Under the pieces are notes generated by a model. The model was not told the DNA's origin. It worked only from the letters and a program-made list of their open reading frames with translations, and did no database searches. DNA of 64,000 nucleotides, from assembly GCA_017307375.1 (NCBI GenBank), contig JAFKFH010000005.1:1-64000 (forward strand). Direction: 5' to 3'. This document shows, piece after piece, positions 1-64,000 of this stretch. The position numbers and the translations under genes are program-made. Every line of letters begins with the position of its first letter. The first letter of the stretch is position 1. The DNA is from Alphaproteobacteria bacterium (GTDB taxonomy: Bacteria > Pseudomonadota > Alphaproteobacteria > Ferrovibrionales > Ferrovibrionaceae).

Positions 1-156
1 GCCGCCATCATCGTCGCCATGCAGAACTATCTCGCCTCCATCGGCGAATGGGTCCTCGTCGTCCAGGGCATCGTCTTCGTCGTCATCGTCATGGCCTTCC
101 GCAAGGGCATCGTCGGCGAGATCGCAGACAGGTTGAAGCGCCGCTTCGCGGCCTGA
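1..156 (+). CDS. Branched-chain amino acid ABC transporter permease (LivM-type), C-terminal fragment
   Basis: Frame 1 is open from the window edge to a TGA at 154-156, giving the last 51 residues of a protein. They form one hydrophobic helix (IGEWVLVVQGIVFVVIVMAF) followed by a short basic tail ending RLKRRFAA. This hydrophobic end followed by a lysine/arginine tail is how LivM-type permeases of branched-chain amino acid ABC importers end. The adjacent complete importer of the same class supports the call, but the ATPase genes of this first system are not immediately downstream. The fragment is too short to exclude another inner-membrane permease. Confidence 0.55.
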   Translation, partial: AAIIVAMQNYLASIGEWVLVVQGIVFVVIVMAFRKGIVGEIADRLKRRFAA

Positions 157-172
157 ATTTCTGCCTATGACG

Positions 173-204
173 CGGCCGCGCGGTGTTCGCACATCGCGCG
201 GCCG
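173..204 (+). terminator. GC-rich hairpin with UUCG loop downstream of the permease fragment
   Basis: A perfect 10-bp inverted repeat, cggccgcgcg (173-182) and cgcgcggccg (195-204), encloses an inner gtg-ttcg-cac mini-stem (183-192). It lies 16 bases after the stop codon of the partial permease gene. The following bases (ttcgattct) are only weakly U-rich, so it is a plausible but not classical intrinsic terminator. Confidence 0.55.
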
Positions 205-236
205 TTCGATTCTGGCACCGGCGGCCAACAAACGAT

Positions 237-369
237 TTGAAGGACAACCGTCGCTGGGCTATCATACCTGCAGAATAATTCCGCGAACGCAGTGCACGAT
301 AGTGCTCATGCAGAATAGTTCCAGGCAACGCTCGTCGAACGGGCGGTAAAGTACCGCTCGTCAAACGAG
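237..369 (+). promoter_or_regulatory. Putative promoter and repeated sites upstream of the second Liv-type operon
   Basis: TTGAAG (237-242) and TATCAT (260-265) are separated by 17 bases and make a reasonable sigma-70-like promoter. Downstream lie two near-identical 14-mers, tgcagaataattcc (269-282) and tgcagaatagttcc (309-322), exactly 40 bp apart, and two copies of gctcgtc(a/g)aac (330-340 and 356-366). The second of these sits in a ctcgt-caa-acgag dyad (357-369). The arrangement suggests operators for a regulator of the operon. A strong ribosome-binding site (ggggagg, 377-383) precedes the ATG at 392. Confidence 0.4.
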
Positions 370-391
370 TACCCACGGGGAGGAAAACAGA

Positions 392-1567
392 ATGTCGTTG
401 AAAACGGTGCTTTTGGCCGGCTCGGCCCTGCTCGCCCTCGGCATCTCGCCGGCTTACGCGCAGAGCGAAGTCAAGATCGGCTTCATCACCACCCTGACCG
501 GCGGCAACGCCAATATCGGCCAGGACATGCGCGACGCGGTCGAACTGGCGCTCGACCACATGGGCCGCAAGATGGCCGGCAAACCGGTAAAGGTGATCTA
601 CGAAGACGACGACCAGAAGCCCGAGGTCGGCAAGCAGAAGGCCGAAAAGCTCGTCCAGAGCGACAAGGTCGATTTCGTCTCCGGCTTCATCTGGTCGAAC
701 GTGCTGCTGGCTTCGGCCAAGCCGGTCACCGACGCCAAGGTCTTCCTGGTCAATGCCAACGCCGGCGCGACGCAATTCGTCGGTGCGCAGTGCAACCCGT
801 ATTTCTTCTCGACCTCCTGGGGCAACGACCAGATGCCCGCGGCGATGGGCGAGCTGATGAACCAGAAGGGCGTCGCCCGCGCCTACGCGATCACCGGCAA
901 CTACGCGGCCGGCCGCGACATGGTCAAGGGCTGGCAGGATGCGTTCAAGGGCCAGGTGGTCGGCACCGACCTGACCAAGTGGCCCGACCAGCTCGACTTC
1001 TCGGCCGAGATCTCCAAGATCCGCAATTCCAACGCGCAGGGCGTGTTCTTCTTCTTCCCCGGCGCCCACGGTATCCAGTTCATCACCCAGTACACCCAGG
1101 CCGGGCTGAAGGACAAGATTCCGCTCTACAGCGTGTTCGCGATCGACCAGCTCTCGATGCCGCTGCTCAAGGACAACGCCGTAGGCGTCATCCAGACCGG
1201 CCCGTGGACCGCCGACCTGCCCTACGCCGCCAATCAGAAGTTCGTCACCGACTTCAAGAAGAAGTTCAACAAGGTGCCCACCTTCTACGCCGCGCAGACC
1301 TACGATGCGATCAACCTGATCGCCTCGGGCGTGGCCGGTGCCAAGGGCGACCTGAAGGACAAGGAAGCGATCCGGGCGGCGATGAAGAAAGCCAATATCC
1401 AGTCGGTGCGCGGGCCGTTCAAGCTCGGCCCCAACCAGGTGCCCGTGCTCGACATCTACCAGCAGGTCGTCGAGAAGGCGGCCGACGGCGACTACCAGCA
1501 GCTCACCGTCTCGACGGTGCTGAAGGACAGCGTCTCGTCCGCCGCTTCCGCCTGCAAGATGCAGTAA
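392..1567 (+). CDS. Periplasmic substrate-binding protein of a branched-chain amino acid type ABC importer
   Basis: 391 residues. The N-terminus has a lysine, a hydrophobic core and a cleavage motif near residue 24 (SPAYAQ), a typical Sec signal peptide. The mature part starts KIGFITTLTGG, the first strand and loop of type I periplasmic binding proteins of the Leu/Ile/Val family; similar proteins also bind aromatic acids or amides, so the ligand is not fixed by sequence. Two cysteines, in the GAQCNPY segment and near the C-terminus (SACKMQ), could form a disulfide. It is the first gene of a five-gene transporter operon. An intrinsic terminator directly after its stop would favour excess binding protein over membrane components. 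Confidence 0.88.
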   Translation: MSLKTVLLAGSALLALGISPAYAQSEVKIGFITTLTGGNANIGQDMRDAVELALDHMGRKMAGKPVKVIYEDDDQKPEVGKQKAEKLVQSDKVDFVSGFIWSNVLLASAKPVTDAKVFLVNANAGATQFVGAQCNPYFFSTSWGNDQMPAAMGELMNQKGVARAYAITGNYAAGRDMVKGWQDAFKGQVVGTDLTKWPDQLDFSAEISKIRNSNAQGVFFFFPGAHGIQFITQYTQAGLKDKIPLYSVFAIDQLSMPLLKDNAVGVIQTGPWTADLPYAANQKFVTDFKKKFNKVPTFYAAQTYDAINLIASGVAGAKGDLKDKEAIRAAMKKANIQSVRGPFKLGPNQVPVLDIYQQVVEKAADGDYQQLTVSTVLKDSVSSAASACKMQ

Positions 1568-1576
1568 GGCTCGATC

Positions 1577-1622
1577 GGGCGACATCCCTGAGGCTTCGGC
1601 CGGCGGGGATGTCGCCCCTTTT
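1577..1622 (+). terminator. Intrinsic terminator/attenuator between binding protein and livH
   Basis: A perfect 12-bp stem, gggcgacatccc (1577-1588) with gggatgtcgccc (1606-1617), is followed by C and TTTT (1619-1622). The 17-nt loop carries its own ggc-ttcg-gcc hairpin. It begins 9 bases after the binding-protein stop and ends 15 bases before the livH start. This is a classic Rho-independent structure in the place where partial termination would set the binding protein to permease ratio. Confidence 0.8.
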
Positions 1623-1637
1623 GTTGCCCATAAGCAC

Positions 1638-2555
1638 ATGATCCTCTTTATCGAGCAGATTCTGAACGGCGTGCAGATCGGCCTGCTGCTGTTCCTGCTG
1701 GCTGCCGGCCTGACCCTCGTGTTCGGCATCATGGACCTGGTGAACCTGGCCCATGGCTCGCTCTACATGATGGGCGCGTATTTCGCCGCCGTGCTGACCA
1801 AGCTGACCGGTTCGTTCTTCCTCGGCGCGCTGCTGGCCCTGCCGGCGGCGCTGCTGCTCGGCATCGTCGTCGAAGTCGTGGCGCTCAGATCGCTCTACAG
1901 CCGCGACCATCTCGACCAGGTGCTGGCGACCTTCGGCCTGATCCTGTTCTTCAACGAGGCGGCACAGCTGGTATTCGGCGTCGCCGGCATGACCATCCCG
2001 CTGCCCGAGGCACTGCAGGGCCAGATCCAGATCATGCCCGGCCTGCCCTACCCGACCTATCGCTTCGTCGTGGTCGCGGTCGGCCTCGCCTGCGCGCTGT
2101 CCCTCTACTGGCTGGTTGTGCGCACCCGCGTCGGCATGCTGATCCGCGCCGGCGCCTCCAACCGCGAGATGGCCGGCGCGCTGGGCGTCAACATCGCCCG
2201 GCTCTATACGCTGGTCTTCGGCCTGGGCGCGGCGCTCGCCGCCCTCGCCGGGCTGATGGCCGCGCCGATCACCACCGTCCGCGTCGGCATGGGCGAGAAC
2301 ATCCTGATCCTCGCCTTCGTCGTCATCGTCATCGGCGGCATCGGCTCGGTCCGCGGCGCGTTCGTCGCGGCCTTCCTGGTCGGCCTGCTCGACACCGTCG
2401 GCCGCGCCTTCCTGCCCGATATCCTGACCCTGTTCATCAATCCGATCCAGGCGGCGTCCCTGGCCCAGGGACTGTCCTCGATGCTGATCTACATCCTGAT
2501 GGCCCTGGTGCTGGTCGTGCGACCTGCCGGGCTGTTCCCGGCGCCGGGGCGCTGA
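1638..2555 (+). CDS. livH: Branched-chain amino acid type ABC permease LivH
   Basis: 305 residues, almost entirely hydrophobic, with about eight predicted membrane segments. The N-terminus (QILNGVQIGLLLFLLAAGLT) and the following NLAHGSLYMMGAYF segment are hallmarks of LivH permeases. The cytoplasmic coupling loop with GASNREMAGALGVN contacts the ATPases. It forms the inner-membrane pore with LivM. The length is typical for the family. It lies 70 bases behind the binding protein gene and 5 bases before livM. Confidence 0.9.
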   Translation: MILFIEQILNGVQIGLLLFLLAAGLTLVFGIMDLVNLAHGSLYMMGAYFAAVLTKLTGSFFLGALLALPAALLLGIVVEVVALRSLYSRDHLDQVLATFGLILFFNEAAQLVFGVAGMTIPLPEALQGQIQIMPGLPYPTYRFVVVAVGLACALSLYWLVVRTRVGMLIRAGASNREMAGALGVNIARLYTLVFGLGAALAALAGLMAAPITTVRVGMGENILILAFVVIVIGGIGSVRGAFVAAFLVGLLDTVGRAFLPDILTLFINPIQAASLAQGLSSMLIYILMALVLVVRPAGLFPAPGR

Positions 2556-2560
2556 CCGCC

Positions 2561-3511
2561 ATGGCCATCAAACCGACCCCGACCGTCGCGGTCGCGACCA
2601 TCGTGCTCGCCGGCTTCGCGCTGCTGCCGGTCTATGCCGTGCTGGCCGGCGATTCCTTCGTTCTTTCACTCGGCACCCGCATCCTCGTCATGGCGCTCGC
2701 CGCCGCATCGCTGAACCTGATCCTCGGCTATGGCGGCATGGTCTCGTTCGGCCACGCCGCCTATCTCGGCGTCGGCGGCTATGTCGTCGGCATCATGGCC
2801 TATCACGGGGTCACGTCGGCATGGGTGCAGTGGCCGGTCGCCATCCTGCTGTCGGCCGCAGTGGCGCTGTTCATCGGCGCGCTGTCGCTGCGCACCCGCG
2901 GGCTCTACTTCATCATGATCACCCTGGCCTTCGCCCAGATGATCTACTACGTCGGCGTCGGCCTCTACGACTACGGCGGCGACGACGGGCTGACCCTCAA
3001 TGCCCGTTCCGACTTCGGCGGCTTTCCCAGCCTCGACGACCGGCCGCAGTTCTACTATCTCTGCTTCATCCTGCTCGTTGCCGCGCTCTATCTGATGAAG
3101 CGCCTGGTCGGTTCGCGCTTCGGCCAGGTGATCCGCGGGGCCAAGTCGAACGACCCGCGCATGCACGCCATCGGCTTTCCGACCATGCGCTATCGCCTGA
3201 CCGCCTTCGTCATCGCCGGCGCGGTCTGCGGCCTGGCCGGCGTGCTGCTGGCCAACCAGGCCGATTTCGTCAGCCCGGCGACGATGCACTGGACCCGGTC
3301 GGGCGACCTGATCGTCATGGTCGTGCTGGGCGGCATGGGCAGCCTGATGGGGCCGGTCTACGGCGCGCTGACCGTGCTGGCGCTGGAGGAGTCGCTCTCC
3401 AGCCTCACCCACTACTGGAAGATCATCTTCGGGCCGTTCCTGGTGCTGGTCGTGCTGTTCGGCAAGGGCGGCATCGCCGGGCTGATCGCCCGCTGGGAGC
3501 GGCGCAAATGA
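2561..3511 (+). CDS. livM: Branched-chain amino acid type ABC permease LivM
   Basis: 316 residues with multiple membrane helices. The segment ASLNLILGYGGMVSFGHAAY is the signature of LivM permeases, and the coupling helix near GAKSNDPRMHAIGFPTMRYR would dock on the nucleotide-binding subunits. It pairs with LivH to form the translocation channel. The stop codon overlaps the livG start in an ATGA (3508-3511), so translation is coupled. Confidence 0.9.
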   Translation: MAIKPTPTVAVATIVLAGFALLPVYAVLAGDSFVLSLGTRILVMALAAASLNLILGYGGMVSFGHAAYLGVGGYVVGIMAYHGVTSAWVQWPVAILLSAAVALFIGALSLRTRGLYFIMITLAFAQMIYYVGVGLYDYGGDDGLTLNARSDFGGFPSLDDRPQFYYLCFILLVAALYLMKRLVGSRFGQVIRGAKSNDPRMHAIGFPTMRYRLTAFVIAGAVCGLAGVLLANQADFVSPATMHWTRSGDLIVMVVLGGMGSLMGPVYGALTVLALEESLSSLTHYWKIIFGPFLVLVVLFGKGGIAGLIARWERRK

Positions 3512-4263
3512 CCGGCACCATCCTGTCCACCAACGGCCTGATCAAGCGCTTCGGCGGCCTGCTGGCCACCGACAATGTCAGCCTGGAGATCGCGACCGGC
3601 GAACTGCATGCGATCATCGGGCCGAACGGCGCGGGCAAGACCACGCTGATCCGCCAGCTGTCGGGCGAGATGCGGCCGACGGCCGGCAGCGTCATGCTCG
3701 ACGGCCAGGACATCACCGCCGCGCCGATGCATCGGCGCAGCCATATGGGCCTGGCGCGGTCCTACCAGATCACCTCGATCTTCCCCGACATGACCGCGCG
3801 GGAGAACGTCGCCCTGGCCGTGCAGGCCCATGACGGCCATTCCTTCCGCTTCTGGGCGCCCGCCGCCGACGATGCGCGGCTGGCCGGACCTGCCCTGGCG
3901 GCGCTCGACCAGGTCGGGCTCGGCGCCCGCGCCGACATCCCCGCCAGCGCGCTCAGCCATGGCGAGCATCGCCAGCTCGAGATTGCCATGGCGCTGGCGA
4001 CGCGGCCCCGGCTGCTTTTGCTCGACGAGCCGATGGCCGGCATGGGGCCCGATGAATCGGCCCGCATGGTCGCGCTGCTCAAGACGCTCAAACGCAGCCT
4101 GACCATCGTGCTGATCGAGCACGACATGGACGCGGTGTTCCAGCTGGCCGACCGCCTGACGGTGCTGGTCTACGGCCGGGCGATCGCCACCGGCACGCCC
4201 GAGGCCATCCGGGTCAACCGCGAGGTGCGCCAGGCCTATCTCGGCGACGGGCACGGAGGCTGA
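3508..4263 (+). CDS. livG: ABC transporter ATP-binding protein LivG
   Basis: 251 residues from the ATG that overlaps the livM stop; the frame is open further upstream but that part lies inside livM. Walker A is GPNGAGKTT (about residues 34-42), the ABC signature is LSHGE instead of LSGGQ, and Walker B is LLLLDEPMAGMG followed by an IEHDMD switch region. LSYGE/LSHGE variants are usual in LivG. It hydrolyses ATP to drive import together with LivF, two bases downstream. Confidence 0.9.
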   Translation: MTGTILSTNGLIKRFGGLLATDNVSLEIATGELHAIIGPNGAGKTTLIRQLSGEMRPTAGSVMLDGQDITAAPMHRRSHMGLARSYQITSIFPDMTARENVALAVQAHDGHSFRFWAPAADDARLAGPALAALDQVGLGARADIPASALSHGEHRQLEIAMALATRPRLLLLDEPMAGMGPDESARMVALLKTLKRSLTIVLIEHDMDAVFQLADRLTVLVYGRAIATGTPEAIRVNREVRQAYLGDGHGG

Positions 4264-4265
4264 AC

Positions 4266-4958
4266 ATGCTCGAAGTCCGCGGCATCGATACGTTCTACGA
4301 CCGCAGCCAGGTCCTGTTCGGCATGGAACTGGAGATTCGCGAGGGCGAAGTCGTCACCCTGCTCGGCCGCAACGGCATGGGCAAGACCACGACCATTCGC
4401 TCGATCATGGGCCTGACCCGCGCCGCCGCCGGCTCGATCCGCTTTGCCGGCAGCGAAATCCGCGAGTTGCCGTCCTATCGCATCGCCCAGGCCGGTATCG
4501 GCCTGGTCCCCGAAGGACGGCAGATCTTCCCGAACCTGTCGGTGCGTGAGAACCTCGTCGCCACCGCGATTCCGCGCGATCGGGCCTGGACCTTCGAGCG
4601 CGTGGTCGCGCTGTTCCCGCGACTGGCCGAACGGCTCTCCAACATGGGCGGCCAGCTTTCCGGCGGCGAGCAGCAGATGCTGGCGATCGGTCGCGCCCTG
4701 ATGACCAACCCCCGCCTCCTGATCCTGGATGAGGCGACCGAGGGTCTCGCGCCACTGATCCGGGAAGAAATCTGGGCCTGTCTTACGCAGTTGAAAGCTC
4801 AGAATCAGGCAATCCTGGTGATCGACAAGAACCTGGATGCCTTGACACGTATCGCCGACCGTCATTACGTGATCGAGAAAGGTCGCGTCGTCTGGTCGGG
4901 CAGTTCAGCTCAGCTCCTGGCCAATCCGACGGTGCAGCACCGCTACCTGGGAGTGTGA
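4266..4958 (+). CDS. livF: ABC transporter ATP-binding protein LivF
   Basis: 230 residues. Walker A is GRNGMGKTT, the Q-loop region reads VPEGRQIFPNLSVRENL, the signature is LSGGEQQ and Walker B is LLILDEATEGLAP, all standard for LivF. The switch region reads VIDKNLDAL where LivF proteins usually have V-E-Q-N, so the usual glutamate and glutamine there are replaced. It is the last transporter gene and is followed after 9 bases by a diguanylate cyclase gene. Confidence 0.88.
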   Translation: MLEVRGIDTFYDRSQVLFGMELEIREGEVVTLLGRNGMGKTTTIRSIMGLTRAAAGSIRFAGSEIRELPSYRIAQAGIGLVPEGRQIFPNLSVRENLVATAIPRDRAWTFERVVALFPRLAERLSNMGGQLSGGEQQMLAIGRALMTNPRLLILDEATEGLAPLIREEIWACLTQLKAQNQAILVIDKNLDALTRIADRHYVIEKGRVVWSGSSAQLLANPTVQHRYLGV

Positions 4959-4967
4959 GGCGTACTG

Positions 4968-6035
4968 GTGATCGTCCAGGATGGGGACTCAGGCGAGGAC
5001 GCCCGCGGGTACGGTACCGCGGCGATGGCGTCGATGGCCCAGTTCAAGGTCGCGCCGACACCGCGGAACTATGCCCTCTGGTATGCCTATCACGCCGGCC
5101 GCGACGGCAAGCTGGCGGCCGCCGTCGACCTGCTGATCAAGAACCGGCAGGAGTTCAACGAGCGCCTCTGCGACGAGCTCTACGACCAGTTCGTCTCGAC
5201 CGACCAGCCGCAGAAGGTACTGTCCGAGATCGGCCATCGCCTCGAGGACGTGGTCGGCCGGATGACCGCGATGATGGGCGAGGCCGAACAGGGCACCCGG
5301 CGCTACGGCGAACGGCTGGAACGCTTTGCCGACGCAGCCGAGGGCACCACCGAGAAGCGCCAGTTGCAGACCCTGGTCGGGCAGGTCCTCGCCGAAACCC
5401 GCCACGCCCTGACCGAGGTGCGCAACCTGGAGACCCGGATCGATTCCTCGTCGAAGGAGATCGCCAGTCTCCGTACTAACCTCGATCATGTCCGGCGCGA
5501 GGCGTTGACCGACGCGCTCACCGGCATCGCCAACCGCAAGCTGTTCGATTTCCAGCTGGTCGAAGCGGCGCGCGTCGCCATCGACGGCGAGGTGCCGCTG
5601 TCGCTGCTGATCTGCGACATCGACCATTTCAAGCAGTTCAACGACAGCTGGGGCCACCAGCTCGGCGATCTCGTGCTGAAGCTGGTCGCCAGGGTGCTGG
5701 CGGAAGGCCTGAAGGGACGCGACCTGCCGGCCCGCTACGGCGGCGAGGAATTCGCCGTCATCCTGCCGGGCACGGCCCTGGACGGCGCGGTCGCCGTGGC
5801 CGACCAGCTGCGTCGCACGCTGCAGAGCCGCAAACTGGTCAAGAAGGCATCCGGCGAGGACATGGGGCGGATCTCGATGTCGATCGGTGTCGCCGCCTAC
5901 CGTCCCGGGGAACCGCTGTCGCGCTTCATCGAGCGTGCCGACAAGGCGCTCTACACCGCCAAGCGCCACGGTCGGAATCGCGTGGTGTCGGAAGTGATGG
6001 TCGACAGTCTCCAGCCGCTCGGCGAACAACACTGA
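4968..6035 (+). CDS. GGDEF-domain diguanylate cyclase
   Basis: 355 residues from a GTG start. Residues about 1-170 form a soluble, largely helical N-terminal region (TPRNYALWYAYHAGRDGKL...) seen in a family of alphaproteobacterial diguanylate cyclases; no membrane helix or known sensor domain is visible. Residues about 175-345 are a GGDEF domain with the active motif GGEEF, so synthesis of cyclic di-GMP from two GTP is expected. The four residues at the inhibitory I-site position read K-G-R-D rather than R-x-x-D, so product inhibition may be weakened. It is probably cotranscribed with livF. Its stop lies 10 bases before the next gene. Confidence 0.88.
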   Translation: MIVQDGDSGEDARGYGTAAMASMAQFKVAPTPRNYALWYAYHAGRDGKLAAAVDLLIKNRQEFNERLCDELYDQFVSTDQPQKVLSEIGHRLEDVVGRMTAMMGEAEQGTRRYGERLERFADAAEGTTEKRQLQTLVGQVLAETRHALTEVRNLETRIDSSSKEIASLRTNLDHVRREALTDALTGIANRKLFDFQLVEAARVAIDGEVPLSLLICDIDHFKQFNDSWGHQLGDLVLKLVARVLAEGLKGRDLPARYGGEEFAVILPGTALDGAVAVADQLRRTLQSRKLVKKASGEDMGRISMSIGVAAYRPGEPLSRFIERADKALYTAKRHGRNRVVSEVMVDSLQPLGEQH

Positions 6036-6045
6036 AAGGGATTTC

Positions 6046-6831
6046 ATGGCCTACGAGACGATCACGCTGAACCTCGAGGACCATGTCGCCACCCTGACCC
6101 TGAATCGCCCGGAGCGATTGAACGCGCTGAGCGTCGCGATGATCGGGGAATTGCGCCAGGCGGTCGCAGAGGCCGTGGCCCAGGGCGCCCGCTGCCTGCT
6201 GGTCACCGGGGCCGGGCGCGGCTTCTGCGCCGGCGCCGACCTGTCGCAGAACATGTCCGCCGATGGCGGCCCGCCCGACCTGGGCGCGGTGCTCGACGCC
6301 CATTACAACCCGTTCATCAAGCAGCTCCGTGCGCTGGAAATCCCGGTCGTGGCGGCAGTCAACGGCCCTTGTGCCGGTGCCGGCATGTCGCTGGCCATCC
6401 TGGCCGACATCGTCATCGCCGCCGAAAGCGCCACGTTCCTGCAGGCGTTCTGCAATATCGGCCTGGTGCCGGATGCCGGTTCGACCTGGGTCCTGCCCCG
6501 CCAGATCGGCCGGGCGCGAGCCGCGGGCATGGCGCTGCTCGGCGACAAGCTGCCGGCGCGCACCGCGGCCGAATGGGGCCTGATCTGGCAATGCGTCGCC
6601 GATGCCGAGCTGATGCCGCAGGCGACGGCGATCGCCCGCAAGCTCGCCGCCGGCCCCACCCGCGGCCTCGGCCTGATCCGCCAGGCGCTGCAGGCCTCGC
6701 AGACCAACAGCCTGGAAGCCCAGCTCGACCTGGAGCGCGACTCCCAGCGCGCCGCCGGCCGTACCGAAGACTTCTTCGAGGGCGTCTCGGCCTTCCTGCA
6801 GAAGCGGCCGGCCCGGTTCAAGGGGCGCTGA
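6046..6831 (+). CDS. Enoyl-CoA hydratase/isomerase, PaaG-like
   Basis: 261 residues of the crotonase fold. The oxyanion-hole segments are GAGRGFCAGADL and NGPCAGAGMSLA. The NIGLVPDAGSTW motif carries the aspartate used by PaaG-type isomerases (1,2-epoxyphenylacetyl-CoA isomerase), while a classical hydratase has glutamates at this region. It therefore resembles PaaG, but no other phenylacetate genes lie nearby, so the substrate is open. The nearby RBS gaaaggg supports the ATG start. Confidence 0.8.
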   Translation: MAYETITLNLEDHVATLTLNRPERLNALSVAMIGELRQAVAEAVAQGARCLLVTGAGRGFCAGADLSQNMSADGGPPDLGAVLDAHYNPFIKQLRALEIPVVAAVNGPCAGAGMSLAILADIVIAAESATFLQAFCNIGLVPDAGSTWVLPRQIGRARAAGMALLGDKLPARTAAEWGLIWQCVADAELMPQATAIARKLAAGPTRGLGLIRQALQASQTNSLEAQLDLERDSQRAAGRTEDFFEGVSAFLQKRPARFKGR

Positions 6832-6904
6832 AAGCGCTGGCATCGGCCGCCCGGCTTCCTTAAACCGTCAAAGCGTGAAGCATCGCTCGAGGAAGCCCCA
6901 GCCC

Positions 6905-7717
6905 ATGTTGGTCGCGCACATCACCGACACGCATATCTCCAAGCCGGACAAGTCGCCCGAGGTCACCTACCAGACCTCGTCGCATCTCGCCCGCGCGGTG
7001 GCCCATATCAACGGGCTGACCCGTCGCCCCGATGCGGTGCTGATCACCGGCGATCTGGTCGACGAAGGTTCGGCCGAGGAATATGCCCGTTTCAAGGACC
7101 TGATCGCGCCGCTCGGCATGCCGGTCTACCTGATCCCCGGCAATCATGACGAGCGCGAGGCGCTGCGTGCGGCGTTCGGCGGTGCCGGGTATTTCCCGGC
7201 CTCGGGCTTCCTGCAATACACGGTCGAGCACCTGCCGGTACGCTTCGTGGCGCTCGACACCAACAAGCCGATGGCCACCGGCGGCGAACTCTGCGGCGAA
7301 CGGCTGGCCTGGCTCGACCGGACCCTGGCCGAGCAGCCGGCGCGCCCGACCGTCGTCTTCATGCACCACCCGCCGTTCCGGACCGGCGTGCATCGGATGG
7401 ACGACTGGGGCCTCGACAATGCGGACGCATTCGGGGCGGTCATCGCCCGGCATCCGCAGGTCGAGCGCATCCTGTGCGGCCACCTGCACCGGCCGATCCA
7501 GCGACGGTATAATGGCACCATCGCCCAGACCGGGCCGTCGACCGCCCATCAGATCGGCCTCGACCTCTCCGACAACCGCGCCACGCTGGCGCTGGTGATG
7601 GAGCCGCCGGCCTGCCTGCTGCACTACTGGACCGGCGAGGATCTCGTGACCCACACGAGCTACATCGATCCGTTCGAGGTGCGCGACGTCGTCGACTTCA
7701 CCAAGCTGGGAATGTAG
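6905..7717 (+). CDS. Calcineurin-like metallophosphoesterase (CpdA-type phosphodiesterase)
   Basis: 270 residues from ATG 6905, chosen because gagga (6889-6893) precedes it and the family motif begins three residues later; an upstream GTG (6875) is possible. Metal ligands appear in order: HITDTHI, GDLVD, GNHDE, MHHPP and GHLHRP. This is the pattern of class III cyclic nucleotide phosphodiesterases such as CpdA, with a binuclear metal centre, and the length is typical. It is cytoplasmic, with no signal peptide. Whether it hydrolyses cAMP or another phosphodiester cannot be read from sequence. Confidence 0.82.
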   Translation: MLVAHITDTHISKPDKSPEVTYQTSSHLARAVAHINGLTRRPDAVLITGDLVDEGSAEEYARFKDLIAPLGMPVYLIPGNHDEREALRAAFGGAGYFPASGFLQYTVEHLPVRFVALDTNKPMATGGELCGERLAWLDRTLAEQPARPTVVFMHHPPFRTGVHRMDDWGLDNADAFGAVIARHPQVERILCGHLHRPIQRRYNGTIAQTGPSTAHQIGLDLSDNRATLALVMEPPACLLHYWTGEDLVTHTSYIDPFEVRDVVDFTKLGM

Positions 7718-7722
7718 CCCCG

Positions 7723-8238
7723 TCAGTGCGCCCGTGCTGCGGCCGCCTGCGGCCGCAGCAGCAGCCAGACATGGCGCAGCATCATCACCACGACGATGGC
7801 GGCCAGGGCCACGCCGATGAACAGCACCGGGCTCTCGCGGCCCTCGGTATCGATCAGCCAGTTCGGCAGCTTGACGCAGTAGAGGACGATTTCCAGCAGC
7901 AGGCCGAAGCAGAGATAGCCCAGGCCGTAGGCATGGCAGATATGGTCGATGCTTTCCTGATCGTCGGTGCGCAAGGCGGGGTACAGCCCCACGGCCTCGA
8001 AGATCGACGCCCGCTCCTCGACCACCACGCCATAGCCGATATAGATGACGCCCAGGCCTTCCATGATGTCGATGATCTCGTGGAAGTCGTTGCCCGGCGA
8101 GCGCAGCAGGCCGACGATTTCCCACAGGGCCATCGCGCTGATCGCCAGGATGGCGATGTTGTAGAGCATGATCAGCGGACGGCTGAGGAAGAAACGGACG
8201 AGGCCGCCGACCAGCGGCGACGCGGCGCGATTGATCAT
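7723..8238 (-). CDS. Small integral membrane protein of unknown function
   Basis: 171 residues with about four hydrophobic stretches: near 20-45 (MLYNIAILAISAMALWEIVG), 60-75, 105-122 (GLGYLCFGLLLEIVLYC) and 138-156. Acidic and histidine residues (FHEIIDIMEGLG, DDQESIDHICHAYG) lie between or beside helices. I recognise no family. It is convergent with the phosphoesterase gene (5 bases apart) and is followed, in transcription order, by nothing on its strand. The ferredoxin gene lies 13 bases upstream, so it may be the last gene of the Fe-S operon. Confidence 0.6.
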   Translation of the reverse strand: MINRAASPLVGGLVRFFLSRPLIMLYNIAILAISAMALWEIVGLLRSPGNDFHEIIDIMEGLGVIYIGYGVVVEERASIFEAVGLYPALRTDDQESIDHICHAYGLGYLCFGLLLEIVLYCVKLPNWLIDTEGRESPVLFIGVALAAIVVVMMLRHVWLLLRPQAAAARAH

Positions 8239-8251
8239 CTGTGCGTGCCGT

Positions 8252-8581
8252 TCAGAGCATCATGTTGCGGGTCGCCGCCGGCAGCCGGACGGTCAGACCG
8301 TCGAGCGCCGGGGTCATCAGGATCTGGCAGCCGAGCCGCGAGGTCTTGGTCAGGCCGAAGGCGAGGTCGAGCATGTCCTCCTCCTCCTCGCGCGCCGGCT
8401 CGAGCTTACCGTACCAGTCCGGGTCGACCACGACATGGCAGGTCGAACAGGCCAGCGACCCTTCGCAGGCACCCTCGATATCGATGCTGTTGCGATGGGC
8501 GATCTCGAGCACCGACAGGCCCAGCGGGGCCTCGACCTCGAGCCGCTTCCCCTCCGGGGTGATGAACGTCATCTTCGGCAT
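8252..8581 (-). CDS. ISC-type [2Fe-2S] ferredoxin
   Basis: 109 residues. Four cysteines at 39, 45, 48 and 85 follow the C-x5-C-x2-C-x36-C spacing of adrenodoxin/ISC ferredoxins. The segment [15 protein letters not shown] is diagnostic. Such ferredoxins deliver electrons for Fe-S cluster assembly. It lies in the same direction as the iscR-cysteine desulfurase genes upstream, after a 42-base spacer. It is cytoplasmic. Confidence 0.92.
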
Positions 8582-8623
8582 TAGGGCACGCTCCTCAAAT
8601 CGACCGAAGGATATATCGCCGCC

Positions 8624-9160
8624 TCAGCCGCGGCGCAACCGGGGCACCGCCATCCAGCGCGCCAGGAGCGGCCGATAGTCATCCAGGCGGCGCAGCGCGG
8701 CGTCCGGCAGGGCCGCGGCATCGTCCCAGCCGCGCAGGGCCAGCGCCGCGGCAAAGCCGGGCAGGCGCTCGAAGGCGGCGCATTCCGCATCGTTCAGCGG
8801 TCCGCCCTGCAAGACGAGCGAGGCGCGCGACCGCGGGTCGAGCCGGCCGATCGCCTGGGCATCCCGCGCGCAGACGTAACGCTTGGCCTCGATATGCAGC
8901 CCGACGGGTTCGGTGACCGCGGGCGGCAGCCACAGCGCGAGCCAGCCGGCGCCATAGGCGGCGTGTTCGACATCGCGGTCGTCGTCGAAGCCGTCATCGA
9001 CTGCGAGGGCATGGCCGATATCGTGCAGCAGCGCCGCCAGCACCATCGGCTCGGCCGCACCGTCGCGTTCGGCATGGGCCGCGGCGGTCAGGGCGTGGCG
9101 CAGCATGGCGGGATCGCCGTCACGCAACCGGCACAGGATGGTCTCGGGGCCGGGATTCAC
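8624..9160 (-). CDS. PhnZ-like HD-domain protein (mixed-valent di-iron oxygenase family)
   Basis: 178 residues from a GTG that begins 2 bases after the cysteine desulfurase stop; the frame continues upstream only inside that gene. Conserved positions are H22, H46-D47 in ALLHDIGH, H66, H89 and K93 in LHIEAKRY, and D146 in RGWDD. H, HD, H, H-x3-K and D in this order match the PhnZ group of HD-domain di-iron oxygenases, not ordinary phosphohydrolases. The lid tyrosine of PhnZ is not visible in the short N-terminus. There are no phosphonate genes nearby. The position between a cysteine desulfurase and a ferredoxin gene suggests a role tied to sulfur or Fe-S metabolism, which is inference. Confidence 0.72.
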   Translation of the reverse strand: MNPGPETILCRLRDGDPAMLRHALTAAAHAERDGAAEPMVLAALLHDIGHALAVDDGFDDDRDVEHAAYGAGWLALWLPPAVTEPVGLHIEAKRYVCARDAQAIGRLDPRSRASLVLQGGPLNDAECAAFERLPGFAAALALRGWDDAAALPDAALRRLDDYRPLLARWMAVPRLRRG

Positions 9161-9162
9161 GA

Positions 9163-10278
9163 TCAGGCGGCGGTCCGGCGGCGCCAGAGCGTGGTCCAGG
9201 CGGCGATCAGGCGGTCTACCTCGTCCGCGGTCGTGGCCCTGCCGAAGCTGGCCCGGATCGCCTCGCGGGCGGCATCCTGAGGCACCCCCATCGCGAGCAG
9301 CACGTGGCTCGGCCGCACCTTGCCCGACGAACAGGCCGCCCCGGACGATACCGCGAGGCCATCGAGATCGAAGGCCATCACCTGGGTCTCGGCCGACACG
9401 CCGGGCATGCCGACCAGGCTGGTATTGGGCAGGCGGGGTGCCTCGGCCCCGTAGACCGGCGCGCCCTGGCAGACCGCGCGCAACGCCGCCTCGTAGCGGT
9501 CGCGCAAGGCGGCGACGTCGGCCCACTGGTCGATCTCGGCCCGCGCGAGGCGGGCGGCGACGCCGAAACCGACGATGCCGGCGACATTCTCGGTCCCGGC
9601 CCGGCGGCCCATTTCCTGGCCGCCACCGCGGATCAGCGGGTCGACGTCGTGACCGGGAGCCACGATCAGCGCACCCACGCCTTGCGGCCCGCCGATCTTG
9701 TGGGCCGACAGACTCAAGGTGTCAGCCCCGAGTGCTGCCAGGTCGAGCGGCAGGCGCCCGGCCGCCTGCACCGCGTCGCAATGCAGTGTCGCACCGGCGG
9801 CCCTGGCGATCGCCGCTGCTTCGGCGACCGGATGGATCACGCCGGTCTCGTTGTTGGCCAGCATCAGCGCGACCAGCGCGGGCCGCGGCAGTTCGGCCAG
9901 CAGCCGTTCCAGCGCCGCAAGGTCGGCCCGGCCGTCGGCCAGCACCGGCAGCAGCCGCATCGGCAGGCCGGCGCCATGGGCGGGCTGCAGCACGGCCTCA
10001 TGCTCGGTGGCGCCGACGATCAGCGACGCGGCGTCGGCACCGCGCAGGGCCAGGTTGTTGGCTTCGGATCCACCCGACGTGAAGATGACCTGTTCGGGGG
10101 TCACTGCGACCAGCGCGGCGACGGCGGCGCGCGCCGCTTCGATGCGCTTGCGCGCCCCGCGCCCGAACCGATGGATCGACGACGCGTTGCCCGGCCCGGC
10201 CAGCACCTCGGTCATGGCCGCCAGCGCCTCGGGGCGTAGTGGCGCCGTCGCGTTGTGATCGAGATAGGCCGGGGTCAT
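9163..10278 (-). CDS. Cysteine desulfurase (NifS/IscS class)
   Basis: 371 residues from an ATG overlapping the iscR stop (ATGA). The N-terminus YLDHNATAPLRPEA, the aminotransferase-type EANNLAL segment, the PLP lysine in SAHKIGGPQG and the active-site cysteine in SSGAACSSGK are all present. The enzyme takes sulfur from cysteine as a persulfide, producing alanine, to feed Fe-S assembly or thiolation. The short active-site loop fits class I enzymes. It is somewhat shorter than E. coli IscS (about 400 residues). It is translationally coupled to the regulator upstream. Confidence 0.9.
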   Translation of the reverse strand: MTPAYLDHNATAPLRPEALAAMTEVLAGPGNASSIHRFGRGARKRIEAARAAVAALVAVTPEQVIFTSGGSEANNLALRGADAASLIVGATEHEAVLQPAHGAGLPMRLLPVLADGRADLAALERLLAELPRPALVALMLANNETGVIHPVAEAAAIARAAGATLHCDAVQAAGRLPLDLAALGADTLSLSAHKIGGPQGVGALIVAPGHDVDPLIRGGGQEMGRRAGTENVAGIVGFGVAARLARAEIDQWADVAALRDRYEAALRAVCQGAPVYGAEAPRLPNTSLVGMPGVSAETQVMAFDLDGLAVSSGAACSSGKVRPSHVLLAMGVPQDAAREAIRASFGRATTADEVDRLIAAWTTLWRRRTAA

Positions 10279-10727
10279 TCGGCCGCGTCGGCCTGCAGCG
10301 GCCGCCTCGGCTGCTGCGCCCCCTCGCATTCGATGGCGGCGCCGGCGACGACATCGGCCAGCGAGACCGAGCGCAGAAAGCTCTGCACATGCTCGGCCAG
10401 GGCACGCCACAGGGCGCGGATCGCGCAGTCGCCCACCTCCTCGGTCGCGGCCTCCTCGTCGGCGCAAAGGCGATCGTCGACGGCCAGGATGATGTCGGCG
10501 ATCGGAATCGCCCGGGCCTCGCGGCCCAGCCGATAGCCGCCGCCAGGGCCGCGCACCGAGGCGACGAGGCCGCCGCGCCGCAGCTTGCAGAACAATTGTT
10601 CGAGATAAGCGAGCGAGATGCCCTGCCGCTCGGCGATTTCGGCCAGCGAGATCGGGCGGCCGGCGCCGCTCCGGGCGATGTCGACCATCGCAACCACGGC
10701 ATACCGGCCCTTGGTGGTGAGCTTCAC
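10275..10727 (-). CDS. iscR: Rrf2-family Fe-S regulator, IscR-like
   Basis: 150 residues. The winged helix starts MKLTTKGRYAVVAMVDIA and has the wing GPGGGYRLGR, both typical of IscR. E. coli IscR binds [2Fe-2S] with three clustered cysteines; here the loop has only C88 and C101 in an acid-rich stretch (LCADEEAATEEVGDC), so cluster ligation must differ or use another residue. Alphaproteobacterial IscR proteins are known to vary here. It overlaps the cysteine desulfurase and lies 12 bases after cysE, consistent with autoregulation of the whole operon. Confidence 0.85.
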   Translation of the reverse strand: MKLTTKGRYAVVAMVDIARSGAGRPISLAEIAERQGISLAYLEQLFCKLRRGGLVASVRGPGGGYRLGREARAIPIADIILAVDDRLCADEEAATEEVGDCAIRALWRALAEHVQSFLRSVSLADVVAGAAIECEGAQQPRRPLQADAAE

Positions 10728-10739
10728 GGCCCCGCCCCC

Positions 10740-11465
10740 TCAGCGGGACCGGGCGTGCTCGGCTTCCCGCGTCACCGGCGTCTGCGCTTCGAGTTCCTCG
10801 ACGCGGGCCTGCAACGTCGCCACCTCGCGGCGCAGCGCCTCGAGGGTCTTGGCGACCGGATCGGCACAATCGCCGCCCGGCAGGCCGTACGGCGCGAACT
10901 CGGGCAGCGCTGCCGTCGCCGGCTGCGGCCGCGAGCGGTTGGCGATGCGAGCGGGAATGCCGACCACGGTCGCGCCCGGCGGCACCTCGTGCGTGACCAC
11001 CGAATTGGCGCCCACGCGGGCGCCGGCACCGACGGTGAAGCCGCCCAGGATCTGGGCGCCCGAGCCGACGATGACGCCGTCCTGCAAGGTCGGATGGCGC
11101 TTCTTGTCGACCTGGGCGGCCGAATCCACCGACGGCAGGATGCCGCCGAGGGTGACGCCCTGGTACAGCGTGACGTCGTCGCCGATCTCGGCGGTTTCGC
11201 CGATGACGACGCCCAGGCCATGGTCGATGAACAGCCGCTTGCCGATGGTGGCGCCGGGATGGATGTCGATCGCGGTCAGCATGCGCGCGACATGGGCGAC
11301 GAAGCGCCCGGCCAGCCGCCAGTCATGGCGCCACAGCCAGTTGGCCAGCCGATGCCCGATCAGCGCATGCAGGCTCGGGTAACACAGCAGCACCTCCAGC
11401 CGCGAGCGCGCAGCCGGGTCGCGCTGCATGATCCCGTCGATCTCTTCGCGCAGGTGCTGGAACAT
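10740..11465 (-). CDS. cysE: Serine O-acetyltransferase
   Basis: 241 residues. An N-terminal helical region is followed by a left-handed beta-helix built from hexapeptide repeats, including DIHPGATIGKRLFIDHG, where the aspartate and the histidine are catalytic, and GVTLGG. It makes O-acetylserine from serine and acetyl-CoA, the first step of cysteine synthesis. The C-terminus is extended by a charged segment (about residues 205-240) that looks like a short coiled coil. It leads the cysE-iscR-desulfurase operon, so cysteine supply and sulfur mobilisation are linked. Confidence 0.92.
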   Translation of the reverse strand: MFQHLREEIDGIMQRDPAARSRLEVLLCYPSLHALIGHRLANWLWRHDWRLAGRFVAHVARMLTAIDIHPGATIGKRLFIDHGLGVVIGETAEIGDDVTLYQGVTLGGILPSVDSAAQVDKKRHPTLQDGVIVGSGAQILGGFTVGAGARVGANSVVTHEVPPGATVVGIPARIANRSRPQPATAALPEFAPYGLPGGDCADPVAKTLEALRREVATLQARVEELEAQTPVTREAEHARSR

Positions 11466-11550
11466 GGGAGCATTTCCCTTGAAATCCGAGGGTTGGCCTA
11501 TGCTAAGGTCCGCGCGCGGGCAACCGGGCGCCAGACCCCGTGTCCGCCAG

Positions 11551-11577
11551 TTAATATTGCCCGACTAAACCAGTCAA
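11551..11577. promoter_or_regulatory. Candidate IscR operator and cysE promoter
   Basis: The dyad gact-aaacc-agtc (11563-11575) lies in an A+T-rich patch between divergent cysE and the alpha/beta hydrolase gene. On the minus strand TTGACT (11577-11572) and TATTAA (11556-11551) could be a -35/-10 pair with a short 15-base spacer, with the dyad covering the spacer. The sequence resembles, from memory, the TTGACT...AGTCGGG type of site attributed to alphaproteobacterial IscR. The autoregulation is inferred. Confidence 0.5.
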
Positions 11578-11610
11578 GTATTCAGCGCGCCCTGGCGACG
11601 ACGGAGACCA

Positions 11611-12267
11611 ATGCCCGATTTCATCTTCAATGGCCCGGAAGGGCGCCTGGAAGGCCGCTACCACCCGGGCACCGAGGCGAACGCGCCGATCGCGCTGGTC
11701 CTGCATCCGCACCCGCTCTACGGCGGGACGATGAACAACAAGGTCGTCTACAACATCTTCCACGCCTTTGCGAAACGCGGCTTTGCCGTGATGCGCTTCA
11801 ACTTCCGCGGCGTGGGGCGCAGCCAGGGCACGTTCGACAACGGCCAGGGCGAGTTGTCGGATGCCGCCTCGGCGCTCGACTGGCTGCAGGGCCAGAACCC
11901 GAATGCCGGCCAATGCTGGATCGCCGGGTTCTCGTTCGGCGCCTGGATCGCGATGCAACTGCTGATGCGGCGGCCCGAGATCGCCGGGTTCATCTCGGTG
12001 GCCCCGCCGGCCGGCATGTTCGACTTCTCGTTCCTCGCCCCCTGCCCGTCTTCGGGCCTGATCATCCAGGGCACCGCTGATACCGTGGTCGCCGAGGCCG
12101 AGGTCCAGAAGCTGTCGGATCGCCTGCAGAAGCAGCGCGACATCAAGATCGACTACCGGAAGGTCGAAGGCGCCGGCCATTTCTTCGACGACCGGCTGGA
12201 CGAGCTGACCGGGCTGATCGATCGCCATCTGAAGGTCGCGCTGGCCGCCCCGCCGCCGGAAGCCTGA
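11611..12267 (+). CDS. Alpha/beta hydrolase (serine aminopeptidase-like)
   Basis: 218 residues. The strand-turn LVLHPHPLYGGTMNNK and RFNFRGVGRSQG are typical of small CocE/YheT-related hydrolases. The nucleophile elbow is GFSFGAW (serine near residue 111), an acid lies in the QGTADTVV segment, and the histidine is in GAGHFF. The substrate is unknown. Genes of this type are commonly found beside cysteine desulfurase/suf genes in alphaproteobacteria, and here it shares an intergenic region with cysE-iscR, so coregulation is likely. It has no signal peptide. Confidence 0.8.
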   Translation: MPDFIFNGPEGRLEGRYHPGTEANAPIALVLHPHPLYGGTMNNKVVYNIFHAFAKRGFAVMRFNFRGVGRSQGTFDNGQGELSDAASALDWLQGQNPNAGQCWIAGFSFGAWIAMQLLMRRPEIAGFISVAPPAGMFDFSFLAPCPSSGLIIQGTADTVVAEAEVQKLSDRLQKQRDIKIDYRKVEGAGHFFDDRLDELTGLIDRHLKVALAAPPPEA

Positions 12268-12277
12268 ACACCGTGCG

Positions 12278-12308
12278 CCGATGCGATGCCGATACGGCAT
12301 CGCATCGG
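12278..12308 (+). terminator. Perfect 14-bp hairpin after the hydrolase gene
   Basis: ccgatgcgatgccg (12278-12291) and cggcatcgcatcgg (12295-12308) are perfectly complementary with a 3-base loop. The hairpin starts 11 bases after the hydrolase stop. No T-run follows, so it may act as an RNA 3'-end stabiliser or Rho-assisted terminator rather than a canonical intrinsic terminator. Confidence 0.6.
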
Positions 12309-12384
12309 GCACGATATGATCCCTTCCGTTCCCGATGCGGCGCCGTGGAAGATCGGCGCCACATTCGCTTCGAGGGGACGGCAG

Positions 12385-12843
12385 ATGACCGATAATGCGA
12401 TGATCCAGCCGGAATGCGACCGCGTCGGGTTCCGCTACAAGACCCGCGGCCGCACGATTTCCGAGGCCGACATCATCTTCCATGCCGGACAGACCGGCGA
12501 CCAGTTCCCGATCCATCTCGATGCCGAGGCCGCAAAGGCGACCCCCTACGGCCAGCGTGTCGCCCATGGCACGCTGACGCTGTCGGTCGCCGTGGGGCTG
12601 AAATACACGACCGACGGTTCGGGCCTGCGGCTTTCCTACGGCTATGACCGCGTGCGCTACCGCAAGCCGGTGTTCATCGGCGACACGATCCATGCCGAGG
12701 TCGAGGTCACCTCGTCGGCGATCGACAAGGCCCGCACGAACATGCGTCGCGTCATCGAAACCACGACGGTTCTCAATCAGCGCGGCGAGACCGTACTCTC
12801 GCTCGACCATATCCTGATCCGCTGGCTCGAGACGGAGGGCTGA
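12385..12843 (+). CDS. MaoC-family hot-dog hydratase
   Basis: 152 residues from ATG 12385, preceded by gagggg (12372-12377); an open frame upstream runs through a hairpin and is not likely translated. Motifs are ISEADIIFHAGQTGDQFPIHLD and GQRVAHGTLTLSV, which carry the aspartate and histidine used by R-specific enoyl-CoA hydratases of the MaoC family. It probably hydrates an acyl-CoA double bond. The LysR gene overlaps its stop (TGATG), so the two form a unit and the regulator may control this enzyme. Confidence 0.82.
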   Translation: MTDNAMIQPECDRVGFRYKTRGRTISEADIIFHAGQTGDQFPIHLDAEAAKATPYGQRVAHGTLTLSVAVGLKYTTDGSGLRLSYGYDRVRYRKPVFIGDTIHAEVEVTSSAIDKARTNMRRVIETTTVLNQRGETVLSLDHILIRWLETEG

Positions 12844-13739
12844 TGCATGCCGCGGTCCTGAAATACATCGTCGAGGTCGCGCGCCAGGGCTCGATCCGCA
12901 AGGCGGCGGCCGCCCTCGGCGTCGCGTCGTCGGGCATCAACCGGCAATTGCTGCGGCTGGAGGAAGAGCTGGGCGTGCGGCTTTTCGACCGGACGCCCGA
13001 GGGCGTCGCGCCGACCGATGCCGGCTGGCTGCTGATCAAGCATGCCAGCCAGACGCTGCAGGGCTTCGAGACCCTGCGCCCGCTGATCTCAGACGTGCGC
13101 GCCCTGCGTGCCGGCCATGTCAGCGTGGCCTGCATCGATTCGCTGAATTTCGCGGTGATGCCCGAGGTGCTGAGGCGTTTCCTGGCCCTGCATCCCAAGG
13201 TCGTCGTCACCATCCGCCAGGCCGCGCCCGACGCGGTGATCCAGGCGGTCGAGGATGGCCAGGCCGATATCGGACTGACGTTTACCCGATTTGCCCGTCA
13301 ATCGGTGCGGCTGGCCGGCGACGCGCCGGCCCCGTTCGGCGCGGTCGTCCCGAATGGCCATCCGCTGGCCGCGTTCGACAGTATCGCGCTGGAAAGTTGC
13401 CTCGCCTACCCGATGGTCAAGCACTACGATCCCGACGGGCGGCACCTGTTCCTCGACGAGATCGCGCGCAGGGAAGCGCTCGACATCGACGCGGCCGTCC
13501 ACACGAACTCGATGGTGCTGGCCAAGAACGTGATCGCGCAGGGCCACGCGATCGGGATCTATATCCGCTACAGCCTGATCCGCGAGATCGCCGCCCGCGA
13601 GATCGCTTTCGTGCCGCTGACCCATCCGACGCTGGCGGCGCATCGCATCGGCATCTACATCCCGGCCAACCGCAATATCAACTCGATCGAACGCAAGCTG
13701 GTGGAGATCGCCGCCGCCGTGCTGGCCGAGCATGGCTGA
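12843..13739 (+). CDS. LysR-family transcriptional regulator
   Basis: 298 residues. The N-terminal winged helix (residues about 1-60: YIVEVARQGSIRKAAAALGVASSGINRQLLRLEEELGV, read in parts) is the LysR DNA-binding domain, followed by a two-lobed effector domain (VACIDSLNFAVMPEVLRRF...). Unusually for LysR it is in the same direction as, and overlapping with, its likely target, the maoC-like gene. The effector is unknown. Confidence 0.85.
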   Translation: MHAAVLKYIVEVARQGSIRKAAAALGVASSGINRQLLRLEEELGVRLFDRTPEGVAPTDAGWLLIKHASQTLQGFETLRPLISDVRALRAGHVSVACIDSLNFAVMPEVLRRFLALHPKVVVTIRQAAPDAVIQAVEDGQADIGLTFTRFARQSVRLAGDAPAPFGAVVPNGHPLAAFDSIALESCLAYPMVKHYDPDGRHLFLDEIARREALDIDAAVHTNSMVLAKNVIAQGHAIGIYIRYSLIREIAAREIAFVPLTHPTLAAHRIGIYIPANRNINSIERKLVEIAAAVLAEHG

Positions 13740-13753
13740 CACGATTCAGGCGC

Positions 13754-14824
13754 TCAGGCAGCATGGAGCTGCCCCCCCGCGATCGGTTCCGGCACCCCTG
13801 TCGTGGAGGGTACGCTGAGCGGCAGGCCGCGGCGCACGCGCTGGGCCAGGAAGGCGAAGGCCTCGGCCTCCAGCGCGTCGCCGTCCCAGCCGACCGCTTC
13901 GACCGGCGCGACCTCGACGCCGACCCTCGCGGCGAGCTCACGCATCAGCGTCGGATTGTGGCGGCCGCCGCCGGTGACCAGCCAGCGCCGGGCAGCGGCC
14001 GGGAAATGGTCGGCAGCGCGCGCGATCGAGGCCGCCGTGAAGGCCGCGAGCGTCGCCGCACCGTCCGCCAGATTCAGCGCCGCCACAGCATCGAAGCGGA
14101 AATCGTCGCGATCGAGCGACTTCGGCGGCCGGCGGCCGAAGAACGGGTTGTCGAGCAGCCGCGCGAGCAGGGCGCGGTCGACCCGGCCCGCCGCGGAAAC
14201 CGCGCCGTCGCGGTCGAAGCTGCCGGCATCGTGGCGGCGCAGCCAGTCGTCGAGCGGCGCGTTGCCCGGGCCGGTATCGAAGGCGGCCAGCGCATCGGGG
14301 CCGTCGCCGCCGATCCAGGTGACGTTGGCGACGCCGCCGATATTGACGACGGCGAGCGGCCGGTCGAGCCCGGCGGCCAGCGCCTGGTGATAGAGGGGCA
14401 CGAACGGCGCGCCCTGCCCGCCGGCCGCGACGTCGGCCGAGCGGAAATCCCAGGCGACCGGGCGGTCCAGCAGGGCCGAAAGCCGCCGCCCGTCGCCGAT
14501 CTGCCAGGTCCGCCGCTGATCCGGCCGGTGCAGGATGGTGTGGCCATGAAAACCGATCATGTCGATCCGGTCGCGGGTCAGGCCATGTCGCGTCATCAGG
14601 TCGCGCACGGCCGCCGCATGCGCGTCGGTGATCTCGGCCTCGACCTCGGCGATCGGTCCCTGGCCGCCGAGGCAGGCGCGCAGCCGGTCGCGCAGCGCGG
14701 GATCATAGGGGTAGGTCGCGCGGGGTCCGCGGGCGCCGATGCCGACGCCGTCGGTCTCGATCATCGCCACGTCGATGCCGTCGAGCGACGTACCGCTCAT
14801 CAGCCCCACGGTCCACTGCTGCAT
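13754..14824 (-). CDS. anmK: Anhydro-N-acetylmuramic acid kinase
   Basis: 356 residues. The start ([15 protein letters not shown]) is the AnmK signature, and the ATPase-type segments [22 protein letters not shown] and [13 protein letters not shown] follow in order. The enzyme hydrolyses the anhydro bond and phosphorylates the sugar to MurNAc-6-phosphate in cell-wall recycling. It is divergent from tyrS over a 59-base spacer, an arrangement commonly seen in alphaproteobacteria. The end contains the short LysR-proximal spacer of 14 bases. Confidence 0.93.
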
Positions 14825-14883
14825 GCGCTTTGCCCTCCCCCCGCGACGTGCTAAACGAACCGACTCCAGATGGGGTCCGAGCC

Positions 14884-16140
14884 ATGATCACGTACAAGTC
14901 CGATTTCCTCAACCGCCTGCAGAGCCGCGGCTTTATCCACCAGTGCTCCGACTTCGCCGGGCTGGACGAGAAAGCCGCCAAGGGCGAGCTGGTAGCCTAT
15001 ATTGGCTTCGATGCAACCGCGACCAGCCTGCATGTCGGCGGGCTGATGCAGATCATGATGTTGCGCCACCTGCAGCAATCGGGCAACAAGCCGATCGTGC
15101 TGATGGGCGGCGGTACCACCAAGGTCGGCGACCCCTCGGGCAAGGACGAGGCGCGCAAGCTGCTGACCGACGCGGATATCGCCTCCAATATCCAGGGCAT
15201 CAAGCAGTGCTTCGGCCGCTATCTCGGCTTCGGCGAGGGCCGGACCGACGCCGTCATGGTCAACAATGCCGACTGGCTCGACCGGCTCGCCTATATCCCG
15301 TTCCTGCGCGACGTCGGCCGCCACTTCTCGGTCAACCGCATGCTGTCGTTCGACAGCGTGCGGCTGCGGCTGGAACGCGAACAGCCGCTGTCGTTCCTCG
15401 AATTCAACTACATGATCCTGCAGGCCTACGATTATCTGGAGCTGTCGCGCCGCTACGGCTGCAACCTGCAGATGGGCGGTTCGGACCAGTGGGGCAACAT
15501 CCTCAACGGCGTCGAACTGATCCGCCGCATCGACGAGGGCGAGGCCTATTGCCTGACCAGCCCGCTGCTGACGACATCGTCGGGCGCCAAGATGGGCAAG
15601 ACGGCATCGGGCGCGGTGTGGCTGAACGCCGACCGCCTCAGCCCCTATGATTTCTGGCAGTACTGGCGCAACACCGAGGATGCCGATATCGGCCGCTTCC
15701 TCAAGCTCTACACCGAACTGCCGCTCGACGAGATCGCCCGGCTCGAAGCGCTCGGCGGGGCCGAGATCAACGAGGCCAAGAAGGTCCTGGCGACCGAGGT
15801 GACCGCCTTGCTGCACGGCCGCGCCGCGGCCGACGAGGCGGCCGAGACCGCCCGCCGCACCTTCGAGGAAGGCCAGCTCGGCGCCGCCCTCCCGACCGTC
15901 GAACTGCCCGCGGCCGAACTGTCGGCCGGGGTGCCGGCCTTCGCCCTGTTCGTGCGCGCCGGCCTTGCCGCGTCGAACGGCGAGGCGCGCAAGCTGATCC
16001 GCGGCGGCGGCGCCCGGCTCAACGATGCCGCCATCTCCGATGAAACGCTGTCGATCGGCCTGGACCAGCGCAATGCCGAGGGCGTGATCAAGCTGTCGGC
16101 CGGCCGCAAGAAACATGTCGTGGTCAAGGCGGCGGGCTGA
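14884..16140 (+). CDS. tyrS: Tyrosyl-tRNA synthetase
   Basis: 418 residues from ATG 14884; an in-frame upstream ATG at 14830 would add 18 residues unlike the family. The class I HIGH-like motif is LHVGGL, the tyrosine-binding loop and [11 protein letters not shown] are present, and the KMSKS equivalent is KMGKT. A C-terminal S4 RNA-binding domain ([25 protein letters not shown]) completes the protein. Essential housekeeping gene. Confidence 0.95.
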
Positions 16141-16150
16141 GGCACCGGCT

Positions 16151-16174
16151 GCGCGCCGGCGCTGACCGGCGCGC
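16151..16174. terminator. Bidirectional hairpin between tyrS and the AsmA-like gene
   Basis: gcgcgccgg (16151-16159) and ccggcgcgc (16166-16174) form a perfect 9-bp stem with a 6-base loop. It sits between convergent genes, and its last base is part of the AsmA-like stop codon. The same two arms recur at 29607-29629. Confidence 0.6.
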
Positions 16175-19100
16175 TATTTGTCGCCGCCGACCGGCTTCGG
16201 CATGTTGTCGGGCACGGTTTCCGCCGGAGCCGTCGACGGCTCGAAGATCTGGCGCAGGAAACCCGGCGTCAGGATGGTCAGCGGGTTGACCGAGATCGCC
16301 GGCTTGTCCATCGGCCCCTTGGCACTGAAGCTGATGGCGACGAGACCGCCGGAATCGGTGCCGACCAGCAATGGCCCGATCAGCGGGATCGCACCGAGAA
16401 AACGGTTCAGCATCGTCGCCGGGGCGACCGTTCCGCGCAGATCGACCTGACGGGCGGCCGTGTCGATCACGCCGTCGGCCCGAATCCCCAGCGCCGGGCC
16501 GAAAGCGCGCGCCTGCTTGAGCGTGACGCGCCCGCGCGCGATCTCCATCGGCAGTTCCGCCTTGGCGAAGAACACCCCTTCGCCGCGCAGCGTGTCGCTG
16601 ATGCCGGTGAACGACGCCAGCGTAAGGATCTGGGCCAGGCCGATATTGCCCTGAATGCGGAAATTCTCCAGCTGGGCATCGACATCGGCCGGCGCACGCG
16701 GGTCGGTATTGCTGTTGATGCGGCCGGTGACACGCAGATGCCCGCCCCTGATATCCTCGAAACCGAGATAGTGGACGATCGGCTCGGCATTGTCGGCGAC
16801 GATGCTGAGGCTGCGGCCATTTCCCTCGGGCACGAGACGCATGTCGATGCCGCCGCCGCCCTGCTGGCGGGCATCGAATTCCACCCGCATGGCGACGCCG
16901 TGCCGGCGCTCGTACCGGGCGGAAACCTCGGTCACCGAGGTCGTCTCGGACAGCCGTGCCTTGTCGAAGCGCGCCGTGACGGTCATGTCCGGCGGCGGCT
17001 TTTCCTGTATCGCCTCGGCCGCGGTCGCGGACGCGGCGTTCGAGCTGCCGACCAGCGCATCTTCGAGAAAGGGACGCAGATCGATATTCCGGCCCCGCAG
17101 GTTCAGCGTACTCGCCCCGTCCGCTGCCCGCACGATGCGGGCGCTGATGTCGCTTTCCCCCCAGGCGAGGCGCTGCAGATCGCCGGTAAAGCCCCCGGCG
17201 CGGTGGAACACGGCGCTGCCGTGGGCGCGCAGGTCATCGGCGTCGACGGTGATGGGGTCGAGGCGGATATCGCCGGTCTTCGGCACGTCGATCGCAACGA
17301 CCGCCCGCCCCGGCTTGCCCGCCGCCTTGCGCCACTTGAGCTCGTCGACCAGCACCGCGGCGCGGCCGAGATCGAGCGCCAGCCCGAACTTGAGGTCACC
17401 GCCGCGCAATTCCTCGATCGTCAGATCGGCACCGACCAGTCCGGCGACATATTCCGGCAGGTCGTAGCCGAGCGCCTGCCGGCCGGTGGCATCGATGTCG
17501 CCGCGGGCCCGCACCTTGGCCTGGACGGGCTTGCGGGGATCGAATTCCTGCCGCCAGGACACGTTCATCGGCACGCCGGCGATCGTCGCGTTGCCGCCGA
17601 GGTCGAGACCCGAGTTGTCGACGGTGAGGACCAGCACGCCGTCACGGGCGGTATAGCGATCGAGCAGTCCGGTCATCGCCAGATTGCGAATATCGGCGGT
17701 GGCGCCGACCTTGACGTCGTCGGCCTTCAATGTCTTTTCCAGCGGAAAGACCAGCTTGGTCCGCACCGTGGCGCTGCCCGACGTCGCGTCCGGCTTGATG
17801 CCGAAACGGCTGACGAAGCCGAGCGGCTTGGAATCGACCAGCCGCAGCACCTCGCGGACACCGCCGGCCGCCATGAACGAGATATCGGCGGCCTGGTCCT
17901 TCTTGTTCAGGCCGTCGAGCAGCACGTCGCCGTTGGAAAGCTGCAGCCCGCCGGCCTGCCCCGAGGCAACGGCGAAGCGGATGTTCTGGGGCGTGAGCCG
18001 CGCGGTCCCGGTGACGCCGGTCAGGCGCGGCATCGGCTTGAGATAGTCGATGCCCAGCCCGGCATAGTCGAAGTCGAGCGTGAAGGCCTCGGGCTTCAGC
18101 TCGCCGCTGCGCATCTCCTGGGGCGTGATGTTGACGACGGCCTTGGCGCTGCCGACCCCACCGTCGCGGATGTTGGTGAAGATCCAGTCACGCGCATCCG
18201 GCGCCAGCGCGATCGGCCACAGCTGGCGCAGCTGCTCGAAGGGCAGGTCGGTCAACGTCGCCTGCGCCTGGATCCCGAAAGCGTCGGGCTCGCGGTCGAT
18301 CGTGGCCCGGGCGTTGAACGCCACCCGGTCGGTCTTCAGCGCCAGGCTGTCGATGACGATGCCATGGCCGGAATCGACCAGCGCGCCCTTGATCGCCAGC
18401 GACGTCACCCTGACCGGGGCAGGCAGCAGCTTGGGCAAGGCAATCTCGCCCTTGTCGCCGGTCAGGTTGAAGGCGACGTCGGACAAGCGGTTCTGATCGA
18501 TCAGGATCGCGACGTTGACTTCGCCCGACAGCGGCAGGTTGACGCCGGCGAGTTCGTGCAGACGCGGCAGGCGTTCGGCGAAAGGCGCGGGGTCGAGACC
18601 GGCGAAGCCGAAATTGAGCGCCAGCCGCTTGTCGTCGCGCCGGTATTCGGCTGCGGCTTTCAGCGCGGTGCGCCGGTCGGCACCGAAATCGAGGTTGATC
18701 TGCAGATCGCCGGTGACTCGGCCGACGTCGCGCCGCAGCAGCAGGCGCGAGTCGACGGCATGCCAGTTGCCGCCGGTCGGCTCGTCGCGCAGGGTCAGGG
18801 ACGATGCCTGGATACCGACGCGCGAGAGTTCGCTGATCGTCGAATCGGCGGGCGGATCGCTCAGCAGGGCCAGCGCACGGTCGAGCAACCGACCGGCAAG
18901 CGGTTCCTCGCCGGGCGGCGGCGGTCCTGCAGCGGCCTCGGCCGGATGGGTGAAATCGAGATTGATCTGGCCGTCGGCGTCGCGAACCAGGTCGAGCTCG
19001 ACGCCGAGCAGGTCGATCTCGCTGGGCGCCAGCCGGCCTTCCAGCAGCGCCTTGGGGCTGAACGAGACGGCCATCGCGGGAATCACCACCAGCGGCGCCC

Positions 19101-19365
19101 CACCCGATTCCTCGCTCAGTCGGGCATTGCGGACACGGACTTCGATCGGCCGGCCGAAACCGGCCCAGACCAATACGGTGTCGTCGACGGTGACATAAAC
19201 GCCGAATCCGGCGCGGTTGAGCGCGTCGGTCAGGTAAGGCGTCAGGAATGCGAGCGAGATCGGCCCCTCGCTGATCCGCCAGCCCAGGGTGACAAGAACG
19301 ATGGCCAGCGCGCCGATCAGGGTCGCCGCGGTACCGACCAGGAAGCGCGACGTGCGCAGAATCAC
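16174..19365 (-). CDS. YhdP/AsmA-like envelope protein (DUF3971)
   Basis: 1063 residues. One N-terminal membrane helix (about residues 7-29) anchors a very long periplasmic part rich in beta strands. The DUF3971-type central region and the AsmA-type C-terminal region (GFTGISDTLRGEGVFFAKAELPMEIARG..., read in parts) are those of YhdP-class proteins, which help carry phospholipids from inner to outer membrane. The C-terminal part ends with a short disordered tail. The gene stands alone between tyrS and glnE. Confidence 0.82.
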   Translation of the reverse strand: MILRTSRFLVGTAATLIGALAIVLVTLGWRISEGPISLAFLTPYLTDALNRAGFGVYVTVDDTVLVWAGFGRPIEVRVRNARLSEESGGAPLVVIPAMAVSFSPKALLEGRLAPSEIDLLGVELDLVRDADGQINLDFTHPAEAAAGPPPPGEEPLAGRLLDRALALLSDPPADSTISELSRVGIQASSLTLRDEPTGGNWHAVDSRLLLRRDVGRVTGDLQINLDFGADRRTALKAAAEYRRDDKRLALNFGFAGLDPAPFAERLPRLHELAGVNLPLSGEVNVAILIDQNRLSDVAFNLTGDKGEIALPKLLPAPVRVTSLAIKGALVDSGHGIVIDSLALKTDRVAFNARATIDREPDAFGIQAQATLTDLPFEQLRQLWPIALAPDARDWIFTNIRDGGVGSAKAVVNITPQEMRSGELKPEAFTLDFDYAGLGIDYLKPMPRLTGVTGTARLTPQNIRFAVASGQAGGLQLSNGDVLLDGLNKKDQAADISFMAAGGVREVLRLVDSKPLGFVSRFGIKPDATSGSATVRTKLVFPLEKTLKADDVKVGATADIRNLAMTGLLDRYTARDGVLVLTVDNSGLDLGGNATIAGVPMNVSWRQEFDPRKPVQAKVRARGDIDATGRQALGYDLPEYVAGLVGADLTIEELRGGDLKFGLALDLGRAAVLVDELKWRKAAGKPGRAVVAIDVPKTGDIRLDPITVDADDLRAHGSAVFHRAGGFTGDLQRLAWGESDISARIVRAADGASTLNLRGRNIDLRPFLEDALVGSSNAASATAAEAIQEKPPPDMTVTARFDKARLSETTSVTEVSARYERRHGVAMRVEFDARQQGGGGIDMRLVPEGNGRSLSIVADNAEPIVHYLGFEDIRGGHLRVTGRINSNTDPRAPADVDAQLENFRIQGNIGLAQILTLASFTGISDTLRGEGVFFAKAELPMEIARGRVTLKQARAFGPALGIRADGVIDTAARQVDLRGTVAPATMLNRFLGAIPLIGPLLVGTDSGGLVAISFSAKGPMDKPAISVNPLTILTPGFLRQIFEPSTAPAETVPDNMPKPVGGDK

Positions 19366-19458
19366 GACCGTCCACCTGTATCGACAACACGCGCGGCGCG
19401 GGCCGCTTGACGCTCAAACCGCATTTGCGCACTGTGCACGAAAGCCGGGGCCAAGGGA

Positions 19459-22374
19459 ATGAACGACGTCAACTTATTGAACCGCCTGCATGATCTGCCG
19501 CGGCCCTACGACGCCGAAGCCGTGGCCCGCGGCCTCGACCAGTGGCGCAGGACGCCCCAAGCCGCGCTCGCCAACGATCCCGCCGGGGAAAAGTTGCTGG
19601 CGGCGCTGTTCGGCAACAGCCCGTATCTATCCCAGATCGCGCTGGAGGACCCCGATTATCTGGCCGAGATAGTGGCGGAACCGCCGGAATCGAGCCTGGC
19701 GCGGCTGTTTGCCGCAACCCGGGCCGATGCGGCATCGGCGAGCCGAACCGCCGATCTTTTCCGGCCGTTCCGGCGCGCGAAGGCGCGCCTGGCCCTGCTG
19801 ACCGCCGTGGCCGATATCGGCGGGGCCTGGCCGTTGCAGGCGGTCACCGGTGCCCTTTCCGATTTCGCCGAACTGGTCCTGCAGCTCGGCGTCGCCCAGT
19901 TGCTGCGCGAGGCGGCTGCGGCCGGCGAGATCGAACTTCCCGACCCGGCGAACGATCCGGCCCGCGGTTCGGGCCTGGCGATCATCGCCATGGGCAAGCT
20001 CGGCGCGCGCGAGCTGAACTATTCGTCCGACATCGACCTGATGATCTTCTTCGATCAGGAGGTGACGCGCTATACCGGCCGCAAGACGGCTCGCGACTGC
20101 TTCATCCGGCTGGTCCAGCAACTCGTCCGGCTGATGCAGGAGCGGACCGGCGACGGCTACGTCTTCCGCACCGACCTGCGGCTGCGTCCCGATCCGGCAT
20201 CGACGCCGGTGGTGATCTCGATGGCCGCAGCCGAGCACTACTACGAAAGCCTGGGCCAGAACTGGGAACGGGCGGCGATGATCAAGGCGCGCTGCCTCGC
20301 CGGCGACATTCCGGCCGGCGAGGCCTTCCTGTCGCGCATCGGTCCGTTCATCTGGCGCAAGCATCTCGATTTCGCCGCGATCGAGGATATCCATTCGATC
20401 AAGCGCCAGATCCATACCCATCGCGGCCACGGCGCCGTCGCGGTCGCCGGCCACGACGTCAAGGTCGGGCGCGGGGGCATTCGCGAGATCGAGTTCTTTG
20501 CCCAGACCCAGCAACTGATCGCCGGCGGCCGCGACCGGCGGCTGCGGGTGGCGCCAACGCTGGCCGCGTTGCGCGCGCTGGCCGAGACCGACCGGATCGA
20601 CTGGTCCGTGGTCGACATCCTGACCGAGGCCTACGGCTTTCTGCGGCGGCTGGAACATCGCATCCAGATGGTCGCCGACGAGCAGACGCAGAAACTGCCC
20701 GAGGATGACGAAGGCCTTGCCCGTATCGCGGCCTTCATGGGGTACCCCGACCGTCCCGCCTTCGATGCCGCGGTGCGCGAGACCCTCGAAACGGTGCAGC
20801 GCCACTATGCCGTGCTGTTCGAACAGGCCCCGGCCCTGGACGGCGCAGCGGGCAGTCTGGTCTTCACCGGCACCGACGACGACCCCGACACGCTCGAAAC
20901 CCTGCGCGCCTACGGTTTTGCCGAACCGGCGAGCGTGGCCGCGACCATCCGCGGCTGGCATCACGGCCGCTACCGCGCGATGCGTTCGACGCGCGCCCGC
21001 GAATTGCTGACCAGCCTGACGCCGCGGCTGCTGACCGCGTTCTCGCGCACCGCCCATCCGGGCGACGCCTTCGGCCGCTTCGACGACTTCCTGGCGCATC
21101 TGCCGGCCGGCATCCAGCTGTTTTCACTGTTCTCGGCCCATCCGGAACTGCTCGACCTCGTCGCCGAGATCATGGGGACGGCACCGCGGCTGGCCGAGTA
21201 TCTCGCCCATGATCCGTCGCGCTTCGATGCGATGATCTCGGGCAATTTCTTCGCCCCGACCCCGCCGGCCGACGTGCTGGCCGCCGAACTCGACGAGATG
21301 CTGCGCCCCGCGCGCGATTTCCAGGATGTGCTGGACTGGTCGCGGCGCTGGGCCAACGACCACAAGCTGCGCATCGGCGTGGCGCTGCTGCGCGGCGCGA
21401 CCGACGGGTTTGCCGCCGGCGCCGCGATGGCCGACCTGGCCGAGGCGATCCTGCGCGTCCTTGCCCCGCTGGTCGAGGCGGAGGTTGCCAAGGTGCACGG
21501 CCGGATCCCCGGCGCCGGTTTCGCGGTCGTCGGGCTGGGCAGGCTGGGCAGCCGGGAGATGACCCTCGAATCCGATCTCGACCTTCTGTTCATCTATGAC
21601 GACGTCGAGCAGAGTTCGGACGGTCCGAAGCCGTTGTGGGTGAGCCAGTACTTCGCCAAGCTGGCCCAGCGGCTGATCGCCGCCCTCACCGCCCTGACCC
21701 CCGAGGGGCAGCTCTTCGAGGTCGACATGCGCCTGCGCCCGTCCGGCAATGCCGGCCCGGTGGCGGTCGGCCTGTCCGGTTTCGCGCAATATCAGCGCAC
21801 GGAAGCCTGGACCTGGGAACACATGGCGCTGACACGTGCGCGCGTCGTCGCTGGCCCGGCCGATCTGGCCGCGCGCATCGGCGACACCATACGGTCGGTG
21901 CTGACGAGGCCGCGTGACGCCGCCAAGCTGAAGACGGATGTCGCCGACATGCGCCTGCGCATCGCCGCGGCCAAGGGCGCGGCCAACCCGTGGGAGGTGA
22001 AGACCGCACGCGGCGGCCTGATCGACATCGAATTTGTCGCCCAGTACCTGCAGTTGCGGTTTGCCGCCGAGACGCCGGAAGTCCTGGACCAGAACACCGG
22101 CGCCGCCCTGCGCAAGCTGGCCGCCGCCGGCTGCCTCGATCCCGACACCGCCGCCGAGCTCGGCCAGGCCTATGGCTTCCTGGCCCACATGCTGGCGCTG
22201 ATGCGGCTGGTCCATTCCGCCAAGTTCGATCCGGACCAGGTTTCGCCCGGTCTGGCCCGCGCGCTTGCCCGGGCCGGACGGCTGCCTGATTTTGCGACGC
22301 TGTCCGCCGATCTGGCAGCCCGCGAAGCACGTACTGCAAAGCAGACCGACGCCCTTCTTGGCCTTTCATCATGA
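19459..22374 (+). CDS. glnE: Bifunctional glutamine synthetase adenylyltransferase/deadenylase
   Basis: 971 residues. Two nucleotidyltransferase domains are visible, each with its acidic motif: SSDIDLMIFFD in the N-terminal (deadenylylase) half and ESDLDLLFIYD in the C-terminal (adenylylase) half. Each is followed by a helical GlnD/PII-uridylyltransferase-associated region. The enzyme adds or removes AMP on glutamine synthetase under PII control to set nitrogen assimilation. Length is typical. RBS aaggga precedes the ATG. bcp follows after 9 bases. Confidence 0.95.
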   Translation: MNDVNLLNRLHDLPRPYDAEAVARGLDQWRRTPQAALANDPAGEKLLAALFGNSPYLSQIALEDPDYLAEIVAEPPESSLARLFAATRADAASASRTADLFRPFRRAKARLALLTAVADIGGAWPLQAVTGALSDFAELVLQLGVAQLLREAAAAGEIELPDPANDPARGSGLAIIAMGKLGARELNYSSDIDLMIFFDQEVTRYTGRKTARDCFIRLVQQLVRLMQERTGDGYVFRTDLRLRPDPASTPVVISMAAAEHYYESLGQNWERAAMIKARCLAGDIPAGEAFLSRIGPFIWRKHLDFAAIEDIHSIKRQIHTHRGHGAVAVAGHDVKVGRGGIREIEFFAQTQQLIAGGRDRRLRVAPTLAALRALAETDRIDWSVVDILTEAYGFLRRLEHRIQMVADEQTQKLPEDDEGLARIAAFMGYPDRPAFDAAVRETLETVQRHYAVLFEQAPALDGAAGSLVFTGTDDDPDTLETLRAYGFAEPASVAATIRGWHHGRYRAMRSTRARELLTSLTPRLLTAFSRTAHPGDAFGRFDDFLAHLPAGIQLFSLFSAHPELLDLVAEIMGTAPRLAEYLAHDPSRFDAMISGNFFAPTPPADVLAAELDEMLRPARDFQDVLDWSRRWANDHKLRIGVALLRGATDGFAAGAAMADLAEAILRVLAPLVEAEVAKVHGRIPGAGFAVVGLGRLGSREMTLESDLDLLFIYDDVEQSSDGPKPLWVSQYFAKLAQRLIAALTALTPEGQLFEVDMRLRPSGNAGPVAVGLSGFAQYQRTEAWTWEHMALTRARVVAGPADLAARIGDTIRSVLTRPRDAAKLKTDVADMRLRIAAAKGAANPWEVKTARGGLIDIEFVAQYLQLRFAAETPEVLDQNTGAALRKLAAAGCLDPDTAAELGQAYGFLAHMLALMRLVHSAKFDPDQVSPGLARALARAGRLPDFATLSADLAAREARTAKQTDALLGLSS

Positions 22375-22383
22375 GGACAGCCG

Positions 22384-22857
22384 ATGACCACGGATCTGCA
22401 ACCCGGTGACACTGCCCCGGCCTTCACCATGGCCACCGACGGCGGCGGCAAGGTTTCGTCCGCAAAGCTGAAGGGCAAGCCCGTCGTGCTCTACTTCTAT
22501 CCGAAGGACGACACGTCCGGCTGCACCCGCGAGGCGATCGACTTCACCGGCCTGCTGCCCGAGTTCGAGAAACTGGGCGCGATCGTCATCGGCTGCTCGC
22601 GCGACGGGGTGGCGGCCCACGACAAGTTCAAGAAGAAGCACGAGCTCGGCGTCGTGCTCGCGGCCGACGATGATGGCAAAGTGACCGAAGCCTACGGCGC
22701 CTGGGTAGAAAAGAGCATGTATGGGCGCAAGTATATGGGGATCGAGCGGTCGACCTTCCTGATCGACGGCAAGGGCAAGATCGCCAGAATCTGGCACAAG
22801 GTGAAAGTGCCGGGGCACGCGGCAGAGGTGCTGGCCGCGACGCGCGAGATTTGCTGA
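22384..22857 (+). CDS. bcp: Thioredoxin-dependent peroxiredoxin Bcp/PrxQ
   Basis: 157 residues with the thioredoxin fold and the peroxidatic motif PKDDTSGCTRE (C47). The resolving cysteine found five residues later in E. coli-type Bcp is replaced by isoleucine (I52). Other cysteines are C71 (IGCSRDG, where most Bcp have V) and C157, the last residue. The enzyme reduces hydroperoxides in the cytoplasm. Resolution must use C71, C157 or an external thiol. It follows glnE closely, and the pairing glnE-bcp-M23 peptidase is common in alphaproteobacteria. Confidence 0.92.
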   Translation: MTTDLQPGDTAPAFTMATDGGGKVSSAKLKGKPVVLYFYPKDDTSGCTREAIDFTGLLPEFEKLGAIVIGCSRDGVAAHDKFKKKHELGVVLAADDDGKVTEAYGAWVEKSMYGRKYMGIERSTFLIDGKGKIARIWHKVKVPGHAAEVLAATREIC

Positions 22858-23028
22858 CAGCAACAGTCAGGTCACTAAACAACTGTACTAAAAAGGCTTT
22901 TCGAAGAGTGACCGGCGGGTAACCGGATAGGCCGCAGTCCGTAAAAAAAGGATTAAATTCAGCAGTTGCCAAGCCCCCCGGTTTCGTGCGGAATCCCCGC
23001 GCCAAACCAGGGGGGGAGGCTTAAGGTC

Positions 23029-24678
23029 ATGCAACGCCAGTACTTTGGGCGCCGCCAATCCTGGCTCGCGCGTATCCTCGCCAGCCGCCAGCTCTTTCCC
23101 GAGCGTCAGATCATCATCCGCGCCAAGGGCGAGGTCAGCTATCTGTCGCTGTCGCGGTCCATGCAGGCCGGCGCCGCCGTCGCCGCCGTCGTGGCCGGGT
23201 TGTGGCTGGTCGCCGGCAGTGGCTACATGGTCTATTCGGCGATCGACCGGCAGTCGCGCGAACAGCGCCTGAACGACCTCATCAACGACAAGGACCGCAC
23301 GATCGGGGAATTGTTCGCGTCCTACGAGACCGTCGCCACCGAGTTGCAGAAGACCCGCGAGAATGCCGGCGGCCTGACCCGGGAGATGGAGGAGAAGGTC
23401 GACCGCATGCGCCAGCTGGCCAACCAGTTCGGCAAGCTGCGCCATGATTTCAGCCTGGCCCGCAACGAACTCGACCTGGTGGTGCGCGAGCGTGACCAGG
23501 CCAACCGCCTGCGCGACGAATATGCCGCGGAGACGGCGAAGATGCGCGAGGAGACGACGCGCGAAGTCGCCCGCCTCAAGCAGGACCAGACCACGACGGT
23601 GCAGCGCCTGCGCGAGGAGCAGACGGCAACGGTCGAGCGGATGAGCAAGGAGCACGCCGCGACGGTCGAGCGCATGGCCCGCGAGCGCGACGCGACCATC
23701 GCCGCGCTGAAGCAGGAGAATGCGGCCACCGTCGCCCGGCTGACCGAGAACAGCGCCGGTGCGGTCGCCAGGCTGCAGGACGAGAATATCGCCGCGCTGT
23801 CGCGCCAGCAGGCGGCCGATGCCGAGCGGCTGGCCAAGCTCGCCCGCGACCATGCCGCGGAACTGGCGCAGATGCAGGACGATCACGCCGCGACCGTCGA
23901 ATTGCTGCAGAGCCAGGTGGCGCAGAGCCAGAAAAGCCAGCGCGACATGCTGGCCCGCCTGCAGGAGCGGGCCGTGCAGTCGATCACCGGCCTGGAAAAG
24001 GCGATCAAGCTGACCGGCATCGACCCGAGCGATCTGCTGCAGCAGGCCGGCGCCCAGATCACCGGCGGGCAGCCGGGTCTCAACCCGGCCGGCGGCCAGG
24101 GTGGCCCGTTCATCCCGTTGTCCAAGATTAAGCCGCGCGACACGAAGAACGAGACGGTCGAGCAGATGGCCGCCCGCCTCGAGGCCGCGATGACCCGCTG
24201 GGGCGGGCTGCAGGCGCTGCTGGCCCGGCTGCCGGTGGCCAAGCCGGTGGAGAATGTTTCGCTGTCGTCGGGCTTCGGCCGCCGCGTCGATCCGATCACC
24301 CGCCAGGCCGCTTTCCATTCGGGCCTGGATTTCCAGGGATCGGCGAACACCCCGATCATGGCGACCGCGCCGGGCGTGGTGACGATCGGCGGGCGCGACG
24401 GCGCCTACGGCATCACCGTCGAGATCGACCACGGCTACGGCTTCAAGTCGCGCTATAGCCATTTGCGTCAGGCGCTGGTAGAGGAAGGGCAGACGATCTC
24501 GGCCGGTCAGCGCATCGGGTTGATGGGCGCCACCGGGCGGGCGACGGGCGTGCATCTGCATTACGAAGTGCTGTTCAACGACGAACCGCTGAACCCCGCC
24601 AATTTCCTCGAAGCAGGCAATCATGTTCTCAAGCTCGAAGAGGCCGAAGGGCCCCAGCGTAAAGCCAAGAAAAAATAG
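23029..24678 (+). CDS. M23 family zinc endopeptidase with membrane anchor and coiled coil
   Basis: 549 residues from ATG 23029; a longer in-frame start at 22966 lacks an RBS. One membrane helix (about 47-70) is followed by a long coiled coil (about 75-330) with alternating acidic, basic and alanine-rich heptads such as ATVERMSKEHAATVERMAR. The C-terminal LytM domain (about 420-525) keeps HSGLDF and HLHYE, the zinc ligands, so it should be an active peptidoglycan endopeptidase. It overlaps the bactofilin gene by 56 bases. Such pairs (for example LmdC and BacA) shape the cell wall. Confidence 0.9.
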   Translation: MQRQYFGRRQSWLARILASRQLFPERQIIIRAKGEVSYLSLSRSMQAGAAVAAVVAGLWLVAGSGYMVYSAIDRQSREQRLNDLINDKDRTIGELFASYETVATELQKTRENAGGLTREMEEKVDRMRQLANQFGKLRHDFSLARNELDLVVRERDQANRLRDEYAAETAKMREETTREVARLKQDQTTTVQRLREEQTATVERMSKEHAATVERMARERDATIAALKQENAATVARLTENSAGAVARLQDENIAALSRQQAADAERLAKLARDHAAELAQMQDDHAATVELLQSQVAQSQKSQRDMLARLQERAVQSITGLEKAIKLTGIDPSDLLQQAGAQITGGQPGLNPAGGQGGPFIPLSKIKPRDTKNETVEQMAARLEAAMTRWGGLQALLARLPVAKPVENVSLSSGFGRRVDPITRQAAFHSGLDFQGSANTPIMATAPGVVTIGGRDGAYGITVEIDHGYGFKSRYSHLRQALVEEGQTISAGQRIGLMGATGRATGVHLHYEVLFNDEPLNPANFLEAGNHVLKLEEAEGPQRKAKKK

Positions 24679-25060
24679 CGCGCCCCCTTCGATCATCAGT
24701 CTCGGGCTGACGGTTACCGGCAATCTCGTAACCGAAGGTGACATCCAGGTCGAAGGCGCCGTTACCGGCGACATCAGCGCCGGCCACGTCACGATCGGCG
24801 AAGGCGCGCGCATCGACGGCGATATCAGCGCCGACGAAATCCTGGTGATGGGCGAGGTCAACGGCCGGCTGAAGGCGCGGATCGTCGCGCTGACCGGCTC
24901 GGCCCGCATCAATGGCGACGTCATCCATACCACGCTATCGGTCGATTCCGGTGCCCGGGTCAACGGCATGGTCCGCCATCTCGAGGACCCGCATGCCCAG
25001 GCCGACCAGCCCGGGCTGTTCGAGGCCGGCGTGACCCAGCTGCGCGCCGCCGGCGCCTGA
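24623..25060 (+). CDS. Bactofilin cytoskeletal protein
   Basis: 145 residues. The core (about 25-120) is a right-handed beta-helix of short glycine-rich repeats (VEGAVTGDISAGHVTIGEGARIDGDIS, read in parts), the bactofilin fold, flanked by a basic N-terminal tail that may bind membrane and a disordered C-tail. It polymerises without nucleotide and localises partner enzymes. Its start lies inside the 3' end of the M23 peptidase gene, in another frame, so the two products are made together. Confidence 0.92.
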   Translation: MFSSSKRPKGPSVKPRKNSAPPSIISLGLTVTGNLVTEGDIQVEGAVTGDISAGHVTIGEGARIDGDISADEILVMGEVNGRLKARIVALTGSARINGDVIHTTLSVDSGARVNGMVRHLEDPHAQADQPGLFEAGVTQLRAAGA

Positions 25061-25105
25061 CCGGCAAACTGGCGGCGGCCGGCGAACCCGGCTAGGAAAG
25101 GCGGC

Positions 25106-26011
25106 ATGGACATCCTCGTCGGTCTTGCCGCCGTGATCGTTGCCCTCGACGGCGACCGCCCGCTGGTTCGACTGGCGCGCAGCGACGGCACCTTGCCGCC
25201 TGCCCTGCCGTTCGGGCCGCTCGACCCCGTGCGGCACCGGACCCTCGATTCCGGCCTGCGCGCCTGGGTCGAGGAGCAGACGGGCCTGACCCTCGGCTAT
25301 GTCGAGCAGCTCTACACTTTCGGCGACAAGGGCCGTGACCCGCGCGAGCGGCAGGGCGGCCCCCGCGTGCTGTCGATTGCCTATCTCGCCCTGACCCGTG
25401 CAGCCGAGGCGGCCGACCGCGACTGGCACGACTGGTACGATTTCTTCCCGTGGGAAGACCGTCGCGCCGGCCGCCACGCGTTGCTCGACCAGGTGATCCT
25501 GCCGGGGTTGGCGCAATGGGCGGCGGCGGGCGGCGCCGAAGGCGAGCGCCGACGGCAGCGCATCGAGCTGGCGTTCGGCACCGGCGATGCCGCCTGGGAC
25601 GGCGAAAAGGTGCTGGAACGCTACGAACTGCTCTATGAAGCTGCGCTGGTCGCCGAGGCCGCGCCGCAGGCCGCGCTGGCCGGGCGCGCCATGCGCCTCG
25701 ACCATCGCCGGATCCTGGCGACGGCGATCGGCCGGCTGCGCGCCAAGATTCGCTACCGCCCGGTCGTGTTCGAGCTGATGTCCGAGCATTTCACGTTGCT
25801 GCAGTTGCAGCGCGCGGTCGAGGCGCTGGGCGGCGAGCGGCTGCACAAGCAGAACTTCCGGCGCCTCGTCGAGCAGACCGGTCTGGTCGAAGGGACCGGG
25901 CGTCGCGAAAGCCAGACCGGCGGCCGCCCGGCCGAGCAATTCCGCTTTCGCCGCGACGTCCTGCTCGAGCGCCCCGCCCCCGGTGTTGCCCCGCGGCCGC
26001 GGCGCGGCTGA
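25106..26011 (+). CDS. nrtR: NrtR-type Nudix-related transcriptional regulator of NAD synthesis
   Basis: 301 residues. The N-terminal half has a Nudix-like fold but I see no intact Nudix box (GX5EX7REUXEEXGU); the corresponding region reads LDSGLRAWVEEQTGLTL. The C-terminal part (about 205-285: AIGRLRAKIRYRPVVFELMS and FTLLQLQRAVEALGG) is the winged helix of NrtR proteins. These sense ADP-ribose or related NAD breakdown products and repress NAD genes. It sits 114 bases upstream of nadABC in the same direction, which supports the role. Confidence 0.85.
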   Translation: MDILVGLAAVIVALDGDRPLVRLARSDGTLPPALPFGPLDPVRHRTLDSGLRAWVEEQTGLTLGYVEQLYTFGDKGRDPRERQGGPRVLSIAYLALTRAAEAADRDWHDWYDFFPWEDRRAGRHALLDQVILPGLAQWAAAGGAEGERRRQRIELAFGTGDAAWDGEKVLERYELLYEAALVAEAAPQAALAGRAMRLDHRRILATAIGRLRAKIRYRPVVFELMSEHFTLLQLQRAVEALGGERLHKQNFRRLVEQTGLVEGTGRRESQTGGRPAEQFRFRRDVLLERPAPGVAPRPRRG

Positions 26012-26020
26012 GATTCTTGC

Positions 26021-26062
26021 TTGACGATCCATTATGCTCATATTTAGCATTATATATGCTCA
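26021..26062 (+). promoter_or_regulatory. nadA promoter with candidate NrtR operator
   Basis: TTGACG (26021-26026) and TAGCAT (26045-26050) with an 18-base spacer form a likely promoter. A dyad atgct (26034-26038) ... agcat (26046-26050) overlaps the -10. The heptamer atgctca occurs at 26034-26040 and 26056-26062, and again at 26106-26112 next to the RBS. These repeats in an A+T-rich island are good candidates for NrtR binding. Confidence 0.6.
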
Positions 26063-26072
26063 ATCAGACCAT

Positions 26073-26094
26073 AAGCGGCTCGCCGCTTCTTTTT
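26073..26094 (+). terminator. Intrinsic terminator in the nadA leader
   Basis: aagcgg (26073-26078), loop ctcg, ccgctt (26083-26088) and then c followed by TTTTT (26090-26094) form a compact Rho-independent terminator. It lies downstream of the putative nadA promoter and 32 bases before the nadA start, so it either ends nrtR transcripts or attenuates nadABC. Confidence 0.7.
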
Positions 26095-26125
26095 GGGCGC
26101 CCCATATGCTCAAAAGGAGTATTAA

Positions 26126-27094
26126 ATGACCAGCGCCGCGACCGCCCGCTACCAGCGAGTCCGCCACGTCATCCCGCCCATCGAGTGGGCGGTTTTCGAG
26201 CCCGACATCGAAGCCATCCTGCGACTGAAGCGCGAGCGCGGCGCGCTGATCCTGGCCCATAACTACCAGACGCCGGAAATCTTCCACGGCGTTGCCGACA
26301 TCGTCGGGGATTCGCTGGCCCTGGCGCGTGAGGCGGCACGGGCCGAGGCCGATATCCTGGTGGTCTGCGGCGTGCATTTCATGGCCGAGACCGCCAAGCT
26401 GCTCAACCCGGCCCGCACCGTGCTGGTGCCGGACCCGGCCGCCGGCTGCTCGCTGGCCGATGCGATCACCGCCGATGACGTACTGGCCCTGCGGACCCGC
26501 CACCCCGGGGTGCCGGTCGTCACCTACGTCAACTCCTCGGCCGCGGTGAAGGCGGTCTCCGACGTCTGCTGCACGTCGGCCAACGCCCGCGCCGTGGTCG
26601 AGGCACTGGGCGTGCCGCGCGTCATCATGGCACCGGACGGCTATCTCGCCCGCAATATCGCGGCGACGACCGACGTCGAGATCATCGCCTGGGAAGGACG
26701 CTGCGAGGTGCATGAACGGTTCACGGGCGCCGATATCCGCACCCTGCGCCAGGATCATCCGGGCGTCGTCGTGCTGGCCCATCCCGAATGTGCCCCCGAG
26801 GTGGTGGCCGAGGCGGACTATGCCGGGTCGACCCAGGCCATGGCCGCCTATGTCACCGACCGCAGGCCGGCCCGCGTCGCCCTGATCACCGAGTGTTCGA
26901 TGAGCGACAACGTCGCCGCCGGCCATCCCGACATCGCGTTCGTGCGGCCATGCAATCTCTGCCCGCATATGAAGCGCAACACGCTGGGCAAGATCCGCCG
27001 CACGCTGGAAACGATGACCCATGAGGTCACCATCGATCCGGCGATCGCCGCCCCGGCGCGGCGCGCCGTCGAACGCATGCTGGAAATCCTGTGA
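26126..27094 (+). CDS. nadA: Quinolinate synthase A
   Basis: 322 residues. The enzyme condenses iminoaspartate with dihydroxyacetone phosphate to quinolinate using a [4Fe-4S] cluster. Diagnostic parts are LAHNYQTPEI, VVCGVHFMAETAKLL, YVNSSAAVKA and, near the end, RPCNLCPHMK containing a cluster cysteine. Start supported by aaaggag (26113-26119). The iminoaspartate comes from NadB, encoded next with a 4-base overlap. Confidence 0.96.
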   Translation: MTSAATARYQRVRHVIPPIEWAVFEPDIEAILRLKRERGALILAHNYQTPEIFHGVADIVGDSLALAREAARAEADILVVCGVHFMAETAKLLNPARTVLVPDPAAGCSLADAITADDVLALRTRHPGVPVVTYVNSSAAVKAVSDVCCTSANARAVVEALGVPRVIMAPDGYLARNIAATTDVEIIAWEGRCEVHERFTGADIRTLRQDHPGVVVLAHPECAPEVVAEADYAGSTQAMAAYVTDRRPARVALITECSMSDNVAAGHPDIAFVRPCNLCPHMKRNTLGKIRRTLETMTHEVTIDPAIAAPARRAVERMLEIL

Positions 27095-28623
27095 GCACCG
27101 CCACTGCCCTGACCCGGCGCTACGACGCTGTCGTCGTCGGCGCCGGCCTGGCCGGTCTCAGCGCGGCGCTGGCGTTGCGGCCCGCCCGGGTACTGCTGGT
27201 CGCGGCCGGGCCGATGGACCAGGCGGCGTCGAGCCTGGCCCAGGGCGGCATCGCCGCAGCCTTCGACCCGGCCGACGATGCCTCGGCCCATGCCGCCGAT
27301 ACGCTGGCAGCGGGGGCCGGCCTGTGCGATCCGCGCATCGTCGCGCTGGTCACGGCTGCCGCCCCGGCGGCGATCGGCCGGCTGATCGATCATGGCGTCG
27401 CCTTCGACCGCGACGACACCGGCCGGCTGGCGCTGGGGCGGGAGGCCGCGCATGGCCATGCCCGCATCGTCCACGCCGGCGGCGACGGTACCGGATTTGC
27501 GGTGACCGCGGCGCTGACCCGCGCCGCCGCGGCGGCCGACCACATCACCTGGATCGCGGCCAGCGCCGCCGCGCTCTGGACTCGCGACGACGATGTCGTC
27601 GGCCTGGTGCTCCGCCGGGGCGAAGCCACCGAGGCGATCCGCGCTGGCGCCGTGGTTCTGGCGACCGGCGGAATCGGCGCCCTCTATGCCGAGACGACCA
27701 ACCCCACGGCGGCGCGCGGCAGCGGCCTGGCGCTGGCGGCCCGGGCCGGCGCGGCGCTGACCGACCTGGAATTCGTCCAGTTCCACCCGACGGCGATCGC
27801 CGCCGGCGGCGATCCGCTGCCGCTCGCCACCGAGGCCCTGCGCGGGGCTGGCGCCCGGCTGGTCGACGAGACCGGCACGCCGATCATGGAAGGCATCGAT
27901 CCCGCCCTCGACCTGGCACCGCGCGACGTCGTCGCCCGCGCGGTATATGGCGCGCGGCGGCGTGGGCGAACGGTGTTCCTCGATACCCGGACCGCGATCG
28001 GCGACCGCCTGCCCGCCCTGTTTCCGACGGTCGCAAGCCTGTGCCGCCGCGCCGGCATCGATCCGCTACGCCAGCCGATTCCGGTGGCGCCGGCGGCGCA
28101 TTACCACATGGGCGGCATCGCGGTGGACCGACACGGACGCAGTTCGCTCAAGGGCCTTTGGGCCTGCGGCGAGGTCGCCGGCACCGGCCTGCACGGCGCC
28201 AACCGGCTGGCCAGCAATTCCTTGCTGGAAGCGCTGGTCTATGGCGAGCGGGTGGCCCACGACATCCTCGGCCGGGCGGGCGATCGCGCCGCCGCCGGCA
28301 AGGCACCGAAGACGGTGCCGGCGCGCCCGGCCCCGTCGCCCCGCCTGCGCCGGCTGATGAGCGACCAGGTCGGCGTGGTGCGCCATGCCGCCGGCCTCGA
28401 CGCCGCCCTGACCGTACTGGCGGGCCAGGCGCCCGATGACGACGACGCGCTGGTTGCCCGGCTGATCGCTTATGCCGCCCGCGCACGGCGGGAAAGCCGT
28501 GGCGCCCATTGCCGCGCCGACTATCCGCTCGCCGCCACCGCGCGGCGGTTCACTTTCACCCTGGCCGAGGCGATGGCCGACATCGCCGCCGATCCGGCCC
28601 TGCCTTCGCGAGCGCGCGCATGA
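27091..28623 (+). CDS. nadB: L-aspartate oxidase
   Basis: 510 residues from a GTG overlapping the nadA stop. The FAD-binding Rossmann motif is [15 protein letters not shown] (near residues 16-30), then [11 protein letters not shown], the substrate region EFVQFHPTA and the catalytic arginine region [10 protein letters not shown] typical of the succinate dehydrogenase/aspartate oxidase family. It oxidises aspartate to iminoaspartate for NadA. Its stop overlaps the nadC start (ATGA). Confidence 0.95.
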
Positions 28624-29471
28624 CCGACCTGACCCCGCCCCCCGCCTTCCTGATCGAACCGCTGCTGCGCGCCGCGCTGGCCGAGGATCTCGGCCGTGCC
28701 GGCGACATCACCTCGGCCGCCGTGCTGCCGCCGGGCCTGCGGGCCCGCGCGGTGATGCGGGCCCGCGAATCCGGCCGCCTCGCCGGCATCGAGGCCGGGC
28801 TGATGGCCTTCCGCCTGATCGACCCCGATATGTGCTGTCATATCCGCAAAGGCGACGGCGCGGACATCGCCAAGGACGAGATCGTCGCCGAGATCGCGGG
28901 CGACGCCCGTGGCATCCTGACGGCCGAGCGCACCGCGCTGAACCTCGCCTGTCATCTCTCGGGCGTGGCCAGCGCCACGGCCCGGCTGGTCGCGGCGGTA
29001 CGGCCCCACCCCACCCGCATCGTCTGTACCCGCAAGACCACGCCGGGCCTGCGCATCTTGGAGAAATACGCGGTCCGGCTGGGCGGCGGCGCCAATCACC
29101 GTTTCGGCCTCGACGACGGCATGCTGATCAAGGACAACCATGTCGCGATGGCCGGCGGCATCCGCCCGGCCCTGGCCCGGGCGCGCGCCGCGGCCGGTCA
29201 CATGGTCAAGGTCGAGATCGAGGTCGACACGCTCGATCAGTTGGCCGAGGCGCTCGCGGCCGGCGCCGACGCCGTGCTGCTCGACAACATGACGATCCCG
29301 ATGCTGGCCGAGGCGGTGGTGATGGCCCGCGGGCGGGCAGCAACCGAAGCGTCGGGCCGCATCAACCTCGACACCGTCGCGGCGGTCGCCGCCACCGGCG
29401 TCGACCTGATCTCGTCAGGCGCGATCACCCATTCGGCGCCGATCCTGGACCTGGGGCTGGATATCGACTGA
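28620..29471 (+). CDS. nadC: Nicotinate-nucleotide pyrophosphorylase (carboxylating)
   Basis: 283 residues from the ATG overlapping the nadB stop; an upstream extension of the frame lies in nadB. Motifs [25 protein letters not shown] and [20 protein letters not shown] bind quinolinate and PRPP. The reaction yields nicotinate mononucleotide, completing the de novo branch begun by NadB and NadA. Length is normal. Confidence 0.96.
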
Positions 29472-29606
29472 GGGTGATCCGTCGTCCCGGACCTGCTGCG
29501 GACGCCGCTGCGCGGATCTCCGATGGATCCGAAACTGCGCCGGGCAGTGCTGGCCGCGCCCGGAATTACTGACGCTCCCTGATTGAAGCGAGTGTTATTC
29601 TCCGCT

Positions 29607-29629
29607 GCGCGCCGGGCCCACCGGCGCGC
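29607..29629 (+). repeat. Hairpin with the same arms as the tyrS terminator
   Basis: gcgcgccgg (29607-29615), loop gccca, ccggcgcgc (29621-29629). It lies 22 bases before the start of the PheC-like gene, so it would be in its leader RNA, or ends nadC transcripts. The arms are identical to those at 16151-16174. A weaker cggatc...gatccg pair (29513-29531) precedes it. Confidence 0.5.
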
Positions 29630-29651
29630 TCGAGAAATCCATCGGAGTGAC

Positions 29652-30437
29652 ATGCGCATGAAGCCCAAGAGAATACTCGCGCTCGCCGCCTTGCTGCTGG
29701 CCGGCCTGGCCGTTGCCTTTACCGCTGAGGCCGGCCCGCGGCTGGACAAGATCATGGAGACCAAGGTGCTGCGGGTCGGCACCCCTGGCGACTACCGGCC
29801 CTTCTCGATGAAGACGGACGCCGGCTACTCCGGCCATGACATCGACGTGGTCGAGGCCATGGCCAAGGAACTGGGCGTGAAGATCGAATACGTGCAGACC
29901 AGCTGGCCGAACCTGATGAAGGACACTCTGTCCGACAAGTTCGACGTCGCGGTCGGCGGCATCACCCGCAACGTGACTCGCATCCGCCAGGTGGTAATGC
30001 TTCCGGGCTATGCGCCGTTCAGCAAGGTGGCCCTGGTGCGCGCGGCCGACAAGGCCAAGTTCACCAAGCCGGAAGACCTGAACCAGCCCGACGTGCGCGT
30101 GATCAAGAATCCCGGTGGCACCAACGAGGCCTATGTACTGGCCAACATGAAGTCGGCGCAGATCAGCACGCACGAGAAGAACGCCGAGATCCCGGCCATG
30201 ATCGCCGAAGGCAAGGGCGACGTGATGATCACCGAGACCTACGAGGCCACCCACTACAGCAAGACTGATCCGCGGCTGTTCGCGGCCTACATGGACGCGC
30301 CGCTCACGCCGAGGAACTGGATCGGCTTCATGCTGCCGCCGGATGACGCCGACTATGTACGGGTGATGACCTTCGTCTGGGATGTGCTCGATCGGCGGGG
30401 TGATCTGAAGGCGGCGTCGACCAAATGGCTCAACTGA
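29652..30437 (+). CDS. Periplasmic solute-binding-fold protein, cyclohexadienyl dehydratase (PheC)-like
   Basis: 261 residues from ATG 29652 (RBS cggag); an upstream ATG (29583) would start in the preceding hairpin region. The signal peptide covers about residues 5-31 (LALAALLLAGLAVAFTAEA). The mature part has the type II binding-protein fold: LRVGTPGDYRPFS, FDVAVGGITRN, VRVIKNPGGTNEAY and GDVMITETYEA. This set, especially NPGGTNE, is close to PheC, an enzyme that evolved from amino-acid-binding proteins and converts prephenate to phenylpyruvate or arogenate to phenylalanine. No permease or ATPase gene is near, which also fits an enzyme. An orphan binding protein remains possible. Confidence 0.7.
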   Translation: MRMKPKRILALAALLLAGLAVAFTAEAGPRLDKIMETKVLRVGTPGDYRPFSMKTDAGYSGHDIDVVEAMAKELGVKIEYVQTSWPNLMKDTLSDKFDVAVGGITRNVTRIRQVVMLPGYAPFSKVALVRAADKAKFTKPEDLNQPDVRVIKNPGGTNEAYVLANMKSAQISTHEKNAEIPAMIAEGKGDVMITETYEATHYSKTDPRLFAAYMDAPLTPRNWIGFMLPPDDADYVRVMTFVWDVLDRRGDLKAASTKWLN

Positions 30438-30530
30438 CCCTCAAGTCGAACTCGATCACGCTTCAGCGCCGCTCCTGGATCTGAGGCTCGATACCGACCG
30501 AGCGGCGACCGTAGCCCCAAATCCAGCGTC

Positions 30531-30626
30531 ACCACCGGGCTCGCCCCGGTGGTCAGGCTGGGCAGTCCCGCGGCTCAACTGCACCCGCGGACTGCCCGGA
30601 CTGATGGCCGGGTCAAGCCCGGCCAT
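30531..30626. repeat. Triple-palindrome intergenic element between convergent genes
   Basis: Three inverted repeats follow one another: accaccggg/cccggtggt (30531-30553), gggcagtcc.cgcgg/ccgcggactgccc with one bulged base (30560-30597), and atggccggg/cccggccat (30604-30626). The sequence resembles extragenic palindromic repeats common in alphaproteobacterial genomes. It sits between the convergent PheC-like and RND genes and can end transcription from both sides. Confidence 0.65.
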
Positions 30627-30643
30627 GACAAACTTCCCATGGA

Positions 30644-33600
30644 CTATTCGCCTGGCGCCAGTTGCGGCATGCCGCCAATCGGTGCGACCGACTTGGGCGC
30701 CGCGGCCTTGGCCGGCGCATCGCGCTTGACGCGGAACCAGGCCGCGTAGAGCGCGGGCAGGAAGAACAGCGTCAGCAGCGTCGCGATGGCCAGGCCCCCC
30801 ATGATCGCGATCGCCATCGGCCCCCAGAAGACACTGCGCGACAGCGGGATCATCGCCAGGATCGCCGCCGCGGCGGTGAGCGCGATCGGGCGGGCGCGGC
30901 GCACCGTGGCGTCGACGATCGCTTCCCATGGCGCCGACCCGGCCTTGATGTCCTGGTCGATCTGGTCGACCAGGATCACCGAGTTGCGCATGATCATGCC
31001 GGCCAGCGAGATGACCCCGAGCATGGCGACGAAACCGAACGGCTGGTGGAACAGGAGCAGCGCCGCGGTCACCCCGATCATGCCGAGCGGCGCCGTCAGG
31101 AGCACCAGGAACAGCCGCGAGAACGACTGCAACTGCAGCATCAGCACCGTCACCATGATCAGCACCATCAGCGGCATCACCGCGAAGATCGACTGCTGGC
31201 TCTTGGCGCTTTCCTCGACCGCGCCGCCGATGTCGATGCGATAGCCGTCGGGCAGCTTGGCTCGCAGCGCATTCAGCATCGGGTTGATCTGGGCGGTGAC
31301 GACGGGCGCCTGGGTATTGTCCTTGATGTCGGCGCGCACGGTCATCATGACCTCGCGGTTGCGCCGCCACAGGATCGGCTCCTCCAGGCCATAGCGCACG
31401 CGGCCGAGCTGGGACAGTGGGACCGCCACGCCCGACGAGGTCCAGACGTTGATGTTGGAAAGATCGTCGAGGCTGAGCCGTTCGTCCGCGGCCGCGCGCA
31501 TCGTCACGTCGATCAGCTCGATGCCTTCGCGGAACTGGGTCGCGCGCTGGCCTGCCAGCAGCGTATTGAGCGTCAGCGCCAGGTCCTGCGGGTTGACGCC
31601 GAGGGCGCGCGCCCGGTCGCGATCGATTTCCAGCTGGACCGACTTCGCCATCTCGTTCCAGTCGAAGTTCACGTCGCGGACATGCGGGTTCTCGCGCATC
31701 ACCGCGCGGACCTTGTCGGCGATGTCGCGGATCACCATCGGGTCCTTGCCGATGACGCGGAACTGGACGGGAAAACCGACCGGCGGGCCATTTTCCAGGC
31801 GCATCACGCGCACGCGCACCGCATCGAACTCGTCGTCGAACGCTTTCTGCAGGCGGTCGAAGACGTGCTCGCGTTCCTCCAGGCCCTTGGTCATCACGAC
31901 GAACTGGGCAAAGTTCGCCTGGCGCAGTTCCGGGTTCAGCGGCAGGTAGAAGCGCACCGTGCCCCCGCCGACATAGGTCGTGAAGAAGCGCACGTCGGGA
32001 TCGTCGGCCAGCAGCTTTTCGATCCGCTTGGCCTGAGCCTGCGTCGCCTTGATCGACGCGCCCTCGGGCAGGCGCAGGTCGATCATCAGCTCGGGGCGCG
32101 AGGCCGACGGGAAGAACTGCTGCTCGACGAACTTGAAGCCCCAGACCGACACGGCGAAGGTCACGACGGTGATCAGCACGACAGTCTTGCGCCAGGTGAC
32201 GCACCAGTTGATCAGGGCACGGAGGATGCGGTAGCTGCGCTTCTGGTACGGATCGTGGTGTTCGTGCCCTGCCTTGTTGAAGTTCGGCAGCAGCTTGTAG
32301 CCGAGATAGGGCGTGAACAGCACGGCGACGATCCAGGAGATCACGAGGCTCAAGCCCACCACCCAGAAGATCGCGTTGGTGTATTCGCCGGCGTTCGACT
32401 TGGCGAAACCGACCGGCACGAAGCCGGCGGCGGTGACGATGGTGCCGGTCAGCATCGGGAAGGCGGTCGAGGTGAAGGCGAAGCTCGCCGCCTTCACGCG
32501 GTCGTAGCCCTGCTCCATCTTCACCACCATCATCTCGACGGCGATGATCGCGTCGTCGACGAGAAGGCCGAGCGAGATGATCAGCGCACCGAGCGAGATG
32601 CGGTGGAAGTCGATGCCCATCACCATCATCGCGACGAAGGTGATGGCGAGCACCAGTGGCACCGACAGCGCGACGACAAACCCCGTGCGCAGGCCCAGCG
32701 AGATGAACGAGACCACCAGCACGATGGCCAGCGCTTCGGCCAGAGACTGCATGAATTCGTCGATCGAAGCCTTTACGACCTTGGGCTGGTCGCCGATCTG
32801 GTCGACCTCGACGCCGAGCGGCAGTTCGCGCTTGATCTGCGCCATCTTGGCATCCAGCGCCTGGCCCATGGCCAGCACGTTGCCACCCTTCTGCATCGAC
32901 ACGGCGAGGCCGATCACCGGCTTGCCGTTGACCGCCATGGTGAAGGACGGCGGGTCCTGGTAGCCGCGGGTCACCTCGGCCACGTCCTCGATGCGCAGGG
33001 CGCGCCCGCCGACCACGATCGGCACGTCGCGCACCGCGCTCAGGGTGTCGAGGGTGGTCGAGACGCGCACGGCAATGCGATCGGTGCCGGCCTCGGCCAC
33101 GCCCGACGGCGTCATCGTGTTGAACTTCTGCAGCGCGTCGAGCAGCGTCTGCGGCGTGATGCCCATCGCCGCCAGCTTGCGGTGGGAGAAGTCGACGAAG
33201 ATCTTCTCGTCCTGCGCGCCGACGATGTCGACCTTGGAGACGTCCTTGATCGACAGGAGCTGCTGGCGCACGTCCTCCAGGATCGACTTGAGCTCAGCCT
33301 GGCCGAATCCATCGCCGCGGAAGGCGTAGATCACGCCGAAGGTATCGCCGAATTCGTCGTTGAAGAACGGCCCCTGCACACCCTGGGGCAGCGACCCCTG
33401 GATATCGCCGATCTTCTTGCGCACCTGGTACCAGATGTCGGGCACCGACTTGGCCGGCGTATCCTGGCGCAGGTTGACCTTCAGCGTGGATTCGCCGGGC
33501 TTGGAATAGCTGGCGATGAAATCGAAATACGGCAGTTCCTGCAGCTTCTTCTCGAGCTTGTCGGTGACCTGCAGTTCCTGCTCGCGCGCCGTCGCCCCGG

Positions 33601-33763
33601 GCCAGTAGGCCTGAACCACCATCGTCTTGATGGTGAATTCCGGATCTTCCTGGCGGCCGAGCTGGAAATAGGCGACCACGCCGGCGATGGTCGAGGCGAT
33701 GATGAAATAGAGCACCAGCGACTGATGCCGCAGGCCCCATTCGGAAAGATTGAAACCCTTCAC
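30644..33763 (-). CDS. RND-family multidrug efflux transporter, inner-membrane subunit
   Basis: 1039 residues from a GTG that overlaps the stop of the fusion-protein gene (GTGA). The length and 12-helix layout are those of AcrB/MexB-type pumps: a membrane helix near residue 15-35, two large periplasmic loops and helix 4 with SLGLLVDDAIIAVEMMV. The N-terminus (LYFIIASTIAGVVAYFQLGRQEDPEF) places it in the group of RND pumps whose fusion partner is a lipoprotein. It exports lipophilic compounds using proton flow. No outer-membrane channel gene is present here. Confidence 0.92.
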   Translation of the reverse strand: MKGFNLSEWGLRHQSLVLYFIIASTIAGVVAYFQLGRQEDPEFTIKTMVVQAYWPGATAREQELQVTDKLEKKLQELPYFDFIASYSKPGESTLKVNLRQDTPAKSVPDIWYQVRKKIGDIQGSLPQGVQGPFFNDEFGDTFGVIYAFRGDGFGQAELKSILEDVRQQLLSIKDVSKVDIVGAQDEKIFVDFSHRKLAAMGITPQTLLDALQKFNTMTPSGVAEAGTDRIAVRVSTTLDTLSAVRDVPIVVGGRALRIEDVAEVTRGYQDPPSFTMAVNGKPVIGLAVSMQKGGNVLAMGQALDAKMAQIKRELPLGVEVDQIGDQPKVVKASIDEFMQSLAEALAIVLVVSFISLGLRTGFVVALSVPLVLAITFVAMMVMGIDFHRISLGALIISLGLLVDDAIIAVEMMVVKMEQGYDRVKAASFAFTSTAFPMLTGTIVTAAGFVPVGFAKSNAGEYTNAIFWVVGLSLVISWIVAVLFTPYLGYKLLPNFNKAGHEHHDPYQKRSYRILRALINWCVTWRKTVVLITVVTFAVSVWGFKFVEQQFFPSASRPELMIDLRLPEGASIKATQAQAKRIEKLLADDPDVRFFTTYVGGGTVRFYLPLNPELRQANFAQFVVMTKGLEEREHVFDRLQKAFDDEFDAVRVRVMRLENGPPVGFPVQFRVIGKDPMVIRDIADKVRAVMRENPHVRDVNFDWNEMAKSVQLEIDRDRARALGVNPQDLALTLNTLLAGQRATQFREGIELIDVTMRAAADERLSLDDLSNINVWTSSGVAVPLSQLGRVRYGLEEPILWRRNREVMMTVRADIKDNTQAPVVTAQINPMLNALRAKLPDGYRIDIGGAVEESAKSQQSIFAVMPLMVLIMVTVLMLQLQSFSRLFLVLLTAPLGMIGVTAALLLFHQPFGFVAMLGVISLAGMIMRNSVILVDQIDQDIKAGSAPWEAIVDATVRRARPIALTAAAAILAMIPLSRSVFWGPMAIAIMGGLAIATLLTLFFLPALYAAWFRVKRDAPAKAAAPKSVAPIGGMPQLAPGE

Positions 33764-34878
33764 GACTGCGGGGCCCCGTAGATCCGGACCTTCTGGCCGG
33801 CATCGAGCTTGTGCACGCCGGCGGTGACCACCAGGTCGCCTTCGTCGATGCCGCTCTTGATCCTGACCTTGTCCTGGCCGTAGGCGACGACCTCGACCCG
33901 CTTGAGGGTCAGTCCGCCGGTCTGCGGGTTGACCACCCAGACCGCCTGCTTGTCCTTGTCCTGGTAGAGCGCGGTGAGCGGCAGGGTGACGAAGCGCTGG
34001 GCGCCGAGCTTTTCCAGCTGCAGCGTCGCCGACATGCCGATCTGCAGGCCCTCGACCGGCTCGAGAATCGAATAGCGCAGGCGATAGGTGCGGGTTGCCG
34101 GATCGGCCGAGGGCGAGATTTCGCGCAGCTTGGCGCGGATCTTGTTGTCCGGATCCGACCACAGGGTAAAGCCGACCTTGTCGGCCTCGGTCGCATATTT
34201 GATCCGGCTTTCCGGGATCGCGGTGACCACCTCGAGCTCGTCGGTACGGGCGAGCGTGACGATGGTCTGGCCGGCCGCCACGACCTGGCCGATTTCACCC
34301 GACGTCGCGGTGATCACGCCGCGTGCCGGGGCGACCAGCTCGGTATATTCGATCTGGTTCTGGGCCAGCCGGATCTGCTCGCGCAGCTGGGCCGACCGGG
34401 CCTCCGCGGCGCGATAGGCCGACAGGCGCTGGTCATAGACCGACTGGTTGTAGGCCGGGCTGGTCTTGAGCTGGTTGTAGCGGTCGAGTTCCTGCCGCGT
34501 GCGCTCGAGATCGGCGTCGGACGAGCGCAGCTGGGCCTGGGTCGCCTTGAGGTTCAGCTTCATGTCGGCGGGATCGAGGGTGGCCAGCACCTGGCCGGCC
34601 TCGACCACGGTGCCGACATCGACGCGCCGCTCGGCGATCTTGCCGGCGACACGGAAGCCCATCGGGGTCTCGTAGCGCGGCTGGATCACGGCAGGATAGA
34701 ACTGGCGGTCGCGCAACAGCTTGTAGGAGGCCGCTTCGGCGCGGACCGGCTTGATCTCCTCGGTGGCGGCCTGCTTGTCCTGGGCCTTGGGTTCGCCGCA
34801 GGCGCCGAGGCCTAAGACGGCCACTGCCAGCAACGCGGCCCTGCCCCACAGCCCGAACGCCGTCGACGACCCGACCAT
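33760..34878 (-). CDS. RND efflux membrane fusion lipoprotein
   Basis: 372 residues from ATG 34878; the frame opens 22 residues earlier but the lipoprotein signal (LLAVAVLGLGAC, C27 lipidated) begins after this ATG. Domains are in the usual order: barrel-sandwich hybrid half, coiled-coil hairpin (about 95-165), second lipoyl half (APARGVITATSGEIGQVV), beta-barrel and membrane-proximal domain. It connects the pump to an outer-membrane channel. Its promoter region is shared with tetR. Confidence 0.9.
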   Translation of the reverse strand: MVGSSTAFGLWGRAALLAVAVLGLGACGEPKAQDKQAATEEIKPVRAEAASYKLLRDRQFYPAVIQPRYETPMGFRVAGKIAERRVDVGTVVEAGQVLATLDPADMKLNLKATQAQLRSSDADLERTRQELDRYNQLKTSPAYNQSVYDQRLSAYRAAEARSAQLREQIRLAQNQIEYTELVAPARGVITATSGEIGQVVAAGQTIVTLARTDELEVVTAIPESRIKYATEADKVGFTLWSDPDNKIRAKLREISPSADPATRTYRLRYSILEPVEGLQIGMSATLQLEKLGAQRFVTLPLTALYQDKDKQAVWVVNPQTGGLTLKRVEVVAYGQDKVRIKSGIDEGDLVVTAGVHKLDAGQKVRIYGAPQS

Positions 34879-34949
34879 CTTGATCCCACCCTGTTGAATC
34901 TCGCGGTGGCTGCCCGGATCATCCGGCTTACACGGGCTTGCCACGTTAG

Positions 34950-34998
34950 GTAACCTCAGTTACACTAATAACTGTATTACACATTACGCATTGGTCAA
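34950..34998 (-). promoter_or_regulatory. Efflux operon promoter with candidate TetR operators
   Basis: On the minus strand TTGACC (34998-34993) and TACAGT (34976-34971) are 16 bases apart. Two overlapping dyads, gtaac-ctca-gttac (34950-34963) and gtta-cactaa-taac (34959-34972), lie from the -10 to just past the start of transcription, where a repressor would block. The divergent tetR gene is the likely regulator. Confidence 0.55.
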
Positions 34999-35079
34999 GC
35001 CTCTAGATCGTGAGCGGATAAAAAAACACCGCCATCGGATCTATGGGAGTTGGGGGACCGGGAAAGGAGCCGCGAGCAA

Positions 35080-35718
35080 GTGACAGCAGTCGTCGCGCGT
35101 GAGCGCGTGAGCCAGGCGGACCGGCGCGAAGCCCGGCGCCAAGCGATGATGGATGCCGCCCTCGAACTGTTCATGGAGCGCGGCTATGCCGGGACCGGCA
35201 TCAGCGACGTGGTCCGGCGGTCGGGCGGGTCGCTTTCGACCTTCTACGAACTGTTCGGCTCGAAAGCCGGGCTGTTCCGCGCGATCGTCGAGGCCAAGTC
35301 GGCATCGGTCGTCGCGATCTTCGACAACCCGGACATCGACAGGAAATCGCCGCGCGAGGCCCTGACCGAGCTGGGCCACCGGCTCTTTGCCCTGGTGATG
35401 GGGCCGGAAGGCATGGCCGCGATTCGCGCCATCATCCTCGAAGGCGCCGAATATCCGGAACTGGCCGATACCTTCTTCCATCATGGGCCCGAGGTCGGGG
35501 AGACGCGGGTTGCCGCCTACCTTGCCCAGCAGACCGAAAAAGGCCGGCTCAAGATCGCCGATCCGCAGCGCGCCGCAGAGCAGTTCTGCGCGCTGATTCG
35601 CGGCGAATTCCACCTGCGCTCGCTCTGCGGCCTGCCGCAGCCGCTCGATGCCGAGACGCGGGACCGCCATATCGACGAAACGGTTGCCATGTTCCTGCGG
35701 GCCTACGCGGCGACCTGA
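35080..35718 (+). CDS. TetR-family transcriptional repressor
   Basis: 212 residues from a GTG preceded by aaaggag (about 35063-35069); a TTG 30 bases earlier lacks such a site. The helix-turn-helix (about residues 20-65, ALELFMERGYAGTGISDVV and SLSTFYELFGSKAGLF) is typical. The remainder is a helical ligand domain of the type found in regulators of RND pumps (C-terminal TetR_C region with FRAIVEAK... IILEGAEYPEL). It is divergent from the efflux operon over a shared control region and should repress it in the absence of ligand. Confidence 0.9.
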   Translation: MTAVVARERVSQADRREARRQAMMDAALELFMERGYAGTGISDVVRRSGGSLSTFYELFGSKAGLFRAIVEAKSASVVAIFDNPDIDRKSPREALTELGHRLFALVMGPEGMAAIRAIILEGAEYPELADTFFHHGPEVGETRVAAYLAQQTEKGRLKIADPQRAAEQFCALIRGEFHLRSLCGLPQPLDAETRDRHIDETVAMFLRAYAAT

Positions 35719-35769
35719 CAACAGCCGGGCTAACCGTCAGGTCAGCTTGCAATTCGGTCATGACCGGCG

Positions 35770-35808
35770 CCTGATGGTATCCAGGGTCAAGGAAACGCCA
35801 TCAGGAGG
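35770..35808 (+). promoter_or_regulatory. Stem-loop overlapping the RBS of the 42-residue gene
   Basis: cctgatgg (35770-35777) pairs perfectly with ccatcagg (35798-35805). The last bases belong to the strong Shine-Dalgarno aggagg (35803-35808) in front of the ATG at 35815. Folding would hide part of the ribosome site. Confidence 0.45.
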
Positions 35809-35814
35809 CCGGCC

Positions 35815-35943
35815 ATGAACGAGCCGTCACGATTCCTGATTTTCTTCGCGATCTTCATGATCGCGTTGATGTGTCTGTCGGGCTGGGCGATCACCCACCA
35901 TTGGGAGGCCGAGACGATGCTGCTCAACCTGCTGCATGCCTGA
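35815..35943 (+). CDS. Small single-pass membrane protein, 42 residues
   Basis: A short reading frame with a very strong RBS (aggagg, 7 bases from ATG) encodes residues MNEPSRF, one hydrophobic helix (LIFFAIFMIALMCLSGWAI) and the tail THHWEAETMLLNLLHA. The final bases overlap the following GNAT gene by 8 bases. The helix with a short polar tail resembles small membrane peptides attached to larger complexes, but no partner is evident. I do not recognise the family. It was found by reading; it is shorter than usual gene-call cutoffs. Confidence 0.6.
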   Translation: MNEPSRFLIFFAIFMIALMCLSGWAITHHWEAETMLLNLLHA

Positions 35944-36391
35944 TGCGGGCGTGACCGTGCGGCCGGCCGGACGCGAGGATCGCACCGGCTGGGAAACGAT
36001 GTGGCGCGCCTTCTGCACGCATTTCGGGGCCGAGCTGAGCCCGGCCGTGATCGATGGCCTGTGGCAGCGCATCGTCGCGCCGGACCAGCCGGTCAACTGC
36101 CTGCTGGCCTTCGACGGCGCGGGCCGGCCGGTCGGGCTGACGCATTACGTGCTGCATCTCCATACCTGGAGCCTGCGCACGGTCTGCTATCTCGAAGATC
36201 TCTTCGTCGACCCCGAGGCCCGCGGCAGCGGTGCGGCGCCCGCGATGATCGCGGCGCTGAAATCGATCGGTCAGACCGCGGGCTGGCGCCGGATCTACTG
36301 GCATACCCACGACGACAACTATCGCGCGCGCAGCCTCTACGACCGCGTCGCCAGGCGCACGAACCACGTTCGCTACGACATCGACCTCTGA
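35936..36391 (+). CDS. GNAT-family N-acetyltransferase
   Basis: 151 residues. The acetyl-CoA binding motif is in EDLFVDPEARGSGAAPAMIAAL, with R-G-S-G-A at the pyrophosphate loop, preceded by the strands that form the beta-bulge (CLLAFDGAGRPVGLTHYV). The last part (YWHTHDDNYRARSLYDRVA) is the usual N-x-x-A-x-x-x-Y element. The substrate is unknown. It overlaps the 42-residue gene and faces the GntR gene convergently 6 bases away. Confidence 0.85.
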   Translation: MPDAGVTVRPAGREDRTGWETMWRAFCTHFGAELSPAVIDGLWQRIVAPDQPVNCLLAFDGAGRPVGLTHYVLHLHTWSLRTVCYLEDLFVDPEARGSGAAPAMIAALKSIGQTAGWRRIYWHTHDDNYRARSLYDRVARRTNHVRYDIDL

Positions 36392-36397
36392 CCCGGT

Positions 36398-37177
36398 TCA
36401 GCGCACCTCGTTGATGTAGCAATGCCCGGCGGTACTCGCCCGGTGATGGGCGATGATCGTCGGTGCGCCGGCCTGGTCGAAGGCCACCTCGTCGATCACC
36501 AGCACCGCTGCCGGCAACGCCAGGTCGAGCAACGCGGCATCGTCGCTGTCGGCCAGCGCCGCCGTGACCTGTTCGCGCACCGCCGAGATGCGGATGCCAT
36601 AACGTTCGAGCAGGTGCAGATAGAGCAGTTCCGGCACCTCGTCAGGCGGGCGGGGAAAGTCGGGCACCCGCTCGGCCGCCAGCACGAAGCGGTCGACCAT
36701 GATCGGCCGCCCGGCGACGCTGCGCAGGCGACGCAGCCGCAGGACGCCGGCGCCCGCGGCGAGATTCAGCCGCGACGCCTCGTCGGCCGAGGCAGCCCCT
36801 TCCTCGATCCCGAGGATGCGTGCCTGCGAACGGACCAGCGCGCCGTCGAGGCCATGCAGGCGGAAATACTGGAAGAAGAAGCGCAGCGAATGATCGGGGC
36901 TGCGGCCGGTGACGACCGTCCCGGTCTTGCGCCGGCGGCTGAGCAGGCCTTCCGCAGTCAGGTCGCTCAACGCCCGGCGCACGGTGCCGACCGCGATGCC
37001 GAACATCTGGGCCAGCGCCACCTCGCTCGGCAGGACGGTGCCCGGCGGCCATTGGCCCAGCAGGATCGCCTCGGAAATCTGGCGCTTCACCGTCTCGTAA
37101 AGCGGCGCGGCCGCATCGCCGTCGATCCGCCGCAGCGGCGCAAGCCCTGGGTTTTTGTCGTTGACAAGGGTCATCAC
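36398..37177 (-). CDS. GntR-family regulator, HutC subfamily
   Basis: 259 residues. The N-terminal winged helix (about 25-90: PLYETVKRQISEAILLGQWPPGTVLPSE, read in parts, and GIAVGTVRRALSDLTAEGLL) is GntR type, and the C-terminal UTRA domain (SLRFFFQYFRLHG...) binds small ligands in the HutC subfamily. It is divergent from the M20-ABC-M20-M24 operon across 56 bases and is likely its repressor. Two ATG codons in a row at the start leave one residue uncertain. Confidence 0.88.
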   Translation of the reverse strand: MMTLVNDKNPGLAPLRRIDGDAAAPLYETVKRQISEAILLGQWPPGTVLPSEVALAQMFGIAVGTVRRALSDLTAEGLLSRRRKTGTVVTGRSPDHSLRFFFQYFRLHGLDGALVRSQARILGIEEGAASADEASRLNLAAGAGVLRLRRLRSVAGRPIMVDRFVLAAERVPDFPRPPDEVPELLYLHLLERYGIRISAVREQVTAALADSDDAALLDLALPAAVLVIDEVAFDQAGAPTIIAHHRASTAGHCYINEVR

Positions 37178-37192
37178 TGAGTTCTTATTTCT

Positions 37193-37205
37193 ATATAGTT
37201 TATAT
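37193..37205. promoter_or_regulatory. Candidate operator between gntR and the catabolic operon
   Basis: A perfect dyad atata-gtt-tatat lies 28 bases before the M20 start and 15 bases before gntR. It stands out as A+T-rich in a GC-rich background. The position covers both promoters, as expected for a HutC-type autorepressor. Confidence 0.45.
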
Positions 37206-37233
37206 TAAACGATCGACAGGGGCAGGGTTGCCG

Positions 37234-38508
37234 ATGCCGGGGGAATTGTCCAGCAGCCTGAAGCAGGCGGTCGCCGCGATCGCCGACGACGTCACGACGA
37301 TCACTGCCGAGCTGGCGCAGATGATCGCGGCCGACACGTCCTTCCCCCCGGGCGCGGGATATGGCGACTTTGCCGATCTGATGGAGGGGCTGCTGGCCCC
37401 GGCCGGTTTCTCGTTTCAACGTGTCAGCGTCCCCGAACATCTCTGGCAGGCCCCGGGCGGGCGGGCTCATGGCGAGCGCGTGAACCTGATCGCCCGCCGG
37501 CGCACCGGCCGGCCGGTCTGCAGTCTCTATTACCATGTCGATACCGTCCCGGCGGGCTCGGGATGGACCTTTCCGCCTTTCGCGTTGACGCCGGCCGGCA
37601 ACAGGCTGCACGGCCGGGGCGCGGCCGACATGAAAGGGGCGATCGCCGCCACCCTCGCCGCGTTGCGCGCCGCGGCGGCACACGGCGTCGCCCTGCGCTT
37701 CGATCCTGAGTTCCTGTTGTGCACCGACGAGGAAGGCGGGCTTTATCCCGGCGTCCGCTACCTGGCCGAACAGGGACTGGTCGAAGGCCATATCCTGTCG
37801 TTCAACGGCAGTGCCGGGCCGCGCATCTGGGCCGGCTGCTTCGGCAGCATCGATCTGCTGATCACCGTGCGCGGCCGCGGTGCCCATTCCGGCGATCCGG
37901 TCGGCGGCATCAACGCCATCGAGGTGGCGATGCCGCTGCTGAATGCGCTGATGGCACTGAAGGGCCGGGTCGAGCAGCGCGTCTCGACCATGCCGCCGCC
38001 GCCGCACAACCAGGGCCGGCCGCTGCATGCGCGGCTGACGCTCGCCGCCCTGCACGGCGGCGACAAAGGCTCGGCCCTGCCCGAACGGCTGGAGATCCTG
38101 ATCAACCGCCGCTACGCGCCGGAGGAGGATTTCGCCGCGGTGCGCGCCGAGATCGATGCGACGATCGCCGGCGCGATGGACGGCTCGGCGGCGCTCGAGG
38201 TTTCGACGCAGATGATCGGCCATCTCGCACCGGTCGCCGATCCGACCGGGCCGCACTGGCCGCGCTGGCAGGCCGCGCTGGGCCAGGCCTTCGGCTATGC
38301 CCCGGAAGAGTTCCGCGCCTGGGGCTCGTCGACCAGTTCCGACATGGGTTTCGTGCAGGCGGCGGGCGTGCGCGAAATCCTGCTGGGCGGGCTGACCCGG
38401 CCCGGCAACAACACCCACGCCCCCGACGAGTTCACCACCGTCGACGACCTCGTCGCCCTCGCCCAGGCAGTGCTGCTGTACCTGGCGCAGGATTTCGGCG
38501 CGGCCTGA
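37234..38508 (+). CDS. M20-family metallohydrolase (ArgE/DapE type), first of operon
   Basis: 424 residues from ATG 37234; a TTG two codons earlier is possible. Ligand motifs YYHVDTV, GRGAADMKG, TDEEGG and THAPDEF match the dinuclear zinc site of M20 enzymes and the lid-domain histidine is in GAHSGDP. The position of the third acidic ligand, usually GEPT, reads FNGSAG, so one metal site may be altered. It should hydrolyse an amide bond of an N-acyl or peptide-like compound in the cytoplasm, as there is no signal peptide. It is followed after 34 bases by the importer genes. Confidence 0.82.
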   Translation: MPGELSSSLKQAVAAIADDVTTITAELAQMIAADTSFPPGAGYGDFADLMEGLLAPAGFSFQRVSVPEHLWQAPGGRAHGERVNLIARRRTGRPVCSLYYHVDTVPAGSGWTFPPFALTPAGNRLHGRGAADMKGAIAATLAALRAAAAHGVALRFDPEFLLCTDEEGGLYPGVRYLAEQGLVEGHILSFNGSAGPRIWAGCFGSIDLLITVRGRGAHSGDPVGGINAIEVAMPLLNALMALKGRVEQRVSTMPPPPHNQGRPLHARLTLAALHGGDKGSALPERLEILINRRYAPEEDFAAVRAEIDATIAGAMDGSAALEVSTQMIGHLAPVADPTGPHWPRWQAALGQAFGYAPEEFRAWGSSTSSDMGFVQAAGVREILLGGLTRPGNNTHAPDEFTTVDDLVALAQAVLLYLAQDFGAA

Positions 38509-38542
38509 GACCCTCGACATGCAAAAAGACAGGAGCGACTTC

Positions 38543-40105
38543 ATGAACGGGTTCCCCCAGATCGACCGGCGCCGCCTGCTGGCGGCCGGCACCGCCGGCC
38601 TCGGCCTGCTGGCGCTGCCGCAGGGCCTGCGCGCGGCGACGCCCAAGCGGGGCGGTACGCTGCGGGTCGGCGTCGACCAGTCGGTGGCCAAGATCAACCC
38701 GACGATCGTGCGGGTGAACCCCGAATACCTGGTGGCCGAACTGCTCTATTCGTCGCTGACGCGGCTAGGCTACGACATGTCGGCGGAACCCGACCTCGCC
38801 TCGGCCTGGACCAATTCCCCCGACCTGACCGAGTGGACCTTCACGCTGCGTCCGAACCTGACCTTCCATGACGGCAGTGCCTGCACCGCCGCCGACGTCG
38901 TCGCGACGTTCGAAGCGCTGCTCGACCCGGCGACCGGCTCGCCGGCCCGGCCCAATATCGGGCCGATCACCAGGATCACGGCCCGCGATGCCACGACGGT
39001 CGTGTTCACGCTGTCGGCGCCCTATGCCGACCTGCCGGTCGCGCTGGCCAATCCGAACGCCAAGATCATTCCCGCCGCCATCGCCAAGGGCGGGCTGGAC
39101 CGCCTGAACCGCGAGGCGGTGGGCACCGGCCCGTTCAAGCTGGTCACCTTCGAGCCCGAGCGCATCATCGTCGTCGCCCGCAACCCGGCCTATTACGACC
39201 CGGCCCGGCCGGTCGTCGACAAGGTCGAGGTCGTGGTCTACCCCGACATGACCGCGCAGGGTTCGGCGCTGATCTCCAGCGACATCGACCTGATGTACAT
39301 GGTGGCGCCGACCGAATATGCCCGCCTGCAGAAGGCATCGGGCGTCACCGCGCTGCGCGTGCCGTCGGGCCAGTTCTGCAACATCAACATGGCCTGCGAC
39401 CAGAAGCCGTTCAACGACGTGCGGGTGCGCCAGGCCCTGGCCCTCACCCTCGACCGCGCGGCGCTGGTCGACTTCGTCGCCGAAGGCTTCGGCACGCCGG
39501 GCTGGGACTCGCCGCTGAACTCCGCCTATCGCTTCAACACCGCGCTGACGCCCAAGAAGGCCGACATCGCCAAGGCCAGGAAGCTGCTGGCGGATGCCGG
39601 CCATCCCAAAGGCCTCGAGGCGACGTTGATCGCCTCCGACAGCCCGGCGACACGCACGCAGCTCGGCGTCGCGGTGCGCGAGATGGCCAAGGCTGCCGGC
39701 TTCACGATCAACGTCCAGACCATGCCGCATTCGACCTATCTGGATCAGGTCTGGAAGAAGGGCGCGTTCTACGTCGGCTTCTACAATCAGCAGCCGACCG
39801 CCGACGGCATCTTCTCGCTGCTCTACACCTCCAACGCGGCCTGGAACGAGACCCGCTGGAACAACACGGCCTTCGACAAGCTGGTGGGCGAGGCCCGCAC
39901 CACCGTCGACGAGGCGCGGCGGCGCGCGCTCTACGCCGAGGCGCAGCAGCTGATGTATGACGAGGTGCCGTCGATCATCCCCGTCTTCTTCGACCTGCTG
40001 GGCGCCCATCGCAGCTATGTCGAAGGCTACCGGCTGCATCCCCGCGGCGCGGTATTCCGGCTGGATCAGGTCGGCTTCGGCGACGGCGCGCCGCGTCGAG
40101 GCTGA
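38543..40105 (+). CDS. ABC transporter substrate-binding protein, family 5 (Dpp/Opp type), Tat signal
   Basis: 520 residues from ATG 38543 with aggag (38531-38535) seven bases upstream; an earlier ATG (38519) lacks this. The N-terminus (DRRRLLAAGTAGLGLLALP) has the twin-arginine motif and a hydrophobic stretch, so export by the Tat pathway in folded form is likely. The mature protein begins PKRGGTLRVGVD, standard for family 5 binding proteins that carry peptides, opines, nickel or glutathione. It delivers substrate to the permeases encoded next. Confidence 0.9.
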   Translation: MNGFPQIDRRRLLAAGTAGLGLLALPQGLRAATPKRGGTLRVGVDQSVAKINPTIVRVNPEYLVAELLYSSLTRLGYDMSAEPDLASAWTNSPDLTEWTFTLRPNLTFHDGSACTAADVVATFEALLDPATGSPARPNIGPITRITARDATTVVFTLSAPYADLPVALANPNAKIIPAAIAKGGLDRLNREAVGTGPFKLVTFEPERIIVVARNPAYYDPARPVVDKVEVVVYPDMTAQGSALISSDIDLMYMVAPTEYARLQKASGVTALRVPSGQFCNINMACDQKPFNDVRVRQALALTLDRAALVDFVAEGFGTPGWDSPLNSAYRFNTALTPKKADIAKARKLLADAGHPKGLEATLIASDSPATRTQLGVAVREMAKAAGFTINVQTMPHSTYLDQVWKKGAFYVGFYNQQPTADGIFSLLYTSNAAWNETRWNNTAFDKLVGEARTTVDEARRRALYAEAQQLMYDEVPSIIPVFFDLLGAHRSYVEGYRLHPRGAVFRLDQVGFGDGAPRRG

Positions 40106-40107
40106 CG

Positions 40108-41055
40108 ATGTCCCCTGCCTACGCCCTCAAGCGCTGCGGGCTGATCGTCTACACCCTGCTGGTGGTGTCGCTGATCGTGTTCGCCATCACCCAGGTGCTG
40201 CCCGCCGATGCCGCGACCATGCTGCTCGGCGAGAACGCGACGGCCGAGGCCCTGGCCGCGGTGCGTGAGCGCCTCGGCCTGGAGGCGCCGGTGTGGCTGC
40301 AATATGCCCGCTGGCTCGGCGGCGTGGTGCAGGGGGATTTCGGAACGTCGCTGCGTACCGGCCTGCCGGTCGCGCCGCTGATGATGGAAGCGCTGGGCCG
40401 GTCGCTGCTGCTGGCCCTGCTCTCCATCCTGCTGATGCTCGCCATCGCCGTACCGCTCGGCGTCATCGCTGCGGTGCGGCGGGGCCGGGCGGCCGACCTG
40501 ATCGTCTCGGTCCTGTCCTATGTCGGCGTGTCGCTGCCCGAGTTCGTGACGGCAACGGTGTTCGTGCTGGTCCTGGCCGACTGGCTGCAGATCCTGCCGG
40601 CCAGCGGCTATGTCGCGCCGACCCAGGACCCGCTGCGCGCGCTGCAGCACCTGGCGCTGCCGGTGCTGACCGTCTCGGTGATCCTGGTCGCGCATGTCTC
40701 GCGCATGGTGCGCTCGGAACTGGTCGACGTGCTGCATTCCGACTATGTCCGCGCCGCCCGGCTGAAGGGCATGAAGCCGCGCACGGTCCTGCTGCGCCAC
40801 GGACTGCGCAACGCCCTGCTGCCGACCATCACCATCGTCGCGCTCGACGTCGGCTATCTGCTGGGTGGCGTCATCGTCGTCGAGGAGATCTTTGCCATCC
40901 CCGGCATCGGCCGGCAGCTGATCGTCGCCATCCAGGCCCGCGACCTGCCGGCGATCCAGGCCGGGGCGCTGATCATGGCAGCGACCTATTCGGTGGCGAA
41001 CTTCGCCGCCGACCTCGCCTATGCCTGGCTCGACAAGAGAATCCAGTATGACTGA
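40108..41055 (+). CDS. ABC permease, DppB type
   Basis: 315 residues with six membrane helices. Family marks are the first helix followed by the large periplasmic loop (FAITQVLPADAATMLLGENA), GDFGTSLRTG, and the EAA-type coupling loop DYVRAARLKGMKPRTVLLRHGLRNALLP. It forms the channel with the DppC-type protein. It begins 2 bases after the binding-protein stop and overlaps dppC by 8 bases. Confidence 0.92.
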   Translation: MSPAYALKRCGLIVYTLLVVSLIVFAITQVLPADAATMLLGENATAEALAAVRERLGLEAPVWLQYARWLGGVVQGDFGTSLRTGLPVAPLMMEALGRSLLLALLSILLMLAIAVPLGVIAAVRRGRAADLIVSVLSYVGVSLPEFVTATVFVLVLADWLQILPASGYVAPTQDPLRALQHLALPVLTVSVILVAHVSRMVRSELVDVLHSDYVRAARLKGMKPRTVLLRHGLRNALLPTITIVALDVGYLLGGVIVVEEIFAIPGIGRQLIVAIQARDLPAIQAGALIMAATYSVANFAADLAYAWLDKRIQYD

Positions 41056-41872
41056 CCTGATCTCGCGGCTTGCCCGCACGCCGCAGGGCGCCGCCGGGCT
41101 GGCGCTGGTCGGCCTGGTGCTGCTGGTCGTGGTGTTCGGCCCCCTGCTCGCCCCCTACGATCCCGAGGCGATGGCGCCGCTGTTGCGCTACAAGGGCCCG
41201 AGCCTCGTGCATCTTCTCGGCACCGACCAGTACGGCCGCGACATCCTCAGCCGGCTGCTGGTCGGGGCGCGCGCGACGGTCGTGATGGCCGTGCTGGCCA
41301 CGCTGCTCGGCACCCTGGTCGGCGCCCTGCTCGGCACCGCCTCGGCCTTCCTCGGCGGCCGCGCCGACGAGGCGATCATGCGCACGGTAGACGCCGTGAT
41401 GTCGATCCCCAGCCTGCTGTTTGCGCTGCTGATCGTGAACCTGCTGGGCAAGAGCGGGCTGAATGCCCTGCTTGCCATCGGCATCGCCTTCGCGCCGGGC
41501 ATGGCCCGCGTCGCCCGTTCGGTGGCCTTGGCCGTGCGCAAGCAGGATTACGTCAATGCCGCAATCGCCCGCGGCGAAGGCGGCTTCCACATCGTCGTGC
41601 GCGAGATGCTGCCCAACGTCGTGGCGCCGATCATCGTCGAGACGACGATCCGCGTCGCCTTCGCCGTGATGCTGTTCGCGACGCTGAGCTTCCTGGGGCT
41701 CGGCGCCCAGCCGCCGGCACCCGAATGGGGGCTGATGGTGGCCGAAGCGCGCAAATATCTGAATCTCAGCCCGTGGATGCTGATCTGGCCGAGCATCGCG
41801 ATCGCCATCGTCGCGATCGGCTTCAACCTGCTGGGCGACGGCCTGCGCGACGCGCTCAATCCCCGGACGTGA
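41048..41872 (+). CDS. ABC permease, DppC type
   Basis: 274 residues from ATG 41048, overlapping the previous gene; the frame is open 9 codons further upstream. Motifs LGTDQYGRDILSRLLVGAR and AIARGEGGFHIVVREMLPNVVAPIIVE are diagnostic of DppC-type permeases. It partners the DppB-type protein in the inner membrane. Confidence 0.92.
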   Translation: MTDLISRLARTPQGAAGLALVGLVLLVVVFGPLLAPYDPEAMAPLLRYKGPSLVHLLGTDQYGRDILSRLLVGARATVVMAVLATLLGTLVGALLGTASAFLGGRADEAIMRTVDAVMSIPSLLFALLIVNLLGKSGLNALLAIGIAFAPGMARVARSVALAVRKQDYVNAAIARGEGGFHIVVREMLPNVVAPIIVETTIRVAFAVMLFATLSFLGLGAQPPAPEWGLMVAEARKYLNLSPWMLIWPSIAIAIVAIGFNLLGDGLRDALNPRT

Positions 41873-41880
41873 GACCCGCG

Positions 41881-43503
41881 ATGGAACAGCCCGCACTCAC
41901 CATATCAGGCTATTCGCTCGACTATCTCACCCCGCGCGGCGTGCACCATGCGCTGGTCGATATCGACCTTGCCATCGCCCGCGGCGAAGTCCTGGGGCTG
42001 GTCGGCGAAAGCGGCTCGGGCAAGACGTCGCTGGCCTGGTCGATCATGCGCTATCTGCCGGGCAACGCCCGCGAGAACGGCGGTCGCATTCTGCTGGGTC
42101 GGGACGACCTGCGGGCAATGGCACCGGCGGCGATCGAAGAAATCCGCGGCCGCCGCATCGGCATGGTATTCCAGGACCCGTCGACCTCGCTCAACCCGAC
42201 GCTGAGCCTGGGCATCCAGCTGGCCGAGGTGCTGGAGCGCCATCGCGGCCTGACACGGCGTCAGGCCTGGCGCGAGGGCGAGCAGATGCTGGCCCGCGTC
42301 GGGCTGAAGGATCCGCCTGGCATGATGCGCCGCTATCCGCATGAGGCATCGGGTGGCGAGAAGCAGCGTGTCGTCATCGCCCAGGCCTTCGCCTGCCAGC
42401 CCGAATGCATCCTGTTCGACGAGCCGACCACGGCGCTCGACGTGATCACCGCGCGCCAGATCCTCGAGCTGTTCGCCGAACTGCAGGCGGAGACCGGCGT
42501 CGCCTCGCTCTACATTTCCCATGACCTCGCGCTGGTGTCGCGCGTGGCAGACCGCGTCGCCGTGCTGCATCACGGCAACATGGTCGAACAGGGCCAGGTG
42601 GCCGGCGTGTTCGGCGCACCGCGCGAAGCCTATACCCGGCGGCTGGTCGCCGCCGTACCGCGGCCCGACCGGCGGCTGGTCGCCGAGTTGGGGCCGGCCG
42701 AGGCGGCGGCGGCACCGCTGGTCGCGGCGCGCGGCGTCTCGGTCGAATACGGGCGGCCGTCGGCGATCGCCCGGCTGTTCGGCCGCGACCGTGCCCCGGT
42801 CGTGGGCAATCGCGCGGTCAGCCTGGACGTACGGCCCGGCGAGATCGTCGGCGTGGTCGGGGAATCCGGTTCGGGCAAGTCGACGCTAGCCCGCGCGCTG
42901 ACCGGGCTGAACCCGTTTTCGGGCGAGATCGTCTTCGACGGTCGACCGGTCCGTGGTATCGCCGACATGGACGGCGCCTATCGCCGTGACGTGCAGATCA
43001 TTTTCCAGCACCCGGATTCGTCGCTCAATCCGCGCCAGCGGATCGGCGAGATCCTGGCCCGGCCGCTGCGGCTGCACGACCGGCTGCCGGGCGCGGCCGA
43101 AGCCGCACGGATCGGCGAACTGCTGGAACAGGTCCGCCTGCCCGCCACCTATGCCGGACGCTATCCGCACCAGCTGTCCGGCGGCGAGAAACAGCGTGTC
43201 GCCATCGCCCGCGCCTTCGCCACGGCCCCGCGCCTCGTCATCTGCGACGAGATCACCTCGGCCCTCGACGTGTCGGTGCAGGCGGCGGTGATCGAGCTGC
43301 TGCTCGATCTGCGCCGGCGTCACGGCACCGCCTACCTGTTCATCACCCACGACCTGAACCTCGTCCGCCAGATCGCCCATCGCATCGCCGTGATGTATCG
43401 CGGCGACCTGGTCGAAGTCCTCGACGCACAGGCGTTCTCCGCCGGCCCGACCCATCCCTATACCCGCTCGCTGGTCGCGGCGGTGCCGGTACCGGTCGGC
43501 TGA
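41881..43503 (+). CDS. Fused dual ABC ATPase (DppD-DppF in one chain)
   Basis: 540 residues from ATG 41881. Two complete nucleotide-binding domains are joined in one chain. The first has Walker A GESGSGKTS, signature ASGGEKQR and Walker B ILFDEPTTALD; the second has GESGSGKST, LSGGEKQR and LVICDEITSALD. The linker lies about residues 265-300. Both active sites look intact, so the chain replaces the usual DppD and DppF pair. The fusion fixes 1:1 stoichiometry. Confidence 0.93.
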   Translation: MEQPALTISGYSLDYLTPRGVHHALVDIDLAIARGEVLGLVGESGSGKTSLAWSIMRYLPGNARENGGRILLGRDDLRAMAPAAIEEIRGRRIGMVFQDPSTSLNPTLSLGIQLAEVLERHRGLTRRQAWREGEQMLARVGLKDPPGMMRRYPHEASGGEKQRVVIAQAFACQPECILFDEPTTALDVITARQILELFAELQAETGVASLYISHDLALVSRVADRVAVLHHGNMVEQGQVAGVFGAPREAYTRRLVAAVPRPDRRLVAELGPAEAAAAPLVAARGVSVEYGRPSAIARLFGRDRAPVVGNRAVSLDVRPGEIVGVVGESGSGKSTLARALTGLNPFSGEIVFDGRPVRGIADMDGAYRRDVQIIFQHPDSSLNPRQRIGEILARPLRLHDRLPGAAEAARIGELLEQVRLPATYAGRYPHQLSGGEKQRVAIARAFATAPRLVICDEITSALDVSVQAAVIELLLDLRRRHGTAYLFITHDLNLVRQIAHRIAVMYRGDLVEVLDAQAFSAGPTHPYTRSLVAAVPVPVG

Positions 43504-43531
43504 CCCGCATCATCAGTAAAGGAACTCCGTC

Positions 43532-44749
43532 ATGGATCGCGATGCGATTCTTGCCCGTCTCGACGAGAAGGCCAGCCTCGAATTCCTCAGCGCGATGGTG
43601 CGCCACAAGAGCTATTCGGAAACCGACGGCGAGCGCGCCCTGGCCCGCTTCATGGTCGAGCGCATGCGCGAGATCGGCCTGTCGGCCGAGCTGGGACCGG
43701 TGCCCGGCGAGCGCTTCAATGCGATCGGCCGCCTGGCCGGCGCCGGCGGCGGCAAGAGCCTCCTGTTCAACGGCCATCTCGACACCAACCCGGTGACCGA
43801 GGGCTGGACCGTCGATCCCTGGGGCGGACTGGTCGACGACCGCTTCATCTACGGGATCGGCGTCTCCAACATGAAGGCCGGGGACGCCGCCTATTTCTGC
43901 GCCGTGCGCACCCTGGTCGAGGCCGGCGTCAGGCTCAAGGGCGACGTCGTGCTGACCTATGTCGTCGGCGAGCTGCAGGGCGGGGTGGGCTCGCTTGCCG
44001 CCATCCGCCAGGGGGTCCGCGCCGACTACTTCATCAACAGCGAACCGACCGACCTGCAGGCGCTGACCATGCATGCCGCGTCCGGCATGTTCTCGATCGA
44101 GCTGACCGGCGTCACCCGGCATCTGTCCAAGCGCGAGCAGGCGGTCGACGCGATCGCCGCGGCCTGCGACCTGATCCCGCGACTGAACGCGATGACCTTC
44201 AGCGGGGCCCGCACGTCGGATCATCGCGGGATCAACCGCTGCCATATCGGCGTGGTGCACGGCGCGCTGGGCCGCGACCTGCAGGAATGGCGTGCGCCGC
44301 AAGTCGCCGACTTCCTGCGGCTGAAGGGCACGGCGCGTTACGCCCCGGGCCAGACCGAGGCCGGCGCCCTGGCCGACATCCGCCGCGAGCTCGATGCGCT
44401 GGAAGCCCGCTTCCCCGGGCTGAAGGCCGAACTGATCCCGGAGCGGACCGAGAACCGGCCGCAGATGCCGCCGTTCGAGGTGGATCGGGAGTCGCGCATC
44501 GTGAAGACCATCAACGCCGCCTACGCCCATGTCCGCGGCGAGGCCCAGCCGACCGGCGCGATCACCCCGCCGGGCTTCTACGGCACCGATGCCGGGCATT
44601 TCTACCAGGAACTCGGCATGGAAGGGATCGTCTGCGGCCCGGGCGGCCGCTACAACACGATGCCGGACGAGCGGGTCGACATCGCCGACTATCTCGACAT
44701 GATCCGCATCTACATGCTGGCGATCCTCGACATCTGCGAGCCGGCCTGA
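43532..44749 (+). CDS. M20-family protein with degenerate metal site
   Basis: 405 residues. The overall M20 fold is clear: FNGHLDTNPV, GVSNMKAG, VVGELQGG, NSEPTDL, the lid domain with TRHLSKREQAVDA, and GPGGRYNTMPDERV. By alignment to ArgE by eye, the metal-bridging Asp (DMKG) is Asn, the second Glu of DEE is Leu, and the last His (AHxPDE) is Thr. Only the first His, its Asp neighbour and the SEP Glu remain, so at most one metal would bind. The role might be a metal-poor hydrolase or a binding or regulatory function. The gene sits between the ABC ATPase and the M24-like gene. Confidence 0.75.
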   Translation: MDRDAILARLDEKASLEFLSAMVRHKSYSETDGERALARFMVERMREIGLSAELGPVPGERFNAIGRLAGAGGGKSLLFNGHLDTNPVTEGWTVDPWGGLVDDRFIYGIGVSNMKAGDAAYFCAVRTLVEAGVRLKGDVVLTYVVGELQGGVGSLAAIRQGVRADYFINSEPTDLQALTMHAASGMFSIELTGVTRHLSKREQAVDAIAAACDLIPRLNAMTFSGARTSDHRGINRCHIGVVHGALGRDLQEWRAPQVADFLRLKGTARYAPGQTEAGALADIRRELDALEARFPGLKAELIPERTENRPQMPPFEVDRESRIVKTINAAYAHVRGEAQPTGAITPPGFYGTDAGHFYQELGMEGIVCGPGGRYNTMPDERVDIADYLDMIRIYMLAILDICEPA

Positions 44750-44757
44750 GGGGGCGG

Positions 44758-45879
44758 ATGTTCGACGCCGCCGAATACGATCGCCGCCTCGGCCTGATCC
44801 GTGCCGAAATGGCGCGACACGGCGTCGATCTCGTGCTGATCGACCACGCCGAGTTCCTGGCCTGGGCGACCGGCTATACGGTCTCGGAGACGATGTATCG
44901 CGCCGCGCTGATCCCAGTCACGGGCACTGCCTGGTTCGCCCTGCGCGCCCTCGACGCCGAACCTTGCCGGCAAGCGAGCTGGATCGGCGACATCATCGGC
45001 TTCGCCGATACGCAGGATGCGCATGCAGCCGTTGCCGAAACCATCCGGGCCCGCGGCCACGGGGCGGCGCGCATCGGTCTCGACTTCGCCTCCTACGGCT
45101 GTTCCGCCCATGCGCTGGCGCGGCTGCGGGCCGAGTTGCCGCAGGCGACGCTGGTCGATCTGGCGGGTATCAGCGACCGGCTGCGGGCGGTGAAATCAGC
45201 GGCCGAGATCGACGTCCTGTCGCGGGCGGCGGCGATCGCCGATTCGGCGATGGCCGCGTTGGCCCGTACCGTGCGGCTGGGTGTCAGTCCGCGCGAGGCC
45301 GCCGCCATCGCCGCCGCGACCTTCCTGCGCCTGGGTGCGGACAGCGGCGAGACCGGCCCGATCGTGCGTGCCGTCGGCAACAACGAATTCCTGCACGGCC
45401 GCATGGGCGACGATGTGCTGGTCGGCGGCGACATCCTGCATGTCGAACTGATCCCGAAGGTCGCCAATTACAGCGCCCGGCTGATGCGTCCGATCGTGAT
45501 CGGTGGCGCTGGCGCCACGCAGAAGGCCGTGGCCGAACGGCTGGTCGCGCTGCAGGATCGTCAGATCGCGGCGATGCGGCCGGGCGTGGCGGCGGCGGAG
45601 GTCGATGCGATCCTGCGCCGGGGTGTGCTGGCCGAAGGCCTGCGCCCCGACTACGACAACGTCACCGGTTATGCGCTGGGCCTCTATGCCCGCACGCCGC
45701 GCACCAGCGACTTTTCCTATTGTTTCCTGCCGAATGCCGGCTGGCGGCTCGAGGCCGGCATGGTCTTCCACATGTATGCCTCGGCGCAAGGGCTCGGAAT
45801 GTCGGAGACCGTGGTGGTCGGGGAGGAAGGCGGGCGGTGCCTGACCCGGACACCGCGCCGCCTGCTCGAAAGCGCCTGA
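44758..45879 (+). CDS. M24-fold protein lacking metal ligands (creatinase/DoeA-like)
   Basis: 373 residues from ATG 44758, 8 bases after the M20 stop; the frame upstream lies in that gene. Residues about 1-140 form the creatinase N-domain and the rest the pita-bread fold. The Asp-Asp-His-Glu-Glu ligands of M24 aminopeptidases are mostly missing: the strand reads HVELIPKVANYSARLMR (no second Asp), GHGIG is GYALG, and V-E-P-G is MYAS. This pattern is shared with metal-free M24 relatives such as creatinase and ectoine hydrolase, which act on small cyclic or amidino compounds. It ends 1 base from prfB, with a cgcct-gactt-aggcg stem (45873-45887) spanning both stops. Confidence 0.75.
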   Translation: MFDAAEYDRRLGLIRAEMARHGVDLVLIDHAEFLAWATGYTVSETMYRAALIPVTGTAWFALRALDAEPCRQASWIGDIIGFADTQDAHAAVAETIRARGHGAARIGLDFASYGCSAHALARLRAELPQATLVDLAGISDRLRAVKSAAEIDVLSRAAAIADSAMAALARTVRLGVSPREAAAIAAATFLRLGADSGETGPIVRAVGNNEFLHGRMGDDVLVGGDILHVELIPKVANYSARLMRPIVIGGAGATQKAVAERLVALQDRQIAAMRPGVAAAEVDAILRRGVLAEGLRPDYDNVTGYALGLYARTPRTSDFSYCFLPNAGWRLEAGMVFHMYASAQGLGMSETVVVGEEGGRCLTRTPRRLLESA

Positions 45880-45880
45880 C

Positions 45881-47006
45881 TTAGGCGGCCTCGCCTTCGC
45901 CCTGCGCGTTGCGGGCGTTGTACTCCAGCATCGCGGCCATGAAGTCGTCGAGGTCGCCGTCCAGCACCGCCTGGGCGTTGCCCTTTTCTTCCTCGGTGCG
46001 CAGGTCCTTGACCATCTGGTAGGGGTGCAGCACGTAGGAGCGGATCTGGTGGCCCCAGCCGATGTCCGACTTGTTGTCGTGCACCTTCTGCTTCTCGGCC
46101 TCGCGCTTCTGCAGCTCCTGCTCGTAGAGCCGCGCCTTCAGCATCTTCATCGCCGCGGCCTTGTTCTTGTGCTGGCTGCGATCGTTTTGGCACTGCACGA
46201 CGATGTTCGTCGGCAGATGGGTGATGCGCACGGCCGAATCGGTCCGGTTGACGTGCTGGCCGCCGGCGCCCGAGGCCCGGTAGGTATCGATGCGCAGGTC
46301 CTTGTCCAGCACCTCGATCTCGATCGTGTCGTCGATCACCGGATAGGCGCCGACCGACGCGAACGACGTATGCCGGCGCGCATTCGAATCATAGGGCGAG
46401 ATGCGCACCAGGCGATGCACCCCCGATTCGCTCTTGAGCCAGCCATAGGCGCTGGGGCCGGAGATCTGGATCGTGGCCGACTTGATGCCGGCTTCCTCGC
46501 CGTCGGACTGTTCCAGCACCTCGACCTTGAAGCCGCGCTTCTCGGCCCAGCGGACATACATGCGCAGCAGCATGTTGGCCCAGTCCTGGCTTTCGGTGCC
46601 GCCGGCGCCGGCATGGACTTCGAGGAACGAATCGTTGTGGTCGGCCTCGCCCGACAGCAGGCTTTCCAGGCGGCGCTTGGCCACCTTGTCCTGCAGCGTG
46701 TTCAGTGCGGCTTCGGCCTCGGCGACGATGTCGGCATCGCCTTCGGCGTCGCCCATCTCGATCAGCTCGAGGGTGTCGTCGAGCTCACGCTCCAGCGCCA
46801 CCTGCGACGAGGTCGCGGCCTCGAGCTGGTTGCGCTCGCGCATGACGGCGCCCGCCTTGGCCGGGTCTTCCCACAGCTTGGGATCCTCGGCTACGGCATT
46901 GAGTTCTTCCAGTCGCTTTAGGGCGCGATCCCAGTCAAAGAGACCTCCTCAGCAGGCTGAGTGCCTGCTTGATCTCGGTCGCGATCGCCTCGATTTCGGC
47001 GCGCAT
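45881..47006 (-). CDS. prfB: Peptide chain release factor 2 with programmed +1 frameshift
   Basis: Translation starts at ATG 47006-47004, reads 23 codons ending in CTT, then shifts +1 by skipping the T at 46937 and continues to a TAA at 45881, giving 374 residues. A gene call starting at the internal ATG 46843 would miss the N-terminal domain. The GGQ motif ([16 protein letters not shown]) catalyses peptide release. The codon-recognition tripeptide is SPY ([15 protein letters not shown]) instead of the SPF of E. coli RF2. RF2 ends translation at UGA and UAA. It follows mrcA in transcription order. Confidence 0.95.
46934..46949 (-). promoter_or_regulatory. prfB programmed frameshift site
   Basis: On the minus strand the sequence reads AGGAGG (46949-46944), TCT, CTT TGA C (46940-46934). 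The internal Shine-Dalgarno three bases before the slippery CTT and the in-frame UGA are the classical autoregulation element: when RF2 is scarce, the ribosome slips +1 and makes more RF2. Confidence 0.95.
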
Positions 47007-47069
47007 CACCGCTACTCCGTGTCTACGGTTTCAGATTTGTGGCCGCGGACCCTAGTTCAATCCGCCTGG

Positions 47070-49601
47070 TCAGTAAAGACCGCCGGTACCGCTGCCGGTT
47101 CCCGCGCCTTCGGTGGTCCGCCCGGAAACCGCGCCGGTCGACACGCCGGTGACAGCCGGATTGTCGGCAATGCCGGCGCCCAGCACAGGCGTGCCGGCCG
47201 AACCCTCGCCCGGCTCGGTCCAGACGCCCTCGACCGGCTCGCTGCCGTCCAGCACGGTCTGGTTCGCGCCGGGCTCGGTGCCCGGCTTGAACGCTTCCAT
47301 GATGGCGCGGCGATCGCCGGGCTCGGCCAGGCGGCCGGTGGCGGGGTCGACGCGAACCAGACGGACGCCCGAGGGGATACGGAACGGCACGGCCGGCTTG
47401 TTCTTCAGCGCCTCGGTGATGAATTCCTTGAAGATCGGCACCGCCGACGAACCGCCGGTATCCTTGGCGCCCAGCGTGCGCGGGTTGTCGAAGCCGACGA
47501 AGACGCCGGCGACGAAGTCGGGGCTGAAGCCGATGAACCAGTTGTCGAACGAATCGTTCGACGTGCCGGTCTTGCCGCCCAGCGGCTTGCCGATCGACTT
47601 GAGCGAGGCGGCGGTACCGCGTTCGACCACGCCCTGCAGCATCCAGGTGATCTGGAAGGCGGTCGCAGGGTCGAGCAGCTGCGGCCGATCGTCCGGGATG
47701 GTGGGTTCGCGGGTCGCACCCCAGGCGCCGTTGCAGTTTTCGCAGGCGCGCGCATCGTGGCGATAGACGGTGCGCCCGTTGCGATCCTGCACCCGGTCGA
47801 TCAGCGACGGCTCGATGCCCTTGCCGCCGTTGACGAACTTGGCGTAGGCCGAGGTGATGCGCAGCACCGTGGTCTCGCCGGCGCCGAGCGACATGGCGAG
47901 GTTCTTGCCCATGCGATCGACCGCGCCGAGGCGGGTGGCATAGTCATAGACCTTGTCCATGCCGATGGCCTGGGCCAGGCGCACGGTCATCAGATTGCGC
48001 GACTTTTCCAGGCCCTGGCGCAACGTGGTCGGGCCGAGGAAATCGCCGCCATAGTTCTTGGGCTTCCACAGCGGCAGGCCGGGCCCCTGGTCGTAGACGA
48101 ACGGGCCGTCCAGCACCAGGCTCGACGGGGTGAAGCCGCTGTCGAGGGCCGCGGCGTAGACGAACGGCTTGAACGACGAGCCCGGCTGGCGCTCGGCCTG
48201 GGTCGCCCGGTTGAACTGGCTGGTGCGGAAATCCCAGCCGCCGACCAGTGCCAGCACGCGGCCGGTATGGGGATCGAGGGCGACGATGGCACCGCCGACA
48301 TCGGGAATCTGGCGCAGGCCGTAGCGCGTCTCTCCAGGCTTGTCCGACAACGCCTCGACCGCTACGACGTCGCCGACCTTGAGCACGTCGGCCGGCGTCT
48401 TGGGCACCGGGCCGACGGCCTGATCCTCGAGGGTCGGCCGCGCCCAGCGCAGTTCCTCCATCGGGATCGTGCCCTTGGTGCCGTTGACGAAGCCGACCTC
48501 GGCGGCATTGGCCGAGGTCGCCAGCACGACGGCGCCGCGCCAGCTGTCGAGCAGGGCCGGCGGCAGCTGGAAGGCGGTCAGCTGGGCGGTCCAGTCGGCG
48601 GCAAGCGGGCCGTTGATGCGGCCGAGCGGGCCGCGCCAGCCATGGCGCCGGTCATAGGCCATCAGCCCGTCCTTCAGCGCCTTTTCGGCGGCGGCCTGCA
48701 GCCGCGGGTCGAGCGAGGTGCGGACCGAGAGGCCGCCTTCATAGAGCGCGGCTTCGCCGAAGCGCTGGACCAGCTGGCGGCGGACTTCTTCGGAGTACCA
48801 GCCCAGCCGGGTCTGCACCTCCGACCGCGGCCGCGCGACCAGGGCGGTCTGCTTGGCGGCGTCGCCCTCGGCGGCGGGCACGAAGCCATTCTCGACCATG
48901 CGGTCGATGACCCAGTCGCGACGCGCCTTGGCGCGCTCGTTGTAGCGGTCGGGGCGATAATTTTCCGGCCCCTTGGGCAGGGCGGCAAGGAAGGCCGCCT
49001 CGGCCACGGTCAGCTGGTCGAGCGACTTGTCGAAATAGTTCAGGGCGGCGGCAGCGACGCCGTAGGCCGACTGGCCGAGATAGATCTCGTTCAGATAGAG
49101 CTCGAGGATACGGTCCTTCGACAGCGCGCTTTCCAGGCGGAAGGCCAGGATGGCCTCGCGGATCTTGCGCTTGATCGACACCTCGTTGGTCAGCAGCATG
49201 TTCTTGGCGACCTGCTGCGTGATGGTCGAGCCCCCCTCCGGCCGGCGATGATTCAGGACGTTGTAGGCCGATTGCAGGATCGCGCGGGCCAGGCCCTGAA
49301 AATCCAGGCCGGGATGGCTGTAGAAATTCTTGTCCTCGGCCGCCAGGAAGGCGTCCTTGACCCGGTCGGGGATGGCGTCGACCGGCACGAACAGCCGGCG
49401 TTCGCGGGCAAATTCGGCAATCAGTTCGCCGTTGCCGGCATGGACGCGGCTGGTTACCGGCGGCTGATACTCGGCCAGCGCCTTGTAGTCGGGCAGATCC
49501 TGGCTGTAGTACCAGATCCCGTAATAGGCGACCCCGAGACCGGCCACGGCGAGGATGACGAACAAACCCGCCGCCCACGCCAGAAGACGCACCATCCACA
49601 T
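47070..49601 (-). CDS. mrcA: Class A penicillin-binding protein 1A
   Basis: 843 residues from ATG 49601 (GGAG about 10 bases upstream); the frame continues upstream without an RBS. A membrane anchor (about 5-28) is followed by a glycosyltransferase domain (AEDKNFYSHPGLDFQG, EGGSTITQQVAKN, KIREAILAFRLE) and an OB-like insert with a transpeptidase domain: SSFK (QPGSSFKPFVYAAAL), SRN and KTGTS. Both polymerisation and cross-linking of peptidoglycan are expected. The C-terminal 60 residues are Gly/Thr/Ser-rich. The gene lies 63 bases before prfB. Confidence 0.93.
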   Translation of the reverse strand: MWMVRLLAWAAGLFVILAVAGLGVAYYGIWYYSQDLPDYKALAEYQPPVTSRVHAGNGELIAEFARERRLFVPVDAIPDRVKDAFLAAEDKNFYSHPGLDFQGLARAILQSAYNVLNHRRPEGGSTITQQVAKNMLLTNEVSIKRKIREAILAFRLESALSKDRILELYLNEIYLGQSAYGVAAAALNYFDKSLDQLTVAEAAFLAALPKGPENYRPDRYNERAKARRDWVIDRMVENGFVPAAEGDAAKQTALVARPRSEVQTRLGWYSEEVRRQLVQRFGEAALYEGGLSVRTSLDPRLQAAAEKALKDGLMAYDRRHGWRGPLGRINGPLAADWTAQLTAFQLPPALLDSWRGAVVLATSANAAEVGFVNGTKGTIPMEELRWARPTLEDQAVGPVPKTPADVLKVGDVVAVEALSDKPGETRYGLRQIPDVGGAIVALDPHTGRVLALVGGWDFRTSQFNRATQAERQPGSSFKPFVYAAALDSGFTPSSLVLDGPFVYDQGPGLPLWKPKNYGGDFLGPTTLRQGLEKSRNLMTVRLAQAIGMDKVYDYATRLGAVDRMGKNLAMSLGAGETTVLRITSAYAKFVNGGKGIEPSLIDRVQDRNGRTVYRHDARACENCNGAWGATREPTIPDDRPQLLDPATAFQITWMLQGVVERGTAASLKSIGKPLGGKTGTSNDSFDNWFIGFSPDFVAGVFVGFDNPRTLGAKDTGGSSAVPIFKEFITEALKNKPAVPFRIPSGVRLVRVDPATGRLAEPGDRRAIMEAFKPGTEPGANQTVLDGSEPVEGVWTEPGEGSAGTPVLGAGIADNPAVTGVSTGAVSGRTTEGAGTGSGTGGLY

Positions 49602-49766
49602 CTCTAGAAGCTCCGAACCAGGAAGCGCCGCTTCACGTCGGCCAGTATAACGCCGATCGCGCGCCAAGGCTGCATTCGCAGGCGCGGTTATGCCATGGCC
49701 GCCCCCGGGCCGCAATGGCGCCGCCGGGCCCGCATGACAGCCATGCCCGGGTGGAATCCCTCGATC

Positions 49767-50873
49767 TTACAGGCGCGTCAGATGGTTGTCCCAGCGCAAC
49801 GCCGCGTCGGCGCCGGCCAAAATCGCCTGTTTTCCCTGCGCCGGCCAGACCATCCAGGCCCCGCCCAGCCCCGAGGTCAGCACGAACGAGCCCGCCTCGG
49901 GACCGGCGGCGATGCCGCAGACATCGCCCGCGGCGATCTGCCCGACCGGGGTGCCGTCGGCGACGCGCCAGAAGACCGCCAGCCCGCCGCGCGGCGAGGT
50001 CGCGCCGAGAATGGCGCCGGACCGGTCCAGCGCGGCGCTGCCGCAATACTGGCGCAGCCCGGCGCGGCGATGATCGTCGAGGTTCAGGAAAGTCAGCCGG
50101 TCGGCGCCGCGCCGGTGGCTTGCCACCAGCGGCACCGGGTCGGCCTGCGGCCCTTCATACTGGCCGGCGATCTCGACCAGACCGTCGGCGGTGACGGCGA
50201 GATGGCGCAGCGACAGCTGCGACAGTCCGGCCGGCGGTGCCACCTGTTCGACGATCCGGCCGTCGGCCAGCGCCAGATAGGCGATCGACGGCGCCATGTC
50301 GCCGGGATTGAGCCGGCCCTGCGGCAGGTCGGGATGGGTCAGGATGCCGCCATTGGCCACCACGAGCGTCGTGCCGTCCGGCATCAGCCTGACGTCATGG
50401 GGGTCGAGGCCGCCCGAGGGCACCTCGCCCACCCGGCGATAGGCCTGGCGGGCATCGTAGATGCCGATACGCCCGTCGCCGCTGTCGATCTCGGTCTCGG
50501 TGGCATAGAGCAGACCGCCGGTGGCGTCGAACACGCCATGGCCGTTGAAGTGGCGCCCCCCGGCCGCCTCGACCAGATGCCGCCGTCGCCCGTCGGCCAG
50601 TCCCAGCACCATCATGAAGCCGCCGGGGCGGCGGCCGAAGGCGATCGCCTCGTCGGCGGCGGGGCGCCGGATCACCTGATGGGCGCGGGCCGGCAGGTCA
50701 TGGCGCCAGCGGGTGGCGCCGTCGAGGCCGAGTGCGGCGACCAGGGCGCGGCCGTCGCGCGCCATGCCGGCCGACAGGAAGGCGGGTTGCCCGGCAGCGC
50801 CGGCAATGGCCGGCGGCGGCAGGCCGAGACCCGCCAGCGCGGCGGTGAAAAGGCGGCGGCGGGCGATCCGCAC
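49767..50873 (-). CDS. DUF1513 beta-propeller-like periplasmic protein
   Basis: 368 residues. The N-terminus (RIARRRLFTAALAGLG) looks like a twin-arginine signal. The remainder contains repeated strand-turn units with histidines (GRHFNGHGVFD, GLDPHDVRLMPDG, LRHLAVTADG), typical of the DUF1513 family, which is usually found beside imelysin genes. A role in iron handling is inferred from the operon only. It is the last gene of the operon, 3 bases after the second imelysin. Confidence 0.8.
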   Translation of the reverse strand: MRIARRRLFTAALAGLGLPPPAIAGAAGQPAFLSAGMARDGRALVAALGLDGATRWRHDLPARAHQVIRRPAADEAIAFGRRPGGFMMVLGLADGRRRHLVEAAGGRHFNGHGVFDATGGLLYATETEIDSGDGRIGIYDARQAYRRVGEVPSGGLDPHDVRLMPDGTTLVVANGGILTHPDLPQGRLNPGDMAPSIAYLALADGRIVEQVAPPAGLSQLSLRHLAVTADGLVEIAGQYEGPQADPVPLVASHRRGADRLTFLNLDDHRRAGLRQYCGSAALDRSGAILGATSPRGGLAVFWRVADGTPVGQIAAGDVCGIAAGPEAGSFVLTSGLGGAWMVWPAQGKQAILAGADAALRWDNHLTRL

Positions 50874-50876
50874 CGT

Positions 50877-52010
50877 TCAGTCCCCGTCCAGGCTGTTGAA
50901 GCCGAGCGGCACGCCCAGCGCCTCGGTCAGGTCCTCGGCGATCATCCGTTTCAGCTTCTCGCCCTGCTCGACCACGCGCAAGGCTGCCTGGCGCTGATCG
51001 GGCTTCAGGATCGTCTTGTCGAGCGGTTCGCGCAGCCGGGCCACCGCCTGCTGGACCGCGGCGAACTGTTTGCGGATCGCGGCGGCGAGATCGGCGCGGC
51101 CGGCCGGACCGGACAGAAGCTGGTCCAGGGTCGGATCGCCGTCGCGCAGATAGAGGGCCTCGGCAGCGGCCAGGTTGGCCTTGATCGCGTTCAGCGTCTG
51201 GCCCGACCGCCAGGCTTCCATCGTGCGCGGCTGGGCCTTGTCGGCGGTGGCGCCGAGCGGCCGCTTCAGCTTGCGGTCGATCGGCAGCTCGATGGCGGCA
51301 TGCAGGCTCTTGATCAGTTCGAGCGTCGCATCGGTCGGCACCATGTACCGGCTGCCGACCTGGCCGGCGCGGGCCATTTCCGCCGGAAAGCCCTGCGCCC
51401 CCCAGGCGGCCGCGGTGTCGGTCGCGATCGCGGCGAGGTTGCCGGTGATCGCGGTCAGCATGGCACAGCGGAACCTGGCCGCATCGTCCTTCGCGGTCAG
51501 CCTGGGCAGGGTATCGTCACCATAGAGCAGCCGTTCCAGCGCGGTGAAGCCCTGCACCGAGACCGACCCCTGGGCAAAGGCCTGGGGCGTGATGCTGGCC
51601 GGATCGGCCTTGGCCAGTACCTGGCCGAGCTGCCGGCCCAGCACGTCGCGCGGATCGGGCCAGAAGGCGGTGCGCTGATAGCGGAAGAACAGTTCGACCG
51701 GACCGAAGGAGACATGTTGTATCCCCTCCCAGGCCGCGAACCCGGCGACATAGGCCGCCCGCGCCTGGCCAAGCCGCGCCTGATCGGGCTGCTGGCACAG
51801 TGCCTGGCCCGCCTGGTCGAGCTTGGCCGTCGCCTCGGCGAGCCGGGCATAGCGCGGCGTGATATGGGCCAGGGCCACGCTCTGGTTCAGCCGAGTGAAA
51901 TCGGCATCCGACGGCGCGGCAACGGCGGCCGAGGCCAGCAGGATCGCCGCACCGGCGCATGCCAGGCCCCAGGTCAGGCGCCGCGCCGGCGTGCTTGGGT
52001 TTTCAGCCAT
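50877..52010 (-). CDS. Second imelysin-family periplasmic protein
   Basis: 377 residues from ATG 52010; the frame continues upstream into the di-heme gene. A signal peptide ends near ASAAVAAPSD (about residue 32). The protein is helical, with WEGIQHVSFGPVELFF and, where imelysins have G-x-H-x-x-E, the sequence GFTALERLLYG, so the histidine is replaced by threonine. This is a known trait of a sub-group of imelysins whose role is unclear. It shares the operon with a canonical imelysin. Confidence 0.82.
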   Translation of the reverse strand: MAENPSTPARRLTWGLACAGAAILLASAAVAAPSDADFTRLNQSVALAHITPRYARLAEATAKLDQAGQALCQQPDQARLGQARAAYVAGFAAWEGIQHVSFGPVELFFRYQRTAFWPDPRDVLGRQLGQVLAKADPASITPQAFAQGSVSVQGFTALERLLYGDDTLPRLTAKDDAARFRCAMLTAITGNLAAIATDTAAAWGAQGFPAEMARAGQVGSRYMVPTDATLELIKSLHAAIELPIDRKLKRPLGATADKAQPRTMEAWRSGQTLNAIKANLAAAEALYLRDGDPTLDQLLSGPAGRADLAAAIRKQFAAVQQAVARLREPLDKTILKPDQRQAALRVVEQGEKLKRMIAEDLTEALGVPLGFNSLDGD

Positions 52011-52026
52011 CGTGGGCTTCTCCGCG

Positions 52027-53478
52027 TCAGAGCGAGTTGACGAAAGCGAGCAGGGCCTCGCGGTCGCGGCGCGACAGCTTGACCACGCGGTCGCGCGCCG
52101 GCCCGGCCTCGCCACCATGCCAGAGGATGGCTTCGAGCAGGTTGCGGGCGCGCCCGTCATGCAGGAAATTCGTATGGCCGTTGACCGCCTTGGTCAGGCC
52201 GACGCCCCACAGCGGCGGGGTGCGCCAGTCGCGCCCGCCGGCGGCACCTTCCGGGCGGTGGTCGGCAAGGTCCTCGCCCATGTCGTGCAGCAGCAGGTCG
52301 GTATAGGGCCAGATCAGCTGGTCGGACTGCTCGGGTCGCTCCGGGTCGCTGGCGGTGCGGAAGCTCGGCACATGGCAGGCGGCACAGCCGACGTCGTGGA
52401 ACAGCTTCTTGCCGGCCAGCACCTGCGGGGCGCCGGGATTGCGGCGGGCGGGGACCGCGAGATTGCGCGAATAGAAGGTGACCAGGTCCATCATGCGCCC
52501 GGTGACCTCGACATGCTCGACCGGATCGGCGCCATCGGGGGCGTCGAGACAGGCTTTCTGCCTGGGCGTGCAGTCGCCGGAGGAAAGCGGCGAGATCGCC
52601 GAGGACAGGCCGATGTCGCCGGCGAAGGCATGGGCGACCTGCTGGCGGATCGTCGGTTCGCCGGCCTTCCAGCCGAAACGACCCAGCATCGGCCGGTCGG
52701 TCGTGACGTCCCAGCCGGTATTGGCCCGGCCGCGGATCCCGTCGCCGTTGCGATCGTCGGGATCGGCATTGGCCAGGATCGCCTGCGCCGGAATCATCTC
52801 GAGCAGGCCCAGCCCGATCATCGGCGGGGCGATGCGCGGCGACATCATCACGTCGGGCCGCATCGGTCCGTAATTGAGGTTGCGCACCGAATAGGTCGGG
52901 GCGCGCAAGATGACCACCGTGCCGTCGGCCAGCCTGATCTTGCGGTCCTTGCGGGTGACGACCATCTCGCCCTCGGCGAGAAAGCCGTGGATGGCGAAGT
53001 TCTGCAGCTGGCCGCCATAGGTCGGCTCGGGGATCGTCGCCTGGCGGAAGGTCTTCAGGGCGTCGCGCTGCTCGTCGGTCGTCGGCGGTACCGACAGGCG
53101 CAGGAACAGGGCCACCGCCTCCTCGCCCGGCGCGGGCGGGCGGCCGCGGCCGTCCTTCAGGTGGCAGCCCTGGCAGGAGCGCGAATTGTAGAGGGGGCCG
53201 AGGCCATCCGACGACGTGGTCGAACTGGGGGCGGCCACCCACAGCTTGCGGAAGATGCCGTCGCCGACCTTGAAGTCCAGCTCACGCTCGAACGACATGT
53301 TGGCCGAGGAATGGGAGAAGGCCGAGGTGTTGATGTCGGCATGCGAGGTCGCGGCACCGCCGGGATCGCCCTCGCCCGGTTCCAGGCGGCCGTAGTCCAC
53401 CGCCCAGCCAATTCCCGCAGCCCCGAGCGAGGCGGCCATCGCCACGGCGGCGATCAACGAGGCACGTCCGATCATCAT
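52027..53478 (-). CDS. Di-heme c-type cytochrome, DUF1111 (thiol oxidoreductase-like)
   Basis: 483 residues with a signal peptide (MIGRASLIAAVAMAASLGAAG). Two haem-binding motifs are visible: CQGCH near residue 104 and CAACH near residue 362. This family is related to di-haem cytochrome c peroxidases, and members occur with imelysins in iron-uptake operons. It probably transfers electrons in the periplasm, perhaps to oxidise or reduce iron before uptake. That is inference. Spacing to the first imelysin is 64 bases. Confidence 0.85.
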   Translation of the reverse strand: MMIGRASLIAAVAMAASLGAAGIGWAVDYGRLEPGEGDPGGAATSHADINTSAFSHSSANMSFERELDFKVGDGIFRKLWVAAPSSTTSSDGLGPLYNSRSCQGCHLKDGRGRPPAPGEEAVALFLRLSVPPTTDEQRDALKTFRQATIPEPTYGGQLQNFAIHGFLAEGEMVVTRKDRKIRLADGTVVILRAPTYSVRNLNYGPMRPDVMMSPRIAPPMIGLGLLEMIPAQAILANADPDDRNGDGIRGRANTGWDVTTDRPMLGRFGWKAGEPTIRQQVAHAFAGDIGLSSAISPLSSGDCTPRQKACLDAPDGADPVEHVEVTGRMMDLVTFYSRNLAVPARRNPGAPQVLAGKKLFHDVGCAACHVPSFRTASDPERPEQSDQLIWPYTDLLLHDMGEDLADHRPEGAAGGRDWRTPPLWGVGLTKAVNGHTNFLHDGRARNLLEAILWHGGEAGPARDRVVKLSRRDREALLAFVNSL

Positions 53479-53542
53479 GTCGCAACTCTTGAAAGCAGAT
53501 GGGTGACGGGCCGCCGGTCGCGGCGGCCCGCTGCCTGGTTCG

Positions 53543-54826
53543 TTACTTCTTGCCGACCTTGGCGGGATCGTCGAGGCTGTCCGAACCTTCGACCTTGATC
53601 GGCTTCAGCTTCAGCGCCGCGACGACACGCTCGAGCGTCCGGGTCTGGGCGGTCAGGGTGTCGATCGCCGCCTGCACCACGGCATTGCCCTCGGGGTTGT
53701 TCGGCCCGATCATCTGGTCATAGGCTTCCTTGGTCTCGGCCCGCTGCTTCAGCGCGGTCATCGCCGCGACGGTCGCCTCGAGCTTCGCCTTCATCTCGGT
53801 ATCGAGCGCCGGATCGGCCTTGGCCACGATCGATGACAGGCTCGCGACCTTCAGCGGCGAACCGTCGGCGCGGGCATATTCGCCGAGATAGACGTTGCGG
53901 ATGCCGATGACGTCGTAATAGTGCGAATTGTGGGTGTTGTCGGAGAAGCAGTCGTGCTCCTCCTCCGGATCGTGCAGCATCAGCCCGAGCTTCATGCGCT
54001 CGCCGGCCAGTTCGCCATAGGACAGGCTGCCCATGCCGGTCAGGATCGTGGTGATGCCGTTGTCGGGCTTGCCCTTGACCAGGCCCTGGCGGGCCTTGCC
54101 GTCCTTGGTCCATTGCTTCGCCATCCAGGCGAGGTCGGAAACCAGAAGGTCGGTCGCGGCCTTCAGATACTGGGCGCGGCGGTCGCAATGGCCGTTGGTG
54201 CAGCCGTCCTTGGCATAGTCGGTCCAGGGCCGGTTGCCGGCGCCCGGGCCGGTGCCGTTGAGGTCCTGGCCCCACAGCAGGAATTCGATGGCGTGATAGC
54301 CGGTCGCGACATTGGCCTCGACCCCGCCCGCCTCATGCAGCTTGCGCAACAGCTTGGCGTCGATCTTGCGGGCATCGACGGTCTTGCCGGCGACCTTGAC
54401 CTTGGGGTTGGCGATGATGTTGGCGGTGCGCGACGGGTTCTCGTCGGAGGCGTCGCCGTAGCTGCCGGCGTCGACATAGTCGATCAGCCCCTCGTCGAGC
54501 GGCCAGGCATTCACCTTGCCTTCCCAGTCGTCGACGATCTTGTTGCCGAACCGGTAGACCTCGGTCTGCTGATACGACGGCCGGGCCGCGATCCAGGCGG
54601 CGCGGGCGGCCTTCATCGTCTCGTCCGACGGCTTGGCGATCAGGGCGTCGACGGCCTGCTGCAGCGTCCTGGCCGTGGTCAGCGCATCGCCATAGGCTGC
54701 GGCGGCGATGTCGGCATAGCCCGCGACCACCGCCTGTTTCTCGGCGGCGGTCTGGGCGAAGGCCGCCGTCAGCGGCAGCGACACCAATGCCGTCACCGCC
54801 AGCAGGCGCGAAATCCGGCTGATCAT
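53543..54826 (-). CDS. Imelysin-family iron-associated protein, first of operon
   Basis: 427 residues with a Sec signal peptide (LLAVTALVSLPLTAAFAQ). The imelysin motif G-x-H-x-x-E is intact in TGYHAIEFLLWG (about residue 176), together with a glycine- and asparagine-rich loop (LNGTGPGAGNRPW). Family members such as IrpA/IcmP are periplasmic or surface proteins needed for growth with little iron. It heads the four-gene operon behind a promoter with a palindrome that may bind an iron regulator. Confidence 0.87.
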   Translation of the reverse strand: MISRISRLLAVTALVSLPLTAAFAQTAAEKQAVVAGYADIAAAAYGDALTTARTLQQAVDALIAKPSDETMKAARAAWIAARPSYQQTEVYRFGNKIVDDWEGKVNAWPLDEGLIDYVDAGSYGDASDENPSRTANIIANPKVKVAGKTVDARKIDAKLLRKLHEAGGVEANVATGYHAIEFLLWGQDLNGTGPGAGNRPWTDYAKDGCTNGHCDRRAQYLKAATDLLVSDLAWMAKQWTKDGKARQGLVKGKPDNGITTILTGMGSLSYGELAGERMKLGLMLHDPEEEHDCFSDNTHNSHYYDVIGIRNVYLGEYARADGSPLKVASLSSIVAKADPALDTEMKAKLEATVAAMTALKQRAETKEAYDQMIGPNNPEGNAVVQAAIDTLTAQTRTLERVVAALKLKPIKVEGSDSLDDPAKVGKK

Positions 54827-54864
54827 CTCGATTACCCCTCATGACCGTTCGAACTGACGGCCGG

Positions 54865-54893
54865 ACGCTATTGCAATTGCAAACAACTATCAA
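54865..54893 (-). promoter_or_regulatory. Imelysin operon promoter with 12-bp palindrome
   Basis: On the minus strand TTGATA (54893-54888) and TAGCGT (54870-54865) are separated by 17 bases. The perfect palindrome ttgcaattgcaa (54871-54882) fills most of the spacer, a typical repressor position. It resembles TGCAA-type sites of Fur/Mur family regulators in alphaproteobacteria. The operon content suggests control by iron. Confidence 0.55.
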
Positions 54894-54933
54894 CAGCGAC
54901 TGAGGAGTGAAACGAGGTGTTTTGTCGCAACCG

Positions 54934-55110
54934 TCAGCGGCGGCGGTAGAATCCGGCGCCGATCAGAACCAGGCCGATGCCGAGCATCGTGGCGGCAAAC
55001 ATCGGCGGCACCACATGGGTGCCGCCTTGCGGCAGGCCCAGGCCCAACCCCAAGGTCAGGCCCAGGACCAGCACGATCCCGAGGATTGCGGTCGTCAGCG
55101 TGCGGTTCAT
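54934..55110 (-). CDS. 58-residue membrane protein, short paralogue of the next gene
   Basis: A reading frame of 58 codons plus stop on the minus strand, below common gene-call cutoffs. It has two membrane helices (about residues 7-27 and 38-54) joined by the short loop PQGGTHVVPP. The C-terminus LVLIGAGFYRRR is nearly the same as in the 77-residue protein encoded upstream, and HVVPP is shared. The loop lacks the 20-residue region found in the longer protein. It has no clear strong RBS. Function unknown. Confidence 0.65.
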   Translation of the reverse strand: MNRTLTTAILGIVLVLGLTLGLGLGLPQGGTHVVPPMFAATMLGIGLVLIGAGFYRRR

Positions 55111-55117
55111 GTCATAC

Positions 55118-55142
55118 CCCGCGAAGATTCAGATACCGCGGG
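55118..55142 (-). terminator. Hairpin between the two small membrane-protein genes
   Basis: cccgcg (55118-55123) pairs with cgcggg (55137-55142) across a 13-base loop in the 68-base spacer. No T-run follows on either side, so it may separate the transcripts or stabilise an end. Confidence 0.35.
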
Positions 55143-55178
55143 CCGAATGCGACGGGATCGGGAAAGTTCCGCCCGGAT

Positions 55179-55412
55179 TCAGCGGCGGCGGTAGAAACCC
55201 GCCCCGAGCAGCACGATCCCGACCGCCAGGGTGCCGCCGGCGACCAGCGGCGGGACGACATGCGAGGTGCTTTCTGTCGCCTGGATCTTGAGATCGCCGA
55301 TCTTGGCGACATCCTTGGTCTGCTGGGTGGTGAAGACCGGGATGGCCAGGCCGATGAGGCCGAGAAGGGCCAGGGCGGCGCCGAAAATCGTGACTGCGTT
55401 CATGCGGTTCAT
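55179..55412 (-). CDS. 77-residue two-helix membrane protein (DUF3185-like)
   Basis: Two membrane helices (about residues 7-27 and 54-72) flank a loop with a short beta hairpin (VAKIGDLKIQATES) and then HVVPP. The pattern of helix, K-I-G-x-L-x-I-x-A, proline turn and second helix is that of a widespread small membrane protein family that I associate with DUF3185. The protein ends GAGFYRRR, a positively charged tail expected on the cytoplasmic side. The start is preceded by gagaggct. Its role is unknown. It lies next to the imelysin operon and 124 bases from imuA. Confidence 0.75.
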   Translation of the reverse strand: MNRMNAVTIFGAALALLGLIGLAIPVFTTQQTKDVAKIGDLKIQATESTSHVVPPLVAGGTLAVGIVLLGAGFYRRR

Positions 55413-55482
55413 GGAGAGGCTCCGTCAGGTGGCGTGATGGAGCACAAATGCAGTTCGCCGCCAGGTAGTTCCGTAGACGGGC

Positions 55483-55522
55483 TTGATCTCGCCCCCGCCC
55501 TCGACTAGAACATATCATGAAC
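55483..55522 (+). promoter_or_regulatory. SOS promoter with LexA box for imuA-imuB-dnaE2
   Basis: TTGATC (55483-55488) and TAGAAC (55506-55511), 17 bases apart, form the promoter. The box gaac-atatcat-gaac (55508-55522) is a perfect GAAC-N7-GAAC, the alphaproteobacterial LexA site, and it overlaps the -10 element. LexA bound here would block transcription until DNA damage. Confidence 0.9.
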
Positions 55523-55536
55523 TAAAGGGTTCGGAC

Positions 55537-56235
55537 ATGACGACGGCTGCCTTGGCAACCCTGCGCGCCGAACTGGCGGCCCTCCAGGGCCGGCGGTCCG
55601 TCGCCTCCGCCCCCGCGATCGGGCTGGGCACCGCGGCGGTCGACAGCCTGCTGCCCGGCGGAGGGCTGCGGCTCGACGCGCTGCACGAGATCGTCGGCGA
55701 TGCGGCCGCCACCGGCTTTCTCGCCGGCATCCTTGGCCGGATGCGGCATCGCCGGGGCCTGATCGTCTGGTGCGGCGAGCGCCATGGCTGGCAGGAAGGC
55801 GGGCTGCCCTACCCGCCGGCGCTGCTGGCTTTCGGCGTCCCGGCCGAGCGGCTGCTGCTGGTCGAAGTCGACCGCATGGCCGACCTGATGCGCGCGGTCG
55901 AGGACAGCCTGCGCAGCCGGGCGGCGATGGCCGTGGTGGCGGAAAACATGGGCCTCGACCTGACCGCCAGCCGCCGGCTGCAACTGGCGGCCGAGGCGGC
56001 GGAAACCCCGGTATTCGCCCTGCGCCGCAGCCAGGGGGCACGCATTCCGCCGACGGTGGCAGCGACCCGCTGGACCGTTGCCCCGGATGCCGGCAGCCGC
56101 TGGCAGGTGAGGCTTGAACGCTGCCGCGGCACCGATGGCGCGGGGCGGCAATGGTGCCTGGAGTGGAACGATGCGACGCTATGTTTCGATCTGGCTGCCG
56201 CGCTGGCCGACCGATCGGGTGCCGCGGCCGAATGA
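55537..56235 (+). CDS. imuA: SOS mutagenesis protein ImuA
   Basis: 232 residues from ATG 55537; the frame is open from 55483 but that part contains the promoter. The protein has the RecA/SulA-related fold of ImuA: IGLGTAAVDSLLPGGGLRLDALHEIVG then LIVWCGERHGWQEGGLPYPPAL (read in parts). It lacks a full Walker A. It helps ImuB and DnaE2 in error-prone bypass of DNA damage. imuB overlaps it by 65 bases. Confidence 0.88.
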   Translation: MTTAALATLRAELAALQGRRSVASAPAIGLGTAAVDSLLPGGGLRLDALHEIVGDAAATGFLAGILGRMRHRRGLIVWCGERHGWQEGGLPYPPALLAFGVPAERLLLVEVDRMADLMRAVEDSLRSRAAMAVVAENMGLDLTASRRLQLAAEAAETPVFALRRSQGARIPPTVAATRWTVAPDAGSRWQVRLERCRGTDGAGRQWCLEWNDATLCFDLAAALADRSGAAAE

Positions 56236-57634
56236 CGTGGCGGCGCCGCGGGCGCTGGTGCTGTCGGCCCATAACGGCGTGCGGCTCTATGCGGTCGACG
56301 CCGCGGCCTCGTCTCTCGGCCTCGCCCCCTACATGACCCTGTCGGAAGCCCGCGCCCTGGTGCCGGAACTGGCCACCGCCCCGGCCGATCCGCCGGGCGA
56401 TCTCGCCGCCCTCCTCCGACTGGCCGACTGGGCCGGGCGCTATACGCCGCTGGTGGCGCTGGACGGCATCGACGGTCTCGTTCTCGACATTACCGGCTGC
56501 GCCCATCTGTTCGGCGGCGAGGCCGCCATGCTGGCCGATCTGCGCCGCCTTCTCGACCGCTTCGGGCTGACGGCGCGCGTCGCTGTGGCGGCGACGCCGG
56601 CTGCGGCCTGGGCCTGGGCCCGCTTCGGCCGGGGCGATACGCCGGCCGATCGCCGCGCGCTGCACGCCCTGCCCCCGGCCGCCCTGCGCCTGCCGGAGGA
56701 AATGGCGCTGCGCCTCGACCGGCTCGGCCTGCGCCGGATCGGCGACCTGGCGCAACTGCCGCGCGCCCCGCTGACGGCCCGGTTCGGCACGCTGCCCGGC
56801 GAACGGCTCGACCGGCTGCACGGCGACGCCCCGGAGCCGATCACGCCCTGCCGCCCCGCCCCGCCCTGGCGCGTGCGCCTGGCGTTCGCCGAGCCGATCG
56901 CCCGGCACGAGGATATCGCCGCCGGCCTCGATCATCTGCTGGCCGCGCTGTGCGGCGAACTGGCCGCCGGCGACCAGGGCGCCCGCGAGATGACCTTCCG
57001 CGTCTACCGCGTCGACGGCAGCACGCAAGCCCTGCGCATCGGCACCGCCCGGCCGTTGCGCACACCCGGGCTGCTGACCCGGCTGTTTGCCGAGCGGCTG
57101 GGCGAGATCGATCCGGGCTTCGGCCTGGAAACCCTGGTGCTGGAAGCCGGCGTCACCGCCCCGCAGGGACCCGAGCAGGACGACCTCGACGCCCAGTCCG
57201 CGGCCGAGCAGGCGACACGTGAAGCCCAGTTGATCGACCGCCTGGTCAACTGGCTCGGCCCCGACCGGGTGCGTCGCCCCTGGGGGGTAGAAAGCCATCT
57301 GCCCGAACGCGCCGTGGCCTGGCGTTCGGCCAGCGAACCTGGCCCCCCCGACCGCAGCCATCCGGCAGCCATGCGCCCGCTGCGCCTGATGCCGCGCCCC
57401 GAGCCGGCCGCTGTCGAGCAGGCGGAAGGCCGGAAACTCGCCACCCTCCACTGGCGCCGGGTCGCCAGACCGCTGGTCCGTGCCGACGGGCCGGAACGGA
57501 TCGCGCCGGAATGGTGGCGGGCACCCGATAGCGCGACGCGCGACTACTACCGGGTCGAGGATGCCGCCGGCCGCCGTTACTGGATCTATCGCGAGCCGGC
57601 GGGGAATTGGTTCCTGCATGGGCTGGCGCCATGA
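56171..57634 (+). CDS. imuB: SOS mutagenesis protein ImuB, catalytically inactive Y-family polymerase
   Basis: 487 residues from ATG 56171, inside the end of imuA. Y-family domains are recognisable (palm with DGLVLDITGCAHLFGG, helix-hairpin-helix region LGLRRIGDLAQLPR), but the acidic triad for nucleotide transfer is absent, and the N-terminus reads SIWLPRWPTDR where active enzymes have an Asp-rich palm strand. It is thought to link the beta clamp, ImuA and DnaE2. The end (DYYRVEDAAGRRYWIYREP...FLHGL) is typical of the family. dnaE2 overlaps by ATGA. Confidence 0.9.
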   Translation: MRRYVSIWLPRWPTDRVPRPNDVAAPRALVLSAHNGVRLYAVDAAASSLGLAPYMTLSEARALVPELATAPADPPGDLAALLRLADWAGRYTPLVALDGIDGLVLDITGCAHLFGGEAAMLADLRRLLDRFGLTARVAVAATPAAAWAWARFGRGDTPADRRALHALPPAALRLPEEMALRLDRLGLRRIGDLAQLPRAPLTARFGTLPGERLDRLHGDAPEPITPCRPAPPWRVRLAFAEPIARHEDIAAGLDHLLAALCGELAAGDQGAREMTFRVYRVDGSTQALRIGTARPLRTPGLLTRLFAERLGEIDPGFGLETLVLEAGVTAPQGPEQDDLDAQSAAEQATREAQLIDRLVNWLGPDRVRRPWGVESHLPERAVAWRSASEPGPPDRSHPAAMRPLRLMPRPEPAAVEQAEGRKLATLHWRRVARPLVRADGPERIAPEWWRAPDSATRDYYRVEDAAGRRYWIYREPAGNWFLHGLAP

Positions 57635-60600
57635 CTGCCTATGCCGAACTGCAGGTCACGACCAATTTCAGTTTCCTGCGGGCCGGGTCCTCGCCGCAGG
57701 AACTGGCGGTCGCGGCGGCGGCGCAGGGACTGAAAGCGATGGCGATCACCGACCGCAACACGCTGGCCGGTGTCGTGCGTGCCTGGCAGGCCGGCAGTGA
57801 GCACGGCCTGAAAGTAATCGTCGGCGCCCGACTCGATTTCCTCGATGCGCCGAGCGTGCTGTGCCTGCCGACCGATCGTGCCGCCTATGGCAGGCTGTCG
57901 CGGCTGATCAGCCTGGGCCGGCGGCGTGCGCCGAAGGGCGAATGCCATCTGCAACTCGCCGACCTGTTCGATCATGCCGGCGGGCAGCAGATCATCGCGC
58001 TGCCGGTCGACGACCCGGATGCGGCGTTCGCCGCCCATCTCGCCCGGCTGCACCAGACCTTCGGCGACGATCTGTCGCTTGCCGTCCATCACCATCTGCG
58101 GGGCGACGACGAGGCACGGATCGAGCGGCTCGCAGCCTGTGGCCTGCCGGTCGTCGCCTGCAACGACGTGCTCTATCACGGCCGCGACCGCCGGCGGCTG
58201 CAGGACGTGCTGACCTGCGTGCGCGAGCATTGCACCATCGACACGGCAGGCTTCCGCCTGGAAGCCAACGCCGAGCGCCATGTGAAGGGCGGGCCGGAGA
58301 TGGCCGCGCTGTTCGCCCGCTGGCCCGCGGCGCTCGACCGTTCGATCGAGATCGCGCAGCGCTGCCACTTCTCGCTGAAGGATCTGAGATACGACTATCC
58401 GCTGATCCACCTGCCGGCCGGCATGACCGCGCACGAGGAACTGGAGGAACGTGTCGCCGCCGGTGCGATCGACCGCTATCCGAAGGGCGTGCCGGAAAAG
58501 GTCGACGCGATCCTGCGCAAGGAACTCGACTTCATCAAGCTCAAGGCGCTTGCCCCCTATTTCCTCACCGTGCACGACATCGTCGAATTCGCGATCGAGC
58601 GCGGCATCCTGTGCCAGGGCCGCGGCTCGGCGGCGAATTCGGCGGTCTGCTACTGCCTCGGCATCACCGCCGTCGATCCGATGGAGCACGAACTGCTGTT
58701 CGCCCGCTTCCTGTCGGAGGAACGCGACGAACCGCCCGACATCGACGTCGATTTCGAGCATGAGCGGCGCGAGGAGGTCATCCAGTACATCTACGACACC
58801 TACGGTCGCGAACATGCCGGGCTGGCCGCCACCGTCATCAGCTACCGCCCGCGCTCGGCCATCCGCGACGTCGGCAAGGCGCTGGGCCTGTCCGACGACA
58901 TCGTCACCGCCCTGGCCAAGGGCGTCTGGGGCTGGGGCAGCGACGGCATCAGCGAACTGCGCGTGAAGGAAGCCGGGCTCGATCCGGACGCGCCGCGCAT
59001 CCACCTGGCGCTGGAACTGGCCGGGGAACTGCTGGGCTTTCCCCGCCACCTCTCGCAGCATGTCGGCGGCTTCATCCTGTCGCGCGGGCGCCTGGACGAA
59101 CTGGTGCCGATCGAGAACGCGGCGATGGACGGCCGCACCGTCATCGAATGGGACAAGGACGACCTCGACGCCGTCGGCCTGTTCAAGATCGACGTGCTGG
59201 CCCTGGGCATGCTGAGCTGCCTGCGCAAGGGCTTCGAACTGATCGCAACCCATCACGGCCCGAAGCTCGATCTGGCCAAGGTGCCGCAGGACGACCCCGC
59301 CACCTACGCGATGATCCAGCGGGCCGACACCATCGGCGTGTTCCAGATCGAAAGCCGGGCACAGATGACCATGCTGCCACGGCTGAAGCCGGCCAATCTC
59401 TACGATCTCGTGATCGAGGTGGCGATCGTGCGGCCCGGCCCGATCCAGGGCGACATGGTCCATCCCTATCTGCGCCGGCGCAACGGGCTGGAAGAGGTCA
59501 CCTATCCGTCCGAAGCCCTGAGAAAGGTGCTGGAAAAGACCAAGGGCGTCCCGCTCTTCCAGGAACAGGCGATGAGCATCGCGATGGTCGGCGCCGGCTT
59601 CACCGACGCCCAGGCCGACGGCCTGCGCCGGGCGATGGCGACGTTCAAGCGCAACGGCGACATCGGCAAATACGAAACCATGTTCATCGAGGGCATGGTG
59701 GGCAACGGCTATGACCGCGACTTCGCCCATCGCTGCTTCTCCCAGATCAAGGGGTTCAGCGACTACGGCTTCCCGGAAAGCCATGCGGCGAGCTTCGCCA
59801 AGCTCGCCTATATCTCCGCCTGGATGAAATGCCACTACCCCGACGTCTTCGCCTGCGCGCTGCTGAACAGCCAGCCGATGGGGTTCTATGCGCCGGCCCA
59901 GATCATCCGCGATGCCCGCGACCATGGCGTCGAGGTGCACCCGGTCGACGTCAACCACAGCGACTGGGACTGCACGATCGAGGAAGAAGGCGAGAAAACC
60001 GCCCTGCGCCTCGGTCTCCGTCAGGTCAAGGGGCTGAGCGAAGAGGATGGGCGCGCCCTGGTCGATGCCCGGGGTCGCGGCTATGCCAGCCTGCGCGATG
60101 CCTGGCGGCGCAGCCGCCTCGATCCCAGGCCGCTGGAGCGCCTGGCCGATGCTGATGCCTGGCGCTCGGTCGGGCTGGACCGGCGCGCGGCACTCTGGGA
60201 GGTGCGCGCCCTGAAGGAACGGCCGTTGCCCCTGTTCGACCACGTCGAACTGACCGCCCGCCCCGGCGACAACGCGCCGCCCCCGGAACTGGCGGCCGAG
60301 CCGGCCGTCACGCTGCCGGAGATGACGATCGGCGAGCATGTCATCGAGGATTATTCGAGCCTGTCGCTGTCGCTGAAGGCCCATCCGCTGTCGCTGCTGC
60401 GGGAAAGCGACGATCTGCGGGGCTGCGTGCCGGCATCGAGCCTGGTCGAGGCCAGGCACAACGCCCGGGTCACCGTCGCGGGGCTGGTGCTGGTGCGCCA
60501 GCGGCCGGGCACCGCCTCGGGCGTCGTGTTCGTCACGCTGGAGGACGAAACCGGCGTCGCCAACCTGGTGGTATGGCCGAGCGTGCTGGAAACCTATCGG

Positions 60601-60831
60601 CGCGAAGTGATGCGTTCCAAACTGCTGATCGCCCGTGGCCGGGTGCAGCGCGAGGGCATCGTCGTCCATGTCGTCATCGACCGGCTGACCGACCGCACCG
60701 ACCTCCTCCAGGCCCTGTCGCCCCGCTTCTTCCACGGCATCGACCACGCCGTCGCCCATGCCGACGAAATCCGCCGTCCCGGCCACGACCGCCGCGTCAG
60801 GGTGATGCCGGCCAGCCGGGATTTTCACTGA
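57631..60831 (+). CDS. dnaE2: Error-prone DNA polymerase DnaE2
   Basis: 1066 residues from ATG 57631, overlapping the imuB stop. The N-terminal PHP domain begins YAELQVTTNFSFLRAGSSP. The polymerase active site includes PDIDVDFEHERREE (about residue 369), followed by GRGSAANSAVCYC upstream and HVGGFILS. A C-terminal OB domain (VTVAGLVLVRQRPGTASGVVF) completes it. It performs damage-tolerant, mutagenic synthesis with ImuA and ImuB. It is the last gene of the SOS cassette. Confidence 0.95.
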   Translation: MTAYAELQVTTNFSFLRAGSSPQELAVAAAAQGLKAMAITDRNTLAGVVRAWQAGSEHGLKVIVGARLDFLDAPSVLCLPTDRAAYGRLSRLISLGRRRAPKGECHLQLADLFDHAGGQQIIALPVDDPDAAFAAHLARLHQTFGDDLSLAVHHHLRGDDEARIERLAACGLPVVACNDVLYHGRDRRRLQDVLTCVREHCTIDTAGFRLEANAERHVKGGPEMAALFARWPAALDRSIEIAQRCHFSLKDLRYDYPLIHLPAGMTAHEELEERVAAGAIDRYPKGVPEKVDAILRKELDFIKLKALAPYFLTVHDIVEFAIERGILCQGRGSAANSAVCYCLGITAVDPMEHELLFARFLSEERDEPPDIDVDFEHERREEVIQYIYDTYGREHAGLAATVISYRPRSAIRDVGKALGLSDDIVTALAKGVWGWGSDGISELRVKEAGLDPDAPRIHLALELAGELLGFPRHLSQHVGGFILSRGRLDELVPIENAAMDGRTVIEWDKDDLDAVGLFKIDVLALGMLSCLRKGFELIATHHGPKLDLAKVPQDDPATYAMIQRADTIGVFQIESRAQMTMLPRLKPANLYDLVIEVAIVRPGPIQGDMVHPYLRRRNGLEEVTYPSEALRKVLEKTKGVPLFQEQAMSIAMVGAGFTDAQADGLRRAMATFKRNGDIGKYETMFIEGMVGNGYDRDFAHRCFSQIKGFSDYGFPESHAASFAKLAYISAWMKCHYPDVFACALLNSQPMGFYAPAQIIRDARDHGVEVHPVDVNHSDWDCTIEEEGEKTALRLGLRQVKGLSEEDGRALVDARGRGYASLRDAWRRSRLDPRPLERLADADAWRSVGLDRRAALWEVRALKERPLPLFDHVELTARPGDNAPPPELAAEPAVTLPEMTIGEHVIEDYSSLSLSLKAHPLSLLRESDDLRGCVPASSLVEARHNARVTVAGLVLVRQRPGTASGVVFVTLEDETGVANLVVWPSVLETYRREVMRSKLLIARGRVQREGIVVHVVIDRLTDRTDLLQALSPRFFHGIDHAVAHADEIRRPGHDRRVRVMPASRDFH

Positions 60832-61334
60832 AACCTTGCACCGCCCCGGCGCCGCAGCAAAAAGACACCTCCGGATACCGCCAACACAATCTTGTTGTGG
60901 CTCGGGGGGTTGCCCGGTACATTCCCCAACGCGAAAAGGCCGTAGTCAGGATTCTCCCGCATGGCGGGAAAATCCGGCGCCGCCGACCCGAGTTTGCCAT
61001 GGTTTGCGCCGGCCCCGCTCTGAGGTGGGCCCGCGTGCATGGCAGGAACCGCGGTAGGCAGGTTGCTCAAGACAAGGCGGCCTATGTGGAAACTTTGAGG
61101 CCGCTCCGACCCATGAAACCGGCGGAGACGAGCGTCGATTGAAATCCCCGTGCGCGGCTGCTGAAGCGCCAGCGCGCCTTGACTAGGATACGCCCGCGCC
61201 CGTTTGTTTCGGCGTCGGCGTTGCTGGAACCGGCAGCGGGACGGGTCGATCGCGACGCTCTGCGGCCTCGCAGACAAATGGCGGGGCGGGTTCGATGTTC
61301 GCTAGAACCCCTCTCCGTCGCGGAGTAGAGCCGA
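60832..61334 (+). other. 503-bp spacer without a gene, presumed rne leader and promoter region
   Basis: I see no convincing reading frame in either direction. Small hairpins occur: cacaa-tcttg-ttgtg (60885-60899) and tcccgc-atg-gcggga (60955-60969). TTGACT (61179-61184) is a possible -35 without a clear -10. RNase E genes often have long leaders that allow feedback by RNase E cleavage, which would fit the length. GGAG (61322-61325) is the ribosome site for rne. Confidence 0.5.
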
Positions 61335-64000
61335 ATGGCCACACGCATGCTGATCGACGCGACACATCTCGAGGAAACTCGTGTCGTCGTCGTCAAGGGT
61401 ACGCGTCTCGAAGAGTTCGATTTTGAAACCAGTACCAAGAAGACCCTCAAGGGCAACATCTACCTCGCCAAGGTCACGCGGGTAGAACCGTCCCTCCAGG
61501 CAGCCTTCGTCGAATATGGCGGCAACCGCCACGGCTTCCTGGCTTTCAGCGAAATCCACCCCGACTACTACCAGATCCCGGTCGCCGACCGGCAGCGCCT
61601 GCTCGAACAGCAGGCCGCCGAGGAAGCCCGCGCCGAGGAAGAGGAAGAAGCCCGTGCCGCCGCGGCCGAGGCGCGCGCCGCAGCCGCGGCCGCAGCCGGC
61701 CACAGCGACGAGGACGACGACGACGCCCCGGTGGACGTCATCGAGGAAGTGGGCGGCGCGACGCCGGCCGAACTGGCGCCGGCCGACGTCGAGCCCGGCG
61801 ATACCGCCGAGGAAAGCGCCGACGACAGCCCCGAAAGCGGCACGCCGGACGATTCCACCCCGCCCCCCAGCTCGATCGCCGCCGATACCGGCATCGAGAA
61901 GAACGCGATCGCCCGCGTCACCGACAGCAAGGACTGGTCGGCCGAACCGGAAACCCCGGCGGCAGCCGAACCGGCGGTTGCCCCCGACGCCCCGACCGAC
62001 GCCGCCCCGACCGACGCCGCCCCGACCGCCGCCGAGACGGCCCCGGCCGCCGAACCTGCGCCGCCGATCGAAGCGACAACCGAAGAATCCGCCCCGGCCC
62101 CGCACGCCGAAGCACAGCCGGCCGAGCCCATCGCCGAAGCGCAGGCTGCCGAGGACCAGCAAGCGGGTGATACCGCAATCGAAGCCGGCGAAGCCGAGGC
62201 GATCGACGCCGAAGGGGAAACCGCGGAAACCACCGAAGCGCGCGAAGGCGGTGAACCGCGCCAGCGCGAGGGCCGCGAAGGTGGCCGGCGCGGCCGGCGC
62301 CATGGCCGTCGCGGCGATCGGCATGAGCGCGGCGGCCGCCATGGCGACCGCGGCGATCGTGGCGGAGATCGTGGCGGCGACCGCCGCGAGAGCAGCGAAC
62401 GTCATGCCGCCACGGCCGGCGGCGAGGCCCCGGCAGGCGCCGACGGCATCACCTCGATCGGCGGCGACGCGATCGATGAAGTGCGCCGCCCGCGCCGCTT
62501 CTCGCCGCAGCGCCACTACAAGATCCAGGAAGTCATCAAGCGCCGCCAGATCCTGCTCGTTCAGGTCGTCAAGGAGGAGCGCGGCAACAAGGGTGCCGCC
62601 CTGACCACCTTCCTGTCGCTGGCCGGCCGCTACTGCGTGCTGATGCCGAATACCGCGCGCGGCGGCGGGATCAGCCGCAAGATCGTCTCGGCGACCGACC
62701 GCAAGCGGCTGAAGAGCATCGCTGCCGAACTGGACATGCCCGAAGGCATGGGCATGATCGTGCGCACCGCCGGCATGGAGCGCACGAAGCCCGAGATCAA
62801 GCGCGACTTCGAATTCCTGCTGCGGACCTGGGATTCGATCCGCGAGCTGACCTTGCGCTCGACCGCGCCCTGCCTGGTCTATGAAGAAGCCAACCTGATC
62901 AAGCGGGCGATCCGCGATCTCTACTCGAAGGACATCGACGAAGTCCTGGTCGAAGGCGACGACGGCTACCGCGCCGCCAAGGACTTCATGAAGATGCTGA
63001 TGCCCTCGCATGCCAAGCGGGTGCAGCCGTATCGCGATCCGGTCCCGCTGTTCCATCGCTTCCAGGTCGAGACCCAGCTCGACGCGATGTACTCCTCGAC
63101 CGTCCAGCTCCGGTCGGGCGGCTATATCGTGATCAATCCGACCGAGGCGCTGGTCTCGGTCGACGTCAACTCGGGCCGTGCGACCAAGGAGCACAACATC
63201 GAGGAGACGGCCTACAAGACCAACCTGGAAGCGTCGGAAGAGCTGGCGCGCCAGCTGCGCCTGCGCGACCTGGCCGGGCTGATCGTGATCGACTTCATCG
63301 ACATGGAGGATCACCGCAACGCCCGCAACGTCGAGCGCCGGCTGAAGGAATGCCTCAAGGCCGATCGTGCCCGCATCCAGGTCGGACGCATCTCGGGCTT
63401 CGGCCTGCTGGAGATGTCGCGCCAGCGCCTGCGGCCTAGCCTGCTGGAAGCCTCGACCCAGGTCTGCCCGCACTGCCAGGGCCAGGGCGTCGTGCGCTCG
63501 ACCGAATCGACCGCGCTGCACGTGCTGCGCGCCATCGAGGACGAGGGCATCCGCGACCGCGCGGCCGAGATCACCGTCGCGGTGTCGACCAAGGTCGCCA
63601 TCTACCTGCTCAATCACAAGCGCGACGACGTCGCCAAGATCGAGCAGCGCTACCAGATGAAGGTGATCATCGCCGCCGACGACACGCTGGTGCCGCCGGC
63701 CCACCGGATCGAGCGCACCAAGCCGCGCCTGCCCGACGCCGCGCGCCAGCCGGTCGCCTTGACGTCGATGCGCCCGATCGTCTCGGAGACCGCGATGGCC
63801 GACGAGGAATCGGCGGACGAGGCGGAGGTCGAGGAGGATGTCGCCGAGGAGGCGGCGGAAGCCCCGGCGACGGCCCCTCAGGAAGAGGAGGAAGGCGATC
63901 GTGGCGCGCGCGGCCGCTCCCGCCGCCGGCGCCGTCGCGGTGGCCGAGACCGGGACGAAGCGCGCGAGACGCAGGATGCCGAGGCCGAGACCGCCGCACC
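61335..64000 (+). CDS. rne: Ribonuclease E, 3' end beyond the window
   Basis: 888 codons are present and the gene continues past the edge. The N-terminus MLIDATHLEETRVVVVKGTRLEEFDFE starts the catalytic domain (read in parts). The S1 domain is split by an insertion of about 300 residues (about 85-390), acidic and Ala/Pro-rich first, then Arg/Gly-rich (RGDRGGDRGG). The catalytic part continues with SVDVNSGRAT and VIDFIDM (the two metal-binding aspartates) and the zinc-link CPHCQGQG. The C-terminal tail begins acidic and then basic (RGRSRRRRRRGGRDRD). It begins mRNA decay and rRNA processing and scaffolds the degradosome. Confidence 0.95.
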   Translation, partial: MATRMLIDATHLEETRVVVVKGTRLEEFDFETSTKKTLKGNIYLAKVTRVEPSLQAAFVEYGGNRHGFLAFSEIHPDYYQIPVADRQRLLEQQAAEEARAEEEEEARAAAAEARAAAAAAAGHSDEDDDDAPVDVIEEVGGATPAELAPADVEPGDTAEESADDSPESGTPDDSTPPPSSIAADTGIEKNAIARVTDSKDWSAEPETPAAAEPAVAPDAPTDAAPTDAAPTAAETAPAAEPAPPIEATTEESAPAPHAEAQPAEPIAEAQAAEDQQAGDTAIEAGEAEAIDAEGETAETTEAREGGEPRQREGREGGRRGRRHGRRGDRHERGGRHGDRGDRGGDRGGDRRESSERHAATAGGEAPAGADGITSIGGDAIDEVRRPRRFSPQRHYKIQEVIKRRQILLVQVVKEERGNKGAALTTFLSLAGRYCVLMPNTARGGGISRKIVSATDRKRLKSIAAELDMPEGMGMIVRTAGMERTKPEIKRDFEFLLRTWDSIRELTLRSTAPCLVYEEANLIKRAIRDLYSKDIDEVLVEGDDGYRAAKDFMKMLMPSHAKRVQPYRDPVPLFHRFQVETQLDAMYSSTVQLRSGGYIVINPTEALVSVDVNSGRATKEHNIEETAYKTNLEASEELARQLRLRDLAGLIVIDFIDMEDHRNARNVERRLKECLKADRARIQVGRISGFGLLEMSRQRLRPSLLEASTQVCPHCQGQGVVRSTESTALHVLRAIEDEGIRDRAAEITVAVSTKVAIYLLNHKRDDVAKIEQRYQMKVIIAADDTLVPPAHRIERTKPRLPDAARQPVALTSMRPIVSETAMADEESADEAEVEEDVAEEAAEAPATAPQEEEEGDRGARGRSRRRRRRGGRDRDEARETQDAEAETAA
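61989..62033 (+). repeat. Three tandem 15-base repeats in the rne insertion
   Basis: gccccgaccgacgcc occurs at 61989-62003 and 62004-62018, with a one-base variant at 62019-62033. It encodes repeats of A-P-T-D-A in the low-complexity insertion of RNase E. Such tandem repeats can change in number by slippage. Confidence 0.75.

Follow-up and report, generated by a model that had tools for sequence, protein, structure and literature searches.

An importer operon with rebuilt M20 and M24 hydrolase sites, probably dedicated to a non-peptide nitrogen compound

Creatinase is a metal-free relative of the M24 peptidases. In the M20 fold, 5-nitroanthranilate aminohydrolase (5NAA-A or NaaA; PDB 5k8m-5k8p) is represented, according to the titles of its PDB entries, by structures that contain either Mn2+ and the product or Zn2+ and a tetrahedral intermediate. 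Within the M24 family, DoeA of Halomonas has been described as a member that resembles creatinase, and deletion of doeA abolished growth on ectoine (PMC3187862). Here we compare with these enzymes an operon that encodes two M20 proteins (M20A and M20B), an M24 protein and an ABC importer. With moderate confidence, we propose that this operon is dedicated to the substrate-induced import and intracellular hydrolysis of one class of small, carboxylated nitrogen compounds other than peptides.

The operon was found in a window of 64,000 nucleotides (the whole stretch of DNA that was analyzed). Its genes are tightly packed, with gaps of at most 28 bases from the binding-protein gene onward, and M20B and M24 are separated by 8 bases (Table 1). 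The original prediction had placed the open reading frames of M20B and M24 at these same positions, next to a family 5 binding protein with a Tat signal, fused ATPases and a regulator, and both the positions and the context were confirmed here, the latter by Pfam matches and by the RRx-hydrophobic motif of the binding protein. The enzymes of the operon are hydrolases only, with neither a dehydrogenase nor a transaminase among them, and the products are therefore expected to be ordinary metabolites. Downstream of the operon, on the opposite strand, lies prfB (called from its sequence). A further gene cluster of the window (49767-54826, minus strand) looks, from its translations alone, like an iron-related imelysin/di-haem peroxidase operon.

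Table 1. Features of the locus, with positions in the window.
Feature	Position	Strand	Evidence
GntR/UTRA (HutC-like) regulator, divergent	36398..37177	-	Pfam GntR 2.1e-18, UTRA 1.2e-24
Putative palindromic operator TATTTCTATATAGTTTATAGAAATA	37186..37210	.	Conserved in divergent promoter; single genome match
M20A, M20 hydrolase, Asn for site-1 Glu	37234..38508	+	Pfam Peptidase_M20, M20_dimer; ligand columns
Family 5 solute-binding protein, twin-arginine signal	38543..40105	+	SBP_bac_5 1.8e-82
ABC permease, DppB/NikB type	40108..41055	+	BPD_transp_1 3e-39
ABC permease, DppC/NikC type	41048..41872	+	BPD_transp_1 9.9e-31, OppC_N
Fused ABC ATPase pair (GsiA/YejF-like)	41881..43503	+	Two ABC_tran domains
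M20B, M20-fold hydrolase, three ligands replaced	43532..44749	+	Pfam M20; ligand columns; 5NAA-A fold matches; tree
M24, DoeA/creatinase-type pita-bread protein	44758..45879	+	Pfam Peptidase_M24, Creatinase_N; DoeA matches; ligand columns

The importer is of the Opp/Dpp/Nik type, with one SBP_bac_5, two BPD_transp_1 and two ABC_tran domains. It shares a family 5 binding protein and two permeases with the Gsi, Dpp and Nik importers, and a fused ATPase with GsiA and YejF, but the neighboring enzymes differ. The fused ATPase scored 464 bits with GsiA and 446 bits with YejF, each under the cut-off. The permeases, the binding protein and the full-length ATPase were all under the equivalog cut-offs, and the ATPase domains passed the single NikD and NikE ATPase models. 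The twin-arginine motif was found in 63 of 64 orthologues of the binding protein.

The divergent regulator presents GntR and UTRA domains, the architecture of the HutC repressor. HutC was also its best NCBIfam model, at 97.4 bits against a cut-off of 220, which the protein does not reach. Between the regulator and M20A lies the AT-rich palindrome given in Table 1, which we consider a putative operator on the basis of its strong conservation: a related site was found in 56 of the 80 loci surveyed, from Bosea to Pantoea and Rahnella, and the palindrome is thus common to Alphaproteobacteria and Enterobacterales. A single match with up to three mismatches was detected in the 7.54 Mb genome, at 37188-37208 of the window, where no match is expected by chance. 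Relaxed matching recovered the site in 15 of 19 other genomes, almost always as a single copy. A repressor dedicated to one operon implies that the inducer is specific. We also considered a wider regulon as a clue to the pathway, but a single operator per genome adds no further genes.

The columns of the M20 alignment were assigned to metal sites by the numbering of DapE from H. influenzae, in which site 1 is formed by His67, Asp100 and Glu163, site 2 by Asp100, Glu135 and His349, and the general base is Glu134. M20B has kept His82 and Asp84 (GHLD), Glu147 (GELQ) and Glu171 (SEPT). The bridging Asp is replaced by Asn113 (SNMK) and the second Glu by Leu148 (GELQ), and Thr376 (NTMPDERV) is found where the final His of M20 proteins is expected. 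In DapE columns, His82/Asn113/Glu171 thus correspond to site 1, Leu148/Thr376 to site 2 and Glu147 to the base. As read from these columns, site 2 is lost and an amide stands in place of the bridging carboxylate; His and Glu of site 1 remain. The survey of M20B covered 80 loci from species genomes with about 70-80% identity, 43 of which were used for a profile. The seven site residues were invariant across these 43 aligned homologues (70-80% identity), and so was the lid residue His197. The three ligand losses announced by the original prediction (Asn, Leu and Thr) were therefore recovered in 43 of 43 homologues, which indicates that they are fixed features and neither a sequencing error nor chance. 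The aligned columns show no other residues that would restore an ordinary dinuclear site, so that the first of the two refuting outcomes named in the original prediction fails. M20B was also the protein with the highest median identity to the window in the 35 complete loci (73%, compared with 54% for M24, 57% for M20A and 60-70% for the remaining of the eight proteins). The changes observed in M20B and in M24 do not look like decay.

5NAA-A was among the best matches of M20B when PDB sequences were searched with phmmer and with a profile. An AlphaFold2 model of M20B (mean pLDDT 89, residues 87-92 near the active site being poorly predicted) gave as its best fold matches 3pfo (Z 40.4) and the 5NAA-A entries (Z 38.9-39.8), which constitutes a tie. 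The entry 3pfo is an unremarkable putative deacetylase, from which 5NAA-A is set apart by its ligand pattern. 5NAA-A and three plasmid-borne NaaA-like proteins carry Asn at the position of the bridging Asp, have Ile where the second Glu would be and lack the final His, so that the altered set (H, D, N, E, non-acidic, E, no H) is common to M20B and to 4 of 4 NaaA-like proteins. The canonical ligands are kept in DapE and in nearly all the M20 paralogues compared. By Pfam, M20A and M20B both have the fold of the canonical dinuclear M20 enzymes of the ArgE/DapE type, and M20B shares the general base of these deacylases, but the five-ligand set is incomplete in both proteins, three ligands being absent from M20B and one from M20A. 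In the tree, M20B was placed with the NaaA-like proteins (support 94/90) in a clade with long branches that includes one other altered paralogue. A clade made up of M20B and the NaaA-like proteins alone is possible, as the AU test did not reject it (p = 0.534), though the grouping joins long branches.

M20B is only about 23% identical to 5NAA-A, and the surroundings also differ, as the NaaA-like genes of the three plasmids adjoin a flavin-dependent oxidoreductase gene and have no family 5 importer. These plasmids belong to Paraburkholderia (L108:6156-9729), Acinetobacter (L109:6126-9759) and Kozakia (L110:6691-9182). In the first two, an isochorismatase-family hydrolase and a flavin reductase are also located beside the oxidoreductase; in Kozakia, an isochorismatase-family hydrolase is located farther along from the NaaA-like gene. 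Such settings possibly correspond to an aromatic amine pathway. The roles given here to residues of 5NAA-A and DoeA are based on column equivalence, PDB titles and background knowledge. A correspondence between Arg254 of M20B and Arg289 of 5NAA-A (mutated in 5k8p) was obtained with HMMER only, and it was set aside because MAFFT disagrees and the other NaaA-like proteins lack this residue.

Since 5NAA-A was crystallized with metals, a ligand set like that of M20B can support metal catalysis, and a single labile metal is preferred over a metal-free protein. Moreover, the general base Glu147 is retained along with His82 and Glu171, which makes one metal likelier than none. M20B is thus probably not metal-free.

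A different reading is that M20B is a non-catalytic pseudoenzyme that binds M20A or M24 as a scaffold or regulatory subunit and leaves the chemistry to one of these two proteins. Three metal-ligand positions of M20B are indeed gone, M20A holds exactly the ligands that are missing in M20B, most loci carry both proteins, and non-catalytic homologues of metallopeptidases with partner roles exist (PMC11266112). However, the invariance of Glu147, His82, Asp84, Glu171 and lid His197 goes beyond the needs of a scaffold, 5NAA-A is an enzyme despite the same losses, and several loci (L087, L093 and L094) present M20B and the transporter without M20A. We consider the pseudoenzyme unlikely and retain M20B as a putative single-metal enzyme.

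M20A showed an altered ligand too, which is absent from the original prediction, where this protein seems to be treated as normal. Its ligand columns read H, D, D, E, E, N, H, and all ligands but one are intact, including the Glu-Glu pair and the final His. In six of seven aligned M20A sequences, Asn replaces the Glu of the GEPT motif, and the seventh (L062) has Asp there. This loss concerns a site-1 carboxylate, that is to say the half of the M20 site opposite to that affected in M20B. One could imagine that the two proteins form a matched pair which splits an ancestral two-metal site, M20A keeping site 2 and M20B site 1. They would then work together on a natural amine of aromatic or heterocyclic type, either one after the other or within a mixed oligomer, and M20B would carry out a metal-dependent nucleophilic displacement like 5NAA-A. 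We regard this scenario as clearly improbable.

In M24, the columns of the Asp/Asp/His/Glu/Glu ligands of prolidase-type metallopeptidases are occupied by Glu230, Arg241, Tyr305, a deletion and Ser349. The original prediction had noted the lack of most of these ligands; in the alignment, none of them is present. Instead, M24 has in common with DoeA the residues His213, Glu230, Tyr305, His338 and Glu350, all invariant in 27 aligned M24 orthologues, and it thus carries the His/Glu/Tyr/His/Glu set of DoeA without the M24 metal ligands. DoeA was also the best PDB profile match (1.9e-38) and the best fold match (Z 42.4), followed by creatinase (Z 38.1), which was equal to dipeptidases (38.0 for one of them). 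The comparison with DoeA and creatinase made in the original prediction is therefore supported, more so for DoeA/EutD (PDB 6twj, 6twk, 6yo9), which shares the pita-bread fold, the five residues and the absence of metal ligands at about 23% identity, than for creatinase (PDB 1chm, 1kp0, 7yto), which shares the fold at about 21% identity.

Being nearest to DoeA, M24 could be thought to be the ectoine hydrolase of a variant ectoine/hydroxyectoine operon in which an M20 protein stands in for the deacetylase DoeB. M24 is nevertheless not DoeA itself, as it scored far under the cut-offs of the two DoeA family models (102.7 bits for 613 and 126.3 bits for 575) and formed its own well supported branch in the tree, apart from DoeA. 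Besides, no doeB/eutE or eut partner gene was found in the operon, and half of the loci lack M24. On the grounds of cut-offs, partner genes and tree, we rejected the ectoine operon, which appears very improbable.

Two other occurrences of such proteins were observed. An M24 relative with 40% identity is encoded on a plasmid of Sinorhizobium medicae (L107:960-12544), together with a peptide-type importer, a CapA protein, a gene of the gamma-glutamyl-GABA hydrolase family and an amidohydrolase, and this may be another setting for the M24 branch. The genome of the window itself has a second DoeA-like gene (L118, C38:141478-142560), which belongs to a more distant type also found in loci L078, L087 and L093.

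The search for M20B in the GTDB collection matched 198 stretches. The family is rare overall: of 398 genomes drawn from across the phylum, two carried it, and the genome of the window is one of these two. A recurring unit (regulator, M20A, Tat-type binding protein, two permeases, fused ATPase and M20B) occurs in Alphaproteobacteria and in Pantoea, Erwinia and Rahnella. When at least 8 kb were available upstream (68 loci), the binding protein/permease was present in 67 loci, the adjacent ATPase in 66, M20A in 60 and a regulator orthologue in 55. When enough sequence was available downstream (73 loci), M24 was adjacent in 34, a more distant DoeA-like gene was adjacent in 4, such a gene was located elsewhere on the locus in 3, and none was detected in 32. 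These counts define the transporter, M20A and M20B as the core and M24 as an accessory, so the pathway cannot need M24 everywhere. An obligate pairing of M20B with M24 was consequently rejected. For 12 of the 16 loci without M24 whose genome was checked, no M24 above threshold was found anywhere in the genome. The complete set of eight genes was present in 35 loci, so that the second refuting outcome named in the original prediction, a gene set missing from every other genome, fails as well. Flanking genes were also considered as a source of information on the substrate and were discarded, as neighbors vary from genome to genome.

A second type of operon was noticed in L087:1662-12420, L093:1507-12411 and L078:712-11358. 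Here M20B has 71-75% identity, the importer is more distant and M20A is absent. Two more distant DoeA-like genes, with the catalytic His and the last Glu changed too, are accompanied by a divergent gene of the allantoate/N-carbamoyl amidohydrolase group. This gene content hints at ureido chemistry, which is too little to name a substrate.

An ordinary peptide-utilisation operon, in which di- or oligopeptides would be imported and the M20 and M24 proteins would cleave unusual peptides (beta-, D- or N-capped), was also envisaged. The transporter is of the peptide/nickel class, with an ATPase nearest to glutathione and microcin C importers, and the M20 and M24 families are mostly composed of peptidases. 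Yet M24 has the DoeA pattern in place of all five peptidase metal ligands, M20B is devoid of a dinuclear site, and, in contrast to the housekeeping uptake of peptides, the operon has a repressor to itself that acts at one site. This explanation thus seems rather improbable. As the metal sites are rebuilt as in two known non-peptide hydrolases, the operon is probably a pathway for one particular nutrient rather than a means of scavenging peptides. This agrees with the original prediction, which put forward the catabolism of a nitrogen compound other than a peptide.

We hypothesize that the substrate would be imported by the Tat-exported family 5 binding protein and the Opp/Dpp-type ABC transporter, as suggested by their families. 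M20B would then cut a C-N bond by means of one divalent metal, weakly held in site 1 by His82, Glu171 and possibly Asn113. Glu147 would serve as the general base and Arg side chains would contact the carboxylates of the substrate, as in 5NAA-A; this step is proposed from the residues and fold that the two proteins have in common. M20A, with the opposite half-site kept, may take off another acyl or amide group. Where M24 is present, in roughly half of the carriers, it would hydrolyse a cyclic or amidino group without a metal, by means of the His/Glu machinery that ectoine hydrolase and creatinase use. Finally, the GntR/UTRA protein would repress transcription at the palindrome of the divergent promoter until released by the substrate or an intermediate, the presumed ligand. 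The gene content, its conservation, the ligand changes and the operator were observed directly. Import, hydrolysis and induction are deduced from protein families, and M20B as a single-metal C-N hydrolase and M24 as a metal-independent amidine/ring hydrolase are proposed with less support. The ring or amide cleavage and deacylation roles of the original prediction amount to a guess at the substrate and the bonds cut.

No description of this operon was found in the open-access literature that was searched. Each part of the operon belongs to a known class, and the combination as well as the M20B branch appear to be undescribed. If our proposal is true, plant- and soil-associated Rhizobium, Bradyrhizobium, Azospirillum, Bosea, Pantoea and Erwinia carrying this compact and self-contained operon would consume an unnamed nitrogen compound, and its enzymes, for which peptidase or acetylornithine deacetylase is the universal annotation, would be something else. 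The single-metal M20 branch exemplified by 5NAA-A would then extend, with M20B, well past one nitroaromatic pathway. If M20A and M20B did turn out to be a split-site pair, they would represent a catabolic pathway and a set of reactions not yet described. The single-copy operator and the binding protein would offer direct handles for the search of the substrate.
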